A DNA stretch of 40,834 bases from Methanomicrobiales archaeon (lineage in GTDB: Archaea; Halobacteriota; Methanomicrobia; Methanomicrobiales; Methanospirillaceae), in contig JAPKXR010000187.1 in the NCBI GenBank assembly GCA_026394715.1, positions 1 to 40,834 on the forward strand, given 5' to 3'. Below, in pieces: positions 1-40,834 of this stretch. The notes under the pieces are model-generated. The model saw nothing but the letters and a program-made list of their open reading frames with translations, did not search any database and was not told where the DNA came from. Position 1 is the first letter of the stretch. Each line of letters starts with the position of its first letter. Both the position numbers and the translations under genes were made by a program.

Positions 1-190
1 CATCCATGACCGGCATCTGGTAATCTGAAACAATGGCATCGAAGTGTTCTCGTTGGAGGAGATCTAATCCTTCAGATGCAGATTCAGCGGTTGTTACGGA
101 GAAATCCCCTGATTTCCCAAGGAACAGATGGCCAATGTTAAGGAGAGCAGGTTCATCATCGACATAGAGGACCCGGATTGCATCACTCAT
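1..190 (-). CDS. Response-regulator receiver domain, N-terminal part (cut by window edge)
   Basis: The first 63 codons of a receiver (REC) protein are visible; the rest lies beyond position 1. The N-terminus reads MSDAIRVLYVDDEPALL, with the acidic pair DDE for Mg binding at residues 11-13 and the phospho-acceptor Asp in IVSDYQMP near residue 56. It starts with ATG directly after the stop of the ATP-binding fragment upstream (TAA then ATG), so the two are co-transcribed. It closely resembles the REC domain at the N-terminus of that same upstream kinase, including a 57-nt stretch with one mismatch. It may be a single-domain regulator or, like its twin, the N-terminus of a large PAS kinase; the window does not tell. 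Confidence 0.85.
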   Translation of the reverse strand, partial: MSDAIRVLYVDDEPALLNIGHLFLGKSGDFSVTTAESASEGLDLLQREHFDAIVSDYQMPVMD

Positions 191-3100
191 TTAGCCACCA
201 TTCCCGACCATCCGCCAGGCCCCTTTCGGTACAACCATCTCGAACCGCGCTCCCTTCCCGGGCTCACCAACCTCCCGGATGGTAATGCCGGTAATATCGA
301 GGATCTCCCTGGAAAGTGCTAAACCAAGCCCGGTATTCTTCCCGAAACCCCGTTCGAAGATCCGTTCCTTCTCGTCTGCCTGTACCCCAACACCATCATC
401 CTCGCAGACAATGACATGCTCTTCTTCACGTTCCCCATACAGGCACCGAGATTTCAATCTCTTCGTATTCCTTGGTGAACCGAATCATCGCAGAGATTCG
501 ATCTGCAGCGGATGTAGCCTTCCGGCAATACTCAGTGAGCATGGGATCAGGCTGCTCTGTTTCGAGTATTCCGAGATATCCTGTCAGAATCGTGAGCTGG
601 TTATTGATATCGTGCCGGGTGATGGTGGTGAGGAGGTTGAGCTTTTTATTGGCCTGTTGGAATGCGGTTGAAATCTGGGAAAGCTTTGCAGCACGAGCAG
701 TGAGCTCCTCTTCCAGTGCCTTTCGCTCGGTGATATCAATGAGCAGCAGGGAGGTGGCGGGCTTGTTGTGGAACATGACCTGCGAGCCTTTCACGATCAC
801 CGATCTCCGGAGTCCGTCCGTTCCGAGAAGATCAATCTCGTAGATGGGAAGTTCACCCATTTCATGGCGCTCCACTATTTTGGCAGCCACACTCTCACGG
901 AATTCCTCTGCTACATACGAGAGTATGGGCGTTGAGATCATCGTTTCTGCATCATACCCAAGTGCCTTCACCGCTGCCGGGTTTACGTAGAGGACCTTCC
1001 CATCCGTACCATATACGGCAATATAATCAGGCAGGTTTTCAGCGCGGCTCTGGTTGAACGCCTCGCGATCGGAGAGCGGGCCATACACCCGTTTTTTCCT
1101 GGTGATGTCATGGAAGGTCCCGATAAAACCCTTGAGAGAACCGTCCGGGTTTTTCTGGGGTACGATAGTGATGAGGCCGTCAATGACGGTGCCATCTTTT
1201 TTCTTATACTGCAGGGGGTGTTCTTTCACATATCCTTCCCGCTGGACGAGTTCAAGAAATGCAGAACGTTCCTCCGGGTGTGCATAGAACGAAGAGACGG
1301 GCACGCCAAATACTTCTTCCCGGCTGTCATAGCCGAAAATTTCCACGAGTGAATCATTAAAATCAACCCATTTCCCGTCAGGTGTTGTGATGAATACGCT
1401 GTCGAGCGTTGTTTTGAAAAACTGGTGGTACCGCTCCCCGCTCTCGCGGAGCGCGATCTCCTGGCCCGTCAGGGATTCTAAATTGGCCCGGAGTTCCTCT
1501 TCGGCGGCAGCGATCTGCTCATAGGATGCGTTGAGTTCCTCATTTTTCCTAAGGAGTTCCGCTTCAGCCTGTTTCCGGCCCGTATTGTCAAACGTAACGC
1601 CGTCAAAAATGAGCCTTTCATTTTCCATCACCGGGCTGGATACCGTACTAATCCAGATCTTTTTCCCTGAGGGTTTGACATAGCGGCCGTCAAACTCCCA
1701 GAAGGTTTTTGTGCTGATCGCGTGCTGAACCGAACTGAAAAACCGTTCCCTGTCTTCTGGAACGATACATTCAGTAAAGCGGTCAAAAAATGTGGTCGCA
1801 TCGTTCTCAAGGCCTAGGATCGTAAGGCTACGATCGCTGATATAATCAAACCCGGATGTCCCGTCCGGATTCACGTAGAACCGGTAGACCACTCCGGGAA
1901 TGTTGGAGGCCATTGCGTTCAGTTGACGCCTGCTCTCCTGCAACGCCTCCTCCGCCCGTTTCCTATCGCTAATGTCCCGGAAGGACCATACCCGGCCAAT
2001 GCGGGCACCATCCAGGGTCATCGGGTAGGAATAACGTTCAATCACCCGGCCATCGTTGAAGGCGAGCGTGTCCATGTCCACCGCATCCGAATCATAGAGT
2101 GACTGCACCTTCTGGAGAAACGCATCGGGATCGGCCAACTGGCCCAGGACAAAGTCAAGCAAAGCCCGGTCGTCGCCGCGTTCCATGAGAGGCGGGGGAA
2201 TTCTCCAGATCTCGGCAAATCGCAGGCTGGCTTGTAAGATCGTTCCATTATTGTCCACGGCAAGAATGCCGTCAGCAGTGGCTTCGAGCGTTGCCCTGAG
2301 CTGTGTCTGGCTCTCTTTAAGTTCCCGTTCCGCCCGGATCATTTCATCTAAATTACCACGAAGTTCCTCTTCAGCAGCGGCAATCTGTTCATAGGAGGCG
2401 CGGAGTTCCTCGTTTTTCCTAAGGAGTTCCTCTTCGGTACGTTTCCGGTCGGAAATGTCAATATGCGTTCCCACGGTGATGCGGGTCGGCTTTCCATCGG
2501 CATTCCGTAATGTCTTCCCGCGTGACCAGATCCAGACCCAGTGCCCGTCCTTGTGTAGCACCCGGAAATGCTGTTCGTACATTCCATCAGGACTACCGAG
2601 GTAGGAGTCAAAATGTCGGCTCGCTCTTTCCCGGTCTTCGGGGTGTAGCAAATCAACCCATGTCTGTTCAATATTACGAGTCCCGGAAAGGTCGAAATCG
2701 TTGATCTCACGACCCATCATGGAGAAATACTCGGGACTGCACCACAGGAATCCGGAATCGGCATGGTATTCCCATGCACCGGTGTTCGAGGCAGCGATAA
2801 GCGTTTCATACCGGGAGGCTGCGTCAGTGAGCCCCTTAACGGTCACCTCCAGTGCTTCTTCTGCACGTCGTTGCCTGACGGCATGGCGGATCTTATGCGC
2901 AAGTTCCGAGAATTGCGCCTTTGGCCCGCCGCCTTTCTGGATGTAAAAGTCTACCCCGTTGTTGATCGCCTGGATGACCACTTCTTCCCTGCCTTTCCCG
3001 GTAAACAGGATAAATGGGATCTGGCCGAATTTCGCCCGCACTTCGATGAGGAACTGGATGCCATCCGTACCGGGCATCTGGTAATCCGAAACAATGGCAT

Positions 3101-3251
3101 CGAAGTGTTCTCGTTGGAGGAGATCTAATGCAGCAGGGGCCGAATCAATGGTTACAATAGAACAATCTTCTGATTGCTCAAGAAAAAGCTTGCCGATTTC
3201 AAGAAGTGATGGTTCGTCATCGACATAGAGGACCCGAACAGTATCCGGCAC
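191..3251 (-). pseudogene. REC-multiPAS histidine kinase broken by internal deletion and frameshift
   Basis: The main frame (GTG start at 3251, stop at 426, 941 residues) has an N-terminal receiver domain (phospho-Asp D56), then five PAS domains linked by PAC ends of the type DISDRKRAEEAL and by two coiled-coil linkers (EELLRKNEELRASYEQIAAAEEEL and a near copy). It ends in a phospho-acceptor helix with H-box RHDINNQL (H880). The frame stops shortly after the second dimerisation helix. The ATP-binding domain resumes in another frame at about 440-191 with the G1 box CEDDGVGV and G2 box GFGKNTGLGLALS. The stretch that should join them, with the N box, is absent, so roughly 50-60 codons were lost and the frame shifted. 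The receiver and PAS part could still be made as a kinase-dead protein. It lies directly upstream of the receiver gene at 1-190. It is either a real pseudogene or an assembly collapse. Confidence 0.85.
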
Positions 3252-3426
3252 TATATTAATTTGTCCATTTAGGGTTACATAATATTTGGTATGGTACCAG
3301 ACGTAAACCAGTCATCATATTCCGATCATCAGTTATGACAACCGCAGGATCGCAAGAGTCGTATTTCAGGTTCCCGGGGGTTTCCTTTTTATGTATCAGT
3401 GGTTTTTCAAAAACAAACAGGGTGTC

Positions 3427-6375
3427 TTATTTCCATGAGGCCAGGACCGTTCTCGCACGGGCAAATTCCTTTTCGAGTCGATCGTGCAGTTCATCCGCAC
3501 CCGTAACCGTACCATTGCGCCCGAGAGTCTCGAGTTCGAAACAGATCTCCCCGACTTTTACAACCCCCATACTTCTGCTGCTGCCCTTGAAGGTATGTGC
3601 CGCCCGTCGCAGCTCATCCGGGTTTCCCTGCGCAACCGCATCCCGTATCTGTATGATAAGCGGTTCACTGCTTTCAAGATAGGTGTCAATGAGCCGCCTG
3701 AGGAACGTGGGATCTCCTTCATCTGCAAGTGCTTTCAGCTCATCAAGGATTGTTGGGTCAACGGACGTCTGTGCCTGCCTGGCGGGTTGTAGTTCGACAA
3801 CGGGTTTACCGGAATTCTCCAGTGCTTTCTGCAACTCCGCGATCTGGATAGGCTTACTGATGTAATCATCCATTCCAGCCGCGATACAACGTTCGCGGTC
3901 TCCCTGCATGGCATCGGCAGTGACTGCGATGATACGCGGTCGGTTCTCCGTCTGGTATTTCTGAAGAATCCGTCGTGTTGCCTCGATACCGTCCATCTCG
4001 GGCATATGCAGGTCCATAAGAACTACATCGTATTGCTGGCGATCTACTGATTCTAATACTTCCAGTCCATTCCCTGCGAGGTCAGCCCGGTATCCCATTT
4101 TTTGAAGGATTTTTTGTGCGATTTTCTGGTTCACCTGGTTATCTTCTGCGACAAGAATCCGGAGCGGGACTCGTTCCGCAAGGTCCTGGTCGATTTTCGA
4201 AATGTTGGGTTTTGAACTCCGGGGGTGTATGTGCGGCTGCTGCCCGAAGATTGAGACGCATATATTAAAAAGGATCGCCGGTTTTATGGGTTTTGTCAGG
4301 GATGCACCAAATAAGTTACCACGGTTTTCCTCCTCCTTTTTCCCCATCGAGGTGAGAAGCAGGAGGGGGAGAGCCTGTGCATCCCGGTATTTCCGGATCT
4401 CAGTTGCAAGCATGAACCCGTCCATCTCCGGCATCTGCATATCGAGGACCGCGATATCGAACGGTTCTCCATTCCTGACCCATGCGAGCGCTTCAGCCGG
4501 GAATCCCGTATCCCGTGGCTGCATCCCCCATGCCTGCGTCTGGAGGATGAGTATCGTACGGTTAGTTTCATTATCATCAACAATAAGAACCCGTTTGCCC
4601 TCTAACAATGACTTGCCGTGCAAGGTGGTGGATTCAACCCCCGACTCTGATTCTGTTCTGATTGTGAAGTGGGCCACGCTACCAGGCCCCCCACATTTAC
4701 GTCCTCTCTCAGGGGTCTCGGGTGCAGGGGATTCGAGCCATGCGGATCCACCCATTAGTTCTGCAAGACGCAGGCAGATGGTAAGACCAAGGCCTGTACC
4801 GCCATACTTTCTTGTCGTGGACGCATCGACCTGTGAGAAAGATTTGAAGAGCCGGTCCATCCGATCCGCAGGGATGCCGATTCCCGTGTCCCGAATAGAA
4901 ATATGCAATTCAATGGTGTTGTTCGAATTTCCTTGCGTCTCGCCGATCTTCCCGCCATGTGCCTCAATAATCCGCTTCACGGTGGAAAGCCCGATACCGG
5001 TGCCCGGGATATCTGGGTTCAGCCGTTCGAACAGCCCAAAGATCTTCGGCTGGTCCTCGTTCCTGATACCGATCCCGTTGTCCCGGACGAAAAAGACTGG
5101 TCCGGGGTCATCGTGGCGAACGCCGACTTCTATTCGCGGCTCCTTCTGGTCGCCCATGAATTTTACCGCGTTTTCAAGCAGGTTGGTCATGACCTGCAGG
5201 AGACGTTGCCTGTCACCGGAGACAACAGGGAGATTTTCTTCAACGGTCAGTATAACGCCCCGGTTTTCGAGGGATATGGCAAGCAACCCGGCAGCTTCCC
5301 CCGCAAGTCCGGTGAACGGGATATATTCCGGGGTGTCCACACCCTTTCCGCTTCGTGACAGTTCAAGGAGGGTAGAAATAAGGCGGTCCATCTTTTCCAC
5401 CGCAGCAGTTATCCTTTGAAGGTCACCCTTCACCCGTTCAGGATTATTGTTCTGTAAATCCTGCCCTAGGTACCCTAAAAAACCCTGGATGGTGATAAGC
5501 GGGCTTTTCAGGTCGTGCGATACGGTGTACGTGAACCGGTCGAGTTCGATGTTTTTCCGCTTAAGTTCTTTTAAGAGGACATTCTTCACTTCTTCTGCCT
5601 GTTTGCTCACCTCGATCTCCCGGTTCAGATCATCTCTTGATGCGGTAACACTCCGGATCTCTCCGGCCATCCGGTTCAACCCGGCTGCAACTCCCCCCAT
5701 CTCATCCTCGGTAGTGACGGGTATCCGGTATTCGAGGTGGCCCCTGGCAAACTCTTCGCTCCCGGCATTCACTTCATTTATAGACTGGATAAGCCGGCGG
5801 CTGATGAGCAGGTAGTTGACACTGATAATCGCAAGCATTGCAAGGATCAGGGCAAGGACAAGTATATTATTCCAGAAACGGGCTTCGTTCACGTCATTAT
5901 TATATAAATGCCGGAGGCGCCATGCTTCAAAGATCAATCCCTGTGAGTGTACATTAAACCGGCTCCACATGACCTGCTGGTAGCTGACAGGGAACAAGAC
6001 AGCCCCATTACCCAGTGCTCCCGGTTCCGCGATTTCCCGAAACAAAACCCCGGTATTTTCATTGTAATCCTTTATGGTTGCGATGCTTTGGGCTTCTTCT
6101 TTATTTTCAGATTTGAGCTGACTGATGATCGGCTGGAGCGAGGCATACCGCTGCTCCCATTGAAGATGGGCCCGGGGTTCTGCATTGAGGAGATAATCAT
6201 TGGAGAGGTAGGAAAGTTCGTAGCCTCCCCTCACCACATCTGCTGCAAGATTCTCCTGGCGCTGGAGATCATGCATATTCTGGTAGCTCATAATAATCGA
6301 ACCCGATATTGCCACCGCAAGGACCAGGGAGATTATCAGGCTGATCCGGATCTGGTTGATGATGTTCATACGCAC
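3427..6375 (-). CDS. Membrane hybrid histidine kinase (HAMP-HisKA-HATPase-half HATPase-REC-REC-Hpt)
   Basis: 982 residues. One membrane segment at about 8-30, an extracellular region to about 168, a second membrane segment at about 169-191, then HAMP (about 192-243). HisKA carries the phospho-acceptor H287 (TVSHDLKSPL). A complete HATPase_c follows with N box LLENAVKF, G1 RDNGIGI and G2 GTGIGLS, up to GGKIGE. Then a second, partial HATPase starts near residue 485 with G1 RDTGIGIPAD and G2 GGTGLGLTI, with no HisKA or N box of its own. Two receivers follow (phospho-Asp D645 and D788) and an Hpt domain (H927 in AAHTFKGSS). This order allows a His-Asp-His phosphorelay at the membrane. The start lies 9 bp after the binding-protein gene, so that protein is the likely ligand sensor. 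The doubled ATPase is unusual and suggests fusion of two kinase genes. Confidence 0.93.
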   Translation of the reverse strand: MRMNIINQIRISLIISLVLAVAISGSIIMSYQNMHDLQRQENLAADVVRGGYELSYLSNDYLLNAEPRAHLQWEQRYASLQPIISQLKSENKEEAQSIATIKDYNENTGVLFREIAEPGALGNGAVLFPVSYQQVMWSRFNVHSQGLIFEAWRLRHLYNNDVNEARFWNNILVLALILAMLAIISVNYLLISRRLIQSINEVNAGSEEFARGHLEYRIPVTTEDEMGGVAAGLNRMAGEIRSVTASRDDLNREIEVSKQAEEVKNVLLKELKRKNIELDRFTYTVSHDLKSPLITIQGFLGYLGQDLQNNNPERVKGDLQRITAAVEKMDRLISTLLELSRSGKGVDTPEYIPFTGLAGEAAGLLAISLENRGVILTVEENLPVVSGDRQRLLQVMTNLLENAVKFMGDQKEPRIEVGVRHDDPGPVFFVRDNGIGIRNEDQPKIFGLFERLNPDIPGTGIGLSTVKRIIEAHGGKIGETQGNSNNTIELHISIRDTGIGIPADRMDRLFKSFSQVDASTTRKYGGTGLGLTICLRLAELMGGSAWLESPAPETPERGRKCGGPGSVAHFTIRTESESGVESTTLHGKSLLEGKRVLIVDDNETNRTILILQTQAWGMQPRDTGFPAEALAWVRNGEPFDIAVLDMQMPEMDGFMLATEIRKYRDAQALPLLLLTSMGKKEEENRGNLFGASLTKPIKPAILFNICVSIFGQQPHIHPRSSKPNISKIDQDLAERVPLRILVAEDNQVNQKIAQKILQKMGYRADLAGNGLEVLESVDRQQYDVVLMDLHMPEMDGIEATRRILQKYQTENRPRIIAVTADAMQGDRERCIAAGMDDYISKPIQIAELQKALENSGKPVVELQPARQAQTSVDPTILDELKALADEGDPTFLRRLIDTYLESSEPLIIQIRDAVAQGNPDELRRAAHTFKGSSRSMGVVKVGEICFELETLGRNGTVTGADELHDRLEKEFARARTVLASWK

Positions 6376-6384
6376 CCCATGAAA

Positions 6385-7413
6385 TTACCGTATAATCGTG
6401 ACAGCCGATGGCTTGACCTCACGGAGCGCTTCCTGTGATACCATGTCAAGATACGATGACCTGGCATTCCCACCTGTCATGTTCTGTTCAGTCATCCAGC
6501 GTGCTTCATCCTCCATTTCAACGATTAATGCCTGGTCAAGTGAGAGCACGAACCGGTAATCTTTCAAGGTGCTGTTGACAGACTCATCGGTCATATTGAG
6601 GCGCCGCTGGAGAATTTCCTTTGTCTCAGGCTCGTGTGAGGTAGCAAACGTCTCTGCCTCATCAAGAGCACGCAGGTACTTTCGGATCACTTCCGGCTTG
6701 TCGCGGATTAGGTCAGACCGGGCATAGGAAACCCAGTAATAGAACTGCCCACTCTGAGCCCGCCATCTTGTGCTGTTCCGCCCGAGCTGCTGTTCGGTCT
6801 GGTAGGCATACGGTTCCCAGATAACCACGGCATCAGAGTCACCGGAAACCACACTTTTTATCGCATCGGCAGGGGCCAGGTGAAGGACGGTGATTTGTGA
6901 GGTATTCATCCCGTTGAGGGTAAGATACCTCCCGAGGAAAAACTCTGCTACACTACCTTTTGGAACGGCAATTGTTTTTCCTTTCAGGTCAGATGGCGTT
7001 GATATTCCCCGGTCGCTCCGGATGATAACATAGAGATTATTAATTTTAGCCGTGGTTGTGATGAACCGAAGGTCCGGGGACTGGAAACTGTTCGCCACGC
7101 CGACAAACTCTGCCGCATAAGCAAGGTCAGCGTTTCCGGCGAGAAGTTCCTTTACCGCATACGTCCCGGCGGGATATGCATGAATCGTCACATTCAGCCC
7201 GTGCTTCTGAAAGTATCCTTTCTCATCGGCGATCAGGGTTAATAGTGACGGTTCCTGTGTACCGCTTGCAATGATGAGCTGTTCTGACCCGGCCGAAGTC
7301 TTTGCAGGCAGATTTACGAAAATTAGTACGAGTGCGATCAGGAGGATAATCACAATTATTCCGATCCCAATAAATTTCCAGGTACAAGGATTCCCCCGCT
7401 TACATGTATCCAT
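6385..7413 (-). CDS. Membrane-anchored NMT1/SsuA-like substrate-binding protein
   Basis: 342 residues. A short cytoplasmic head is followed by one hydrophobic segment (about 14-35, rich in I/L/V) that should anchor the protein outside the membrane. The remainder matches periplasmic binding proteins of the NMT1/THI5/SsuA type: an EPSLLTLIADEKGYF start, a YAVKELLAGNADLAYA segment, the hinge segment PSDLKGKTIAVPKGS, and VVIWEPYAY. Such proteins bind nitrate, sulfonates, taurine or thiamine precursors; the ligand cannot be read from the sequence. No ABC permease or ATPase lies next to it. Instead it stands 9 bp in front of a membrane histidine kinase, which points to a sensing rather than a transport role. 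The fold family is likely; the ligand and the sensing role are inference. Confidence 0.9.
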   Translation of the reverse strand: MDTCKRGNPCTWKFIGIGIIVIILLIALVLIFVNLPAKTSAGSEQLIIASGTQEPSLLTLIADEKGYFQKHGLNVTIHAYPAGTYAVKELLAGNADLAYAAEFVGVANSFQSPDLRFITTTAKINNLYVIIRSDRGISTPSDLKGKTIAVPKGSVAEFFLGRYLTLNGMNTSQITVLHLAPADAIKSVVSGDSDAVVIWEPYAYQTEQQLGRNSTRWRAQSGQFYYWVSYARSDLIRDKPEVIRKYLRALDEAETFATSHEPETKEILQRRLNMTDESVNSTLKDYRFVLSLDQALIVEMEDEARWMTEQNMTGGNARSSYLDMVSQEALREVKPSAVTIIR

Positions 7414-7512
7414 GTACTGGTTCCCCCATTGAACAAACCTTCTTCTGAATTGTCATCAAAACAGTTGAATGTCCCTTAACCACCATCATCGTAGTCATAG
7501 CTTTTCCACCTC

Positions 7513-10500
7513 TTAATTACCCTCAATTTCCGGCACACCTGGTAGTGTGAACCAGAACGTAGTCCCTTTCCCCGCTCCTTCCGATTCCACCCATACCTTA
7601 CCGCCGTGAATTTCGATGATACGTTTCACCAGTGCGAGGCCGACACCAGTGCCCGGAACACTGACTTCAAGCCGCTCAAACAGTGAGAAGAGCCGTCCCT
7701 GGTACTCCGGGGGAATCCCGATCCCATTGTCCCGGACGAAAAAGACAGGTTTTTCTGCATCGTAGCGGGCACCGATCTCGATCAGAGGGGCCGGCTGTCC
7801 TCCCATGAACTTCACTGCGTTCTCGATCAGGTTCACCATCACTTCACGGAGCCGTTTTTTATCTCCGAAGACTTCAGGCAAATCTTTTTGAACGGCCAGG
7901 GTAACATTCCGTTCATGGATAGGTACCGCAAGAAGCTCCGCTGCTTCCTCCGATAATTCCGTCATGGATACCGGCTCTGGCGGCCCTATGATCTTGCCGA
8001 TTCGCGATAACTCTAAGAGCGAGTCGAGCAGCTCCTGCATCTTTACGGTCGCATTGGAGATCCTCGCAAGGTCCTGGCGCATCCGCACCATGTCTCCCAC
8101 CTGGGCATCACGCTCGACAAAACCAAGGAAACCCCTGATGGTGATGAGCGGGGTCTTCAGGTCGTGCGAGGCCGTGTAGGCAAACCGTTCAAGTTCGGCA
8201 TTTTTCTGTTCCAGGTCAGCAAACAGCCGCTCGCGTTCACGCTCAGAACGTTTCTGTTCAGTAATGTTCAGGGTATAGATCCTCGCAACCTGTAATATCC
8301 GGTTTAATGAGATATTTTCTGCAAATATCTCACTACCAATTGTAATTTCCCGGTACACCTGGGGTTCATCAGTCTCCATGAGTAATCGCAGGATTTCATC
8401 CTTATCCCCGGGTATGAACAATCCGGGGTCGTCCGGTAACCCCAGGTCCTGAAGCGCAGTCCGGGTAACGGCATTCGCAAACGTAATCTCGCCCTCTGCA
8501 TTCATCTCGATGACCGGGTTTGGGTTCAGTTCCGGGAAACTTGCGAGCCATCGGATACGGTCAAGGGCGTTCTTCTGATCGGTGATATCCATTCCCTGCG
8601 CAATCGTCGCAATGATCTTATCGTCGCGGTCAAGAACATTCGCCGAGTTCCATAGTACGGAATGGGTGTTTCCATCTGCATGAAGAATCGGGATCTCGAC
8701 CGTTTCCCAGCGTTCACCTTCAAGAGTCTTTTTAATAAGCGCAAGAGAAGTTGTCCTTGTCCCTGCAGGGAACAGGACAGCAAGGTTTTCTCCCAGCACT
8801 TCATTCTGCGAACGGCCTACGAGGTGCTCGAACGCATGGTTGAACCGCGTTATCCGGAACTCAGGGTCCCATGTAATAATTGGAGCATTTGCATAGTTGA
8901 AGAGATTATTCAGATATTCATTGGTCTCCCGTAACGCCTCTTCCACCCGTTTGCGATCGGTGATATCCCTGTTGGAAACCCGCCTGCCAACACAGGTATG
9001 ATTATCAGAACAGATAGTACGGCAGATGTGACTGATCCAACGTAGTGCTCCTTCACGGGTAACGATCCGGAACTCGATCTCAACGGGATCATCCGCTTTT
9101 TCATTTTGTGTGTGCAGGAACACATGCGAATCCCAGACAATTCGGTCATCAGGATGGACAATCCGGTCAACAAGGTCCCGATCATCAATGAAATCTTTCG
9201 GAAGGTACCCGGTGACACGTTCGACAGAGGGTGACATATAGACCACATTCCTCTGGTGGTCAATCCAGTATTCCCAGTCATAGGTCCAGTCTGCCATCGT
9301 ACGGAACCGGGTTTCACTCTCCCTCAACGCATCTTCAGCACGTTTGCGCTCGCTGATGTCATTGATGCTTGAGAGGATGCAGGGTTCATTATTAAGGGAT
9401 ATTATCTGGGCCGAGAACAACCCCGTAATGATCGCCCCATCCTTCCGCCTGAACAGGAACTCCTCACCATTCACATTTCTGCCTTCGAGCAGGGTGAAAA
9501 TTACCCGGTTGCGATCTCCTGCATCAACCCACAGGTCAAGACCAATTGAAGAATTTGTAACCGCTTCTTCATGAGAGAAGCCGGTTACCGGGGTGAACGC
9601 ATCGTTCACATCGATAAAACTCCCATCCGCGGCGCGGGTAATGGTAATGGCATACGGGGATGTCTTAAAAGCGGTGGCGAACTTTTCCTCACTCTCACGA
9701 AGATCCACTTCTACTTGTTTTCGTTCGGTGAAATCCGTAAATGTCCCATCAATTCTTACTATCCGGGCGTTTTCGTCTCTGACGAGATGGGAATTTGCAA
9801 GGACGACAATATTCACCCCCTGGACAGTCTTTGCATTAATGCTGAAATTCTGTATGACTCCTTTTGCCAGGAGTTCCTCTACATATGTCGTCCTTTCATC
9901 GGGATTCTGCCAGAAATCAGGTAACTGGGTCCCTTTCAAATCCAGGTCAGCATCGATACCGAGAATGCGGTTAAAGGCAACATTGTGCTCCAGCAGCATC
10001 CCTTCGAGGGTGCAGCTGTAATACCCTTCATCCAGGGTTTTCACCGTTTCACGGAACTTCCGTTCACTCTCGCGCAGCGCCTCTTCTGCCCGTTTCTGAT
10101 CAGTGATATCCCGTATCGAACCAACAAACGCCTTGAGTGAACGGTCAGGGTTCCGGAGGGGTACTGCCGTAATCAGCGCGTCAATCACAGACCCGTCTTT
10201 TTTCATGAGCTGGACTGCAAACTCCTTTACATAACCCTCCCCTTCAATCCTGGCAAGGAGAGCACCCCGCTGCTCCGGGTGCAGGTACAGGTCAGGAAGC
10301 GGCAGTGCCATCAACTCCTCCCGGCTGCCATACCCGAACATCTCAAGGGCGGTGTCATTGAAATCCACCCACTGGCCCCCGGGTGTGGTAATAAACACGG
10401 AATCGCGGGACGTCGTGAAGAACTCGCGGTACTTCTCTTCGCTCTCGCTGAGCGCCTCTTCCGCCCGCTTCCGGTCGGTGATATCCTCTATGGTGTTATC

Positions 10501-13443
10501 AAAATAGATTTTGCCATCAGGAGAGACTTTTTTAATTGAGCTGATACGCCCCCAGATTGGCCTTCCTTTGAGGGTTTTGTACCTGACTTCCATGCCCTTA
10601 ATGGCGCCGGAGGCCAGGATCTCCTCGCTGATCCGGCGACGCTGGTCATGGTCAAGATAAAGGTCACGGGGGAGGACTAAAAGGAGCTGCTCGCGGCTGT
10701 CTGCTTCAAAGATCCTCACCGTTGCCGGGTTCACCTCGACAAGGGTCCCCTCTGGTCCCGGCGTAGAACGGAGGATCCCGATACTGACAGATTCGAATAA
10801 TTCCTTGTACTGCTGCTGAGCCGTTGCCAGTTCAATATCCGTCTTTTTTCGTTCGGTACTATCCATCAGCGTTCCGATAAAACGCATCGGTTTACCAGAA
10901 ATGTCATAAATAATCTCCCCTTTGGCATGACAGTATTTGAGCACGCCATCCCTGGTGACCAGCCTGATATCGACATCCAGCGGTTCACCGGACTGCAAAG
11001 AATGTTCGAATGATTTGGCGTACAGTACCGAATCATCGGGGTGAACGAACCTGCCGTTTTCTTCGAAACCCGGGACGAAATCCTGCGGTGATACACCGAA
11101 AATCCGGTAGGTCTCGTCCGACCACCAGACATGATTGGTTCGCAAATCCCATTCCCAGCTCCCGATCATGCCGATATGCTGGGCTTCATTCAGTCTTTTT
11201 AAGAGTTCCGATTTGACCCGCTCACTCTCCTGGAGTGCATCTTCCGTCTGTTTGCGATCGGTGATATCGATAATCGAACCTTCCGCAACATCCCTTTCAT
11301 AATCATAGCGGGCTGAGAACAGCCCCCGGAACTCCTTTCCCGTCAGCCGGTTCCGGAATAAAACCGAATGATCATCGATATGCCCCTGCTCCCGCAGGAT
11401 GCGACCTACCAGAGCCCGCTCATCGGGATTGACATACGCGGAGAGCACGTCCTTTCCTATCGCTTCTTCAACCGATGGGAACCCGAACATGTCTGCGTAA
11501 CGCTGGTTGCAGGCGACCACCTTTGCGTCGGTCATGGTCGTCTCAAAGAGCCCGACCTGTGCATAATGGTAGAGGTTTCGGTATTTCAGCTCGCTCTCGC
11601 GGAGTGCCTCTTCTGTCTTTTCGCTCCCGGTAATATCGATACCCTGCGCAATGGTCGAGACCAGTTCACCGTCGCTACTCAGAATATTAGCCGAATTCCA
11701 GAGTACCGTATGGACCGTCCCATCGATAGAGAGGATCGGTATCTTGATGCTTTCCCACCGTTCTCCCTTGAAAGTCTCCCTGATCAGCGCAAGAGACGAG
11801 TCCCGGCTCTCATTCGGAAACAGAATATCGAGGGATTTACCGATGATCTCCTGTTCGCTCATCAGCGTCATGTCTTCGAATGCATGGTTGAACCGGGTGA
11901 TTGTAAAGTCAGGGTTCCATACGATAATCGGAGCACTGGCAAAATCGATCAACTTCCGGAGGTACTCAGCGGTTTCCTGGAGTGCATCTTCAGCCCGTTT
12001 GCGATCGGTGATATCCGTGGCATAGATCCGGATGGACGAGAATTGCGGGGTAAAATACACGTTCTCCCGGAAAATCCGGTGGTGTAGCTCAATTTCGTGC
12101 ACCTCATGATGATCTTCTGTAATCGGTATCCCATCCAGCCGGTCCCGCACATTAGGCGGGATGAAAATACGGGGGTCTGTCTCGCCCATCGCCTGGAGCG
12201 AACTCCTGCAGGAGGGATTAACATACAGGACGGACCCTTCCGGGTCGGCCTCCAGGGTCAGCACCGGCGTGAGCTCGGGAAATGAAGCAAGGTGTACTGC
12301 CCGTTTTTCTGCCTGTTTGCGGTCCGTAACCTCCCGCATGATGACGAGCTTTGCAGGGAGCATACCGCCTCCCGATCTCATCTCCTGGATTGAGACCTCA
12401 AACAACCGTGCCCCCACCCCATTCCCAATCGTGATAGTGCATGGGACTGGTTGCTGTAGCACAATACATTCCATGAGCCCCCCATAATTTTTTAGCGGGA
12501 CCGAGGCCGCCTTGCCGATATCCTTCATCCGGTTAAAACCGAGCACCTGCTCCGCAGCCGGGTTGAAGTCCACGAGTCTTCCCTCCGGGTCAATCACCAG
12601 CATCGGGTCAGTCATCTGCTCAAAGAGCATGGTGCGGGCAATCGGCACAATATCAATAAACCGGAACTCAAAGAGGGCAATCGCCAGGAGAATCCCGGTG
12701 AAGGCGAAGGTACTGGGGGTCATATTATAGCCTTTCACCGGGGAGATACCAAGCGTGAACAGGATATCAAAGACCACCGGGATTACGATGGCCGCAAAAA
12801 AGAGCAGGGCCTGTCGTGCGTAGAGTTTCTGGCCGCCGAATATCACCTGGAGGAGGAGAATGAACGTCGCCACCTCCATGACATAGTTAAATGGTATGTA
12901 GACTGCGGAACACCAGATACCATTTGTAAACCCGAGCACGGAGAACCCACCGGCGGTCTCGAGAAGGGTGTAATTATACCGGAACAGCGTGGAATACTGC
13001 GTTATAAGTACAAGCACCACGGTGATAACAGGAATTACGAGAAGAAGTGCCAGGCGGCGCTTCGTAAGCCATGAGCCATGCCTGGTGAAAAAAATCGCGA
13101 TCAGCAACAGGACCAGCGTGATAAACGAAATTCCGATATACCTCACCTGCATCAATCCGATCTTGAATGGAAGACTGCTGCTTGAGATATCGAAAATAAA
13201 GGTTGCGCACCAGATGGCGCAGATGTACATCAGGACCTCAAACGGTAGCTGGACTGGCTGGCCGTTGAACCGGCGGCTGTACAACCCGAGGGCGATGTGA
13301 ATGACCATCCCGGTAAGGAGCAGGATAACAAACAGCCATGGGATCAGGATGGACCAGCTCCAGGACGGAAAGAACAGGTATGGAAAAATCTGGTAAATAA
13401 ACCGGAAGTGTCGGAGGAATATGCCCCGGCAGGTTGTTTCCAC
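7513..13443 (-). CDS. Giant membrane histidine kinase with 7TM input and about 12 PAS domains
   Basis: 1976 residues and unbroken. The N-terminal 265 residues contain about seven to eight hydrophobic segments, matching the 7TM region of archaeal histidine kinases. Then about twelve PAS domains follow, most ending in a PAC signature such as DITDRKRAEEAL. The output is HisKA with H1760 (TASHDLKTPL) and HATPase_c with LIENAVKF, RDNGIGIPPE and GTGVGLALV; no receiver is attached. PAS 3 and 11, and PAS 2 and 12 (both beginning ASFPEL), are near duplicates in swapped order, so the array grew by internal duplication. The start is GTG; a later start would remove the first membrane segment. A TATA-like element lies about 60 nt upstream. 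The signal is unknown; PAS domains of this type may bind haem, flavin or small molecules. Confidence 0.95.
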   Translation of the reverse strand: METTCRGIFLRHFRFIYQIFPYLFFPSWSWSILIPWLFVILLLTGMVIHIALGLYSRRFNGQPVQLPFEVLMYICAIWCATFIFDISSSSLPFKIGLMQVRYIGISFITLVLLLIAIFFTRHGSWLTKRRLALLLVIPVITVVLVLITQYSTLFRYNYTLLETAGGFSVLGFTNGIWCSAVYIPFNYVMEVATFILLLQVIFGGQKLYARQALLFFAAIVIPVVFDILFTLGISPVKGYNMTPSTFAFTGILLAIALFEFRFIDIVPIARTMLFEQMTDPMLVIDPEGRLVDFNPAAEQVLGFNRMKDIGKAASVPLKNYGGLMECIVLQQPVPCTITIGNGVGARLFEVSIQEMRSGGGMLPAKLVIMREVTDRKQAEKRAVHLASFPELTPVLTLEADPEGSVLYVNPSCRSSLQAMGETDPRIFIPPNVRDRLDGIPITEDHHEVHEIELHHRIFRENVYFTPQFSSIRIYATDITDRKRAEDALQETAEYLRKLIDFASAPIIVWNPDFTITRFNHAFEDMTLMSEQEIIGKSLDILFPNESRDSSLALIRETFKGERWESIKIPILSIDGTVHTVLWNSANILSSDGELVSTIAQGIDITGSEKTEEALRESELKYRNLYHYAQVGLFETTMTDAKVVACNQRYADMFGFPSVEEAIGKDVLSAYVNPDERALVGRILREQGHIDDHSVLFRNRLTGKEFRGLFSARYDYERDVAEGSIIDITDRKQTEDALQESERVKSELLKRLNEAQHIGMIGSWEWDLRTNHVWWSDETYRIFGVSPQDFVPGFEENGRFVHPDDSVLYAKSFEHSLQSGEPLDVDIRLVTRDGVLKYCHAKGEIIYDISGKPMRFIGTLMDSTERKKTDIELATAQQQYKELFESVSIGILRSTPGPEGTLVEVNPATVRIFEADSREQLLLVLPRDLYLDHDQRRRISEEILASGAIKGMEVRYKTLKGRPIWGRISSIKKVSPDGKIYFDNTIEDITDRKRAEEALSESEEKYREFFTTSRDSVFITTPGGQWVDFNDTALEMFGYGSREELMALPLPDLYLHPEQRGALLARIEGEGYVKEFAVQLMKKDGSVIDALITAVPLRNPDRSLKAFVGSIRDITDQKRAEEALRESERKFRETVKTLDEGYYSCTLEGMLLEHNVAFNRILGIDADLDLKGTQLPDFWQNPDERTTYVEELLAKGVIQNFSINAKTVQGVNIVVLANSHLVRDENARIVRIDGTFTDFTERKQVEVDLRESEEKFATAFKTSPYAITITRAADGSFIDVNDAFTPVTGFSHEEAVTNSSIGLDLWVDAGDRNRVIFTLLEGRNVNGEEFLFRRKDGAIITGLFSAQIISLNNEPCILSSINDISERKRAEDALRESETRFRTMADWTYDWEYWIDHQRNVVYMSPSVERVTGYLPKDFIDDRDLVDRIVHPDDRIVWDSHVFLHTQNEKADDPVEIEFRIVTREGALRWISHICRTICSDNHTCVGRRVSNRDITDRKRVEEALRETNEYLNNLFNYANAPIITWDPEFRITRFNHAFEHLVGRSQNEVLGENLAVLFPAGTRTTSLALIKKTLEGERWETVEIPILHADGNTHSVLWNSANVLDRDDKIIATIAQGMDITDQKNALDRIRWLASFPELNPNPVIEMNAEGEITFANAVTRTALQDLGLPDDPGLFIPGDKDEILRLLMETDEPQVYREITIGSEIFAENISLNRILQVARIYTLNITEQKRSERERERLFADLEQKNAELERFAYTASHDLKTPLITIRGFLGFVERDAQVGDMVRMRQDLARISNATVKMQELLDSLLELSRIGKIIGPPEPVSMTELSEEAAELLAVPIHERNVTLAVQKDLPEVFGDKKRLREVMVNLIENAVKFMGGQPAPLIEIGARYDAEKPVFFVRDNGIGIPPEYQGRLFSLFERLEVSVPGTGVGLALVKRIIEIHGGKVWVESEGAGKGTTFWFTLPGVPEIEGN

Positions 13444-13501
13444 ATCCCTGGATTTTGTGGATTCCTGTGAGGGTCGCGCATAACGTATGGAATGCGCTCA
13501 G

Positions 13502-13511
13502 TTATATTAAT
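13502..13511 (-). promoter_or_regulatory. TATA-like box for the giant PAS kinase
   Basis: On the minus strand the sequence reads ATTAATATAA in an otherwise GC-richer region. Archaeal transcription starts about 25 nt downstream of a TATA box, which would give a leader of about 35-40 nt before the GTG at 13443. Position and composition only; no BRE was clearly recognised. Confidence 0.4.
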
Positions 13512-13911
13512 AGGATTTGGGTAATCTTCATTTGATGAACGAGATGTTTTCTGCTTGTGAGACGGGGTTATAAGGGGCCGTCAGATTAACCGAAATATCC
13601 CAGGGTTTCGCCGAACCATCTATTTCCCGTCATTTTTACCTTACCAAAACCACGATCTAATAACGCCTATAACCCGTTTATCGAAGGTACTCCGCCAGGT
13701 AAATGCTCCTGCCTGCTTAAATCGCCAGTATTTTCCCCCGTGTTAGATCGGTCCTGATAAAGGTTATATTGGGAGATTTTAATAGGATTAAGCAGAATTA
13801 GGCGTTTATAGGGTTGTAGCCTTTTCTCGGGCACGGTAAAGGACCCCATTAACCCGGGATTTGGAATGAGTGGATACCCGGCAGAAACGGACCCCTACCA
13901 CACCACGGAAG
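13512..13911. other. Non-coding stretch, no gene seen
   Basis: About 400 bp AT-richer than the flanks with no credible reading frame. It holds an 8-bp inverted pair (AACGCCTA near 13663 and TAGGCGTT near 13799) about 130 nt apart, which may be chance. It separates the minus-strand kinase block from a short minus-strand gene. Confidence 0.5.
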
Positions 13912-14121
13912 TTATTTATGGTAATATCTCCGGTTAAAATTCTCATCCTCTTCGATTTGTTTTTGAATCCGGATGCATTCAACCATTATATTTCTCAACC
14001 CTTCAATTACTACAGGGGGGTAACATTCGTTCTGCTGCATCCACAAAATGATCTCGCCTACCTTCGCGACGACCTCGGCCAATTCCTCACCCTGGGTTTT
14101 TTTCTTCTTCTTGGGCCACAT
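13912..14121 (-). CDS. Small basic/coiled protein of unknown function
   Basis: 69 residues. It begins MWPKKKKKTQ, a basic head, and continues with an amphipathic helix-rich stretch (EELAEVVAKVGEIILWM) and an acidic tail with a final RRYYHK. A Shine-Dalgarno sequence GAGGT lies 8 nt before the ATG, which supports translation. I do not recognise the family. The short helical body could form a dimer or bind a partner; no metal-binding or catalytic motif is visible. It stands alone, transcribed away from the AbrB-like gene. Confidence 0.6.
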   Translation of the reverse strand: MWPKKKKKTQGEELAEVVAKVGEIILWMQQNECYPPVVIEGLRNIMVECIRIQKQIEEDENFNRRYYHK

Positions 14122-14465
14122 TTAACCGGACCTCTTGAATTATCAGCCCGGATTGATGACTCCATGCATCGGTTGAGGTATCCACAATGAACATGGCATC
14201 CCGGGATGGCATTTGCAGGCAGATAAAAGGTGGTCCTCCCCATTATATATCCTGATTCGTCCCATTCCCGTTACTGAAATATTTCCGTTGTTTTGGCTTT
14301 GATGGTCCTAACTCTCATATGAGTGATTGGGTACCACTGCAATCTATTCAGCCACAGGAAACACCCTTCTTCCAAAACAACAGCAATTCCCCTTTACAAA
14401 ACTTCAACTGCCACCAATTCCTCAAATACCATTAAATCCTCGTCTTTCCTAACTAGCCTGTACCA

Positions 14466-14663
14466 ATGGCTAAATATTCATGGCACGGCGAATCGGTCCT
14501 TCATCCGGCAACCTCAATGAGTAATTCGCTACGGACAACCGTCCCTGCATATCTTGTGAACCGGTTTGATCTCAAGAAAGGAGACAAATTAAGTTGGAGT
14601 ATTGAAAACGAGTCTGTTGTTATCCAGGTGACAAAACAGGAAAATAAAATCATACGGTCGTAA
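14466..14663 (+). CDS. AbrB/SpoVT-like DNA-binding protein
   Basis: 65 residues. The core NSLRTTVPAYLVNRF followed by DLKKGDKLSWSIE matches the swapped-hairpin AbrB/SpoVT fold (pattern S-x-R-x-T-(V/I)-P, then L-x-x-G-D-x-(L/V)-x-W). In archaea such proteins are transcription regulators or antitoxins. No toxin gene (PIN or similar) is visible nearby, so a stand-alone regulator is more likely. The start is the first ATG of the frame; an internal start at the second Met (SMSNSL) is possible. No clear Shine-Dalgarno sequence is seen. Confidence 0.65.
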   Translation: MAKYSWHGESVLHPATSMSNSLRTTVPAYLVNRFDLKKGDKLSWSIENESVVIQVTKQENKIIRS

Positions 14664-15216
14664 TCACTGACCGGGAAAAAAGTGATTGTCATACTCGCAG
14701 AGTCAGCGGAAGAGATAATCCCTCGATTTTGCGCCCGAATTAACGAAACGATACTCAAAGGGGGTGTGGTAGCACCAACCCCAACTCCTAAAGTCCATTC
14801 TCGTTCGTTTAAATCGCCCGCATTTGGCTCCGATCGGGTTCGATGCAGGAGTTGGCTAAATTGGGCGATTTTTACCAGATTCAACCAATATCCAGCCGTA
14901 TTTGGTGTTTACCCCTTTCCCTATACCCGGAAATGGTAAGAATTTCCTCCTAAAAAAACACCGTATTGCCCATTGGGGTATCGAAAACGGTAACCATGCA
15001 GCAGCCGCGGATTACGTAAATTCCCACCAGTGAAGGGGCCGTTAACGATGTTCGTGCCGGCGGTCTTTGAGGTGTTCCAGGTAATCAGGTGGGACCAAGG
15101 GTCTCTTCGTGCCTTTGCATCTTACCGGATTATTCAGGACTCATGCCGAAATTTTCCCGGTATCATAACTTATTCCAAGGCAGGTATATTTCGTTGAATC
15201 TGTAGCATAACGGTCA
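14664..15216. other. Non-coding stretch with a small inverted repeat
   Basis: About 550 bp without a credible gene. A longer minus-strand frame here runs antisense through the AbrB-like gene and has no family features. The stretch contains the inverted repeat at 14811-14871. A TATA-like sequence (GGTATATTTC near 15183) precedes the broken acylphosphatase. Confidence 0.5.
14811..14871. repeat. 9-bp inverted repeat with 43-nt spacer
   Basis: AAATCGCCC at 14811-14819 and GGGCGATTT at 14863-14871 are perfectly complementary. The spacer also contains a short CTCC/GGAG pair. It could fold as a stem in RNA; no known RNA family was recognised and there is no U-run typical of a terminator. Confidence 0.4.
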
Positions 15217-15492
15217 ATGAAACGTATTGTTGTGACGGTTAAAGGCCGGGTGCAGGGAGTCGGATACCGGAACGTTGTGGCTGAGTATGCACAACAAGGC
15301 TGATAGTTCAAAGGTATGTCCGGAACATGCCGGACGGGTCTGTGCAGGTAATTGCTGAGGGGAGTTGGGACTCGCTGCTGACGTTAGCCCGGTATTTACA
15401 TGGTGAGGGTGACCCGGTAATCTGTGTCCACCATCCCCGGGGTTGAATGGGGTGTCCCCACGGGAAAATTTTCGGAGTTCGGTATACGAGCC
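15217..15492 (+). pseudogene. acyP: Acylphosphatase, frameshifted
   Basis: The three reading-frame pieces together cover a normal acylphosphatase of about 92 residues. The first gives MKRIVVTVKGRVQGVGYRN with the phosphate-binding loop GRVQGVGYRN and its Arg. The second gives VRNMPDGSVQVIAEGS with the catalytic Asn of the family's (V/Y)RN motif. The third gives VEWGVPTGKFSEFGIRA. A stop (TGA) follows AQQG after 28 codons and the frame changes near 15300 and again near 15420. The family hydrolyses acyl phosphates. As read, only a 28-residue stub could be made. The motifs are well kept, so the break is recent or a sequence error. Confidence 0.85.
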
Positions 15493-15754
15493 AGGGGACC
15501 GTTACCCGTGGGAGCGGCTACTGGCCTGATGGGAACGGCATACGGGTTTGTTATCCACGTGGTACCCAAAAGTCACGATAATGAAACAGCACTTCTTTTT
15601 TTCCCGGTTGACACGGGGGTACCGGCCGGGGCCAGAAATCCACCCGAAGACTTCCGAATTCCTGGGTATCATACGTGGTACCAGTCTTTGAGCTGGCTGG
15701 CAGGTCATGCAATGATATTCATGTGTCACCGTGATAATCTAATACAGAATAACC

Positions 15755-16405
15755 ATGGCAGACGAGGAAGAACGGTCACCGTTACAATCCGGAAAAAACG
15801 TTATCCTGACAGGTCCCCCCTTTTACCTACCTGAATTTGAAACGTCGTACCGGTATATCATTGATGAATACGAAGTGACTCCCCGTGATATTGCCATTTT
15901 CATGCCGTGTGCCGTCCGGAAGCCCTACAGTACAAGCCCGAGCCACCGGGTTATCAGGAAAATAATTTCCGAAATCTTCGAACCACACGAGTATCATATT
16001 GTGATCTTTGGTACCTGCGGGATTGTCCCTGCGGAGCTTGAGGAGATGTACCCGTATGCGCATTACAAGTACATGCTTGGAAAATGCAACGATAAAAAAA
16101 TCCAGGCTGACTTCCTCAAAATTGAGACCGGACGGGTGAAAGGGTACATGGAAAAGACCAGGGATATCTACAAATACAGGATCGCTTATTGTATCGGGGT
16201 CTTTCGTGAGGCCCTGGTCCAGGGGTCAAAGGAAGCCGGTGTCCCGATAGATATGGTACTGCCAACCCGTGATATGATCAACAAAATAATTGAACAAGAC
16301 TGCCCGTTCGAGGAAGGAAGCCTTTTAATGGACGAATACCTGGAGGAGTTCTACCTGGGGCTGGAAAGAGTCAGGAACTCCCTGTACGGACCGGCGATAC
16401 CATAA
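15755..16405 (+). CDS. Stand-alone DUF5591 protein related to the archaeosine synthase C-terminal region
   Basis: 216 residues, soluble. The motif MPCAVRKPYSTSPSHR (near residues 50-65) and the later CGIVPAELEEMYPYAHY are the hallmarks of DUF5591, the domain in archaeosine synthase alpha (ArcS) between the catalytic and PUA domains. Here it is the whole protein: no TGT-like domain precedes it and no PUA domain follows. ArcS acts on G15 of tRNA to make archaeosine. Whether the short form modifies tRNA is unknown; it may pair with a separately coded partner. The ATG at 15755 is the first start in frame after the broken acylphosphatase. Confidence 0.8.
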   Translation: MADEEERSPLQSGKNVILTGPPFYLPEFETSYRYIIDEYEVTPRDIAIFMPCAVRKPYSTSPSHRVIRKIISEIFEPHEYHIVIFGTCGIVPAELEEMYPYAHYKYMLGKCNDKKIQADFLKIETGRVKGYMEKTRDIYKYRIAYCIGVFREALVQGSKEAGVPIDMVLPTRDMINKIIEQDCPFEEGSLLMDEYLEEFYLGLERVRNSLYGPAIP

Positions 16406-16625
16406 TTTCTGCCTGTTTTGGGTTTCACACCGGGGCATACTGGTGCAGAAGTCCAAAAAACCTCTTGTCCCCCCTGGTTTCTCCGGGGTATTTCCAGTAG
16501 ATGCCGGGCTGCCAGCACCGCCCATGCCCCTGTTCTGATACGATACCGGATGAAAGAAAATAAATACTTCCCGCCCAGGATCTATCGAATGACCTTCCGG
16601 CGCCCGGAATGAATGGGAAAAATAT

Positions 16626-16883
16626 TTATTGCTTTTTGGAAGGATGCATCATCTCATGCTGCTCCATGAGCTGGTTGTACATCTCTTCCCCTACACATTC
16701 CTTTGCGTGTTTGCACCACTGGACACAGGAAACAATGTCGTTGTAAATGATAAACCCGCATTTCTGGCAGGTTACTTTGAAATCGTTAGAGAATACCTCG
16801 ACCTCCTCACCGCAACCGGGGCATTTTTTAATGGCAAGTGTCGGTGTCCGCTGGTCTGCGGCACCCGGGCAATGGTCAAACAT
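16626..16883 (-). CDS. Small zinc-ribbon protein in the cupin operon
   Basis: 85 residues. A central zinc ribbon is formed by KKCPGCGEEVEVF and CQKCGF (two CxxC knuckles about 16 residues apart), followed by a second cysteine set CVQWCKHAKEC. The N-terminus contains DHCPGAADQ. The start overlaps the end of the 95-residue gene by 8 nt, showing translational coupling. The family appears in anaerobic archaea and bacteria near redox genes but has no firm function that I know. The cysteine pattern would allow Zn or an Fe-S cluster. It is the last gene of a three-gene set with a cupin. Confidence 0.75.
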   Translation of the reverse strand: MFDHCPGAADQRTPTLAIKKCPGCGEEVEVFSNDFKVTCQKCGFIIYNDIVSCVQWCKHAKECVGEEMYNQLMEQHEMMHPSKKQ

Positions 16884-17163
16884 CGCACGCCACCACGGCC
16901 CTGTATTCCTTCAGGAGTGCCGTTGTATACGGCCCGGTTTTCTTTGAGGGGACATAGTTGAACTCATTGACCCGCTTCATAAGTTCGACTGCAATCTCAC
17001 CATCATCGATGAGTTTCAGTTTTTTCACTTCGTTGATAATAAAATCAAGGTGGTCGATACCGGTATCTTTTCCGTCGATGCAAATCAGCCGGGTCTTGAT
17101 CTTATCCGGTGGAATGCCCCCGCATATCGAACAGTAGTACCCATCTTTCTCGTCCCCCGCCAT
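16876..17163 (-). CDS. Small CxxC protein, function unknown
   Basis: 95 residues. The N-terminus has YYCSICGGIPPDKIKTRL with one CxxC pair; the rest is predicted helical (LDFIINEVKKLKL, LMKRVNEFNYVPSKK) with a conserved-looking VPSKKTGPYTTALLKEY end. Similar small proteins are common in methanogens and other anaerobes, but I do not know a tested function. It starts 12 nt after the cupin stop and overlaps the zinc-ribbon gene by 8 nt, so all three should be made together and may form one complex. Confidence 0.75.
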   Translation of the reverse strand: MAGDEKDGYYCSICGGIPPDKIKTRLICIDGKDTGIDHLDFIINEVKKLKLIDDGEIAVELMKRVNEFNYVPSKKTGPYTTALLKEYRAVVACDV

Positions 17164-17175
17164 GATGTTTTCGTT

Positions 17176-17541
17176 TCACTCCCTGATCATCGTTAGGCTC
17201 ATCTTGAACCGTGTGATTGCCGACAGTGCATGGGGCACGTTCGCCGGGAAAATAATTGTTTCCCCCTCTTTCATCAGGGATGTCTGTCCTGCCACCCAGA
17301 CTTCACATTCCCCGTCAAGAATGGTCACCACTGCATCGAACGGTGCGGTATGTTCGGAAAGCCCTTCGTTCTCATCAAAGGAAAAAAGTGTGATACTTCC
17401 AGGCTTGCGGTTGATAATCATCCGGCTCGCAACGGTCCCATCTGAATAAGTGACGAGGTCCCGTAACCGGAGTACCTTACCGGTCAGTTCTTCACGTTTC
17501 TTATCGGGCCGATCGTGGTTTTCGGGTATGTATTCTACCAT
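17176..17541 (-). CDS. Single-domain cupin protein
   Basis: 121 residues forming one small beta-barrel cupin. Motif 1 is degenerate around FDENEGLSEHTAPFDAVVTILDGECEVWV, with H and acidic residues in place of the usual metal set. Motif 2 is GETIIFPANVPHAL with the conserved Pro and His. Such proteins bind a metal or a small ligand, and many methanogen copies sit near oxygen or nitric-oxide defence genes. A strong Shine-Dalgarno sequence GGAGGAT lies upstream of the ATG. It heads the operon cupin, CxxC protein, zinc ribbon, and lies on the same strand downstream of hcp. Enzyme activity cannot be stated. Confidence 0.85.
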   Translation of the reverse strand: MVEYIPENHDRPDKKREELTGKVLRLRDLVTYSDGTVASRMIINRKPGSITLFSFDENEGLSEHTAPFDAVVTILDGECEVWVAGQTSLMKEGETIIFPANVPHALSAITRFKMSLTMIRE

Positions 17542-17652
17542 TTGATTTCTATCCTCCGGATAACCACATCATCTCATGACGTGATTAGGTTTCATTTCTT
17601 CTAACAACCGGGACCAGGGAGTCCCTGGTGGTCCCGGCTCTACTCAGCTATT

Positions 17653-18340
17653 CTAGTTCTGGTAGTAATAGCAGATAAACTGCTGGCGGCGGTACTCACC
17701 TGCCTTCATGGGTGACGAAATGTTTGACCCGTCCGGAGTCCGGACTGCCGGGCATAACGGGCAGAAGGCACCAAAAAACATCATCTGTTTTTTCCCTTGC
17801 CGGGTGATAATAGTGACCTTTCCGTAAGATTCAACCGGTTCACCCCCGGAAAACGGAGTCATAAACCCCGGTCTGCCAGGTCCAGGCAGCACAACCATTG
17901 GGACATGCACTGAGCAGGTACTTGGGGGACCTGAGCTGGAGTCCCGGCCTGGTACGGCCCCCCGCACTCATGGGCGACCATCGCAACGCCCCCCTGCTGT
18001 TCTGTCAACCTGATCGTATGCCAGGTTCCGGGCCCAGGTGTTCCGCAATCTTTTTTTTTGTGACAGAGGCGCGGGTAGGCAGGATCAACATCCGCGATTT
18101 TCCTGGAAAAAATCCTTTTGCATCAGGCGCCTTATATCGGCGGGGGAATAGTCACTCATTATCCGTCCCAAGGCGACTTCCACGTTTTCCTGCCGTGGAT
18201 AGCCTGCCAGGACTCATGCACATCTCATGGATGGCTGTAACGGTACCACCAGGTTTCCATCGTAATCAACGGTCAACGGGTCGTCTCCGGTTTTGTGATG
18301 AGCCGTTTAATTTGGCATATCATATGCCGGGTCCCCTTTT
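17653..18340 (-). pseudogene. Unrecognised broken gene directly behind hcp
   Basis: No long frame exists, but reading the three minus-strand frames in turn gives one coherent protein of about 220 residues. The pieces in order are YDGNLVVPLQPSM, HESWQAIHGRKTWKSPWDG, SDYSPADIRRLMQKDFF, LILPTRASVTKKKIAEHLG, AMVAHECGGPYQAG, KYLLSACPNGCAAWTWQTG, then GGEPVESYGKVTIITRQGK and a C-terminal part with FCPLCP. At least five frame changes are needed, two of them at runs of five C or five G. The Trp-, Cys- and Gly-rich pieces do not look like chance translation. I do not recognise the family. It starts a few bases after the hcp stop on the same strand, so it was probably hcp's operon partner. The last frame alone (17653-17862) could make about 69 residues. 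Confidence 0.5.
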
Positions 18341-18346
18341 TTAGGT

Positions 18347-19966
18347 TTATGCACCAGGGACCATACGGGGGATGTCTTCCGCAACATTTTTGTTTTTTGC
18401 TAACCCGAAATTTTCCACCAGTACATTAAGGACACCCGGTGAGACGAACGCAGGAAGTTCCGGCCCGATAGTGATATTTTTTACCCCGAGGTGTAATAAC
18501 GCCAGGAGGACAAGCACCGCTTTCTGCTCGTACCAGGCGATATTGTAGGAGATTGGCAGGTCATTAATCCCAACACCAAATGCTTCCGCAAGTGCTGACG
18601 CAATGACGACGAGGGAGTAACAGTCGTTGCACTGGCCGGCATCAATGACCCGCGGTAGTCCACCGGCAGTACCGAGGTCCAGGCTGTTGTACCGGTATTT
18701 TGCGCACCCGGCCGTGAGGATGACCGTGTCCATGGGCAGGGCGTTTGCAAATTCCGTATAATATTCCCGGGACCGCTGCCGGCCATCGCACCCGGCCATA
18801 ACAATGAACCGCTTGATATCTCCTTTTTTTACCGCGTCAACCACGGTGCCGGCGATTGAAAGGACCGCATGGTGGGCACACCCCGTGGTCAGGTCCCTGC
18901 CGGATGAGTCCAGGGCTGTGGGTGGCGGGCATGTCTTTGCATGGGCAATGAGGGAGGAGAAATCTTTTTTCCCATCGGCAGATGAGGTAATGTGGGTGAT
19001 ACCCGGGTACCCGGCCAGTCCCGTTGTATAGACCCTGTTTTTATAGGAGTCTTTCGGGGGGACAATGCAGTTCGTTGTTACGAGGACCGGGCCGTTGAAC
19101 GAATCAAACTCCTCTTTCTGCTGCCACCATGAACCCCCGTAGTTGGCGATCAGGTGGGGGTATTTCTTAAACGCAGGGTACGCGTGAGTGGGCAGCATCT
19201 CTCCATGCGTGTAGATATCCAGGCCGCTATCCTTCGACTGCTCCAGCAGCATTTCGAGATCTTTTAAGTCATGACCGGTGATAAGAATACCCGGCCGTTT
19301 TCCCACCGTGGTCTTTACCGGGGTGATCTCCGGGTTACCATACGTGCTGGTATTTGCCTTGTCAAGGAGGGCGAGTGTCCTGACACCGACCCCCCCGCAT
19401 TCGAGGACCAGTGCGGTCATCTGGTCTGCCGGAAGGTCCTGCAGGGTTGAAGCCAGCGCTTTCTGGATGAAGGTAGTAATGGACTCATCGGTATATCCCA
19501 GTACCGCTGCATGGTGGTAATAGGCCCCGACACCTTTCAGACCATAGACAAGGAGGGAACGGAGTGACCTGGTATCGTCCTGTACCGCGGCATCGAGCAC
19601 AATCTCCTTCTCTTTCTCACGAATATCGGTCTCATTTCCTGGTGTCCAGGTGCAGGCATCAGGCTCCTTTCCGGCGAGTGGGGGGATGGAGTTCCGTATG
19701 CTAACTGCCCTGCTAATCTGCTCATTGAACCGTTTATTATCAAAGTTGACATTTGTCAGGGTAGAGAAGAGTGCTTCGGGAATAAATGAACCCGCTTCAC
19801 GGTTTCCTTTCCCCTTCTCCATTGCTGCAATATTTCTGATGGATATTCCCTTGCACAGGTAGAGGAGGACATCCTGGAACGCTGCCGTATCTCCTTCCTT
19901 TCCGCATACACCTTTTATTGTGCACCCGGTCCCTTTTACGGTTTCTTCACACTGGTTACAAAACAT
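18347..19966 (-). CDS. hcp: Hybrid-cluster protein (hydroxylamine reductase / NO-stress protein)
   Basis: 539 residues, full length for the family. The N-terminal cluster motif is C3-x2-C6-x8-C15-x5-C21. Ligands expected for the hybrid Fe-S-O cluster are visible: H232 (GHDLKDL), E256 (THGEM), C300 (TTNC), C393 (MAGCDG, the likely persulfide), C421 (TAGCAKY), C446 (QCNDC) and E480 (AWYEQK) with K482. Hcp reduces hydroxylamine in vitro and acts in vivo mainly as a nitric-oxide reductase in the cytoplasm of anaerobes; electrons come from a ferredoxin-like donor. No hcr reductase is adjacent, as usual in methanogens. It is divergent from an HxlR regulator with a shared 88-bp promoter region, and an AGGAT Shine-Dalgarno sequence precedes the ATG. 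Confidence 0.97.
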   Translation of the reverse strand: MFCNQCEETVKGTGCTIKGVCGKEGDTAAFQDVLLYLCKGISIRNIAAMEKGKGNREAGSFIPEALFSTLTNVNFDNKRFNEQISRAVSIRNSIPPLAGKEPDACTWTPGNETDIREKEKEIVLDAAVQDDTRSLRSLLVYGLKGVGAYYHHAAVLGYTDESITTFIQKALASTLQDLPADQMTALVLECGGVGVRTLALLDKANTSTYGNPEITPVKTTVGKRPGILITGHDLKDLEMLLEQSKDSGLDIYTHGEMLPTHAYPAFKKYPHLIANYGGSWWQQKEEFDSFNGPVLVTTNCIVPPKDSYKNRVYTTGLAGYPGITHITSSADGKKDFSSLIAHAKTCPPPTALDSSGRDLTTGCAHHAVLSIAGTVVDAVKKGDIKRFIVMAGCDGRQRSREYYTEFANALPMDTVILTAGCAKYRYNSLDLGTAGGLPRVIDAGQCNDCYSLVVIASALAEAFGVGINDLPISYNIAWYEQKAVLVLLALLHLGVKNITIGPELPAFVSPGVLNVLVENFGLAKNKNVAEDIPRMVPGA

Positions 19967-20002
19967 GGCTACGACATCCTGATAGTTTCTTTTTGCTACA
20001 TT

Positions 20003-20033
20003 GTATCTTTTTGATACCAGATGATATATAGTG
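20003..20033. promoter_or_regulatory. Divergent hcp/hxlR promoter with palindromic operator
   Basis: GTATC-TTTTT-GATAC at 20003-20017 is a perfect 5-bp inverted repeat. Next to it, GATATATAG at 20023-20031 can serve as TATA box on both strands. For hcp the palindrome falls between the TATA box and the expected start site, where a bound repressor would block RNA polymerase. A further GATAC half-site occurs at 20049-20053, just before the regulator's ATG. The likely binder is the HxlR protein encoded next door; this is inference from position. Confidence 0.5.
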
Positions 20034-20054
20034 GGAAGTTTCTAAAATGATACT

Positions 20055-20414
20055 ATGCAGGAGGGGTGTACCGTCAACCAGACCGTGAAATACCTGACAA
20101 AAAAGTGGACGCTCCTGGTAATCCTTGAACTCTACAAAGGGAAAAACCACACCCGCAGATTTGGTGAATTAAAGGAGTCGTTACCCGGTATCACATCGAA
20201 AGTCCTCTCTGCACGATTAAAAGAACTCGAAGATGAGGGGTTGATCAAACGATACGTGGAAGCAGGAAATTTCCCGATCAAAAGTGAGTATACCCTCACC
20301 GGCAGCGGGCTTGAGATCGTGGAGATCATCAAGGGTATGAAGCAGTGGGCGCTGAAATGGAAGATTGATAACATCGCCTGCGGCAACCAGGCCTGTGAGA
20401 AATGTGTGCTTTAA
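20055..20414 (+). CDS. HxlR-family winged-helix regulator
   Basis: 119 residues, one winged helix-turn-helix of the HxlR (DUF24) family: TVNQTVKYLTKKWTLLVI at the N-terminus, recognition region SLPGITSKVLSARLKELEDEGL, and wing SEYTLTGSGLEI. A Cys at residue 5 sits at the place used for thiol redox sensing in relatives such as YodB and HypR. The tail has an extra cluster (CGNQACEKC) that could bind metal or an Fe-S cluster, which is unusual for the family. Divergent from hcp, so it most likely controls hcp in response to NO or redox stress. The ATG is about 25 nt after a TATA box, so the mRNA may be leaderless. Confidence 0.88.
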   Translation: MQEGCTVNQTVKYLTKKWTLLVILELYKGKNHTRRFGELKESLPGITSKVLSARLKELEDEGLIKRYVEAGNFPIKSEYTLTGSGLEIVEIIKGMKQWALKWKIDNIACGNQACEKCVL

Positions 20415-20421
20415 AAAAAGG

Positions 20422-20847
20422 TTATTGCTCTAAATTAACCTGGATTGACATATTTGAAACGACCGTTCCGTTTTTCTCAAGGGTAATAGCAAGCGGGTAG
20501 GTGCCCGGGTCAAGTCCCGAACATTTTGAACAGGTGGGGAGATGATAATCATAGAAGAAGACATTCGGGCCCGGTGTAAGATTCGCCCGCATGATATGGG
20601 ATAAACGTGTCTGCCCGTAACTATCTGTTATCCCTTCAATTTTCAGGGACGTGTCGGTGGTGAAGCCCGTGGAATTGACGAGGATCTTCATCATCATGAC
20701 GTCGTTGGAATGATAGAGGTCCTTATCCGTCGTCACCGAGAAAACATTCGCTCTGGCAGGCTTGAACATGGATGAAAGAAACATCGCAGACACTGCGATA
20801 AGTATCACCACTACCACCGCAGTAAAGAAAACGGTACTTTTTTGCAT
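20422..20847 (-). CDS. Secreted or membrane-anchored Ig-like protein
   Basis: 141 residues. One N-terminal hydrophobic segment (about 8-27) followed by a short linker and a beta-rich body resembling an Ig-like fold (VFSVTTDKDLYHSNDVMMMKILVNSTG, then a CSKCSGLDPGTYPLAITLEKNG end). The outside part has several N-glycosylation sequons (NST, NLT, NGT, NMS), typical of archaeal surface proteins. A CSKC pair may form a disulfide. Function unknown. It converges on the HxlR gene with only 7 nt between the stops. Confidence 0.75.
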   Translation of the reverse strand: MQKSTVFFTAVVVVILIAVSAMFLSSMFKPARANVFSVTTDKDLYHSNDVMMMKILVNSTGFTTDTSLKIEGITDSYGQTRLSHIMRANLTPGPNVFFYDYHLPTCSKCSGLDPGTYPLAITLEKNGTVVSNMSIQVNLEQ

Positions 20848-21192
20848 TCAGGAAGCTGTTTTCCCCTGCTTGCACATAATAATAGTTATCGTATCCTCGC
20901 AAATACCAAAAAAAAGATACAGCCATCGGTTCACATCCTGCCGGTATACGTTGCACGCAGTTTTTTGTCACAACACGAATCCCGTGGTGTGCGAAGGATC
21001 ATCAGCGGGAGGCCATGGGAATGACACCCGGCGGGTAACCGGAAGGGATTGGGATATACGGTCCCCGGTAAAATGGTTGAATAATTTAAACAAGAGAGAT
21101 GAATCAAGGGGCCTTTTACATCTAAACGGACATGATACCAGATCCGGGGGGACAGGAATACAAAATGTAACGGTCAATGGGGGCCATTCGGA
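20848..21192. other. Non-coding stretch, no gene seen
   Basis: About 345 bp between the secreted protein and the broken hydrolase. Open frames here have no start signals or family features. Confidence 0.5.
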
Positions 21193-22185
21193 TTAAATCA
21201 CCCCTGTTTTCATTAAGATGGCCTGGAACGTGAGTTTTGTGGGGTATTTTTTTAGGAACCGGATCACCTGTTCAACCACTTCGGAATTCCCTGGCATTTT
21301 TATATGACTATCGTGATCAGGGTATAGGTTAAAATTTTCCAGGTCCCGTGGTAATATAACGATTTCAGCCCCGGGAAGATCTGAATCGGCATGGGTGACG
21401 ATGCCATCACCGTTCCATGTCAGGTGCCAGGTGCCGTCCGGAAGAAGCCCCGGTGTCTTTTCCGTTGAATTGCGGGAATAAGTCTGGTGTCTGTGTTGAG
21501 TTGGTGGAAAGGATTATTCTGTACGCGATATCGTTTCTGAGCCCGGCCCCGGAAAGTGTCTTCATCGTCTGGCTGCCCGGGCGGAATTCCTGGACAATGA
21601 CGTCATCTGCCGGAATATATCCCGGAGGCACAAAGACCCCCGTCAGCCTGTTGATAACCTTCGGGCCGTAGTCAGGGTGATTGAACAGTTCTGCCATTTC
21701 TGAACCGTTATTCGGCGGCCCGATGCCGATAAGCTGCCGGACTTTCTCCCTCTTCTCCTCTGCCGTCTATCACTTCAAGCAGGTACCGGGCGATACAGGT
21801 GCCCATGGAGTGGCAGACAATATCGAGGTCGCCACAGTAACCCGTCTCATCCCGCACCGAGTTGATAAAGTGCTGTAACCCTTTCGCGATCTCTTCGAGT
21901 GAGGTGTCATCCATCGCCACGTGATCGAAGTTCCAGAAGGAAATCTCCTCCTCTGACAGCCGTATGACCAGTTTTTTCCAGATACCCGGATGGCTTTTCC
22001 AGCCATGGACCAGTACAACGGGGACGTCCTCGCATATCCTGTGCAGCTATTTTGTTGCTGAATACGATGTAGAGGTTCTGCCCGGGTACGACAAGTGAAT
22101 TATTACCGGCCACACGAGTTCAGGGAAACACCAGCTATCCGTGAAGGTTACGGGGACATGGGGAAAATTACGGCACCTATTCTCC
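21193..22185 (-). pseudogene. Alpha/beta hydrolase (lipase-like), frameshifted
   Basis: Read across frames, the pieces form one hydrolase. They are an N-terminal part (DSWCFPELVAGNNSLVVPGQ), the oxyanion strand VVLVHGWKSHPG, the nucleophile elbow VCHSMGT with the catalytic Ser, EKVRQLIGIGPPNNGSEMA, and near the C-terminus TWNGDGIVTHADSD (acid) and DHDSHIKMP (His). All triad elements are therefore intact. Single-base frame changes lie near 22035, 21750 and 21455; the last is in a GGGG run. No signal peptide is seen at the 5' end, which may be lost as well. The substrate is unknown; CHSMG lipases of this kind act on esters of long acyl chains. Confidence 0.8.
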
Positions 22186-22295
22186 AAACGAGACCATAAT
22201 CTTAAGGCGAATAGTTGCTAAGACTGCCCATACTAAAAAAAGCATGACCGAATGAACCATATCATCCGGAACACTATAATGCAGACGGAATAGCA

Positions 22296-23774
22296 ATGAC
22301 TGATACTACTGCTCCCGTCCCCATCGCAAAGGGGCGGGAGATTGTCAATATGCTGCCAGGGATGGCAAATCGCCATGGCCTGGTTGCGGGGGCGACCGGT
22401 ACGGGAAAAACCGTTACCCTGCGGGTACTTGCGGAAAATTTCAGCAGCATGGGAGTCCCTGTTTTTATGGCGGACATTAAGGGAGACCTTTCCGGCCTGG
22501 TGAAGGCAGGCGGGGATAACCCGAAGATCACCGAACGGGCAACTGAGGTCGGCCTTTCTGGTTTCTCGTACGAAGGCTATCCCGTCACGTTCTGGGATGT
22601 GTACGGGGTACTCGGTCATCCCGTGCGGACAACCGTTTCGGAGATGGGCCCGCTGCTCCTGGCCCGTATCCTGGATTTGAATGACATCCAGGCAGACGTA
22701 TTAACCCTGCTCTTTAAAGTTGCGGATGACCAGGGCCTGTTACTGCTGGATTTGAAAGATCTCAGGGCCATCTCCCAATACTGCGGCGATCATGCAAAAG
22801 ATCTCCGGACTGAGTATGGGAATATCTCAACGGCAAGCATCGGCGCTATTCAGCGGAGCCTGCTGACCCTTGAACAGCAGGGGGGTGACCGCTTTTTCGG
22901 AGAGCCTGCACTGAACGTTATGGACTTTGTCAGGACCGATCCCTCCGGCAGGGGGATGATCAATATCCTTGCGGCTGACCAGTTGATGCAGTCACCAAAA
23001 GTCTATGCCACCCTCCTGCTCTGGCTCCTGTCCGAGTTATTCGAAAAATTCCCCGAAATCGGGGACCCGCCGAAGCCAAAGCTGGTCTTTTTTTTCGATG
23101 AAGCCCATTTACTCTTCCAGGACACGCCGGATATGCTGAAGGAACGGATCACACAGGTAGTCAGGCTGGTCCGGTCCAAAGGTATCGGGGTATTTTTTGT
23201 TACACAAAACCCCCTCGACCTCCCGGACCCGGTACTTGGCCAGCTCGGGAACCGTATCCATCACGCTCTCCGGGCGTTCACACCAAAAGACCAGAAAAAT
23301 GTAAAGGGTGCCGCCCAGACCTTACGGGTAAACCCGGCGTTTGATACCGCCAGTGTCATTATGGAACTCCGGATAGGAGAAGCACTCGTATCAATGCTGG
23401 ATAGCCAGGGCAGGCCTGATATCGTCGAGCGGGCGCTTATCTATCCACCGCATAGCAGGATGACCCCGCTCACCCCGCAGGAACGGGACCTGGTGATCGT
23501 AAATTCCCCACTCAATGCACAATATGCGACTCTTATCGACCGGGAATCGGCGTACGAAGAATTAAAATCCCGGGCGCAAAAGGCAGCCCCACCGATAATT
23601 GCTGAAAAACCAAAGGAAACTCCACGAAAATCTCCTCCCCCAAATAAGAGGTCCGGGTCGGGTGATCTGATCGGCAGTGCGGCAAAGGGTGCAGCGGTCG
23701 TCATCGGGAGTCAGATCGGGCGTGAAATTATCAGGGGGATGCTCGGTTCATTAACAGGGACAAAAAAATGGTAA
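22296..23774 (+). CDS. HerA/YjgR-like ATPase (DUF853)
   Basis: 492 residues. Walker A is GATGTGKT (residues 32-39) and Walker B is LVFFFDEAHLLF with Asp near residue 267. The sensor region FVTQNPLDLPDPVLGQLGNR is typical of the HerA-FtsK ATPases. The DUF853 signature is present after Walker A (FMADIKGDLSGLVKAGG). The C-terminal 70 residues are a Lys/Pro-rich linker and a Gly/Ala-rich tail. The family forms hexameric rings; the best-known relative is bacterial YjgR, whose role is unsettled. There is no NurA nuclease nearby, so it is not the HerA of DNA end resection. It stands alone, divergent from the broken hydrolase. Confidence 0.92.
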   Translation: MTDTTAPVPIAKGREIVNMLPGMANRHGLVAGATGTGKTVTLRVLAENFSSMGVPVFMADIKGDLSGLVKAGGDNPKITERATEVGLSGFSYEGYPVTFWDVYGVLGHPVRTTVSEMGPLLLARILDLNDIQADVLTLLFKVADDQGLLLLDLKDLRAISQYCGDHAKDLRTEYGNISTASIGAIQRSLLTLEQQGGDRFFGEPALNVMDFVRTDPSGRGMINILAADQLMQSPKVYATLLLWLLSELFEKFPEIGDPPKPKLVFFFDEAHLLFQDTPDMLKERITQVVRLVRSKGIGVFFVTQNPLDLPDPVLGQLGNRIHHALRAFTPKDQKNVKGAAQTLRVNPAFDTASVIMELRIGEALVSMLDSQGRPDIVERALIYPPHSRMTPLTPQERDLVIVNSPLNAQYATLIDRESAYEELKSRAQKAAPPIIAEKPKETPRKSPPPNKRSGSGDLIGSAAKGAAVVIGSQIGREIIRGMLGSLTGTKKW

Positions 23775-23863
23775 CCAGGCGGTAGCGGGACCCGGCAGAT
23801 TCCTTTTTGCAGGTGCTGCAACCAACCAGGTATATTGTGCGTAAATCGAATTTTTCCACAGGG

Positions 23864-24355
23864 TTACGCTTTTTTTACCTCGTCGCCCAGTGCTTCCCCG
23901 CTCCGCATCTGGTACAGGGCCATGGGGTCCATCTCGCTAAATTCTTCCGTCCCTGTCCTCATCATGACGTTTTTTATGCCGCTATTGACAATCATTTTCG
24001 AACAGAGAAAACAAGGCCAGATCCGGGTCAGTTCCTCTGTCTCGACATCGTAGCCTGCAAGGTACAGGGTGCACCCCCGTGCAAGCTTCCCCGCCTGGAG
24101 AAGGGCATTCATCTCTGCATGGACACTCCTGCACCGTTCATAGTTCGAACCGGAGGGGATATTATGGTCTTTTCTCCAGCAGTTATTCAGTTCGGTACAG
24201 TCCCGTTGTTTTCTCGGGGCCCCGGTGTAACCGGTTGAAACGATCGTGTTATACTCATCGACGATGATAGCGCCAAAATTGCGCCGAAGGCAGGTACCCT
24301 GGTGGGCACACCGGTAAGCCAGGTCAAGAAAATATTGGTGCCTGTTGGTCCGCAT
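23864..24355 (-). CDS. Deoxycytidylate (dCMP) deaminase, ComEB type
   Basis: 163 residues. The zinc-dependent deaminase signature is HAEMNAL (H79, proton-shuttle E81) with PCFLC (C115, C118). An additional Cys/His-rich insert (DCTELNNCWRKDHNIPSG, then ERCRSVHAE) is typical of dCMP deaminases with a second structural zinc. The enzyme converts dCMP to dUMP, the substrate of thymidylate synthase, in the cytoplasm. Convergent with the DUF853 gene. Confidence in the family is high; strict dCMP use rather than another nucleotide is inferred. Confidence 0.92.
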   Translation of the reverse strand: MRTNRHQYFLDLAYRCAHQGTCLRRNFGAIIVDEYNTIVSTGYTGAPRKQRDCTELNNCWRKDHNIPSGSNYERCRSVHAEMNALLQAGKLARGCTLYLAGYDVETEELTRIWPCFLCSKMIVNSGIKNVMMRTGTEEFSEMDPMALYQMRSGEALGDEVKKA

Positions 24356-24443
24356 CGAAAGAGGTTATGGCAAAACATTGTATTAAAGAAGCCGGGTTTG
24401 TACCGGGTGGGAACTCTCACCCGGTCTTCATGTGGTCAAAGGT

Positions 24444-24728
24444 CTAGAAGTAGTGATTGAAACGGAGATAGATGCCGAGCACGAGTTGCAGGACTATGAA
24501 TGCCGGGACCAACAAAAATTTTGTTTTACTCGTTTTATGATGGCATACTTTCATTGCCGCATATGCCCCGAACGGGCCGAGGAATGCACAGAATAGCAGG
24601 GTATTCTCCGGCGTCCTCCATGAGTGGTTCTCCGCTTTTCGCTTATCGTTCGCAAAAATGGCAAAGGACACCCCATTCACAAGAATGAAAACGATAACAA
24701 AAATGACCAGCGCAACGATTACAACCAC
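24444..24728 (-). CDS. DUF1294 small membrane protein
   Basis: 94 residues with three hydrophobic segments (about 3-27, 45-60, 70-90). The central motif KRKAENHSWRTPENTLL followed by FLGPFGAYAAMKVCHHKTSKTKF is the DUF1294 signature (R-x-P-E, G-x-x-G, H-K-T). Function unknown across the family. Single gene. Confidence 0.85.
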   Translation of the reverse strand: MVVIVALVIFVIVFILVNGVSFAIFANDKRKAENHSWRTPENTLLFCAFLGPFGAYAAMKVCHHKTSKTKFLLVPAFIVLQLVLGIYLRFNHYF

Positions 24729-24997
24729 CCCCAGTTCTTAAGAAGTTACCTTTGTTATAGGACTTAACTACATCGGTGATCCGTGCAATGGTTGCTCTGC
24801 TCCCTGCTACCAGTACCCGCCATGCAGGGGAAACCCGGGGACCATCCTGATATAATCGCCGGGAAGAAATGGAGCCCGGAATCTTTCGTGAATCCCAACG
24901 TAAATATACATAATTGGGGCAATACCTTTGAAAGTGGGAGGATTAAACAAATTATTTCCGCCTCCAACCGGTAAATTACGGACATGGCCCCAAAATG

Positions 24998-25012
24998 TAT
25001 ACCTTAAATAAC
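24998..25012 (+). promoter_or_regulatory. TATA-like region for flavodoxin
   Basis: TATACCTTAAATAAC lies about 23-37 nt before the ATG of the flavodoxin gene, the usual archaeal TATA distance for a very short or absent leader. The rest of 24729-25034 holds no gene. Confidence 0.4.
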
Positions 25013-25034
25013 TTAAACACGAGATGAGAGATCC

Positions 25035-25520
25035 ATGAAGACCTGTATCATCTACCATTCCTATTCAGGTGTCACGCGGGGCATCGCCGAAAAAATCAGT
25101 GCCGCCTGTGGAGGAGACCTGGTGGAAGTTGCGCCGAAGGACAATTATTCAACGCTGTCTGCCTACTCGCTCGGGTGTCTTCGTGCAAGGAAAGAAGCGT
25201 GTGACCCGATAAGTCCGGATTCCATCGATGTATCGTCGTATGACCTGATCGTTATCGGGACGCCTGTCTGGGCCTGGAAAGCGACACCCGCGATCAACGG
25301 GGCAATTGCGGCGCTCATTGGGTGCGAGGGAAAAACGGCCGTGATCTTTGCGACCTGCGGCAGCTCGGCAAAAGATACCCTGCCGATAATAAAGTCCAAA
25401 CTCGAACAGAAGGGAGTCCGGATAACCGGTGAAGTAGTACTCAGCAAATCGGAAATCTCTAAAAATGAGAAGATCAATGACCTGATTACGGCGGTCCGCA
25501 CCGCAACAGGTAGTGGGTAA
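25035..25520 (+). CDS. Flavodoxin
   Basis: 161 residues. The FMN phosphate loop is YHSYSGVTRGIAE (residues 8-20), the second loop is IVIGTPVWAWKATPA with the aromatic stacking residue, and the third is TCGSSAKDT. Flavodoxins carry one or two electrons in the cytoplasm; in methanogens they can stand in for ferredoxin or serve stress enzymes. The gene has its own promoter and no partner enzyme beside it. Confidence 0.9.
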   Translation: MKTCIIYHSYSGVTRGIAEKISAACGGDLVEVAPKDNYSTLSAYSLGCLRARKEACDPISPDSIDVSSYDLIVIGTPVWAWKATPAINGAIAALIGCEGKTAVIFATCGSSAKDTLPIIKSKLEQKGVRITGEVVLSKSEISKNEKINDLITAVRTATGSG

Positions 25521-25634
25521 ACCGTATGTTCCGGGATTCCCGGGCAAGGGAAATACAAACCCTGCCTTTTTTGCAACGGCCAAATGGGACCGGGGGCATT
25601 CCGGACCGGCAGTAAAAACCAAAGAGATAATTCA

Positions 25635-25793
25635 ATGCGCGAGGCCCGGGAAATCACAATATACCAGTTACGATATATGTCAGGTAGAAGCGGAACAACC
25701 CAATGCCTGGAATACGGCCGCTTATTCGGTACGACAGAAAAACGCTATCGCAAAACACCCCGGTGGGTATACAGGCACGATGTACAGTCATGA
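25635..25793 (+). CDS. Possible 52-residue protein before the ABC genes
   Basis: A short frame beginning MREAREITIYQLRYMSG and ending WVYRHDVQS, with its stop 12 nt before the ABC ATPase start. The translation is basic and protein-like, but I do not recognise it and no strong Shine-Dalgarno sequence is present. It may be a fragment of a decayed gene. Confidence 0.3.
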   Translation: MREAREITIYQLRYMSGRSGTTQCLEYGRLFGTTEKRYRKTPRWVYRHDVQS

Positions 25794-25805
25794 TCAGGAG
25801 GAAAA

Positions 25806-26528
25806 ATGGGAATAGTTACGGTGATTGAAGCACAGGGCCTCACGAAGAAGTTCGGGGATACCACGGCAGTGGACAATGTTACCCTGACGGTACCGCAGGG
25901 TGCACTGTTCGGCCTGCTGGGTCCGAACGGGTCAGGCAAGACAACGATGATCAAGATGCTGACCGGCCAGGTCAGGCCAACAAACGGCCAGGCAACCGTA
26001 CTGGGACTCGATGTCATGAACGACCCGGTGGGTGTACGAAAGTCTGTCGGGATTATTCCTGAACAGGAGACCCCGCCGAGTTTCCTTACGGCCATGGAAT
26101 ATCTTGCCTTCGTCGGGGCAGTCAGGAAAATTCCGGATATCGATGAAAAAGCGGCCTGGTGGTTTTCGTTCCTTGAGTTTGAAGACAAACGCGATGTACT
26201 CTGCAAAGACCTCTCCCGGGGGACACGGCAGAAACTGATGTTCGCCCAGGCGTTCCTCCACAAACCGGTACTGGCGCTCATCGATGAACCCCTGATCAAT
26301 TTTGACCCGATTATGCAAAGAAAGGTCAAGGAGTACCTTTCAGATTATGTACAATCAGGGGGGACAATTTTTATCTCCACCCATATCCTCGAGATTGCGG
26401 AAGAGATCTGCACGGGGTTTGCCATCCTGCACAAGGGTAAATTGCTCTATAGCGGGGCGATCAGTGAACTTGCCGATAAAAAACAGCACCTTTCAGAGTT
26501 CTTCTTCTCACAGGTGCGGGACGACTGA
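25806..26528 (+). CDS. ABC transporter ATP-binding protein
   Basis: 240 residues. Walker A GPNGSGKTT, Q-loop near GIIPEQETPPSF, signature LSRGTRQK (in place of LSGGQ), Walker B LALIDEPL and the switch His in STHILE. The shape matches the DRA/CcmA-type ATPases of ABC-2 exporters. A Shine-Dalgarno sequence AGGAGG precedes the ATG at 25806. The next gene is a large permease about 40 nt downstream, so the two form an exporter, probably as 2+2 or with the permease as a single long chain. The substrate is unknown. Confidence 0.93.
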   Translation: MGIVTVIEAQGLTKKFGDTTAVDNVTLTVPQGALFGLLGPNGSGKTTMIKMLTGQVRPTNGQATVLGLDVMNDPVGVRKSVGIIPEQETPPSFLTAMEYLAFVGAVRKIPDIDEKAAWWFSFLEFEDKRDVLCKDLSRGTRQKLMFAQAFLHKPVLALIDEPLINFDPIMQRKVKEYLSDYVQSGGTIFISTHILEIAEEICTGFAILHKGKLLYSGAISELADKKQHLSEFFFSQVRDD

Positions 26529-26570
26529 GTATGGTAACAATTTCTGCAACTGATGCTTACCAGGGGGACC

Positions 26571-27986
26571 ATGATCATGGGACTTGAACTTTTTACCTGC
26601 ATGATGAAAGAGGAGTGGCGCCTCCATTCCACCATGTTCGGGAGCCTGAGTTTTGCCCTGTTCCCGGTGTTAATTTTCGGGATTGTCTTCATGAGTTCAT
26701 TCCTCCTCCCCCTTTTCCGTGTAGTGCTTCCGGCAGGTGACCTGGGACTGATTACGATCGGGGTCTTCCTGCTCCTTGGGGTGATGGTCGGGGGCTTTGG
26801 ACTTCTCGGGAACGAAGTAATGAACCGGCGGTTCGGGCAGATGAGCCTGCTTGCCTATTCCGCAAGGAGCCTACCCCTTTCCGAGCGGTATATCTTTACC
26901 AATTTTGTCATAAAAGACATCGTCTACTACCTGTTCCTCTGGGTACTCCCGTTCGTCCTTGGGTTTGCTGTTGCGTCCCCGTTCATCGGTGTACCGCCGG
27001 TCTACCCGCTTCTCCTTTTTGCAAGCCTTACCATGTCGTTTCTTTTCGGGTTATCAGCGATATTTCTTCTCTCCACGGTGTATTCTCGCTCTAAAACCGC
27101 ACTTGCCATACTATTCACGGCTGTCCTGGTCATTGCAGGGTGGGCGTATCTTTCATATGGGGCCAGCCTCGCAGACCTCTTCCCTCCACTCCAGTTGCTC
27201 CGCAATGGTACATATCTTGCATTGTTTCTCTCCTGCATCCTCGTTGCCATCCCGTTTACGGTCTCAATCGCACTATTCACCCCGGAATACACGGGGACGT
27301 CCAAAAGGTTTTCAAACCTCCTCACCCCGCTTACGGGAAAATTATCGTTCTTTCCAACCCCACCCCTGGCGGCGAAGGACATAATTGACCTCTGGAGGAG
27401 CGGTGGTGGTGTCGGGCAGGTGCTTTTTTCGTTTCTCCTCCCGCTCGGACTGATCTGGTTCTTCCTGTCGGTGTTGAGGTCACTGGTCCCGGATTATGCA
27501 GTCCTGCTGGTATTCGCGGTGACCACCGGGATCATTTCGGCGACGATGTACACCTGGATCACCTCCTTTGACACCTTCAGCTCCTATGCCTGTCTGCCGG
27601 TCAGCGTTTCCACGCTCATCACGAGCAAGATTTGCACGTTTACCGTGCTTCAGCTGGTGCCCGCGGTGTTCATGGTGATCGTTACAATTATTACCGGCAT
27701 GGTACTGTACCTCATCCCCGCAATGGTCATCTGGGGTGCAGTTTCATTCTATGCACTCTCGGTCTCAATTTATCTGACCGGGCTTACACCGAACATCCTT
27801 GTCTATGATGTGAACGTGCTGCTCGCTTTCCTGGTCCTTATCGGAGTCCCGGTGATGGTCGTGATCGCACTTGCATTTATCAACCCATATTTTGGAGTCG
27901 CTGCACTTTTGCTTGGTATTCCAGCATTCGGGCTCGTCAGCAAAGGATATAAACGGTGGGAAGGGAAAGAGATGGCCTCATTTTAG
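26571..27986 (+). CDS. ABC-2 type permease, multi-pass membrane protein
   Basis: About 472 residues with roughly 10-12 hydrophobic segments and no soluble domain. The start chosen is the ATG at 26571 or 26577 (MIMGLELFTCMMKEEWRLH) because GGGGG lies just upstream; an ATG at 26553 in the same frame is less likely. The N-terminal KEEWRLH followed by a first membrane helix is typical of ABC-2 permeases. It follows the ABC ATPase gene and should be its membrane partner. The export substrate cannot be read from the sequence. Confidence 0.88.
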   Translation: MIMGLELFTCMMKEEWRLHSTMFGSLSFALFPVLIFGIVFMSSFLLPLFRVVLPAGDLGLITIGVFLLLGVMVGGFGLLGNEVMNRRFGQMSLLAYSARSLPLSERYIFTNFVIKDIVYYLFLWVLPFVLGFAVASPFIGVPPVYPLLLFASLTMSFLFGLSAIFLLSTVYSRSKTALAILFTAVLVIAGWAYLSYGASLADLFPPLQLLRNGTYLALFLSCILVAIPFTVSIALFTPEYTGTSKRFSNLLTPLTGKLSFFPTPPLAAKDIIDLWRSGGGVGQVLFSFLLPLGLIWFFLSVLRSLVPDYAVLLVFAVTTGIISATMYTWITSFDTFSSYACLPVSVSTLITSKICTFTVLQLVPAVFMVIVTIITGMVLYLIPAMVIWGAVSFYALSVSIYLTGLTPNILVYDVNVLLAFLVLIGVPVMVVIALAFINPYFGVAALLLGIPAFGLVSKGYKRWEGKEMASF

Positions 27987-28171
27987 GGCCTTGACCCCCC
28001 GTGTGTCGTTGTCTTTCGCGGCACAGGGAACCAATTCCAGGATCGTCCAGCCGAAAAAGTCCTTCCTGTTGTCCTATTGGGGGATCGTCGTGCACGATAC
28101 CGTGTACCCCCATCATCGTTCCCATCATCATTTGCCCGTTGTTGTCCCGTAGATGAACGGCATAACGAAGA

Positions 28172-28178
28172 TTTATAG
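28172..28178 (+). promoter_or_regulatory. TATA box for the CheY-like gene
   Basis: TTTATAG lies 27 nt before the ATG at 28205. With the usual 25-nt spacing the transcript would start only a few bases before the start codon. Confidence 0.45.
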
Positions 28179-28204
28179 TCTGTGAAGGCAGAATACTCGT
28201 TCAT

Positions 28205-28570
28205 ATGCCGCGGGTCCTTGTCATTGATGATGCTGAGTATGCAAGAGATATTCTAAAAAAAATACTTTTAAAAGGGGGTTATGAGATTGCGGGTGAGGCA
28301 GGCGATGGAGAAGAGGGGGTCAGGGAGTTTTCCAGGACGAACCCGGATATTGTTCTCCTGGATATGGTCATGCCGAAGCTGGATGGCATCGGGACCATCA
28401 GGGCAATTAAAAAGATTGACCCCGATGCAAAAATCATTGTGATATCTGCAGACGGACAGACGGCCCATATCGAGGAGGCCGTGAAGGCCGGCGCACTGAG
28501 TTACATCAATAAACCGTACCAGTGGAGCGTGGTCCTCAACGAGCTGGCACAGTTGACTGGTGGACCGTAA
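28205..28570 (+). CDS. Single-domain response regulator (CheY-like)
   Basis: 121 residues, one receiver domain with no output domain. Acidic pair D8-D9, phospho-acceptor D53 (IVLLDMVMPK), switch Ser near residue 80 (VISADGQ) and Lys-Pro near 103 (YINKPYQW). It may control a motor (CheY role) or relay phosphate between the multi-PAS kinases of this genome; no che genes are nearby. A TATA box lies upstream and a perfect hairpin just after the stop, so it is probably a single-gene transcript. Confidence 0.95.
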   Translation: MPRVLVIDDAEYARDILKKILLKGGYEIAGEAGDGEEGVREFSRTNPDIVLLDMVMPKLDGIGTIRAIKKIDPDAKIIVISADGQTAHIEEAVKAGALSYINKPYQWSVVLNELAQLTGGP

Positions 28571-28585
28571 TAACGGGAACCTGGC

Positions 28586-28616
28586 GATAAATCCCTTTAC
28601 CGGAAAGGGATTTATC
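28586..28616. terminator. Perfect 13-bp hairpin after the CheY-like gene
   Basis: GATAAATCCCTTT at 28586-28598 pairs exactly with AAAGGGATTTATC at 28604-28616 around a 5-nt loop (ACCGG). It starts 16 nt after the stop codon. No U-run follows, so it is not a classical intrinsic terminator; it may stabilise the 3' end or be processed. Confidence 0.6.
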
Positions 28617-28682
28617 CGGGTGGAATACCAATTTTGGCAGGAAGCCATTATTCCCTGATTATTCCGGATCTATGTGGGTGGC

Positions 28683-28710
28683 TACCTGTCGCCAGACGAA
28701 ATGGCAGGTA
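28683..28710. repeat. Imperfect hairpin upstream of the ThiC-like gene
   Basis: TACCTG-tcg-CCA pairs with TGGCAGGTA, giving nine base pairs with a 3-nt bulge and a 7-nt loop. It lies about 125 nt before the ThiC-like start. It does not show the conserved core of the TPP riboswitch. It could be leader structure or a 3' end signal. Nothing else was seen in 28617-28834. Confidence 0.4.
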
Positions 28711-28834
28711 TGATCTCCTTTGATATTTTGATACGTTCAGGCCTGTAGACCGCCGTATTTCCGGGTATTTTTTTATTCATTGGGGAAGGGATGGGAAAAG
28801 ACCAAACCCCCCTTGCCACACCAACCATTCTGAT

Positions 28835-30070
28835 ATGGTTCAGACCCAGGTCGAACTGGCGGCGGGGGGAGTCCTGACCCGCCAGGTGAAGGACGTGGCA
28901 ATGGCAGGGCACGTGCCGCCGGATGTACTCATGGGCCGGGTTGCCCGGGGGAGCGTCGTGATAATGACGAGAGGGGAGGTATCGGTGGGTATTGGTGAAG
29001 GTCTCAAAACGAAGGTCAACGTCAATCTCGGGACTTCTTCGGTACCATGTAATCCACATGAAGAAGAAAAAAGGCCATTATTGCAGGAAAATATGGTGCG
29101 GATACCATCAGTGACCTGTCGATGGGTGGCAGTATCACGGACATACGGAAAGCGATTTTTGAAAACTCCTGCCTTCCGATCACCACGGTCCCCCTGTACC
29201 AGGCATGTGCAGAACAGGGAATAAAAAAATTAACCACTGACCATATCCCTGATGCCGTCCGGATGCAGGCCGGGGAAGGCGTAAGCTCGTTTGTGTTTCA
29301 TTGCGTCTCAAACGAGATGCTTTCATTGCTCAAAACGAAACGGAGAATTCTTGAAGTTGTTTCCAAGGGTGGCTCGATCACCTGCGCGTACATGCTCAAA
29401 AACGAGGTTGAAAACCCATTTATCGAGAATTTTGATGAACTGCGGTCAATACTGAAACAACACGATATCGTCCTGTCTTTCGGGAATACGATGCGGAGCG
29501 GATGCATCCATGACATCCGTGACAAGGTCCAGGTAGCCGAGATGAAAAATAATGCTGAACTTGCGTCATATGCCCATGCATCGGGAGTCCAGGTAATAAT
29601 CGAAGGGAACGGTGATCATGTCAGGGCAGACCGGATCGCAGGGTATGTCAAATACCAAAAACGCCTGTCCCCGTCTCCGCTCTTTGTCGCGGGTCCCCTA
29701 CCGACCGATCTCGCGATGGGCCATGATCATATCGCCGGGTGCGTGGGCGCAAGTATCGCAAGCGGTGCGGGCGCTGATTATCTCTGTTATATCACCCCTG
29801 CAGAAACACCTGGGCCTTCCGGACCCGGAACAGGTCCGCAAAGGGCTGATTGCATTCAGGATTGCAGCCCATATCGGGGATAGCATCAAGTACGGCCTTT
29901 CAATGAAAGATGCCGAACTTGCTTCAAAGAGGGCGGAACTGGATTTCGAGGGGCAACTCTGCCACGCAATTGACCCGGAGAGGGCAGAAGAAATTGCGCA
30001 ACGAAGCGGGCCCTGTACGATGTGTGGGGAGTTTTGCGCCATTAAAATCATGAAAGATTATCATTCATAA
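28835..30070 (+). pseudogene. ThiC-family radical SAM enzyme, divergent, with two one-base frameshifts
   Basis: Joined across frames the product has about 411 residues, normal for archaeal ThiC. Seen are VGIGEGLKTKVNVNLGTSS, YGADTISDLSMGGSITDIR, SKGGSIT, HDIVLSFGNTMRSGC, GPLPTDLAMGHDHIAG, LCYITPAEHLGLP and the C-terminal cluster motif C-x2-C-x4-C (CTMCGEFC) that binds the [4Fe-4S] used with SAM. The canonical ThiC motif GDALRPG reads GNTMRSG here and EGPGH reads EGNGDH, so this is a paralogue rather than standard ThiC. ThiC makes HMP phosphate for thiamine; the paralogues BzaA/B/F make 5-hydroxybenzimidazole, the cobamide base of many methanogens. Breaks: one A too few in the A-run near 29070, and one A too many near 29805. 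It is first in the operon leading to coenzyme M genes. Confidence 0.8.
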
Positions 30071-30084
30071 CGCCCGGGTTTGCT

Positions 30085-30958
30085 ATGCACCCCTTTCCAT
30101 GTTCCCATGCAACGGACCGATGCAGCGGGAACTGCACCACACACCAGGGAGGAACTTGATACCCAAGGTTCTTATCAGGCAACTCATCAGTAATTACGGC
30201 AGCCACACTGCATAAATCCATAATCTTTCCAAAGGTGGCATCGCTGACTTCATGATGATCGAATTGTTGCCGGGCCACCCAGTGCGGGAAAAACAGCGGT
30301 AGTGCGGCAGATCCTGCGATCAGTGGCCGGCTCCCGGAACGTTGCCTACCTGAAAATCGATGTTGTCAGGGCATTTGAAGATGAGGAGCTGAGGGCAGAG
30401 TTTTCCATCCCTGCAAAATGTGTCTATTCCGGGGACCTCTGTCCGGATCACATGGGGATCATGATCCTCGCAGACTCCCTTGTCTGGGCAGAGCAGGAAA
30501 AGGCGGATATACTGATCATCGAACGTGCGGGACTGTGCCTCCGCTGTACCCCCTATACTACCCAGTCACTGGGTATTGTCGTATTATCCTCTGTCAGCGG
30601 GACCAATGCACCGCTCAAAATGGCCTGATGATTGCGCTTGCCAACATTGCGGTCGTGACAAAGACCGACCTTGTCTCGCAGGCTGAAAAAGAAGTCTTCC
30701 GGGAGAAGATCCGCACGGTTTCACCCAACGATTGATATTGTTGAGACCGATGCGATCCAGGGTACTGGTATGCGCTACCTGATGCAGGCGGTTACATCCA
30801 CTCCGGAAATCAACGATGCAAAGACAATAAAGCTCCGGGGAATATCCCCGCTGGGCGTCTGTACGATCTGTGCAGGAAAACAGGAGATTGGATGGCAGAA
30901 CCATTGCGGCGTCGTTCGGAAACTAAACAGTACAGAAGCCATCTTCCGGGGGGATTGA
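30085..30958 (+). pseudogene. HypB/UreG-like SIMIBI GTPase with cysteine motifs, frameshifted
   Basis: Rejoined pieces: a Cys-rich head (MHPFPCSHATDRCSGNC), PKVLIRQLISNYGSHTA, then the P-loop AGPPSAGKTAVVRQIL, AYLKIDVV, KCVYSGDLCPDH, IIERAGLCLRCTPYT, LMIALANIAVVTKTDLV with the guanine motif TKTD, and a tail CTICAGKQEIGWQNHCGVVRK. This is the HypB/UreG/CooC class of metal-insertion GTPases. The CxxC in the middle and the Cys-rich tail are not typical of HypB and suggest an Fe-S or metal site. Frame changes: near 30145, one stop near 30212, a missing A near 30260, a missing G near 30626 and an extra base near 30730. The start at 30085 is a reconstruction; a shorter form may start at 30252. It lies between the ThiC-like and Fe-S genes. 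Confidence 0.65.
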
Positions 30959-30961
30959 ACC

Positions 30962-31579
30962 ATGGTGTTTACTCCCCCGGACCGCAACTGCGGAGCTTGC
31001 GGTGTTTTTTTGTGCGATGAATTTTTACAACGGGTAAAAGAGGGCAAAAAGCAGGAGACGGACTGCATTTTTTATAGTAATCACGAATCGCGCTGTGAAC
31101 CGGATACCTTCATACACTCCCTCACCGATATCAGGGGAACCGCGTACGATTTTGTCATCGCCCCGTTTCACGGTGAAAAATCCGCACGTACAATGATCCT
31201 GCCCTTCCGGCCGGATCTTGTCGGGCGCTGGAATATCGTGCAGGGTGATCTGGTATCGGGCCGACCGATGGGCCAGGGATGCCCGGTCCCGCATTTCCTC
31301 GAAGTAATCCGGGCGAATCCTGTAACCGGTCTCCTGACCTGTCATGCGGTCGGTCCTCTTGTCGCACGGGACAGACCATGCCACCCGCTTGAAGCCTATC
31401 ACGTGATCAGGTTTGAAGGCAGGGCTGTAGAGATTATCAACGAACCCGCCATAGGGCACCGCATGAGTTTCCTCCCCTCCTTTTGCATGCTCCAGCTTGC
31501 CCATACGGGTGTGGTGAACCAGGTGATCCAGTCCGGTAACGACACGAATATCCGCGTGGAGGATATCAGGATAGTATGA
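30962..31579 (+). CDS. Fe-S (PF04060-type) protein of the coenzyme M-linked operon
   Basis: 205 residues. The N-terminal motif C10-x2-C13-x4-C18-x16-C35 (NCGACGVFLC then TDC) matches the Fe-S domain found in the CODH/ACS gamma subunit and related proteins, which binds one [4Fe-4S]. The remaining 165 residues are a beta-rich domain with LPFRPDLVGRW, IVQGDLVSGRPMGQGCPV and PVTGLLTCHAVGPL that I cannot name. It starts 3 nt after the GTPase stop and its own stop overlaps the DUF39 start (ATGA). It may pass electrons or a cluster to its neighbours; this is inferred from context. Confidence 0.8.
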   Translation: MVFTPPDRNCGACGVFLCDEFLQRVKEGKKQETDCIFYSNHESRCEPDTFIHSLTDIRGTAYDFVIAPFHGEKSARTMILPFRPDLVGRWNIVQGDLVSGRPMGQGCPVPHFLEVIRANPVTGLLTCHAVGPLVARDRPCHPLEAYHVIRFEGRAVEIINEPAIGHRMSFLPSFCMLQLAHTGVVNQVIQSGNDTNIRVEDIRIV

Positions 31580-32820
31580 AGACCACCGGTGGGATCAATG
31601 CAAAGATCCGAAACGGTACTGTGCTCGTCATGACTGCTGCAGAGCTCAAGCAGCACATCCGCAATGGGGATACGATAACCCCCGATGATGTTGATGTCGT
31701 AACGACCGGAACGTTTGGCGTGATGTCTGGTACCTATGCCGTGCTCAGCATCCCGGTTGCGAAAAAAAAGGCGTTTTTTAAAGCCGAACGGGTATGGCTC
31801 AATGGTGTCCCTGCGGTACCCGGCCCATGCCCGAACGAGAACCTTGGGCTCGTCGACCTGATCGTGTACGGGACAGCCCATGCGAACGCTTCGTATGGCG
31901 GGGGGCACCTGTTGCGGGACCTTGTCCAGGGAAATCCCGTTGACGTTGTCGTTAAAGCAGAACAAAAGACGTTCAACGCCTCGGTTACGCTTGAAGACCT
32001 GGAATTTGCACGCCTTATCACCACCCGGAGTGCTTTTAAAAATTATTCTGCGCTGGTAAACCCCCGATCCCGCCCGTTAAACTCGACGATCTTTTCCGTT
32101 ACACCGATGCAGGGGCGTTTTACGGAGGCAAGTGTCAGCGGGTGCGGGGAGATCAATCCCCTGGAAAATGATCCCGCTATGCGGGTTATCGGGCCGGGAA
32201 CACATATACTCGTCAATGGTGGCGAAGGATATGTGATGGGGACAGGTACCCGCAGTTCCGCCGGGCGCCCGAACCTCTCCTTTTTTGCCGACCTCAAAGG
32301 GATGGACCCTGATATGATGGGTGGTTTTATCACGTCCGCGGGGCCTGAATGTCTCGTGTCCTGCGCAGTACCGATCCCGGTCCTTGACAACGAGTCCCTT
32401 TCGGCCCTTTCGGTCCTTCATGAACAGGTCCCGCTGCCGGTTGCTGATGTTGCGGACCGGACTCCGCTGGCTGTAACAACCTATGGTGAAGTCTGGAACG
32501 GGACCGATCCGGTCATCAGGTTTGATCCATCGCTCTGTACCTCCTGTGAATCATGTGCTGCGGCGGCCCGGTGTCCAACAGGAGCAATAACTACCGGCCC
32601 GATTAACTATCACTACTGTGTCCATTGCGGGACCTGTACATTCACCTGCCCGGCCCATGCGTATCATGGCCGGCTTGGGTCACTGCCGATAAATCCCTCG
32701 CAGAAGGTCCCGGTCGTCCTTCGGCAGTCCAGCCTTACCCATGCAAAACGGCTGTGTGAACGGTTGAAGCATCAGATTATGAAGGGTGAATTTTTCCTGA
32801 CCGGCCCTTTTGGGGAATGA
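31576..32820 (+). CDS. DUF39 (COG1900) sulfur-incorporation protein with C-terminal 2x[4Fe-4S] ferredoxin
   Basis: 414 residues. Residues about 1-310 are DUF39: DVVTTGTFGVMSGTYA, GVPAVPGPCPNENLG, VDVVVKAEQKTFNA, NYSALVNPRS, SGCGEINPLENDP and GTGTRSSAGRPNLSFFADL. The C-terminus carries two cluster motifs, CTSCESCAAAARCP and CVHCGTCTFTCP. COG1900 proteins with a ferredoxin partner make homocysteine from aspartate semialdehyde and sulfide in methanogens. In this copy a Ser stands where, from memory, the homocysteine-forming group has a catalytic Cys (FG-x-M-C), so it may be another subgroup. Overlap with both neighbours (ATGA at each end) ties it to cysteate synthase and ComDE. That makes it a candidate for the last step to coenzyme M (sulfoacetaldehyde plus sulfide plus electrons). 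The family is certain; the reaction is inference. Confidence 0.88.
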   Translation: MKTTGGINAKIRNGTVLVMTAAELKQHIRNGDTITPDDVDVVTTGTFGVMSGTYAVLSIPVAKKKAFFKAERVWLNGVPAVPGPCPNENLGLVDLIVYGTAHANASYGGGHLLRDLVQGNPVDVVVKAEQKTFNASVTLEDLEFARLITTRSAFKNYSALVNPRSRPLNSTIFSVTPMQGRFTEASVSGCGEINPLENDPAMRVIGPGTHILVNGGEGYVMGTGTRSSAGRPNLSFFADLKGMDPDMMGGFITSAGPECLVSCAVPIPVLDNESLSALSVLHEQVPLPVADVADRTPLAVTTYGEVWNGTDPVIRFDPSLCTSCESCAAAARCPTGAITTGPINYHYCVHCGTCTFTCPAHAYHGRLGSLPINPSQKVPVVLRQSSLTHAKRLCERLKHQIMKGEFFLTGPFGE

Positions 32821-34125
32821 TTTCTATGGGAGATTACCAGATCCAGTGTACTGCGTGTGGGCGATTATACCCGGATACCGGCTCGAATGAATGCCCGGAC
32901 CGGCATGCCGCTCTCCAACGCACGGTCTATTCAGCACAGCGTCTGCCTTGTGCCGACCTAACGGGAATGATGAGGTTTTATGACTGGCTGCCTGTGCATA
33001 ACAGACCGGTCGTGACTGCAGGGCCGGTCACGTACAAAAGCGAGGTGTTTGCCCGGGAACTCGGGCTTTCCCACTTGTACGTTACGTTCAACGGGTTCTG
33101 GCCGGAGAAGGCAGCGGCCATCAAAACATGCTCATTCAAAGAATTAGAGGCAGTCCCGACCCTTGCCCGGGCAGCGGAAAAGAAGAGCGGGATCCTTGTC
33201 GTAGCCTCGGCAGGAAATACCGGCCGGGCATTTGCGCAGGTTGCGGCAGGTATGAATACGCCTGTCGTTGTTGTTGTCCCAAAAAAATCCCTGCCCCGCA
33301 TCTGGACAACCGTTCCTGCCGACACGGTACTCCTGATCACGGTCGAAGGGGACTACTCAGATGCCATCAGTATGAGTAATTACATTGCGGACCTCCCCCA
33401 TCTCACGGCGGAAGGCGGGGCGAAAAATTGTGCCCGGCGGGATGGGATGGGGACCGTGATGCTGGATGGGGCAACAACTATCGGCCGGATTCCGGATTAT
33501 TACGTGCAGGCTGTCGGTAGTGGGACCGGTGCGATTGCCGCATGGGAAGCAAGCCAGCGACTGGTCCGTGACGGACGGTTCGGCCATCACCTGCCCCGCA
33601 TGGTCTTGTCGCAGAACCACCCGTTTATACCGATGGCAAACGCGTGGAACGCGGGAAGAAGAGAAATTGATCCAATGACTGATATGGCGGATGCAACGCA
33701 GGCAATTTCCGAGGTCTATGCCGATGTCCTGACCAACCGCAACCCACCCTATGGCATTACGGGAGGATTATTTGATTGCCTCACCGAAACCGGCGGGGAG
33801 ATAGCTGCCGTACGTAATGATGAAGCACGACGGGCACAGACGTAATGATGAAGCACGACGGGCACAGGGCCACTTTGAAGAATGTGAGGGTATCGACCTT
33901 GACCCCGCCGCAGGGGTGACCGTTGGGTCCCTCATATCAGCAGTTCAGCAGGGACGGATTGATCCCAAAAAGAATGTGTTACTGAATATTACCGGCGGGG
34001 GCTATAAGCGGGTGCAGGAAATGTTCGATTGTATTCAGGTGCCTGTCGGCCTTGCAACCAACAATACGACCAACAAGGACGAGATTGCCAGATTCGTCAG
34101 TGACTGGGTGAACGCACATGCATGA
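32817..34125 (+). pseudogene. Cysteate synthase interrupted by a 28-bp tandem duplication
   Basis: Without the duplication the gene codes for 426 residues, the normal length. The fold is threonine-synthase-like and PLP-dependent: an N-terminal zinc ribbon (CTACG, then CPDRH), the PLP Lys in TCSFKE (K108), the substrate loop ASAGNTG, the phosphate loop QAVGSGTGAI, and in the C-terminal frame LLNITGGGYKR. The enzyme turns O-phosphoserine and sulfite into cysteate, which enters coenzyme M synthesis. An exact repeat of 33812-33839 at 33840-33867 shifts the frame, so the first frame stops at 33845 and the last 90 or so residues follow in another frame. GGGGAA at 32810 favours the ATG at 32826 as true start; the ATG at 32817 overlaps the DUF39 stop. 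The stop overlaps ComDE by 8 nt. Confidence 0.93.
33812..33867. repeat. Exact 28-bp tandem duplication
   Basis: Positions 33812-33839 and 33840-33867 are identical. The unit codes for RNDEARRAQ in the gene frame. As 28 is not a multiple of three, it breaks cysteate synthase; deleting either copy restores one continuous frame. Confidence 0.97.
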
Positions 34126-35251
34126 GGATACACTCATTCAGCACCTGGGCGACCAGGGGATCAATCTTGCCGTCTCGCTCCCGTGTGACAAGGCAAAAAT
34201 GCTCTGTAGTCTTCTTCCCGAATCGTTTGAAACAATAGAACTCCTCCGCGAGGAAGACGGTGTGGGAGTCTGTGCAGGGGCATACCTTTCCGGACGAAAA
34301 CCAGTCATGGTCATCCAGAGCTCAGGCCTTGGCAACATGCTCAATGCACTCCTCTCGCTTTCGCGGACCTATGAACTGCCGCTCCCGATAATCGCCAGCT
34401 GGCGGGGAGTCTACAAAGAGACCATCCCTGCGCAGGTACCGTTCAATACAGCCCTCCCCGGTATTCTTAAGGCCGCTGACATCCCGTTTGCCATTGTCGA
34501 TCACCCGGACGAGTTTGACCGGGTATCAGAAATAATCGGGACGGCATACCGTTCACACACCCCGGCCGTAGCACTCGTCTCACCACGTTGCTGGGAGGGA
34601 CCATCGGTATGCGAACGGGATGAAGAAACAAAAGACCGGGCGCGGGAGATCAGGATTGTCCATGAACGAGCAGTTCCATCCCCGACAATGACCCGGCTGG
34701 ACGCAATCCGCGCGATTGTCCCGCACCTGAACGATGCTCTCGCAGTCTCAAATATTGGCATTCCGGGTAAGGAACTATACTGGACCGGGGACCGTAAGGA
34801 AAATTTCTACATGCTTGGCAGTTACACGCAGGCCACCCCCATCGGGTTTGGGATTGCACTCTCCTCGCACCGCAAAACGATTGTCATCGACGGGGATGGA
34901 AGCCTGCTCGGCACGGCCATACTCCCGGTGATAGCGGGAAAAAAGCCTCGGAACCTCACTATTATCTGCCTGGACAACGGGGTATTCGGCAGCACCGGCA
35001 ACCAGATGACACCTGCCTGCCAGCAGGTTGACCTGGAACTTTATGCCCGTGCATGCGGTTTTGAGCAGACGGCAAAGGTTACCTCTGCAGAAGAGATTGG
35101 CGGGGCAATTGCATCCCTTCAACAAGGCCCCTCATTCCTTCATGTGGTGATACGCCCGGGCAACTCTGATGTCCCCAATATCCCATTCACACCGCAGGAG
35201 ATTCGTGACCGGTTCATGAGCACGGTCCGGACCGGTGCAATTCAAGGCTGA
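34118..35251 (+). CDS. comDE: Sulfopyruvate decarboxylase, fused alpha-beta (ComD-ComE)
   Basis: 377 residues. Residues about 1-165 match the alpha chain (ComD) with the TPP-activating Glu in LLREEDGVG (residue 45-46) and SGLGNMLNAL. Residues about 190-377 match the beta chain (ComE) with the TPP/Mg motif IDGDGSLLG (GDG at 259-261) and CLDNGVFGSTGNQ. The enzyme decarboxylates sulfopyruvate to sulfoacetaldehyde in coenzyme M synthesis. Methanocaldococcus has two separate chains; the one-chain form is typical of Methanomicrobia. Overlaps cysteate synthase by 8 nt and ends the operon. An aminotransferase is needed to link cysteate to sulfopyruvate and is not in the window. Confidence 0.95.
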   Translation: MHEDTLIQHLGDQGINLAVSLPCDKAKMLCSLLPESFETIELLREEDGVGVCAGAYLSGRKPVMVIQSSGLGNMLNALLSLSRTYELPLPIIASWRGVYKETIPAQVPFNTALPGILKAADIPFAIVDHPDEFDRVSEIIGTAYRSHTPAVALVSPRCWEGPSVCERDEETKDRAREIRIVHERAVPSPTMTRLDAIRAIVPHLNDALAVSNIGIPGKELYWTGDRKENFYMLGSYTQATPIGFGIALSSHRKTIVIDGDGSLLGTAILPVIAGKKPRNLTIICLDNGVFGSTGNQMTPACQQVDLELYARACGFEQTAKVTSAEEIGGAIASLQQGPSFLHVVIRPGNSDVPNIPFTPQEIRDRFMSTVRTGAIQG

Positions 35252-35774
35252 CGCATTCATGAGAGTTAATGCGGAATTGTGGTTTATTACCCGTTATATC
35301 AAGGTGTATGGGTTCCCAGGAAGGATTTTTTGCAACGGTGAGAGATGCCCGATCACTTCTTGAAATCTGTTGCGAAACGAAGAGGATTATTATCGGAAGA
35401 TGATATGCTCCTTTCCCGGTATTAAGCAGCAAGCCCAATACTAGCCGGGCATAGGAAGAGAGCCTGTATGAATACCAAGAGTTCCGGAGCCGTTGCACCA
35501 GCTTTGAGGTTTTTTGCCAGGGGGCGCACTGCATTAGGTCCCGGGCCTGGGCTTTTCGGTGGGAGGGCCTGAAGATTTGACCTCCGCTTTCCGTGTTGCA
35601 CCCGACCATCAGGGCCACTGCCAGGGAAGGGGGCCGGATACCTGGTAACAAAATTCTTCGGGGGTCAATCGTACCACAAAAACCGGCCAATGAGAGTTGA
35701 GTACGTTGTAGCCAGAGATACCTGGTGCAACAAATAAAAATCCTCATCTTCATTCGCATCCAATATCGCCTTTC
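35252..35774. other. Non-coding stretch before the MFS gene
   Basis: About 520 bp. A 31-codon plus-strand frame (35308-35403, beginning MGSQEGFFATVRDARSLL) looks mildly protein-like but has no support. The long minus-strand frame across this stretch shows no family features. An AT-rich patch near 35733 (CAACAAATAAAAAT) may be the MFS promoter. Confidence 0.4.
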
Positions 35775-37154
35775 ATGTACAGGGATGGTGAGAAACGTAT
35801 CCTCCTGTTGGTCGCCTCCCTTGCCTCCTTCCTCGTCCCCTACACCGTCTCATCCCTGAATGTTGCGCTTCCCGCCATCAGCGCGTCATTTGATATCGAT
35901 GCCGTGATGCTGGGGTGGGTCACGTCGGCATACCTGCTCACGGCCGCGATCTGTATCGTCCCGTTCGGAAAGCTTGCCGACATGTACGGGCGGAAACGTT
36001 TTTTTATCCTTGGAAACGTCCTTTTTGCGATTGGATCGCTCCTTGCTGCCATCGCGTGGTCGGGCCCCGTCATCATCACGGCCCGGGTCATCCAGGCTCT
36101 CGGGGGCGCGATGGTATTCTCAACGTCGATAGCCATTGTCAGTTTGGTCTTCCCGCCAGGGGAACGTGGGCGGGCGATCGGGATCATCACGGCAACGGTG
36201 TATGCCGGGCTCTCACTGGGGCCGTTCATCGGAGGTGTCCTTACCTACAACATCGGATGGCCCGCCATCTTCCTGGTAAATATTCCGCTCGCAATCCTCG
36301 TGATCGTCCTCACCGTGCTGTATATCCCGGGGGAATGGACAGAAACAACAGAGCGACACTTCGATCTGACGGGTGTCGCCCTGTACAGCCTGACGCTGTT
36401 TGGCTGCATCTACGGCCTCACCCTGCTGCCGTCCCGTCCAGGGATCTTCTGGATACTACTCGGCCTCGTGGCCCTTGGCCTGTTTATCTGGTGGGAACAG
36501 CGCGTAGCGGCACCACTAATTGAGATTGCCTTGTTCCGGAAGAGACCTGCCTTTCTCTATTCAAATATCGCCGCCCTGATCAACTATGCGATGGTCTTTG
36601 CCGTCGGGTTCCTCCTCAGCCTGTACCTGCAGTACAACCGTTCCATCGATCCCCAGACCACGGGCCTGATCCTCATTGCACAGCCGGTTGTCCAGATGAT
36701 TGTCTCCCCGTTTGCAGGTCATTTATCAGACAGAATAGAGCCCCGGGTCCTTGCCACAGCCGGCATGGCCACCACCACAGCCGGCCTCGGCATCCTGATG
36801 TTCCTCTCCCCGGGAACACCACTTCTGGTCATTATCGGGGGGCAGGTTATTCTCGGCCTTGGGTATGGCCTGTTCTCATCGCCGAACACCAACGCCATCA
36901 TGAGTTCCGTGGAGGTGCGATACCTGGGTCTTGCTTCCAGCATGGTCTCTACAATGAGGGCCATCGGCCAGATGCTCAGCCTTGCTATCGCAATGCTCGT
37001 ATTTTCTGCGGTCATTGGATCGGTCCCTATCACTCCTGGGGTATATCCCGGGCTGCAGCAGAGTGTCAATATCGCGTTTATGATCTTTTTCGCCCTCGGC
37101 CTGGTCGGGATTGTCGCATCGTATGCCCGGGGAACGGACAGATTAGCCAGCTGA
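35775..37154 (+). CDS. MFS drug exporter, DHA2 (EmrB/QacA) family, 14 helices
   Basis: 459 residues with about 14 membrane segments. Motif A is GKLADMYGRKR between helices 2 and 3; motif C-like glycines occur in helix 5 (GLSLGPFIGGVLTYNIGW), marking a proton-driven antiporter. Near the N-terminus, SLNVALPAISASF is the D1-like motif of the family, though an acidic residue usual there is absent. Exports hydrophobic drugs or metabolites across the membrane. No regulator next to it. Confidence 0.92.
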   Translation: MYRDGEKRILLLVASLASFLVPYTVSSLNVALPAISASFDIDAVMLGWVTSAYLLTAAICIVPFGKLADMYGRKRFFILGNVLFAIGSLLAAIAWSGPVIITARVIQALGGAMVFSTSIAIVSLVFPPGERGRAIGIITATVYAGLSLGPFIGGVLTYNIGWPAIFLVNIPLAILVIVLTVLYIPGEWTETTERHFDLTGVALYSLTLFGCIYGLTLLPSRPGIFWILLGLVALGLFIWWEQRVAAPLIEIALFRKRPAFLYSNIAALINYAMVFAVGFLLSLYLQYNRSIDPQTTGLILIAQPVVQMIVSPFAGHLSDRIEPRVLATAGMATTTAGLGILMFLSPGTPLLVIIGGQVILGLGYGLFSSPNTNAIMSSVEVRYLGLASSMVSTMRAIGQMLSLAIAMLVFSAVIGSVPITPGVYPGLQQSVNIAFMIFFALGLVGIVASYARGTDRLAS

Positions 37155-38164
37155 TCCCGGTGGCCGGGTCCCGCTTCCTGCGGGGGGGGGAGAATCGTCC
37201 GGCGGTACGTCCACGACAATGCCAAACCGTGCCTGATAGTAGTGGGCCTTTGGCGTGGAACATTGGGGGAAGACGGGTGAGAAAAACCAGAAACCACCTG
37301 CAGGAAACGCCCGGGCCTGATGTGCAGACAGTTTACCCGTTTATTTTTTGCAAACCACGTGGCTAAAAACTGTGGCCGGGACGGGTCACGAATCCAGTTG
37401 CGATATCAGTCACCTGGGCCCATCGTTTGCAATTCCTGATTCCCGAACCCCTAAAAACGTGTCATCTCATTCAGTTTTTAAGATCAATTCGGGTCAGGCC
37501 CGGATAAAAAAAATCCCGCCTTATTCCAGCCTCGTTATCGCAAAAATAAGGGGGGTCCACGCATTGCACCGCACGTTATCACCACCCTTCCTGCGAGGGG
37601 CCGGATTTTGAGTCCTTAAGGGCTTTATTCTGCCCGGTTTCTCAAAAAAACCAACGTTCAGCCTTATTTTCTAACACCCCTGGAAATCCCTTGTTTTGCC
37701 GGTAACAGAGCCCATAATGGGGTTGGTTGACTCTACCCTGCCGGGTAACAGACACGTTGGCATAACCTTAACCATGAGCATCAGCCAGCATGGGAATTCT
37801 GACCACGGGATCATCCGGAAGGACCCGGTATGCAGCACCCGGGACAAAAAAAGACGCTATGTGTTAAAGCCATTACGAAAATCCGGGGGACATCCCCACC
37901 AGCATGTATTGAAAACGACGAACATATTGGTTTCGGCGATTCCCTCACATTACCAGGCGATATCATCCGGCGGGGCAGCACCGTTTCTGATCTCTTCAAA
38001 CTGCAGTATCGGGTTGAATTTTTTTAGTATCGGGATCCTGGACGCATACCGCATGGCCATCCAGCCTGAGGGTGCCCGTGACCGTTTCTGTGATTCGCCG
38101 TGGTTGAAAATCACGAACTGAGACAGGCCAGAATAAGCGGGATCTTCAGTTCGTTTCCCCAGGC
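37155..38164. other. About 1 kb without a recognisable gene
   Basis: Frames on both strands in this stretch are interrupted and show no known motifs. Around 37820-38165 minus-strand frames contain protein-like pieces (MAMRYASRIPILKKFNPILQFEEIRNG), possibly the rest of a decayed gene, but I cannot join or name them. Confidence 0.4.
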
Positions 38165-38971
38165 TCATTTTCGGGCGGCCGCCTTAAAAAACGTGTAGCA
38201 GAAGACGCCGTCAGGCTCAGCGGTGCGGTAGAGTGCCGCAATTCCACGGTCCCACGCATCACTGCTCATCAACCCCTGTTGAACTACTTCCGGGCCCACC
38301 CCTTCAACCATCGCCGTGAACGTCAGTTTCGTAAATCCTTCTACGAAAACCGGGTGAGAGTCGTCCACGTATACCATCCGCGGGGAGACATGGACCTCAT
38401 GGTATCCGGCGCCACGGAGCAGTGGAAAGAGTTCCCTCCCGATTAAGGCATTACCACCCATCTGCCGCTGGAGTCGTATGAGGCATTGCACCGCCTGTCG
38501 GGCGTCCTCATCCTCCGGATGAAAGAAGGCAGAGCCGTGGTCCCCTTCAATCACCGTAATACTCCCCCCTTCTTTAAGCAGCGGGCGGAGCTGTTCAAGC
38601 GCACGGCCGGGTCCTGCAAGGTGCTCCAGTACGAAACAGAGAAAGATATGGTCAAAACTTCCCGGTGCAAACGGGAGCCGGAAGATATCCCCCTGTCGGA
38701 ATGCAACGTTTGTAATCCCTTCATGCCTGACCTTTTCCTCTGCCCGTTGCAGCGAATCATCCGATATATCCACGGACGTAATCAGTGCTCCGGGGCTGTT
38801 TTTAGCAAGGATTACCGTCTGGGCCCCGATACCACAACCAGCTTCCAGGACCCGCGAACCGGCGGGATAACGCGTATCATGATGGAGGAGGGAGGTCAGT
38901 GTCTCTGCCTGGTCGGTGAGCCGCTCCGACTCGCGGGGTGAGTAGCCGTGGACATAGTAGTTGTCTTGCAT
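38165..38971 (-). CDS. SAM-dependent class I methyltransferase
   Basis: 268 residues from the ATG at 38971 (MQDNYYVHGYSPRESERL). This start is preferred over the longer frame to 39064 because a TATA box lies about 25 nt upstream, inside the longer frame. Motif I is VLEAGCGIGAQT (residues 41-52), motif II ends in SVDISDDSL, then RQGDIFRLPF and the post-motif DHIFLCFVLEHL. The C-terminal half has an acceptor domain with VYVDDSHPVFVEGF. The substrate is unknown; relatives include UbiE/Gaf-like methyltransferases. Confidence 0.9.
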   Translation of the reverse strand: MQDNYYVHGYSPRESERLTDQAETLTSLLHHDTRYPAGSRVLEAGCGIGAQTVILAKNSPGALITSVDISDDSLQRAEEKVRHEGITNVAFRQGDIFRLPFAPGSFDHIFLCFVLEHLAGPGRALEQLRPLLKEGGSITVIEGDHGSAFFHPEDEDARQAVQCLIRLQRQMGGNALIGRELFPLLRGAGYHEVHVSPRMVYVDDSHPVFVEGFTKLTFTAMVEGVGPEVVQQGLMSSDAWDRGIAALYRTAEPDGVFCYTFFKAAARK

Positions 38972-38991
38972 CGTATCGGGGTCTCCCGGGA

Positions 38992-39005
38992 CATATATTG
39001 TACAA
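38992..39005 (-). promoter_or_regulatory. TGTACA palindrome beside the methyltransferase TATA box
   Basis: TTGTACAA at 38998-39005 is an 8-bp perfect palindrome containing TGTACA. It abuts CATATATT (TATA on the minus strand) of the methyltransferase. The same octamer stands in the trpE promoter about 420 bp away. It may be a TrpY-type TRP box or a chance match. Confidence 0.4.
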
Positions 39006-39064
39006 TTATGATACGCAATGAACAAATAAGTACTATGTTGTGGCCCCCCTGGTCGGGATATCAA

Positions 39065-39418
39065 TGGACAGGGGTCTCAAAAAAGGACATCGGGGTAAAA
39101 AAAACCTTCACGGTTATTCAAATGGCTTCAGTTCTGGATCGTTTTTTTGGAATATGGGAACCGGATGATACATAGATAGCAATGGACCATCATACCGGAT
39201 GGCTGATCAGACCTCGGTGATGCCGTATTTTGTATCATCGGTTGGCAATTATGTGGTCAGGCCATAGCCTTCCTTTGCACGTTGATGATGAGTACCCGCA
39301 ATGAGAGCATACGAGGTCAGGTTTATTTACGAATCCCGGGTCAGGGAGCAGCAGGCATAGCTAAAAGACATGGCTCGCAGGGGACAAGACGCCGAAACAA
39401 GTCTAGATTTATTCGTTA
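39065..39418. other. Non-coding stretch between methyltransferase and trpE promoters
   Basis: About 350 bp with no credible gene on either strand; frames here lack start signals and family motifs. Confidence 0.5.
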
Positions 39419-39450
39419 TTGTACAATACTATACAACAATGTATTTATAT
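39419..39450 (+). promoter_or_regulatory. trpE promoter with TRP box
   Basis: TTGTACAA at 39419-39426 contains TGTACA, the consensus of the TRP box bound by the archaeal tryptophan repressor TrpY in Methanothermobacter. A degenerate second copy (TATACAAC) follows at 39431. The TATA box TATTTATAT is at 39442-39450, giving a start site near 39475. The box lies just upstream of the TATA element. Confidence 0.6.
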
Positions 39451-39472
39451 TCACAATAGTAATAGAAGAGGC

Positions 39473-39568
39473 ATGAACAGTTTGACATCTCTACAGGAGA
39501 TACTACCCAGGCAGGACCCGGTAAATCCCGGATACTGCCACGCGAAGGTGATGCCAGTGGAATGGTGA
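39473..39568 (+). CDS. Possible 31-codon leader frame before trpE
   Basis: ATG at 39473, about where transcription should begin, opens a 31-codon frame (MNSLTSLQEILPRQD to MPVEW) whose stop overlaps the trpE start by 7 nt. It has a single Trp as last codon, not a run. It could be a leader that couples translation into trpE, or a chance frame. Confidence 0.3.
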   Translation: MNSLTSLQEILPRQDPVNPGYCHAKVMPVEW

Positions 39569-40834
39569 TCCCCGGTGGAATACATGGTATCAGCCTGACA
39601 AAGACTGATTTTTGCAGGCTTGCAGACGAATCCACAAAACCTGTTGTTATTCCGCTGAGTATTACAATTCCCCAGACCGGGATATCTCCCGTTGACCTCT
39701 ATAACGGACTGACCAGCGCCACTCCGAAAAATGGCTGCCAGGGTCCCGACAGTGGCCGGGGATTTCTTCTTGAATCAATGGACCGGGACATCCGGGCTGA
39801 ATCATATTCATTCCTTGGGATTTCCCCGGTCCTTCAGATCTCAATCGGCGCTACCGCCAGCACCGCCAATATCACCGGTGACCCCGGACTCGTCTCCCTG
39901 GTCAAAAATGTCTCCGGAACGAATGCGATGGAAACAATGAAGGAGATAGTCGGGGTATTTACGTACCTGCCATCCCCGGTCCCGCGTTTTTCTGGTGGAT
40001 TTGCCGGGTATTTCTCATACGACCTTGTATACTCGCTCATTCCGGGAGTTGGTACCAGCAGGCACCCGCCAGGCACCGGATCCCCTGTTGCCGAGTTCAT
40101 GCTCTGTACCGAGTGTATCGTCTTTGATCATCACAACAGCACCCTGTCATTTGTCAGCAGTGCCGTCATTACCGAAGGACTGGAGCCCGGGAAGGAATAT
40201 GAACATCACCGTTCTGTCCTGGAGTCACGGTTGGAATTTCTCCGGCGATGTTCAGAAACCAAACCCGTTGTCCCGTCCGCAATTTCAGCGAAAGGTATAC
40301 CTTCCTCGGGTGATAACCCGGCGGGCGACGAAATTCCAGGGATACAGAGTCCTGGTAACGATGACCCGGCAGTAAAAACCGCGAAAACGGTGGCAGGAAA
40401 CCTGACCCCTTCCCAGTACGGGACTTCGCCCGTTTCAGGCCCGAAAAGGAATGAATTCATCCGCTCGGTGAAAAAGATCAAGAAATATATCAGGGAAGGA
40501 GAGATCGTCCAGGCGGTAATTTCAAGGAATGAAGTGTTCCCTTTTACCGGTGAACCGTTTACCCTCTACCGGGCACTCCGGGAAGTAAACCCAAGCCCAT
40601 ACATGTATTTCCTGGATTTTCCAGGCCATGCGGTTGTCGGTGCCAGTCCTGAGATGCTCGTCCGGGTGGACGGGAAAAATCTTACGACGGTTCCCATCGC
40701 CGGTACCCGTAAACGAGGGCGTACTCCAAAAGATGATGAGGAACTGGCCCTGGATCTCCTCCGTGACGAGAAAGAACGAGCAGAACATGTCATGCTGGTA
40801 GACCTTGCAAGGAATGATGTGGGGAGCATCTGCA
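39562..40834 (+). CDS. trpE: Anthranilate synthase component I (3' end beyond window)
   Basis: At least 424 residues are visible; the frame is open at the window end. The N-terminal domain shows TKPVVIPLS and the tryptophan-binding LLES motif (GFLLESMDRD). The chorismate-binding domain shows IREGEIVQAVIS, FLDFPGHAVVGASPEML, PIAGTRKRGRTPKDDEE and LVDLARNDVG. The linker between the domains is longer and Pro/Gly-rich (about residues 240-290). The enzyme with TrpG converts chorismate and glutamine to anthranilate, the first step to tryptophan, with feedback inhibition by Trp. ATG at 39562 is the first start in frame; a start at the next ATG is not excluded. Confidence 0.93.
   Translation, partial: MVIPGGIHGISLTKTDFCRLADESTKPVVIPLSITIPQTGISPVDLYNGLTSATPKNGCQGPDSGRGFLLESMDRDIRAESYSFLGISPVLQISIGATASTANITGDPGLVSLVKNVSGTNAMETMKEIVGVFTYLPSPVPRFSGGFAGYFSYDLVYSLIPGVGTSRHPPGTGSPVAEFMLCTECIVFDHHNSTLSFVSSAVITEGLEPGKEYEHHRSVLESRLEFLRRCSETKPVVPSAISAKGIPSSGDNPAGDEIPGIQSPGNDDPAVKTAKTVAGNLTPSQYGTSPVSGPKRNEFIRSVKKIKKYIREGEIVQAVISRNEVFPFTGEPFTLYRALREVNPSPYMYFLDFPGHAVVGASPEMLVRVDGKNLTTVPIAGTRKRGRTPKDDEELALDLLRDEKERAEHVMLVDLARNDVGSIC

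Follow-up and report, generated by a model that had tools for sequence, protein, structure and literature searches.

Organization of the locus

The window analysed here is the whole of contig JAPKXR010000187.1 (40,834 nt) from a Methanomicrobiales archaeon of the Methanospirillaceae (GCA_026394715.1), the host genome being a 3.25-Mb, 402-contig assembly that is 98% complete. The following features lie between a gene of the ThiC family and the end of a group of coenzyme M (CoM) biosynthesis genes.

28835..30070, forward strand: ThiC-family radical SAM gene, clade C; PF01964 matched in three pieces; broken by two frameshifts
30071..30251, no strand: gap and junction of 181 nt, with homology breakpoints against genus-mate G150 and UBA10516
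30252..30958, forward strand: HypB/UreG-like GTPase; P-loop GPPSAGKT, CLRC and CTIC motifs; frameshifted
30962..31579, forward strand: Fe-S protein; N-terminal CoFeSP-like 4Fe-4S motif (PF04060) and beta-rich domain; open frame
31576..32820, forward strand: MMP16, coenzyme M synthase (ComF); TIGR03287; COG1900/HcyBio and ferredoxin domain; intact
32817..34125, forward strand: cysteate synthase (CS); TIGR03844; frame shifted by a 28-bp tandem duplication
33812..33839, forward strand: extra 28-nt tandem copy in CS, from pairwise alignment; placement ambiguous within the repeat
34118..35251, forward strand: ComDE, fused sulfopyruvate decarboxylase; TIGR03845 and TIGR03846; intact

Profile matches uphold the gene order and identities given in the first-pass annotation: a ThiC-family gene, a HypB-like GTPase, a PF04060 Fe-S protein, MMP16, CS and ComDE. 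MMP16 scores 511.9 bits with TIGR03287 (curated cut-off 363.95), with PF01837 (COG1900/HcyBio) and Fer4 matches at 313–362 that identify the ferredoxin domain. CS scores 508.5 bits with TIGR03844 (cut-off 324.9), in a frame interrupted by the 28-bp duplication, and ComDE exceeds the cut-offs of both TIGR03845 (200.6 against 147.95 bits) and TIGR03846 (236.4 against 221.5 bits). Two features had been overlooked: the frame breaks in ThiC, the GTPase and CS, and the identity of the DUF39 gene with MMP16, the published CoM synthase.

A gap of 3 nt separates the GTPase gene from the Fe-S gene, and the following genes overlap by 4 nt (Fe-S and MMP16), 4 nt (MMP16 and CS) and 8 nt (CS and ComDE). Between the ThiC stop codon (30068–30070) and the GTPase ATG at 30252 there are 181 nt. 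Tight spacing had been described from ThiC through to ComDE; it is present from the GTPase onwards, but fails at the very junction that carries the ThiC link. Similarly, five genes of the proposed six-gene operon, GTPase–FeS–MMP16–CS–ComDE, form a conserved and tightly packed unit, whereas ThiC lies outside it.

In Methanosarcina acetivorans, genetic evidence has identified MMP16 as the main CoM synthase (PMC12068725). Chadwick et al. (2025; PMC12068725) report genes for an ATPase, a ‘Ni2+ binding GTPase’ and a ‘COG2000 domain Fe-S protein’ as frequent neighbours of CoM genes, and the linkage of the GTPase and Fe-S genes to CoM is thus already known.

Linkage of ThiC to the coenzyme M genes

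Gene neighbourhoods were surveyed at 80 named GTPase (operon) loci and at 35 loci encoding ThiC of the class present in the window (class C), and co-occurrence was assessed in 150 genomes. The 80 operon loci, many of which end early, include the ATPase gene in 78 cases, the Fe-S gene in 79, MMP16 in 59, CS in 63 and ComDE in 58; the two loci without the ATPase begin close to a contig end, at distances of 56 and 151 nt. A ThiC gene of any class is present in none of the 80, and ThiC is also absent from the 20 loci examined first. In the reverse direction, no CoM gene is found at any of the 35 class C loci, and on shared contigs the class C gene and the CoM genes are 48 kb to 1.2 Mb apart. Amongst the 150 genomes, class C ThiC shows no co-occurrence with the GTPase (P=0.86) or with MMP16 (odds ratio 0.48, P=0.05), where both P values ignore shared ancestry.

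The claim that a ThiC paralogue belongs to a CoM module, for which this neighbourhood survey had been set beforehand as the refuting test, fails that test and is not supported. Conserved adjacency with the CoM genes is not found, and ThiC as an operon member is rejected by the operon loci, the co-occurrence data and the reverse survey alike. As ThiC never lies beside the CoM genes in about 100 comparison loci, the link is most likely accidental. Judged from gene neighbourhoods, ThiC has no working role in making CoM, and the neighbouring solo ThiC-family gene is unrelated to it.

It is extremely improbable that the ThiC paralogue, the GTPase and the Fe-S protein constitute one module for assembling a metal or cofactor centre for CoM. 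The genes are co-directional and adjacent in the window’s contig, and for the GTPase and Fe-S genes the link to CoM is real; however, both surveys, the lack of co-occurrence and the 181-nt gap argue against such a module, as does the finding that ThiC is broken not only in the window but also in the two genus-mates that have it.

The closest intact operon, used as the reference for operon alignment, is that of L181 (Methanoregulaceae UBA10516), to which the window has 81.8% DNA identity over 30263–35269. In L181 the order is a divergent HTH regulator gene, then ATPase, GTPase, FeS, MMP16, CS and ComDE. Similarity begins only at the GTPase start codon, and the window lacks the ATPase and the divergent regulator present upstream in L181; no orthologue of the ATPase was found in the whole host genome. 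On the ThiC side, the match to the ThiC locus of G150 ends at ~30126. The gene after ThiC in G150 is convergent and by eye resembles beta-RFAP synthase. The breakpoints at ~30126 and 30252 indicate that two loci which are separate in relatives meet between these positions, an adjacency that could have arisen from local deletion, rearrangement or an assembly join. By its tetranucleotide signature the operon resembles the host (0.880; null mean 0.881), which lends no support to a chimeric contig with a UBA10516-like contaminant. A local misjoin at the junction is possible.

The class C ThiC clade

The ThiC of the window falls within a third clade of ThiC proteins, class C, which is monophyletic with respect to classes A and B (100/100 support). 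It is encoded in 50 of the 150 genomes, about one third of the sampled Methanomicrobiales, mostly as a solo gene, and any one neighbour recurs in at most 7 of 33 loci. The neighbours of class B genes resemble purE and riboflavin genes by eye; the class A neighbourhood contained nothing decisive. All three members of the genus that have class C carry it in broken form, interrupted at different sites, with classes A and B intact.

In a residue comparison at the level of motifs, class C keeps the C-terminal CxxC...C cluster motif and the metal-ligand histidines, and shows uniform substitutions at sites that are invariant in plant ThiC and in classes A and B. An intact class C protein (L072) scores 418.2 with TIGR00190, below the cut-off of 460, and 480.2 with NF009895, above the cut-off of 410; with the BzaB model TIGR04386 it scores 368.5 against a cut-off of 700.

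A distinct clade with conserved changes at otherwise invariant sites, and with its cluster motif and metal ligands retained, could be a BzaF-like paralogue that makes the lower-ligand base of a cobamide and is co-regulated with the CoM genes. Methanogens make factor III with 5-hydroxybenzimidazole (PMC10989573), which would also suit such a role. We nevertheless regard this as very unlikely, because the neighbours of class C hardly recur, the BzaB model is missed, and the class is present in only a third of the genomes and broken in this genus. Moreover, co-regulation with the CoM genes is not expected when the linkage is private to the window’s contig.

Interrupted reading frames

ThiC is spread over three frames (PF01964 pieces at 28844–29071, 29065–29805 and 29771–30055). 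Compared with the G150 copy it has lost one nucleotide at ~29067, in a run of As, and gained an A at ~29804. Pairwise alignment with the intact L181 operon places three indels in the GTPase, which runs through several frames (−1 at ~30260, −1 at ~30624 and +1 at ~30727) and one in CS (+28 at ~33812), and reveals no frame-shifting indel in the Fe-S, MMP16 or ComDE genes. There are six frameshifting indels in ~6 kb of the window, five of them within 1.7 kb around the junction, and several are in short homopolymers. Elsewhere in the genome, ~55 kb of conserved coding sequence (312 kb sampled) contains one break, in a COG1900 paralogue. The clustering of five indels at the junction also fits a bad join.

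The dN/dS ratio against L181 is 0.09–0.19 for every gene, with the GTPase lowest, and invariant residues are mostly retained despite the frameshifts. This suggests that the genes were functional until very recently, and the indels may stem from errors of sequencing or assembly confined to this stretch. Long-standing pseudogenes are ruled out, as dN/dS is too low. Three genus-mates lack MMP16 and CS above cut-off; since these CoM genes are usually absent in the genus, decay of the window’s copy is plausible.

It is possible, although we doubt it, that the frame breaks and the ThiC–operon junction are all assembly artefacts and that the organism has an intact operon from the ATPase to ComDE. The low dN/dS and the conserved residues are consistent with this, as are the position of the indels near the junction and in short runs and the fragmentation of the assembly into 402 contigs. 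Conversely, no ATPase orthologue is present anywhere in a 98%-complete genome, breaks are few elsewhere in it, and the tetranucleotide signature of the operon is that of the host. A perfect 28-bp tandem duplication is also atypical of base-calling error, and the class C genes of genus-mates are broken at other sites. For the frameshifts by themselves, real recent decay and locally poor assembly both fit. The operon is incomplete here and probably decaying or poorly assembled, and either the lineage is losing CoM synthesis or the stretch is poorly assembled.

The ATPase, GTPase and Fe-S protein

The genes for the GTPase and the Fe-S protein occur as a fixed pair: 86 of the 150 genomes have both, none has the GTPase alone and two have the Fe-S gene alone. 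The two are adjacent in 79 of the 80 named loci. MMP16 and the GTPase co-occur (P=5e-21 in 150 genomes, a value that ignores shared ancestry), and the five genes from the GTPase to ComDE keep their order and tight spacing across the Methanomicrobiales, which goes beyond chance. Conserved adjacency and co-occurrence thus place the GTPase and Fe-S genes in the CoM operon. The original suggestion that these two genes are tied to CoM synthesis is sustained, in agreement with their reported colocalization (PMC12068725). The idea of a ‘cluster-building’ module survives in part; the GTPase and Fe-S protein, with neighbours of sulfur- or metal-maturation type, fit it, but ThiC is not included.

The usual first gene of the operon encodes a soluble ABC-type ATPase (PF00005), which completes a trio with the GTPase and the Fe-S protein. 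The GTPase profile matches HypB/UreG structures (2hf8, E 8e-9). By position, the Fe-S protein of the window is the ‘COG2000’ protein of PMC12068725; its beta-rich domain has no PDB fold match at E<=0.001.

The trio is a stable unit that accompanies CS and ComDE also in cases where MMP16 is missing or located at another site, and six sampled genomes (G017, G085, G093, G097, G113 and G140) keep trio–CS–ComDE with no MMP16 above cut-off genome-wide. Ten sampled genomes have MMP16 without the GTPase and nine have the GTPase without MMP16, so that MMP16 does not strictly depend on the trio, nor is the trio bound to MMP16. At one locus (L227), genes resembling ComA and ComB by eye accompany the trio in place of CS, and divergent trios in other families lie beside CS, some also beside ComDE.

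At another locus (L267), a NifS-type class-V aminotransferase gene is situated between the GTPase and Fe-S genes, with ThiF, NifU_N and NMT1_2 binding protein genes nearby. Genes for ThiF, ThiS, PP-loop sulfurtransferase-like, SsuA-type and FdhD proteins are found near trio loci, which are partly redundant and come largely from Methanoregula-type genomes, and at none of 35 control loci. A paralogous GTPase–ATPase pair (L266) is accompanied by a DUF364 heavy-metal chelation gene, with genes nearby that by eye are MtrA/MtrH-like. These sulfur- and metal-type neighbours favour a role in maturation or in sulfur or metal delivery. Most simply, and inferring function from neighbours, the trio would serve CoM synthesis by maturing metal or sulfur clusters.

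An unlikely alternative is that the trio serves the uptake of CoM or sulfonates, or the supply of sulfite, and not sulfur insertion. An SsuA-type NMT1_2 binding protein is encoded ~1.4 kb upstream in eight Methanoregula-type loci, the upstream routes through CS and (L227) the ComA-like gene both draw on sulfite and are each found with the trio, and trio–CS–ComDE occurs without MMP16. Nevertheless, there is no permease beside the ATPase, and the GTPase is of a metallocentre-type family. More speculatively, and in our estimation quite improbably, the trio could be energy-driven machinery for sulfur or metalloclusters, dedicated to CoM and able to serve a non-MMP16 CoM synthase, and class C could separately be a radical SAM enzyme that derives from ThiC and yields a new product.

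Proposed function and significance

We consider it fairly probable that the window carries the conserved CoM operon GTPase–FeS–MMP16(ComF)–CS–ComDE without its usual first gene, the ATPase, and the HTH regulator, that it abuts an unrelated solo ThiC-family gene, and that the trio of intact relatives is a maturation or delivery unit. In those relatives, CS would convert sulfite and phosphoserine to cysteate, from which ComDE would produce sulfopyruvate and then sulfoacetaldehyde, and MMP16 would convert sulfoacetaldehyde to CoM. The ATPase, GTPase and Fe-S protein may be an energy-driven maturation or delivery unit, supplying a metal or an iron-sulfur/sulfur centre. The trio would work like the SufC ABC ATPase and the HypB/UreG metal GTPases, and is a member of neither family.

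With the misleading ThiC link removed, the operon proper is the known one, and the focus shifts to the part played in CoM synthesis by the ABC-type ATPase and by the GTPase with its partner, the Fe-S protein. For this, the survey offers the trio with sulfoacetaldehyde genes in genomes without MMP16, one lineage with a desulfurase inserted within the trio, and a GTPase–ATPase pair of paralogues linked to a metal-chelation gene. Real frameshifts would mean that the window captures a methanogen in the course of losing CoM synthesis.

Comparison with known systems

The window has the same MMP16/ComF, CS and ComDE genes as the CoM cluster described by Chadwick et al. (2025; PMC12068725), the main text of which makes no mention of ThiC. 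It differs from that cluster in that the ATPase and HTH regulator are missing, the GTPase and CS carry frameshifts, and a ThiC-family gene lies directly alongside.

The operon GTPase shares the P-loop and GTPase core of the HypB/UreG nickel-insertion GTPases; however, an intact orthologue (L027) scores 64.1 with TIGR00073, below the HypB cut-off of 121.2, and the family has invariant motifs of its own (SGDxCPDH, ESAGLCLRC and VCTxC). The Fe-S protein shares its N-terminal ~40 residues, with the Cys motif, with the large subunit of the corrinoid/iron-sulfur protein (4djd, E 3e-5), but is without the corrinoid domain.

Class C is like ThiC of Arabidopsis thaliana (4s25) and Caulobacter (3epm) over its full length, and shares the CxxC...C Fe-S motif and metal-ligand histidines. 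In contrast to these proteins, it falls below the TIGR00190 cut-off (418 of 460) and forms a separate clade, in which EGPGH is replaced by EGxGGH, the glycine of HxG is lost and FYxxGP becomes LFVAGP.

Regulator and neighbouring genes

A conserved, divergent HTH_3 regulator gene, a candidate coenzyme M (CoM) regulator, lies upstream of the ATPase gene in 33 of the 67 named loci with room for it, and its product also carries a C-terminal domain outside assigned families. It is absent from the window. Examples are:

L181 (the closest intact operon), 8637-9116, divergent: HTH_3 regulator
L167, about -885 from the GTPase gene, divergent: HTH_3 regulator

The window's genome holds a second COG1900-family gene (G000:C57:15612-16486), likewise broken, by a frame change and stops. 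In the window, the coding signal at 21196-22029 (minus strand) shifts among all three minus frames, which suggests another broken gene. Large sensor kinase and PAS/response-regulator genes adjoin the following gene:

6385-7413, minus strand: NMT1/THI5-like substrate-binding protein

The ATPase-GTPase-FeS trio at other loci

At L151, L153, L157, L159 and L160 the trio occurs as a second or solo copy, with no adjoining cysteate synthase, MMP16 (CoM synthase) or ComDE gene. Next to several of these copies are genes that encode large proteins of secreted or surface type. At L267 (5286-8628), a NifS-type cysteine desulfurase-like gene sits between the GTPase and FeS genes, and genes for ThiF, NifU_N and a sulfonate-type binding protein lie nearby.

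Operons of ATPase-GTPase-FeS-cysteate synthase-ComDE, lacking MMP16, are present in six genomes:

L150, L152, L154-L156 and L158, in G017, G085, G093, G097, G113 and G140

No MMP16 exceeded the cut-off anywhere in these genomes. Either they use a different CoM synthase, or the pathway ends at sulfoacetaldehyde.

Follow-up and report, generated by a model that had tools for sequence, protein, structure and literature searches.

A probable coenzyme M synthase (methanogenesis marker 16, ComF) in a partly broken operon of a Methanomicrobiales archaeon

The stretch of DNA analyzed here (the window; 40,834 nucleotides) carries on its forward strand a group of genes centred on a 414-aa open reading frame (31576-32820), in which a COG1900/DUF39 domain (PF01837) is combined with a fused ferredoxin and which we refer to as methanogenesis marker 16 (MMP16), or ComF. 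It is preceded by an intact gene for a COG2000-type FeS protein (30962-31579; PF04060), overlapping MMP16 by 4 bp (31576-31579), and by a broken HypB/CobW-like GTPase gene (30263-30958), of which a relative (L035) has an intact copy. Downstream lie a broken cysteate synthase gene (cs; 32826-34125; TIGR03844) and an intact gene for a ComDE sulfopyruvate decarboxylase fusion (34118-35251; TIGR03845, TIGR03846), which overlaps the cs remnant at 34118-34125. The coupling by overlap to cs and ComDE noted in a preliminary description of this DNA holds, with the qualification that MMP16 and cs share 4 bp (32817-32820) only if cs starts at 32817, the likelier start being 32826; what that description had missed is that cs is not intact. 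The sulfoacetaldehyde-making genes adjoin MMP16, though one of them, cs, is broken as assembled. Genes for the ATPase, the GTPase and the COG2000 protein are often co-located with MMP16 (PMC12068725), and in UBA10516 the order is ATPase-GTPase-COG2000-MMP16-cs-ComDE, with all genes intact. In the window, a third, frame-shifted copy of thiC (28835-30070) stands where relatives carry the operon ATPase gene.

A domain search confirmed the DUF39-ferredoxin protein of the preliminary description, with a PF01837 match of 337 bits and additional 4Fe-4S motifs. The COG1900d domain spans about residues 17-310 and 365-408, and a 2x[4Fe-4S] ferredoxin is inserted between these two parts; its eight cluster cysteines (Cys321, 324, 327, 333, 348, 351, 354 and 358) are all present, bearing out the earlier claim that the ferredoxin is fused on the same chain. 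The NCBIfam profile for methanogenesis marker 16 (TIGR03287) is matched with 511.9 bits, compared to a curated cut-off of 363.95 bits, and is covered from position 1 to 389 of 391. Judged from its sequence, the window protein is very probably (we estimate about 0.92) orthologous to methanogenesis marker 16 and hence to ComF, the coenzyme M synthase.

Coenzyme M (CoM) is required for all biological methane formation. The function of the family is already published, and the window protein is a new ortholog of a known enzyme. A role for MMP16 was hypothesised by Perona and co-workers in 2018, and MJ1681 was tested in E. coli by White in 2019 (both as cited in PMC12068725). Chadwick et al. 2025 found that deletion of MA3299 turns M. 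acetivorans into a CoM auxotroph without sulfide, and their deletion, complementation and transcriptome data in this organism support the role of MMP16 (PMC12068725); a late-2025 paper still terms the last CoM step possibly non-enzymatic (PMC12713407). The earlier proposal of a candidate for the last step of CoM synthesis thus matches published work on the family as far as function is concerned, but the step was not missing, having already been filled.

Aligning the protein with MA1821 and its paralogues, as the preliminary description had suggested, placed it in the MMP16 subgroup. In a tree of 61 MMP16-type and 42 L-aspartate semialdehyde sulfurtransferase (L-ASST)-type sequences, a single branch separates the two types (SH-aLRT 100), and the window protein lies on the MMP16 side, nested with the proteins of UBA10516 and RA.bin40, the nearest named relatives of the genome (84% and 83%, respectively). 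Its Pfam family, PF01837, is common to both types and would also fit a homocysteine-forming L-ASST (COG1900a); we consider this identity highly improbable, as the protein falls outside the L-ASST clade, lacks both L-ASST cysteines (Ser51 instead of Cys; Cys130 absent), has neither CBS domains nor a separate NIL-ferredoxin partner, and shares its genome with a proper L-ASST on another contig (C350), where a COG1900 gene with CBS domains is followed by a NIL-ferredoxin gene. This second DUF39 gene is of the kind that the preliminary description had suggested looking for. A sole DUF39 copy grouping with homocysteine-forming members would have spoken against its proposal; given the second copy and the grouping found here, the proposal stands.

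Ser51 (codon 31726-31728, in FGVMSGTYA) occupies the position of the essential L-ASST cysteine, Cys54 of MA1821, which is required in vivo (PMC12068725). The replacement of a catalytic Cys by Ser, which the preliminary description had noted for this protein, extends to the whole alignment, with Ser in 61/61 MMP16 and Cys in 42/42 L-ASST sequences, so that at the level of sequence Ser51 is diagnostic for MMP16 versus L-ASST. The two further cysteines it had highlighted, Cys85 in GPCPNE (codon 31828-31830) and Cys190 in SGCGE (codon 32143-32145), are indeed both present, but the latter is dispensable in vivo and sometimes Ser. More precisely, Cys190 is Cys in 57 MMP16 rows and Ser in four, all from an ANME-1-type branch (L039, L040, L109, L118), in agreement with the published dispensability of Cys200 and Cys202 in MA3299, the mutants of which still complement (PMC12068725). 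Cys85 is the most conserved non-cluster cysteine, kept in 60/61 rows. The one exception is a divergent MMP16 paralogue (L128 6029-7273) with Val at this position, 35% identity and a score below the TIGR03287 cut-off; its genome has neither cs nor ComE, and a similar divergent paralogue occurs in G110.

Modelled with AlphaFold2, the window protein reached a confident pLDDT of 93.3 and a pTM of 0.91; the weakest inner block of the model is the Cys85 loop around residues 81-90. Searching the PDB by sequence returned matches in the ferredoxin part only and no solved COG1900 core, and Foldseek returned no PDB match to the model below E 0.001; without a solved core, structure is no help on mechanism. 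In the mechanism we propose, ComDE next door would supply sulfoacetaldehyde, MMP16 would replace its aldehyde oxygen with sulfur, and the two fused [4Fe-4S] clusters would relay the electrons that reduce the sulfur-bearing product to the thiol. With Ser in place of the catalytic cysteine of L-ASST, and with Cys190 dispensable, we suggest Cys85 on its flexible loop as the residue that may carry the sulfur. For MA3299, mutants are described for Cys200 and Cys202, but apparently not for Cys95, the likely counterpart of Cys85 (PMC12068725). The comparison yields a lead for mutagenesis: a conserved and apparently unprobed cysteine.

Complementarily, we evaluated how MMP16 is distributed relative to the rest of the pathway. 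Among 149 genomes of the class, it was found above the cut-off in 79 of the 87 with cs and ComE versus 6 of the 62 others (Fisher p 3e-25), and among 152 genomes of the Methanosphaera (L069) class in 120/130 with ComE versus 4/22 without (p 7e-13), both p values ignoring kinship among genomes. With respect to the idea that loss of MMP16 is confined to genomes with L-ASST, eight of the ten genomes with ComE and no MMP16 in the latter class also lack a full-length L-ASST, their assemblies perhaps being incomplete. MMP16 genes also turned up in bins labelled Bacilli and Desulfobacula (L057, L067); L057 is probably mis-binned, because its protein is nearly identical to that of Methanocorpusculum parvum. 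The distribution bears on the idea that MMP16 is kept for another thiol-forming step as well, such as coenzyme B synthesis. L-ASST and MMP16 could not be jointly deleted even when CoM was supplied, from which a shared role has been suggested (PMC12068725), and in the window MMP16 outlives cs. Against this, nearly all of the 62 genomes without the cs-ComE pair are also without MMP16, which makes a universal second role unlikely, and we judge the idea as a whole to be quite improbable.

Several genes of the window operon are broken. The only cs gene that we found in the genome is thrown out of frame by an exact 28-bp tandem duplication spanning 33812-33867, whose copies lie at 33812 and 33840. 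The GTPase gene leaves its frame at about 30625 and regains it at about 30727, and no in-frame start was seen. The operon ATPase gene is absent from the window, and the frame-shifted thiC found upstream instead has two intact copies elsewhere (contigs C327 and C397). A second MMP16 copy on contig C57 (L127 15547-16511; 76% identical over 974 bases) is likewise broken; no CoM genes surround it. MMP16 itself is intact with a dN/dS of 0.13-0.15; the values are 0.13-0.19 for MMP16, COG2000 and ComDE, all intact, and 0.10-0.19 when the first part of cs is counted in, versus 0.35 for its last part. Calculated from identities, the last part of cs has diverged about 2.3 times as much as the first, versus 1.3- to 1.7-fold in eight other pairs. 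Long open reading frames elsewhere in the window are intact, which speaks against general sequencing error behind the broken genes; a local assembly error might still account for them.

We take the broken genes to mean that CoM synthesis in this lineage has apparently undergone recent decay, the main alternative being assembly error. On this reading, the pathway may be failing, because its cysteate synthase supply line appears broken. One consequence would be that ComF no longer works in CoM synthesis here, CoM being imported and the gene a recent survivor of a decaying operon. The lesions in cs and the GTPase gene, the missing ATPase gene with a broken thiC upstream, the broken second MMP16, the elevated divergence behind the cs lesion, the intact frames elsewhere and two congeners (G112 and G126) without MMP16, cs and ComE all favor such a loss of use. 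The low dN/dS of the three intact genes argues against it and indicates that MMP16 has stayed under selection in this organism; moreover, the genome, from a Methanoregulaceae-type archaeon, is a 3.25-Mb draft of 402 contigs, probably a metagenome assembly, and exact tandem duplications can arise from misassembly. We place loss of use at slightly below even odds. Given the cs frameshift and the congeners lacking the pathway, use of the window MMP16 in vivo is uncertain, and either outcome is compatible with the identity of the enzyme itself as ComF.

A different departure from the common pattern was seen in eight Methanoregulaceae-family genomes (operons L119-L126) among the 149, which have cs and ComE and no MMP16. 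Their single COG1900 gene is of the L-ASST type, and four of the eight genomes are single contigs. The operon order ATPase, GTPase, COG2000, cs, ComDE is kept, with COG2000 and cs nearly touching. When five operon proteins were concatenated for a tree, all eight formed one clade (SH-aLRT 100), a pattern consistent with a single old loss. Adjoining the operon in all eight are a divergent HTH gene and an SsuA-like (sulfonate-binding-like) gene. The SsuA-like protein (roughly 313 aa) starts directly in its domain without a leader, as expected of a cytosolic protein, has invariant Cys76, 99, 220 and 257, and yields a weak model (pLDDT 66.5); it occurs in 12/149 genomes, which besides the eight include three that carry MMP16 and one that lacks the pathway. 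Two MMP16-bearing genomes carry, next to their normal MMP16 operon, a second ATPase-GTPase-COG2000 set beside SsuA-like, ThiF and ThiS genes (L142 4239-8756; L143 4540-8737). In a tree of ATPase, GTPase and COG2000, built after the idea of a second module had been written down, the MMP16-less operons and these second sets group together (SH-aLRT 99), to the exclusion of every operon with MMP16. This suggests a second module type (type B) that may coexist with, or replace, the MMP16 type. That type B, with or without L-ASST, supplies the last step and gives methanogens an MMP16-independent way of finishing CoM seems to us unlikely. Replacement by L-ASST, along the lines put forward for the deletion in M. 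acetivorans (PMC12068725), is the simpler reading for the MMP16-less genomes. A lineage with the pathway minus MMP16 could decide whether L-ASST or another protein replaces MMP16 in nature.

Overall, the new observations of this analysis are the apparently decaying operon with an intact MMP16, the natural Cys190-to-Ser replacement and the MMP16-less Methanoregulaceae operons. Compared to L-ASST (COG1900a; MA1821/MA1822), the window protein has in common the COG1900 core and, presumably, the equivalent aldehyde-to-thiol chemistry; it differs in carrying Ser for the catalytic Cys, in having its ferredoxin on the same chain rather than as a separate NIL protein, and in the absence of the CBS domains found in L-ASST. 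With characterized MMP16/ComF proteins (TIGR03287; MA3299, MJ1681), in turn, it shares domain order, the fused ferredoxin, the Ser51/Cys85/Cys190 pattern and an operon with the COG2000 FeS protein, cs and ComDE, differing only in the state of that operon, in which GTPase and cs are broken, the ATPase is missing and an extra, broken MMP16 exists.
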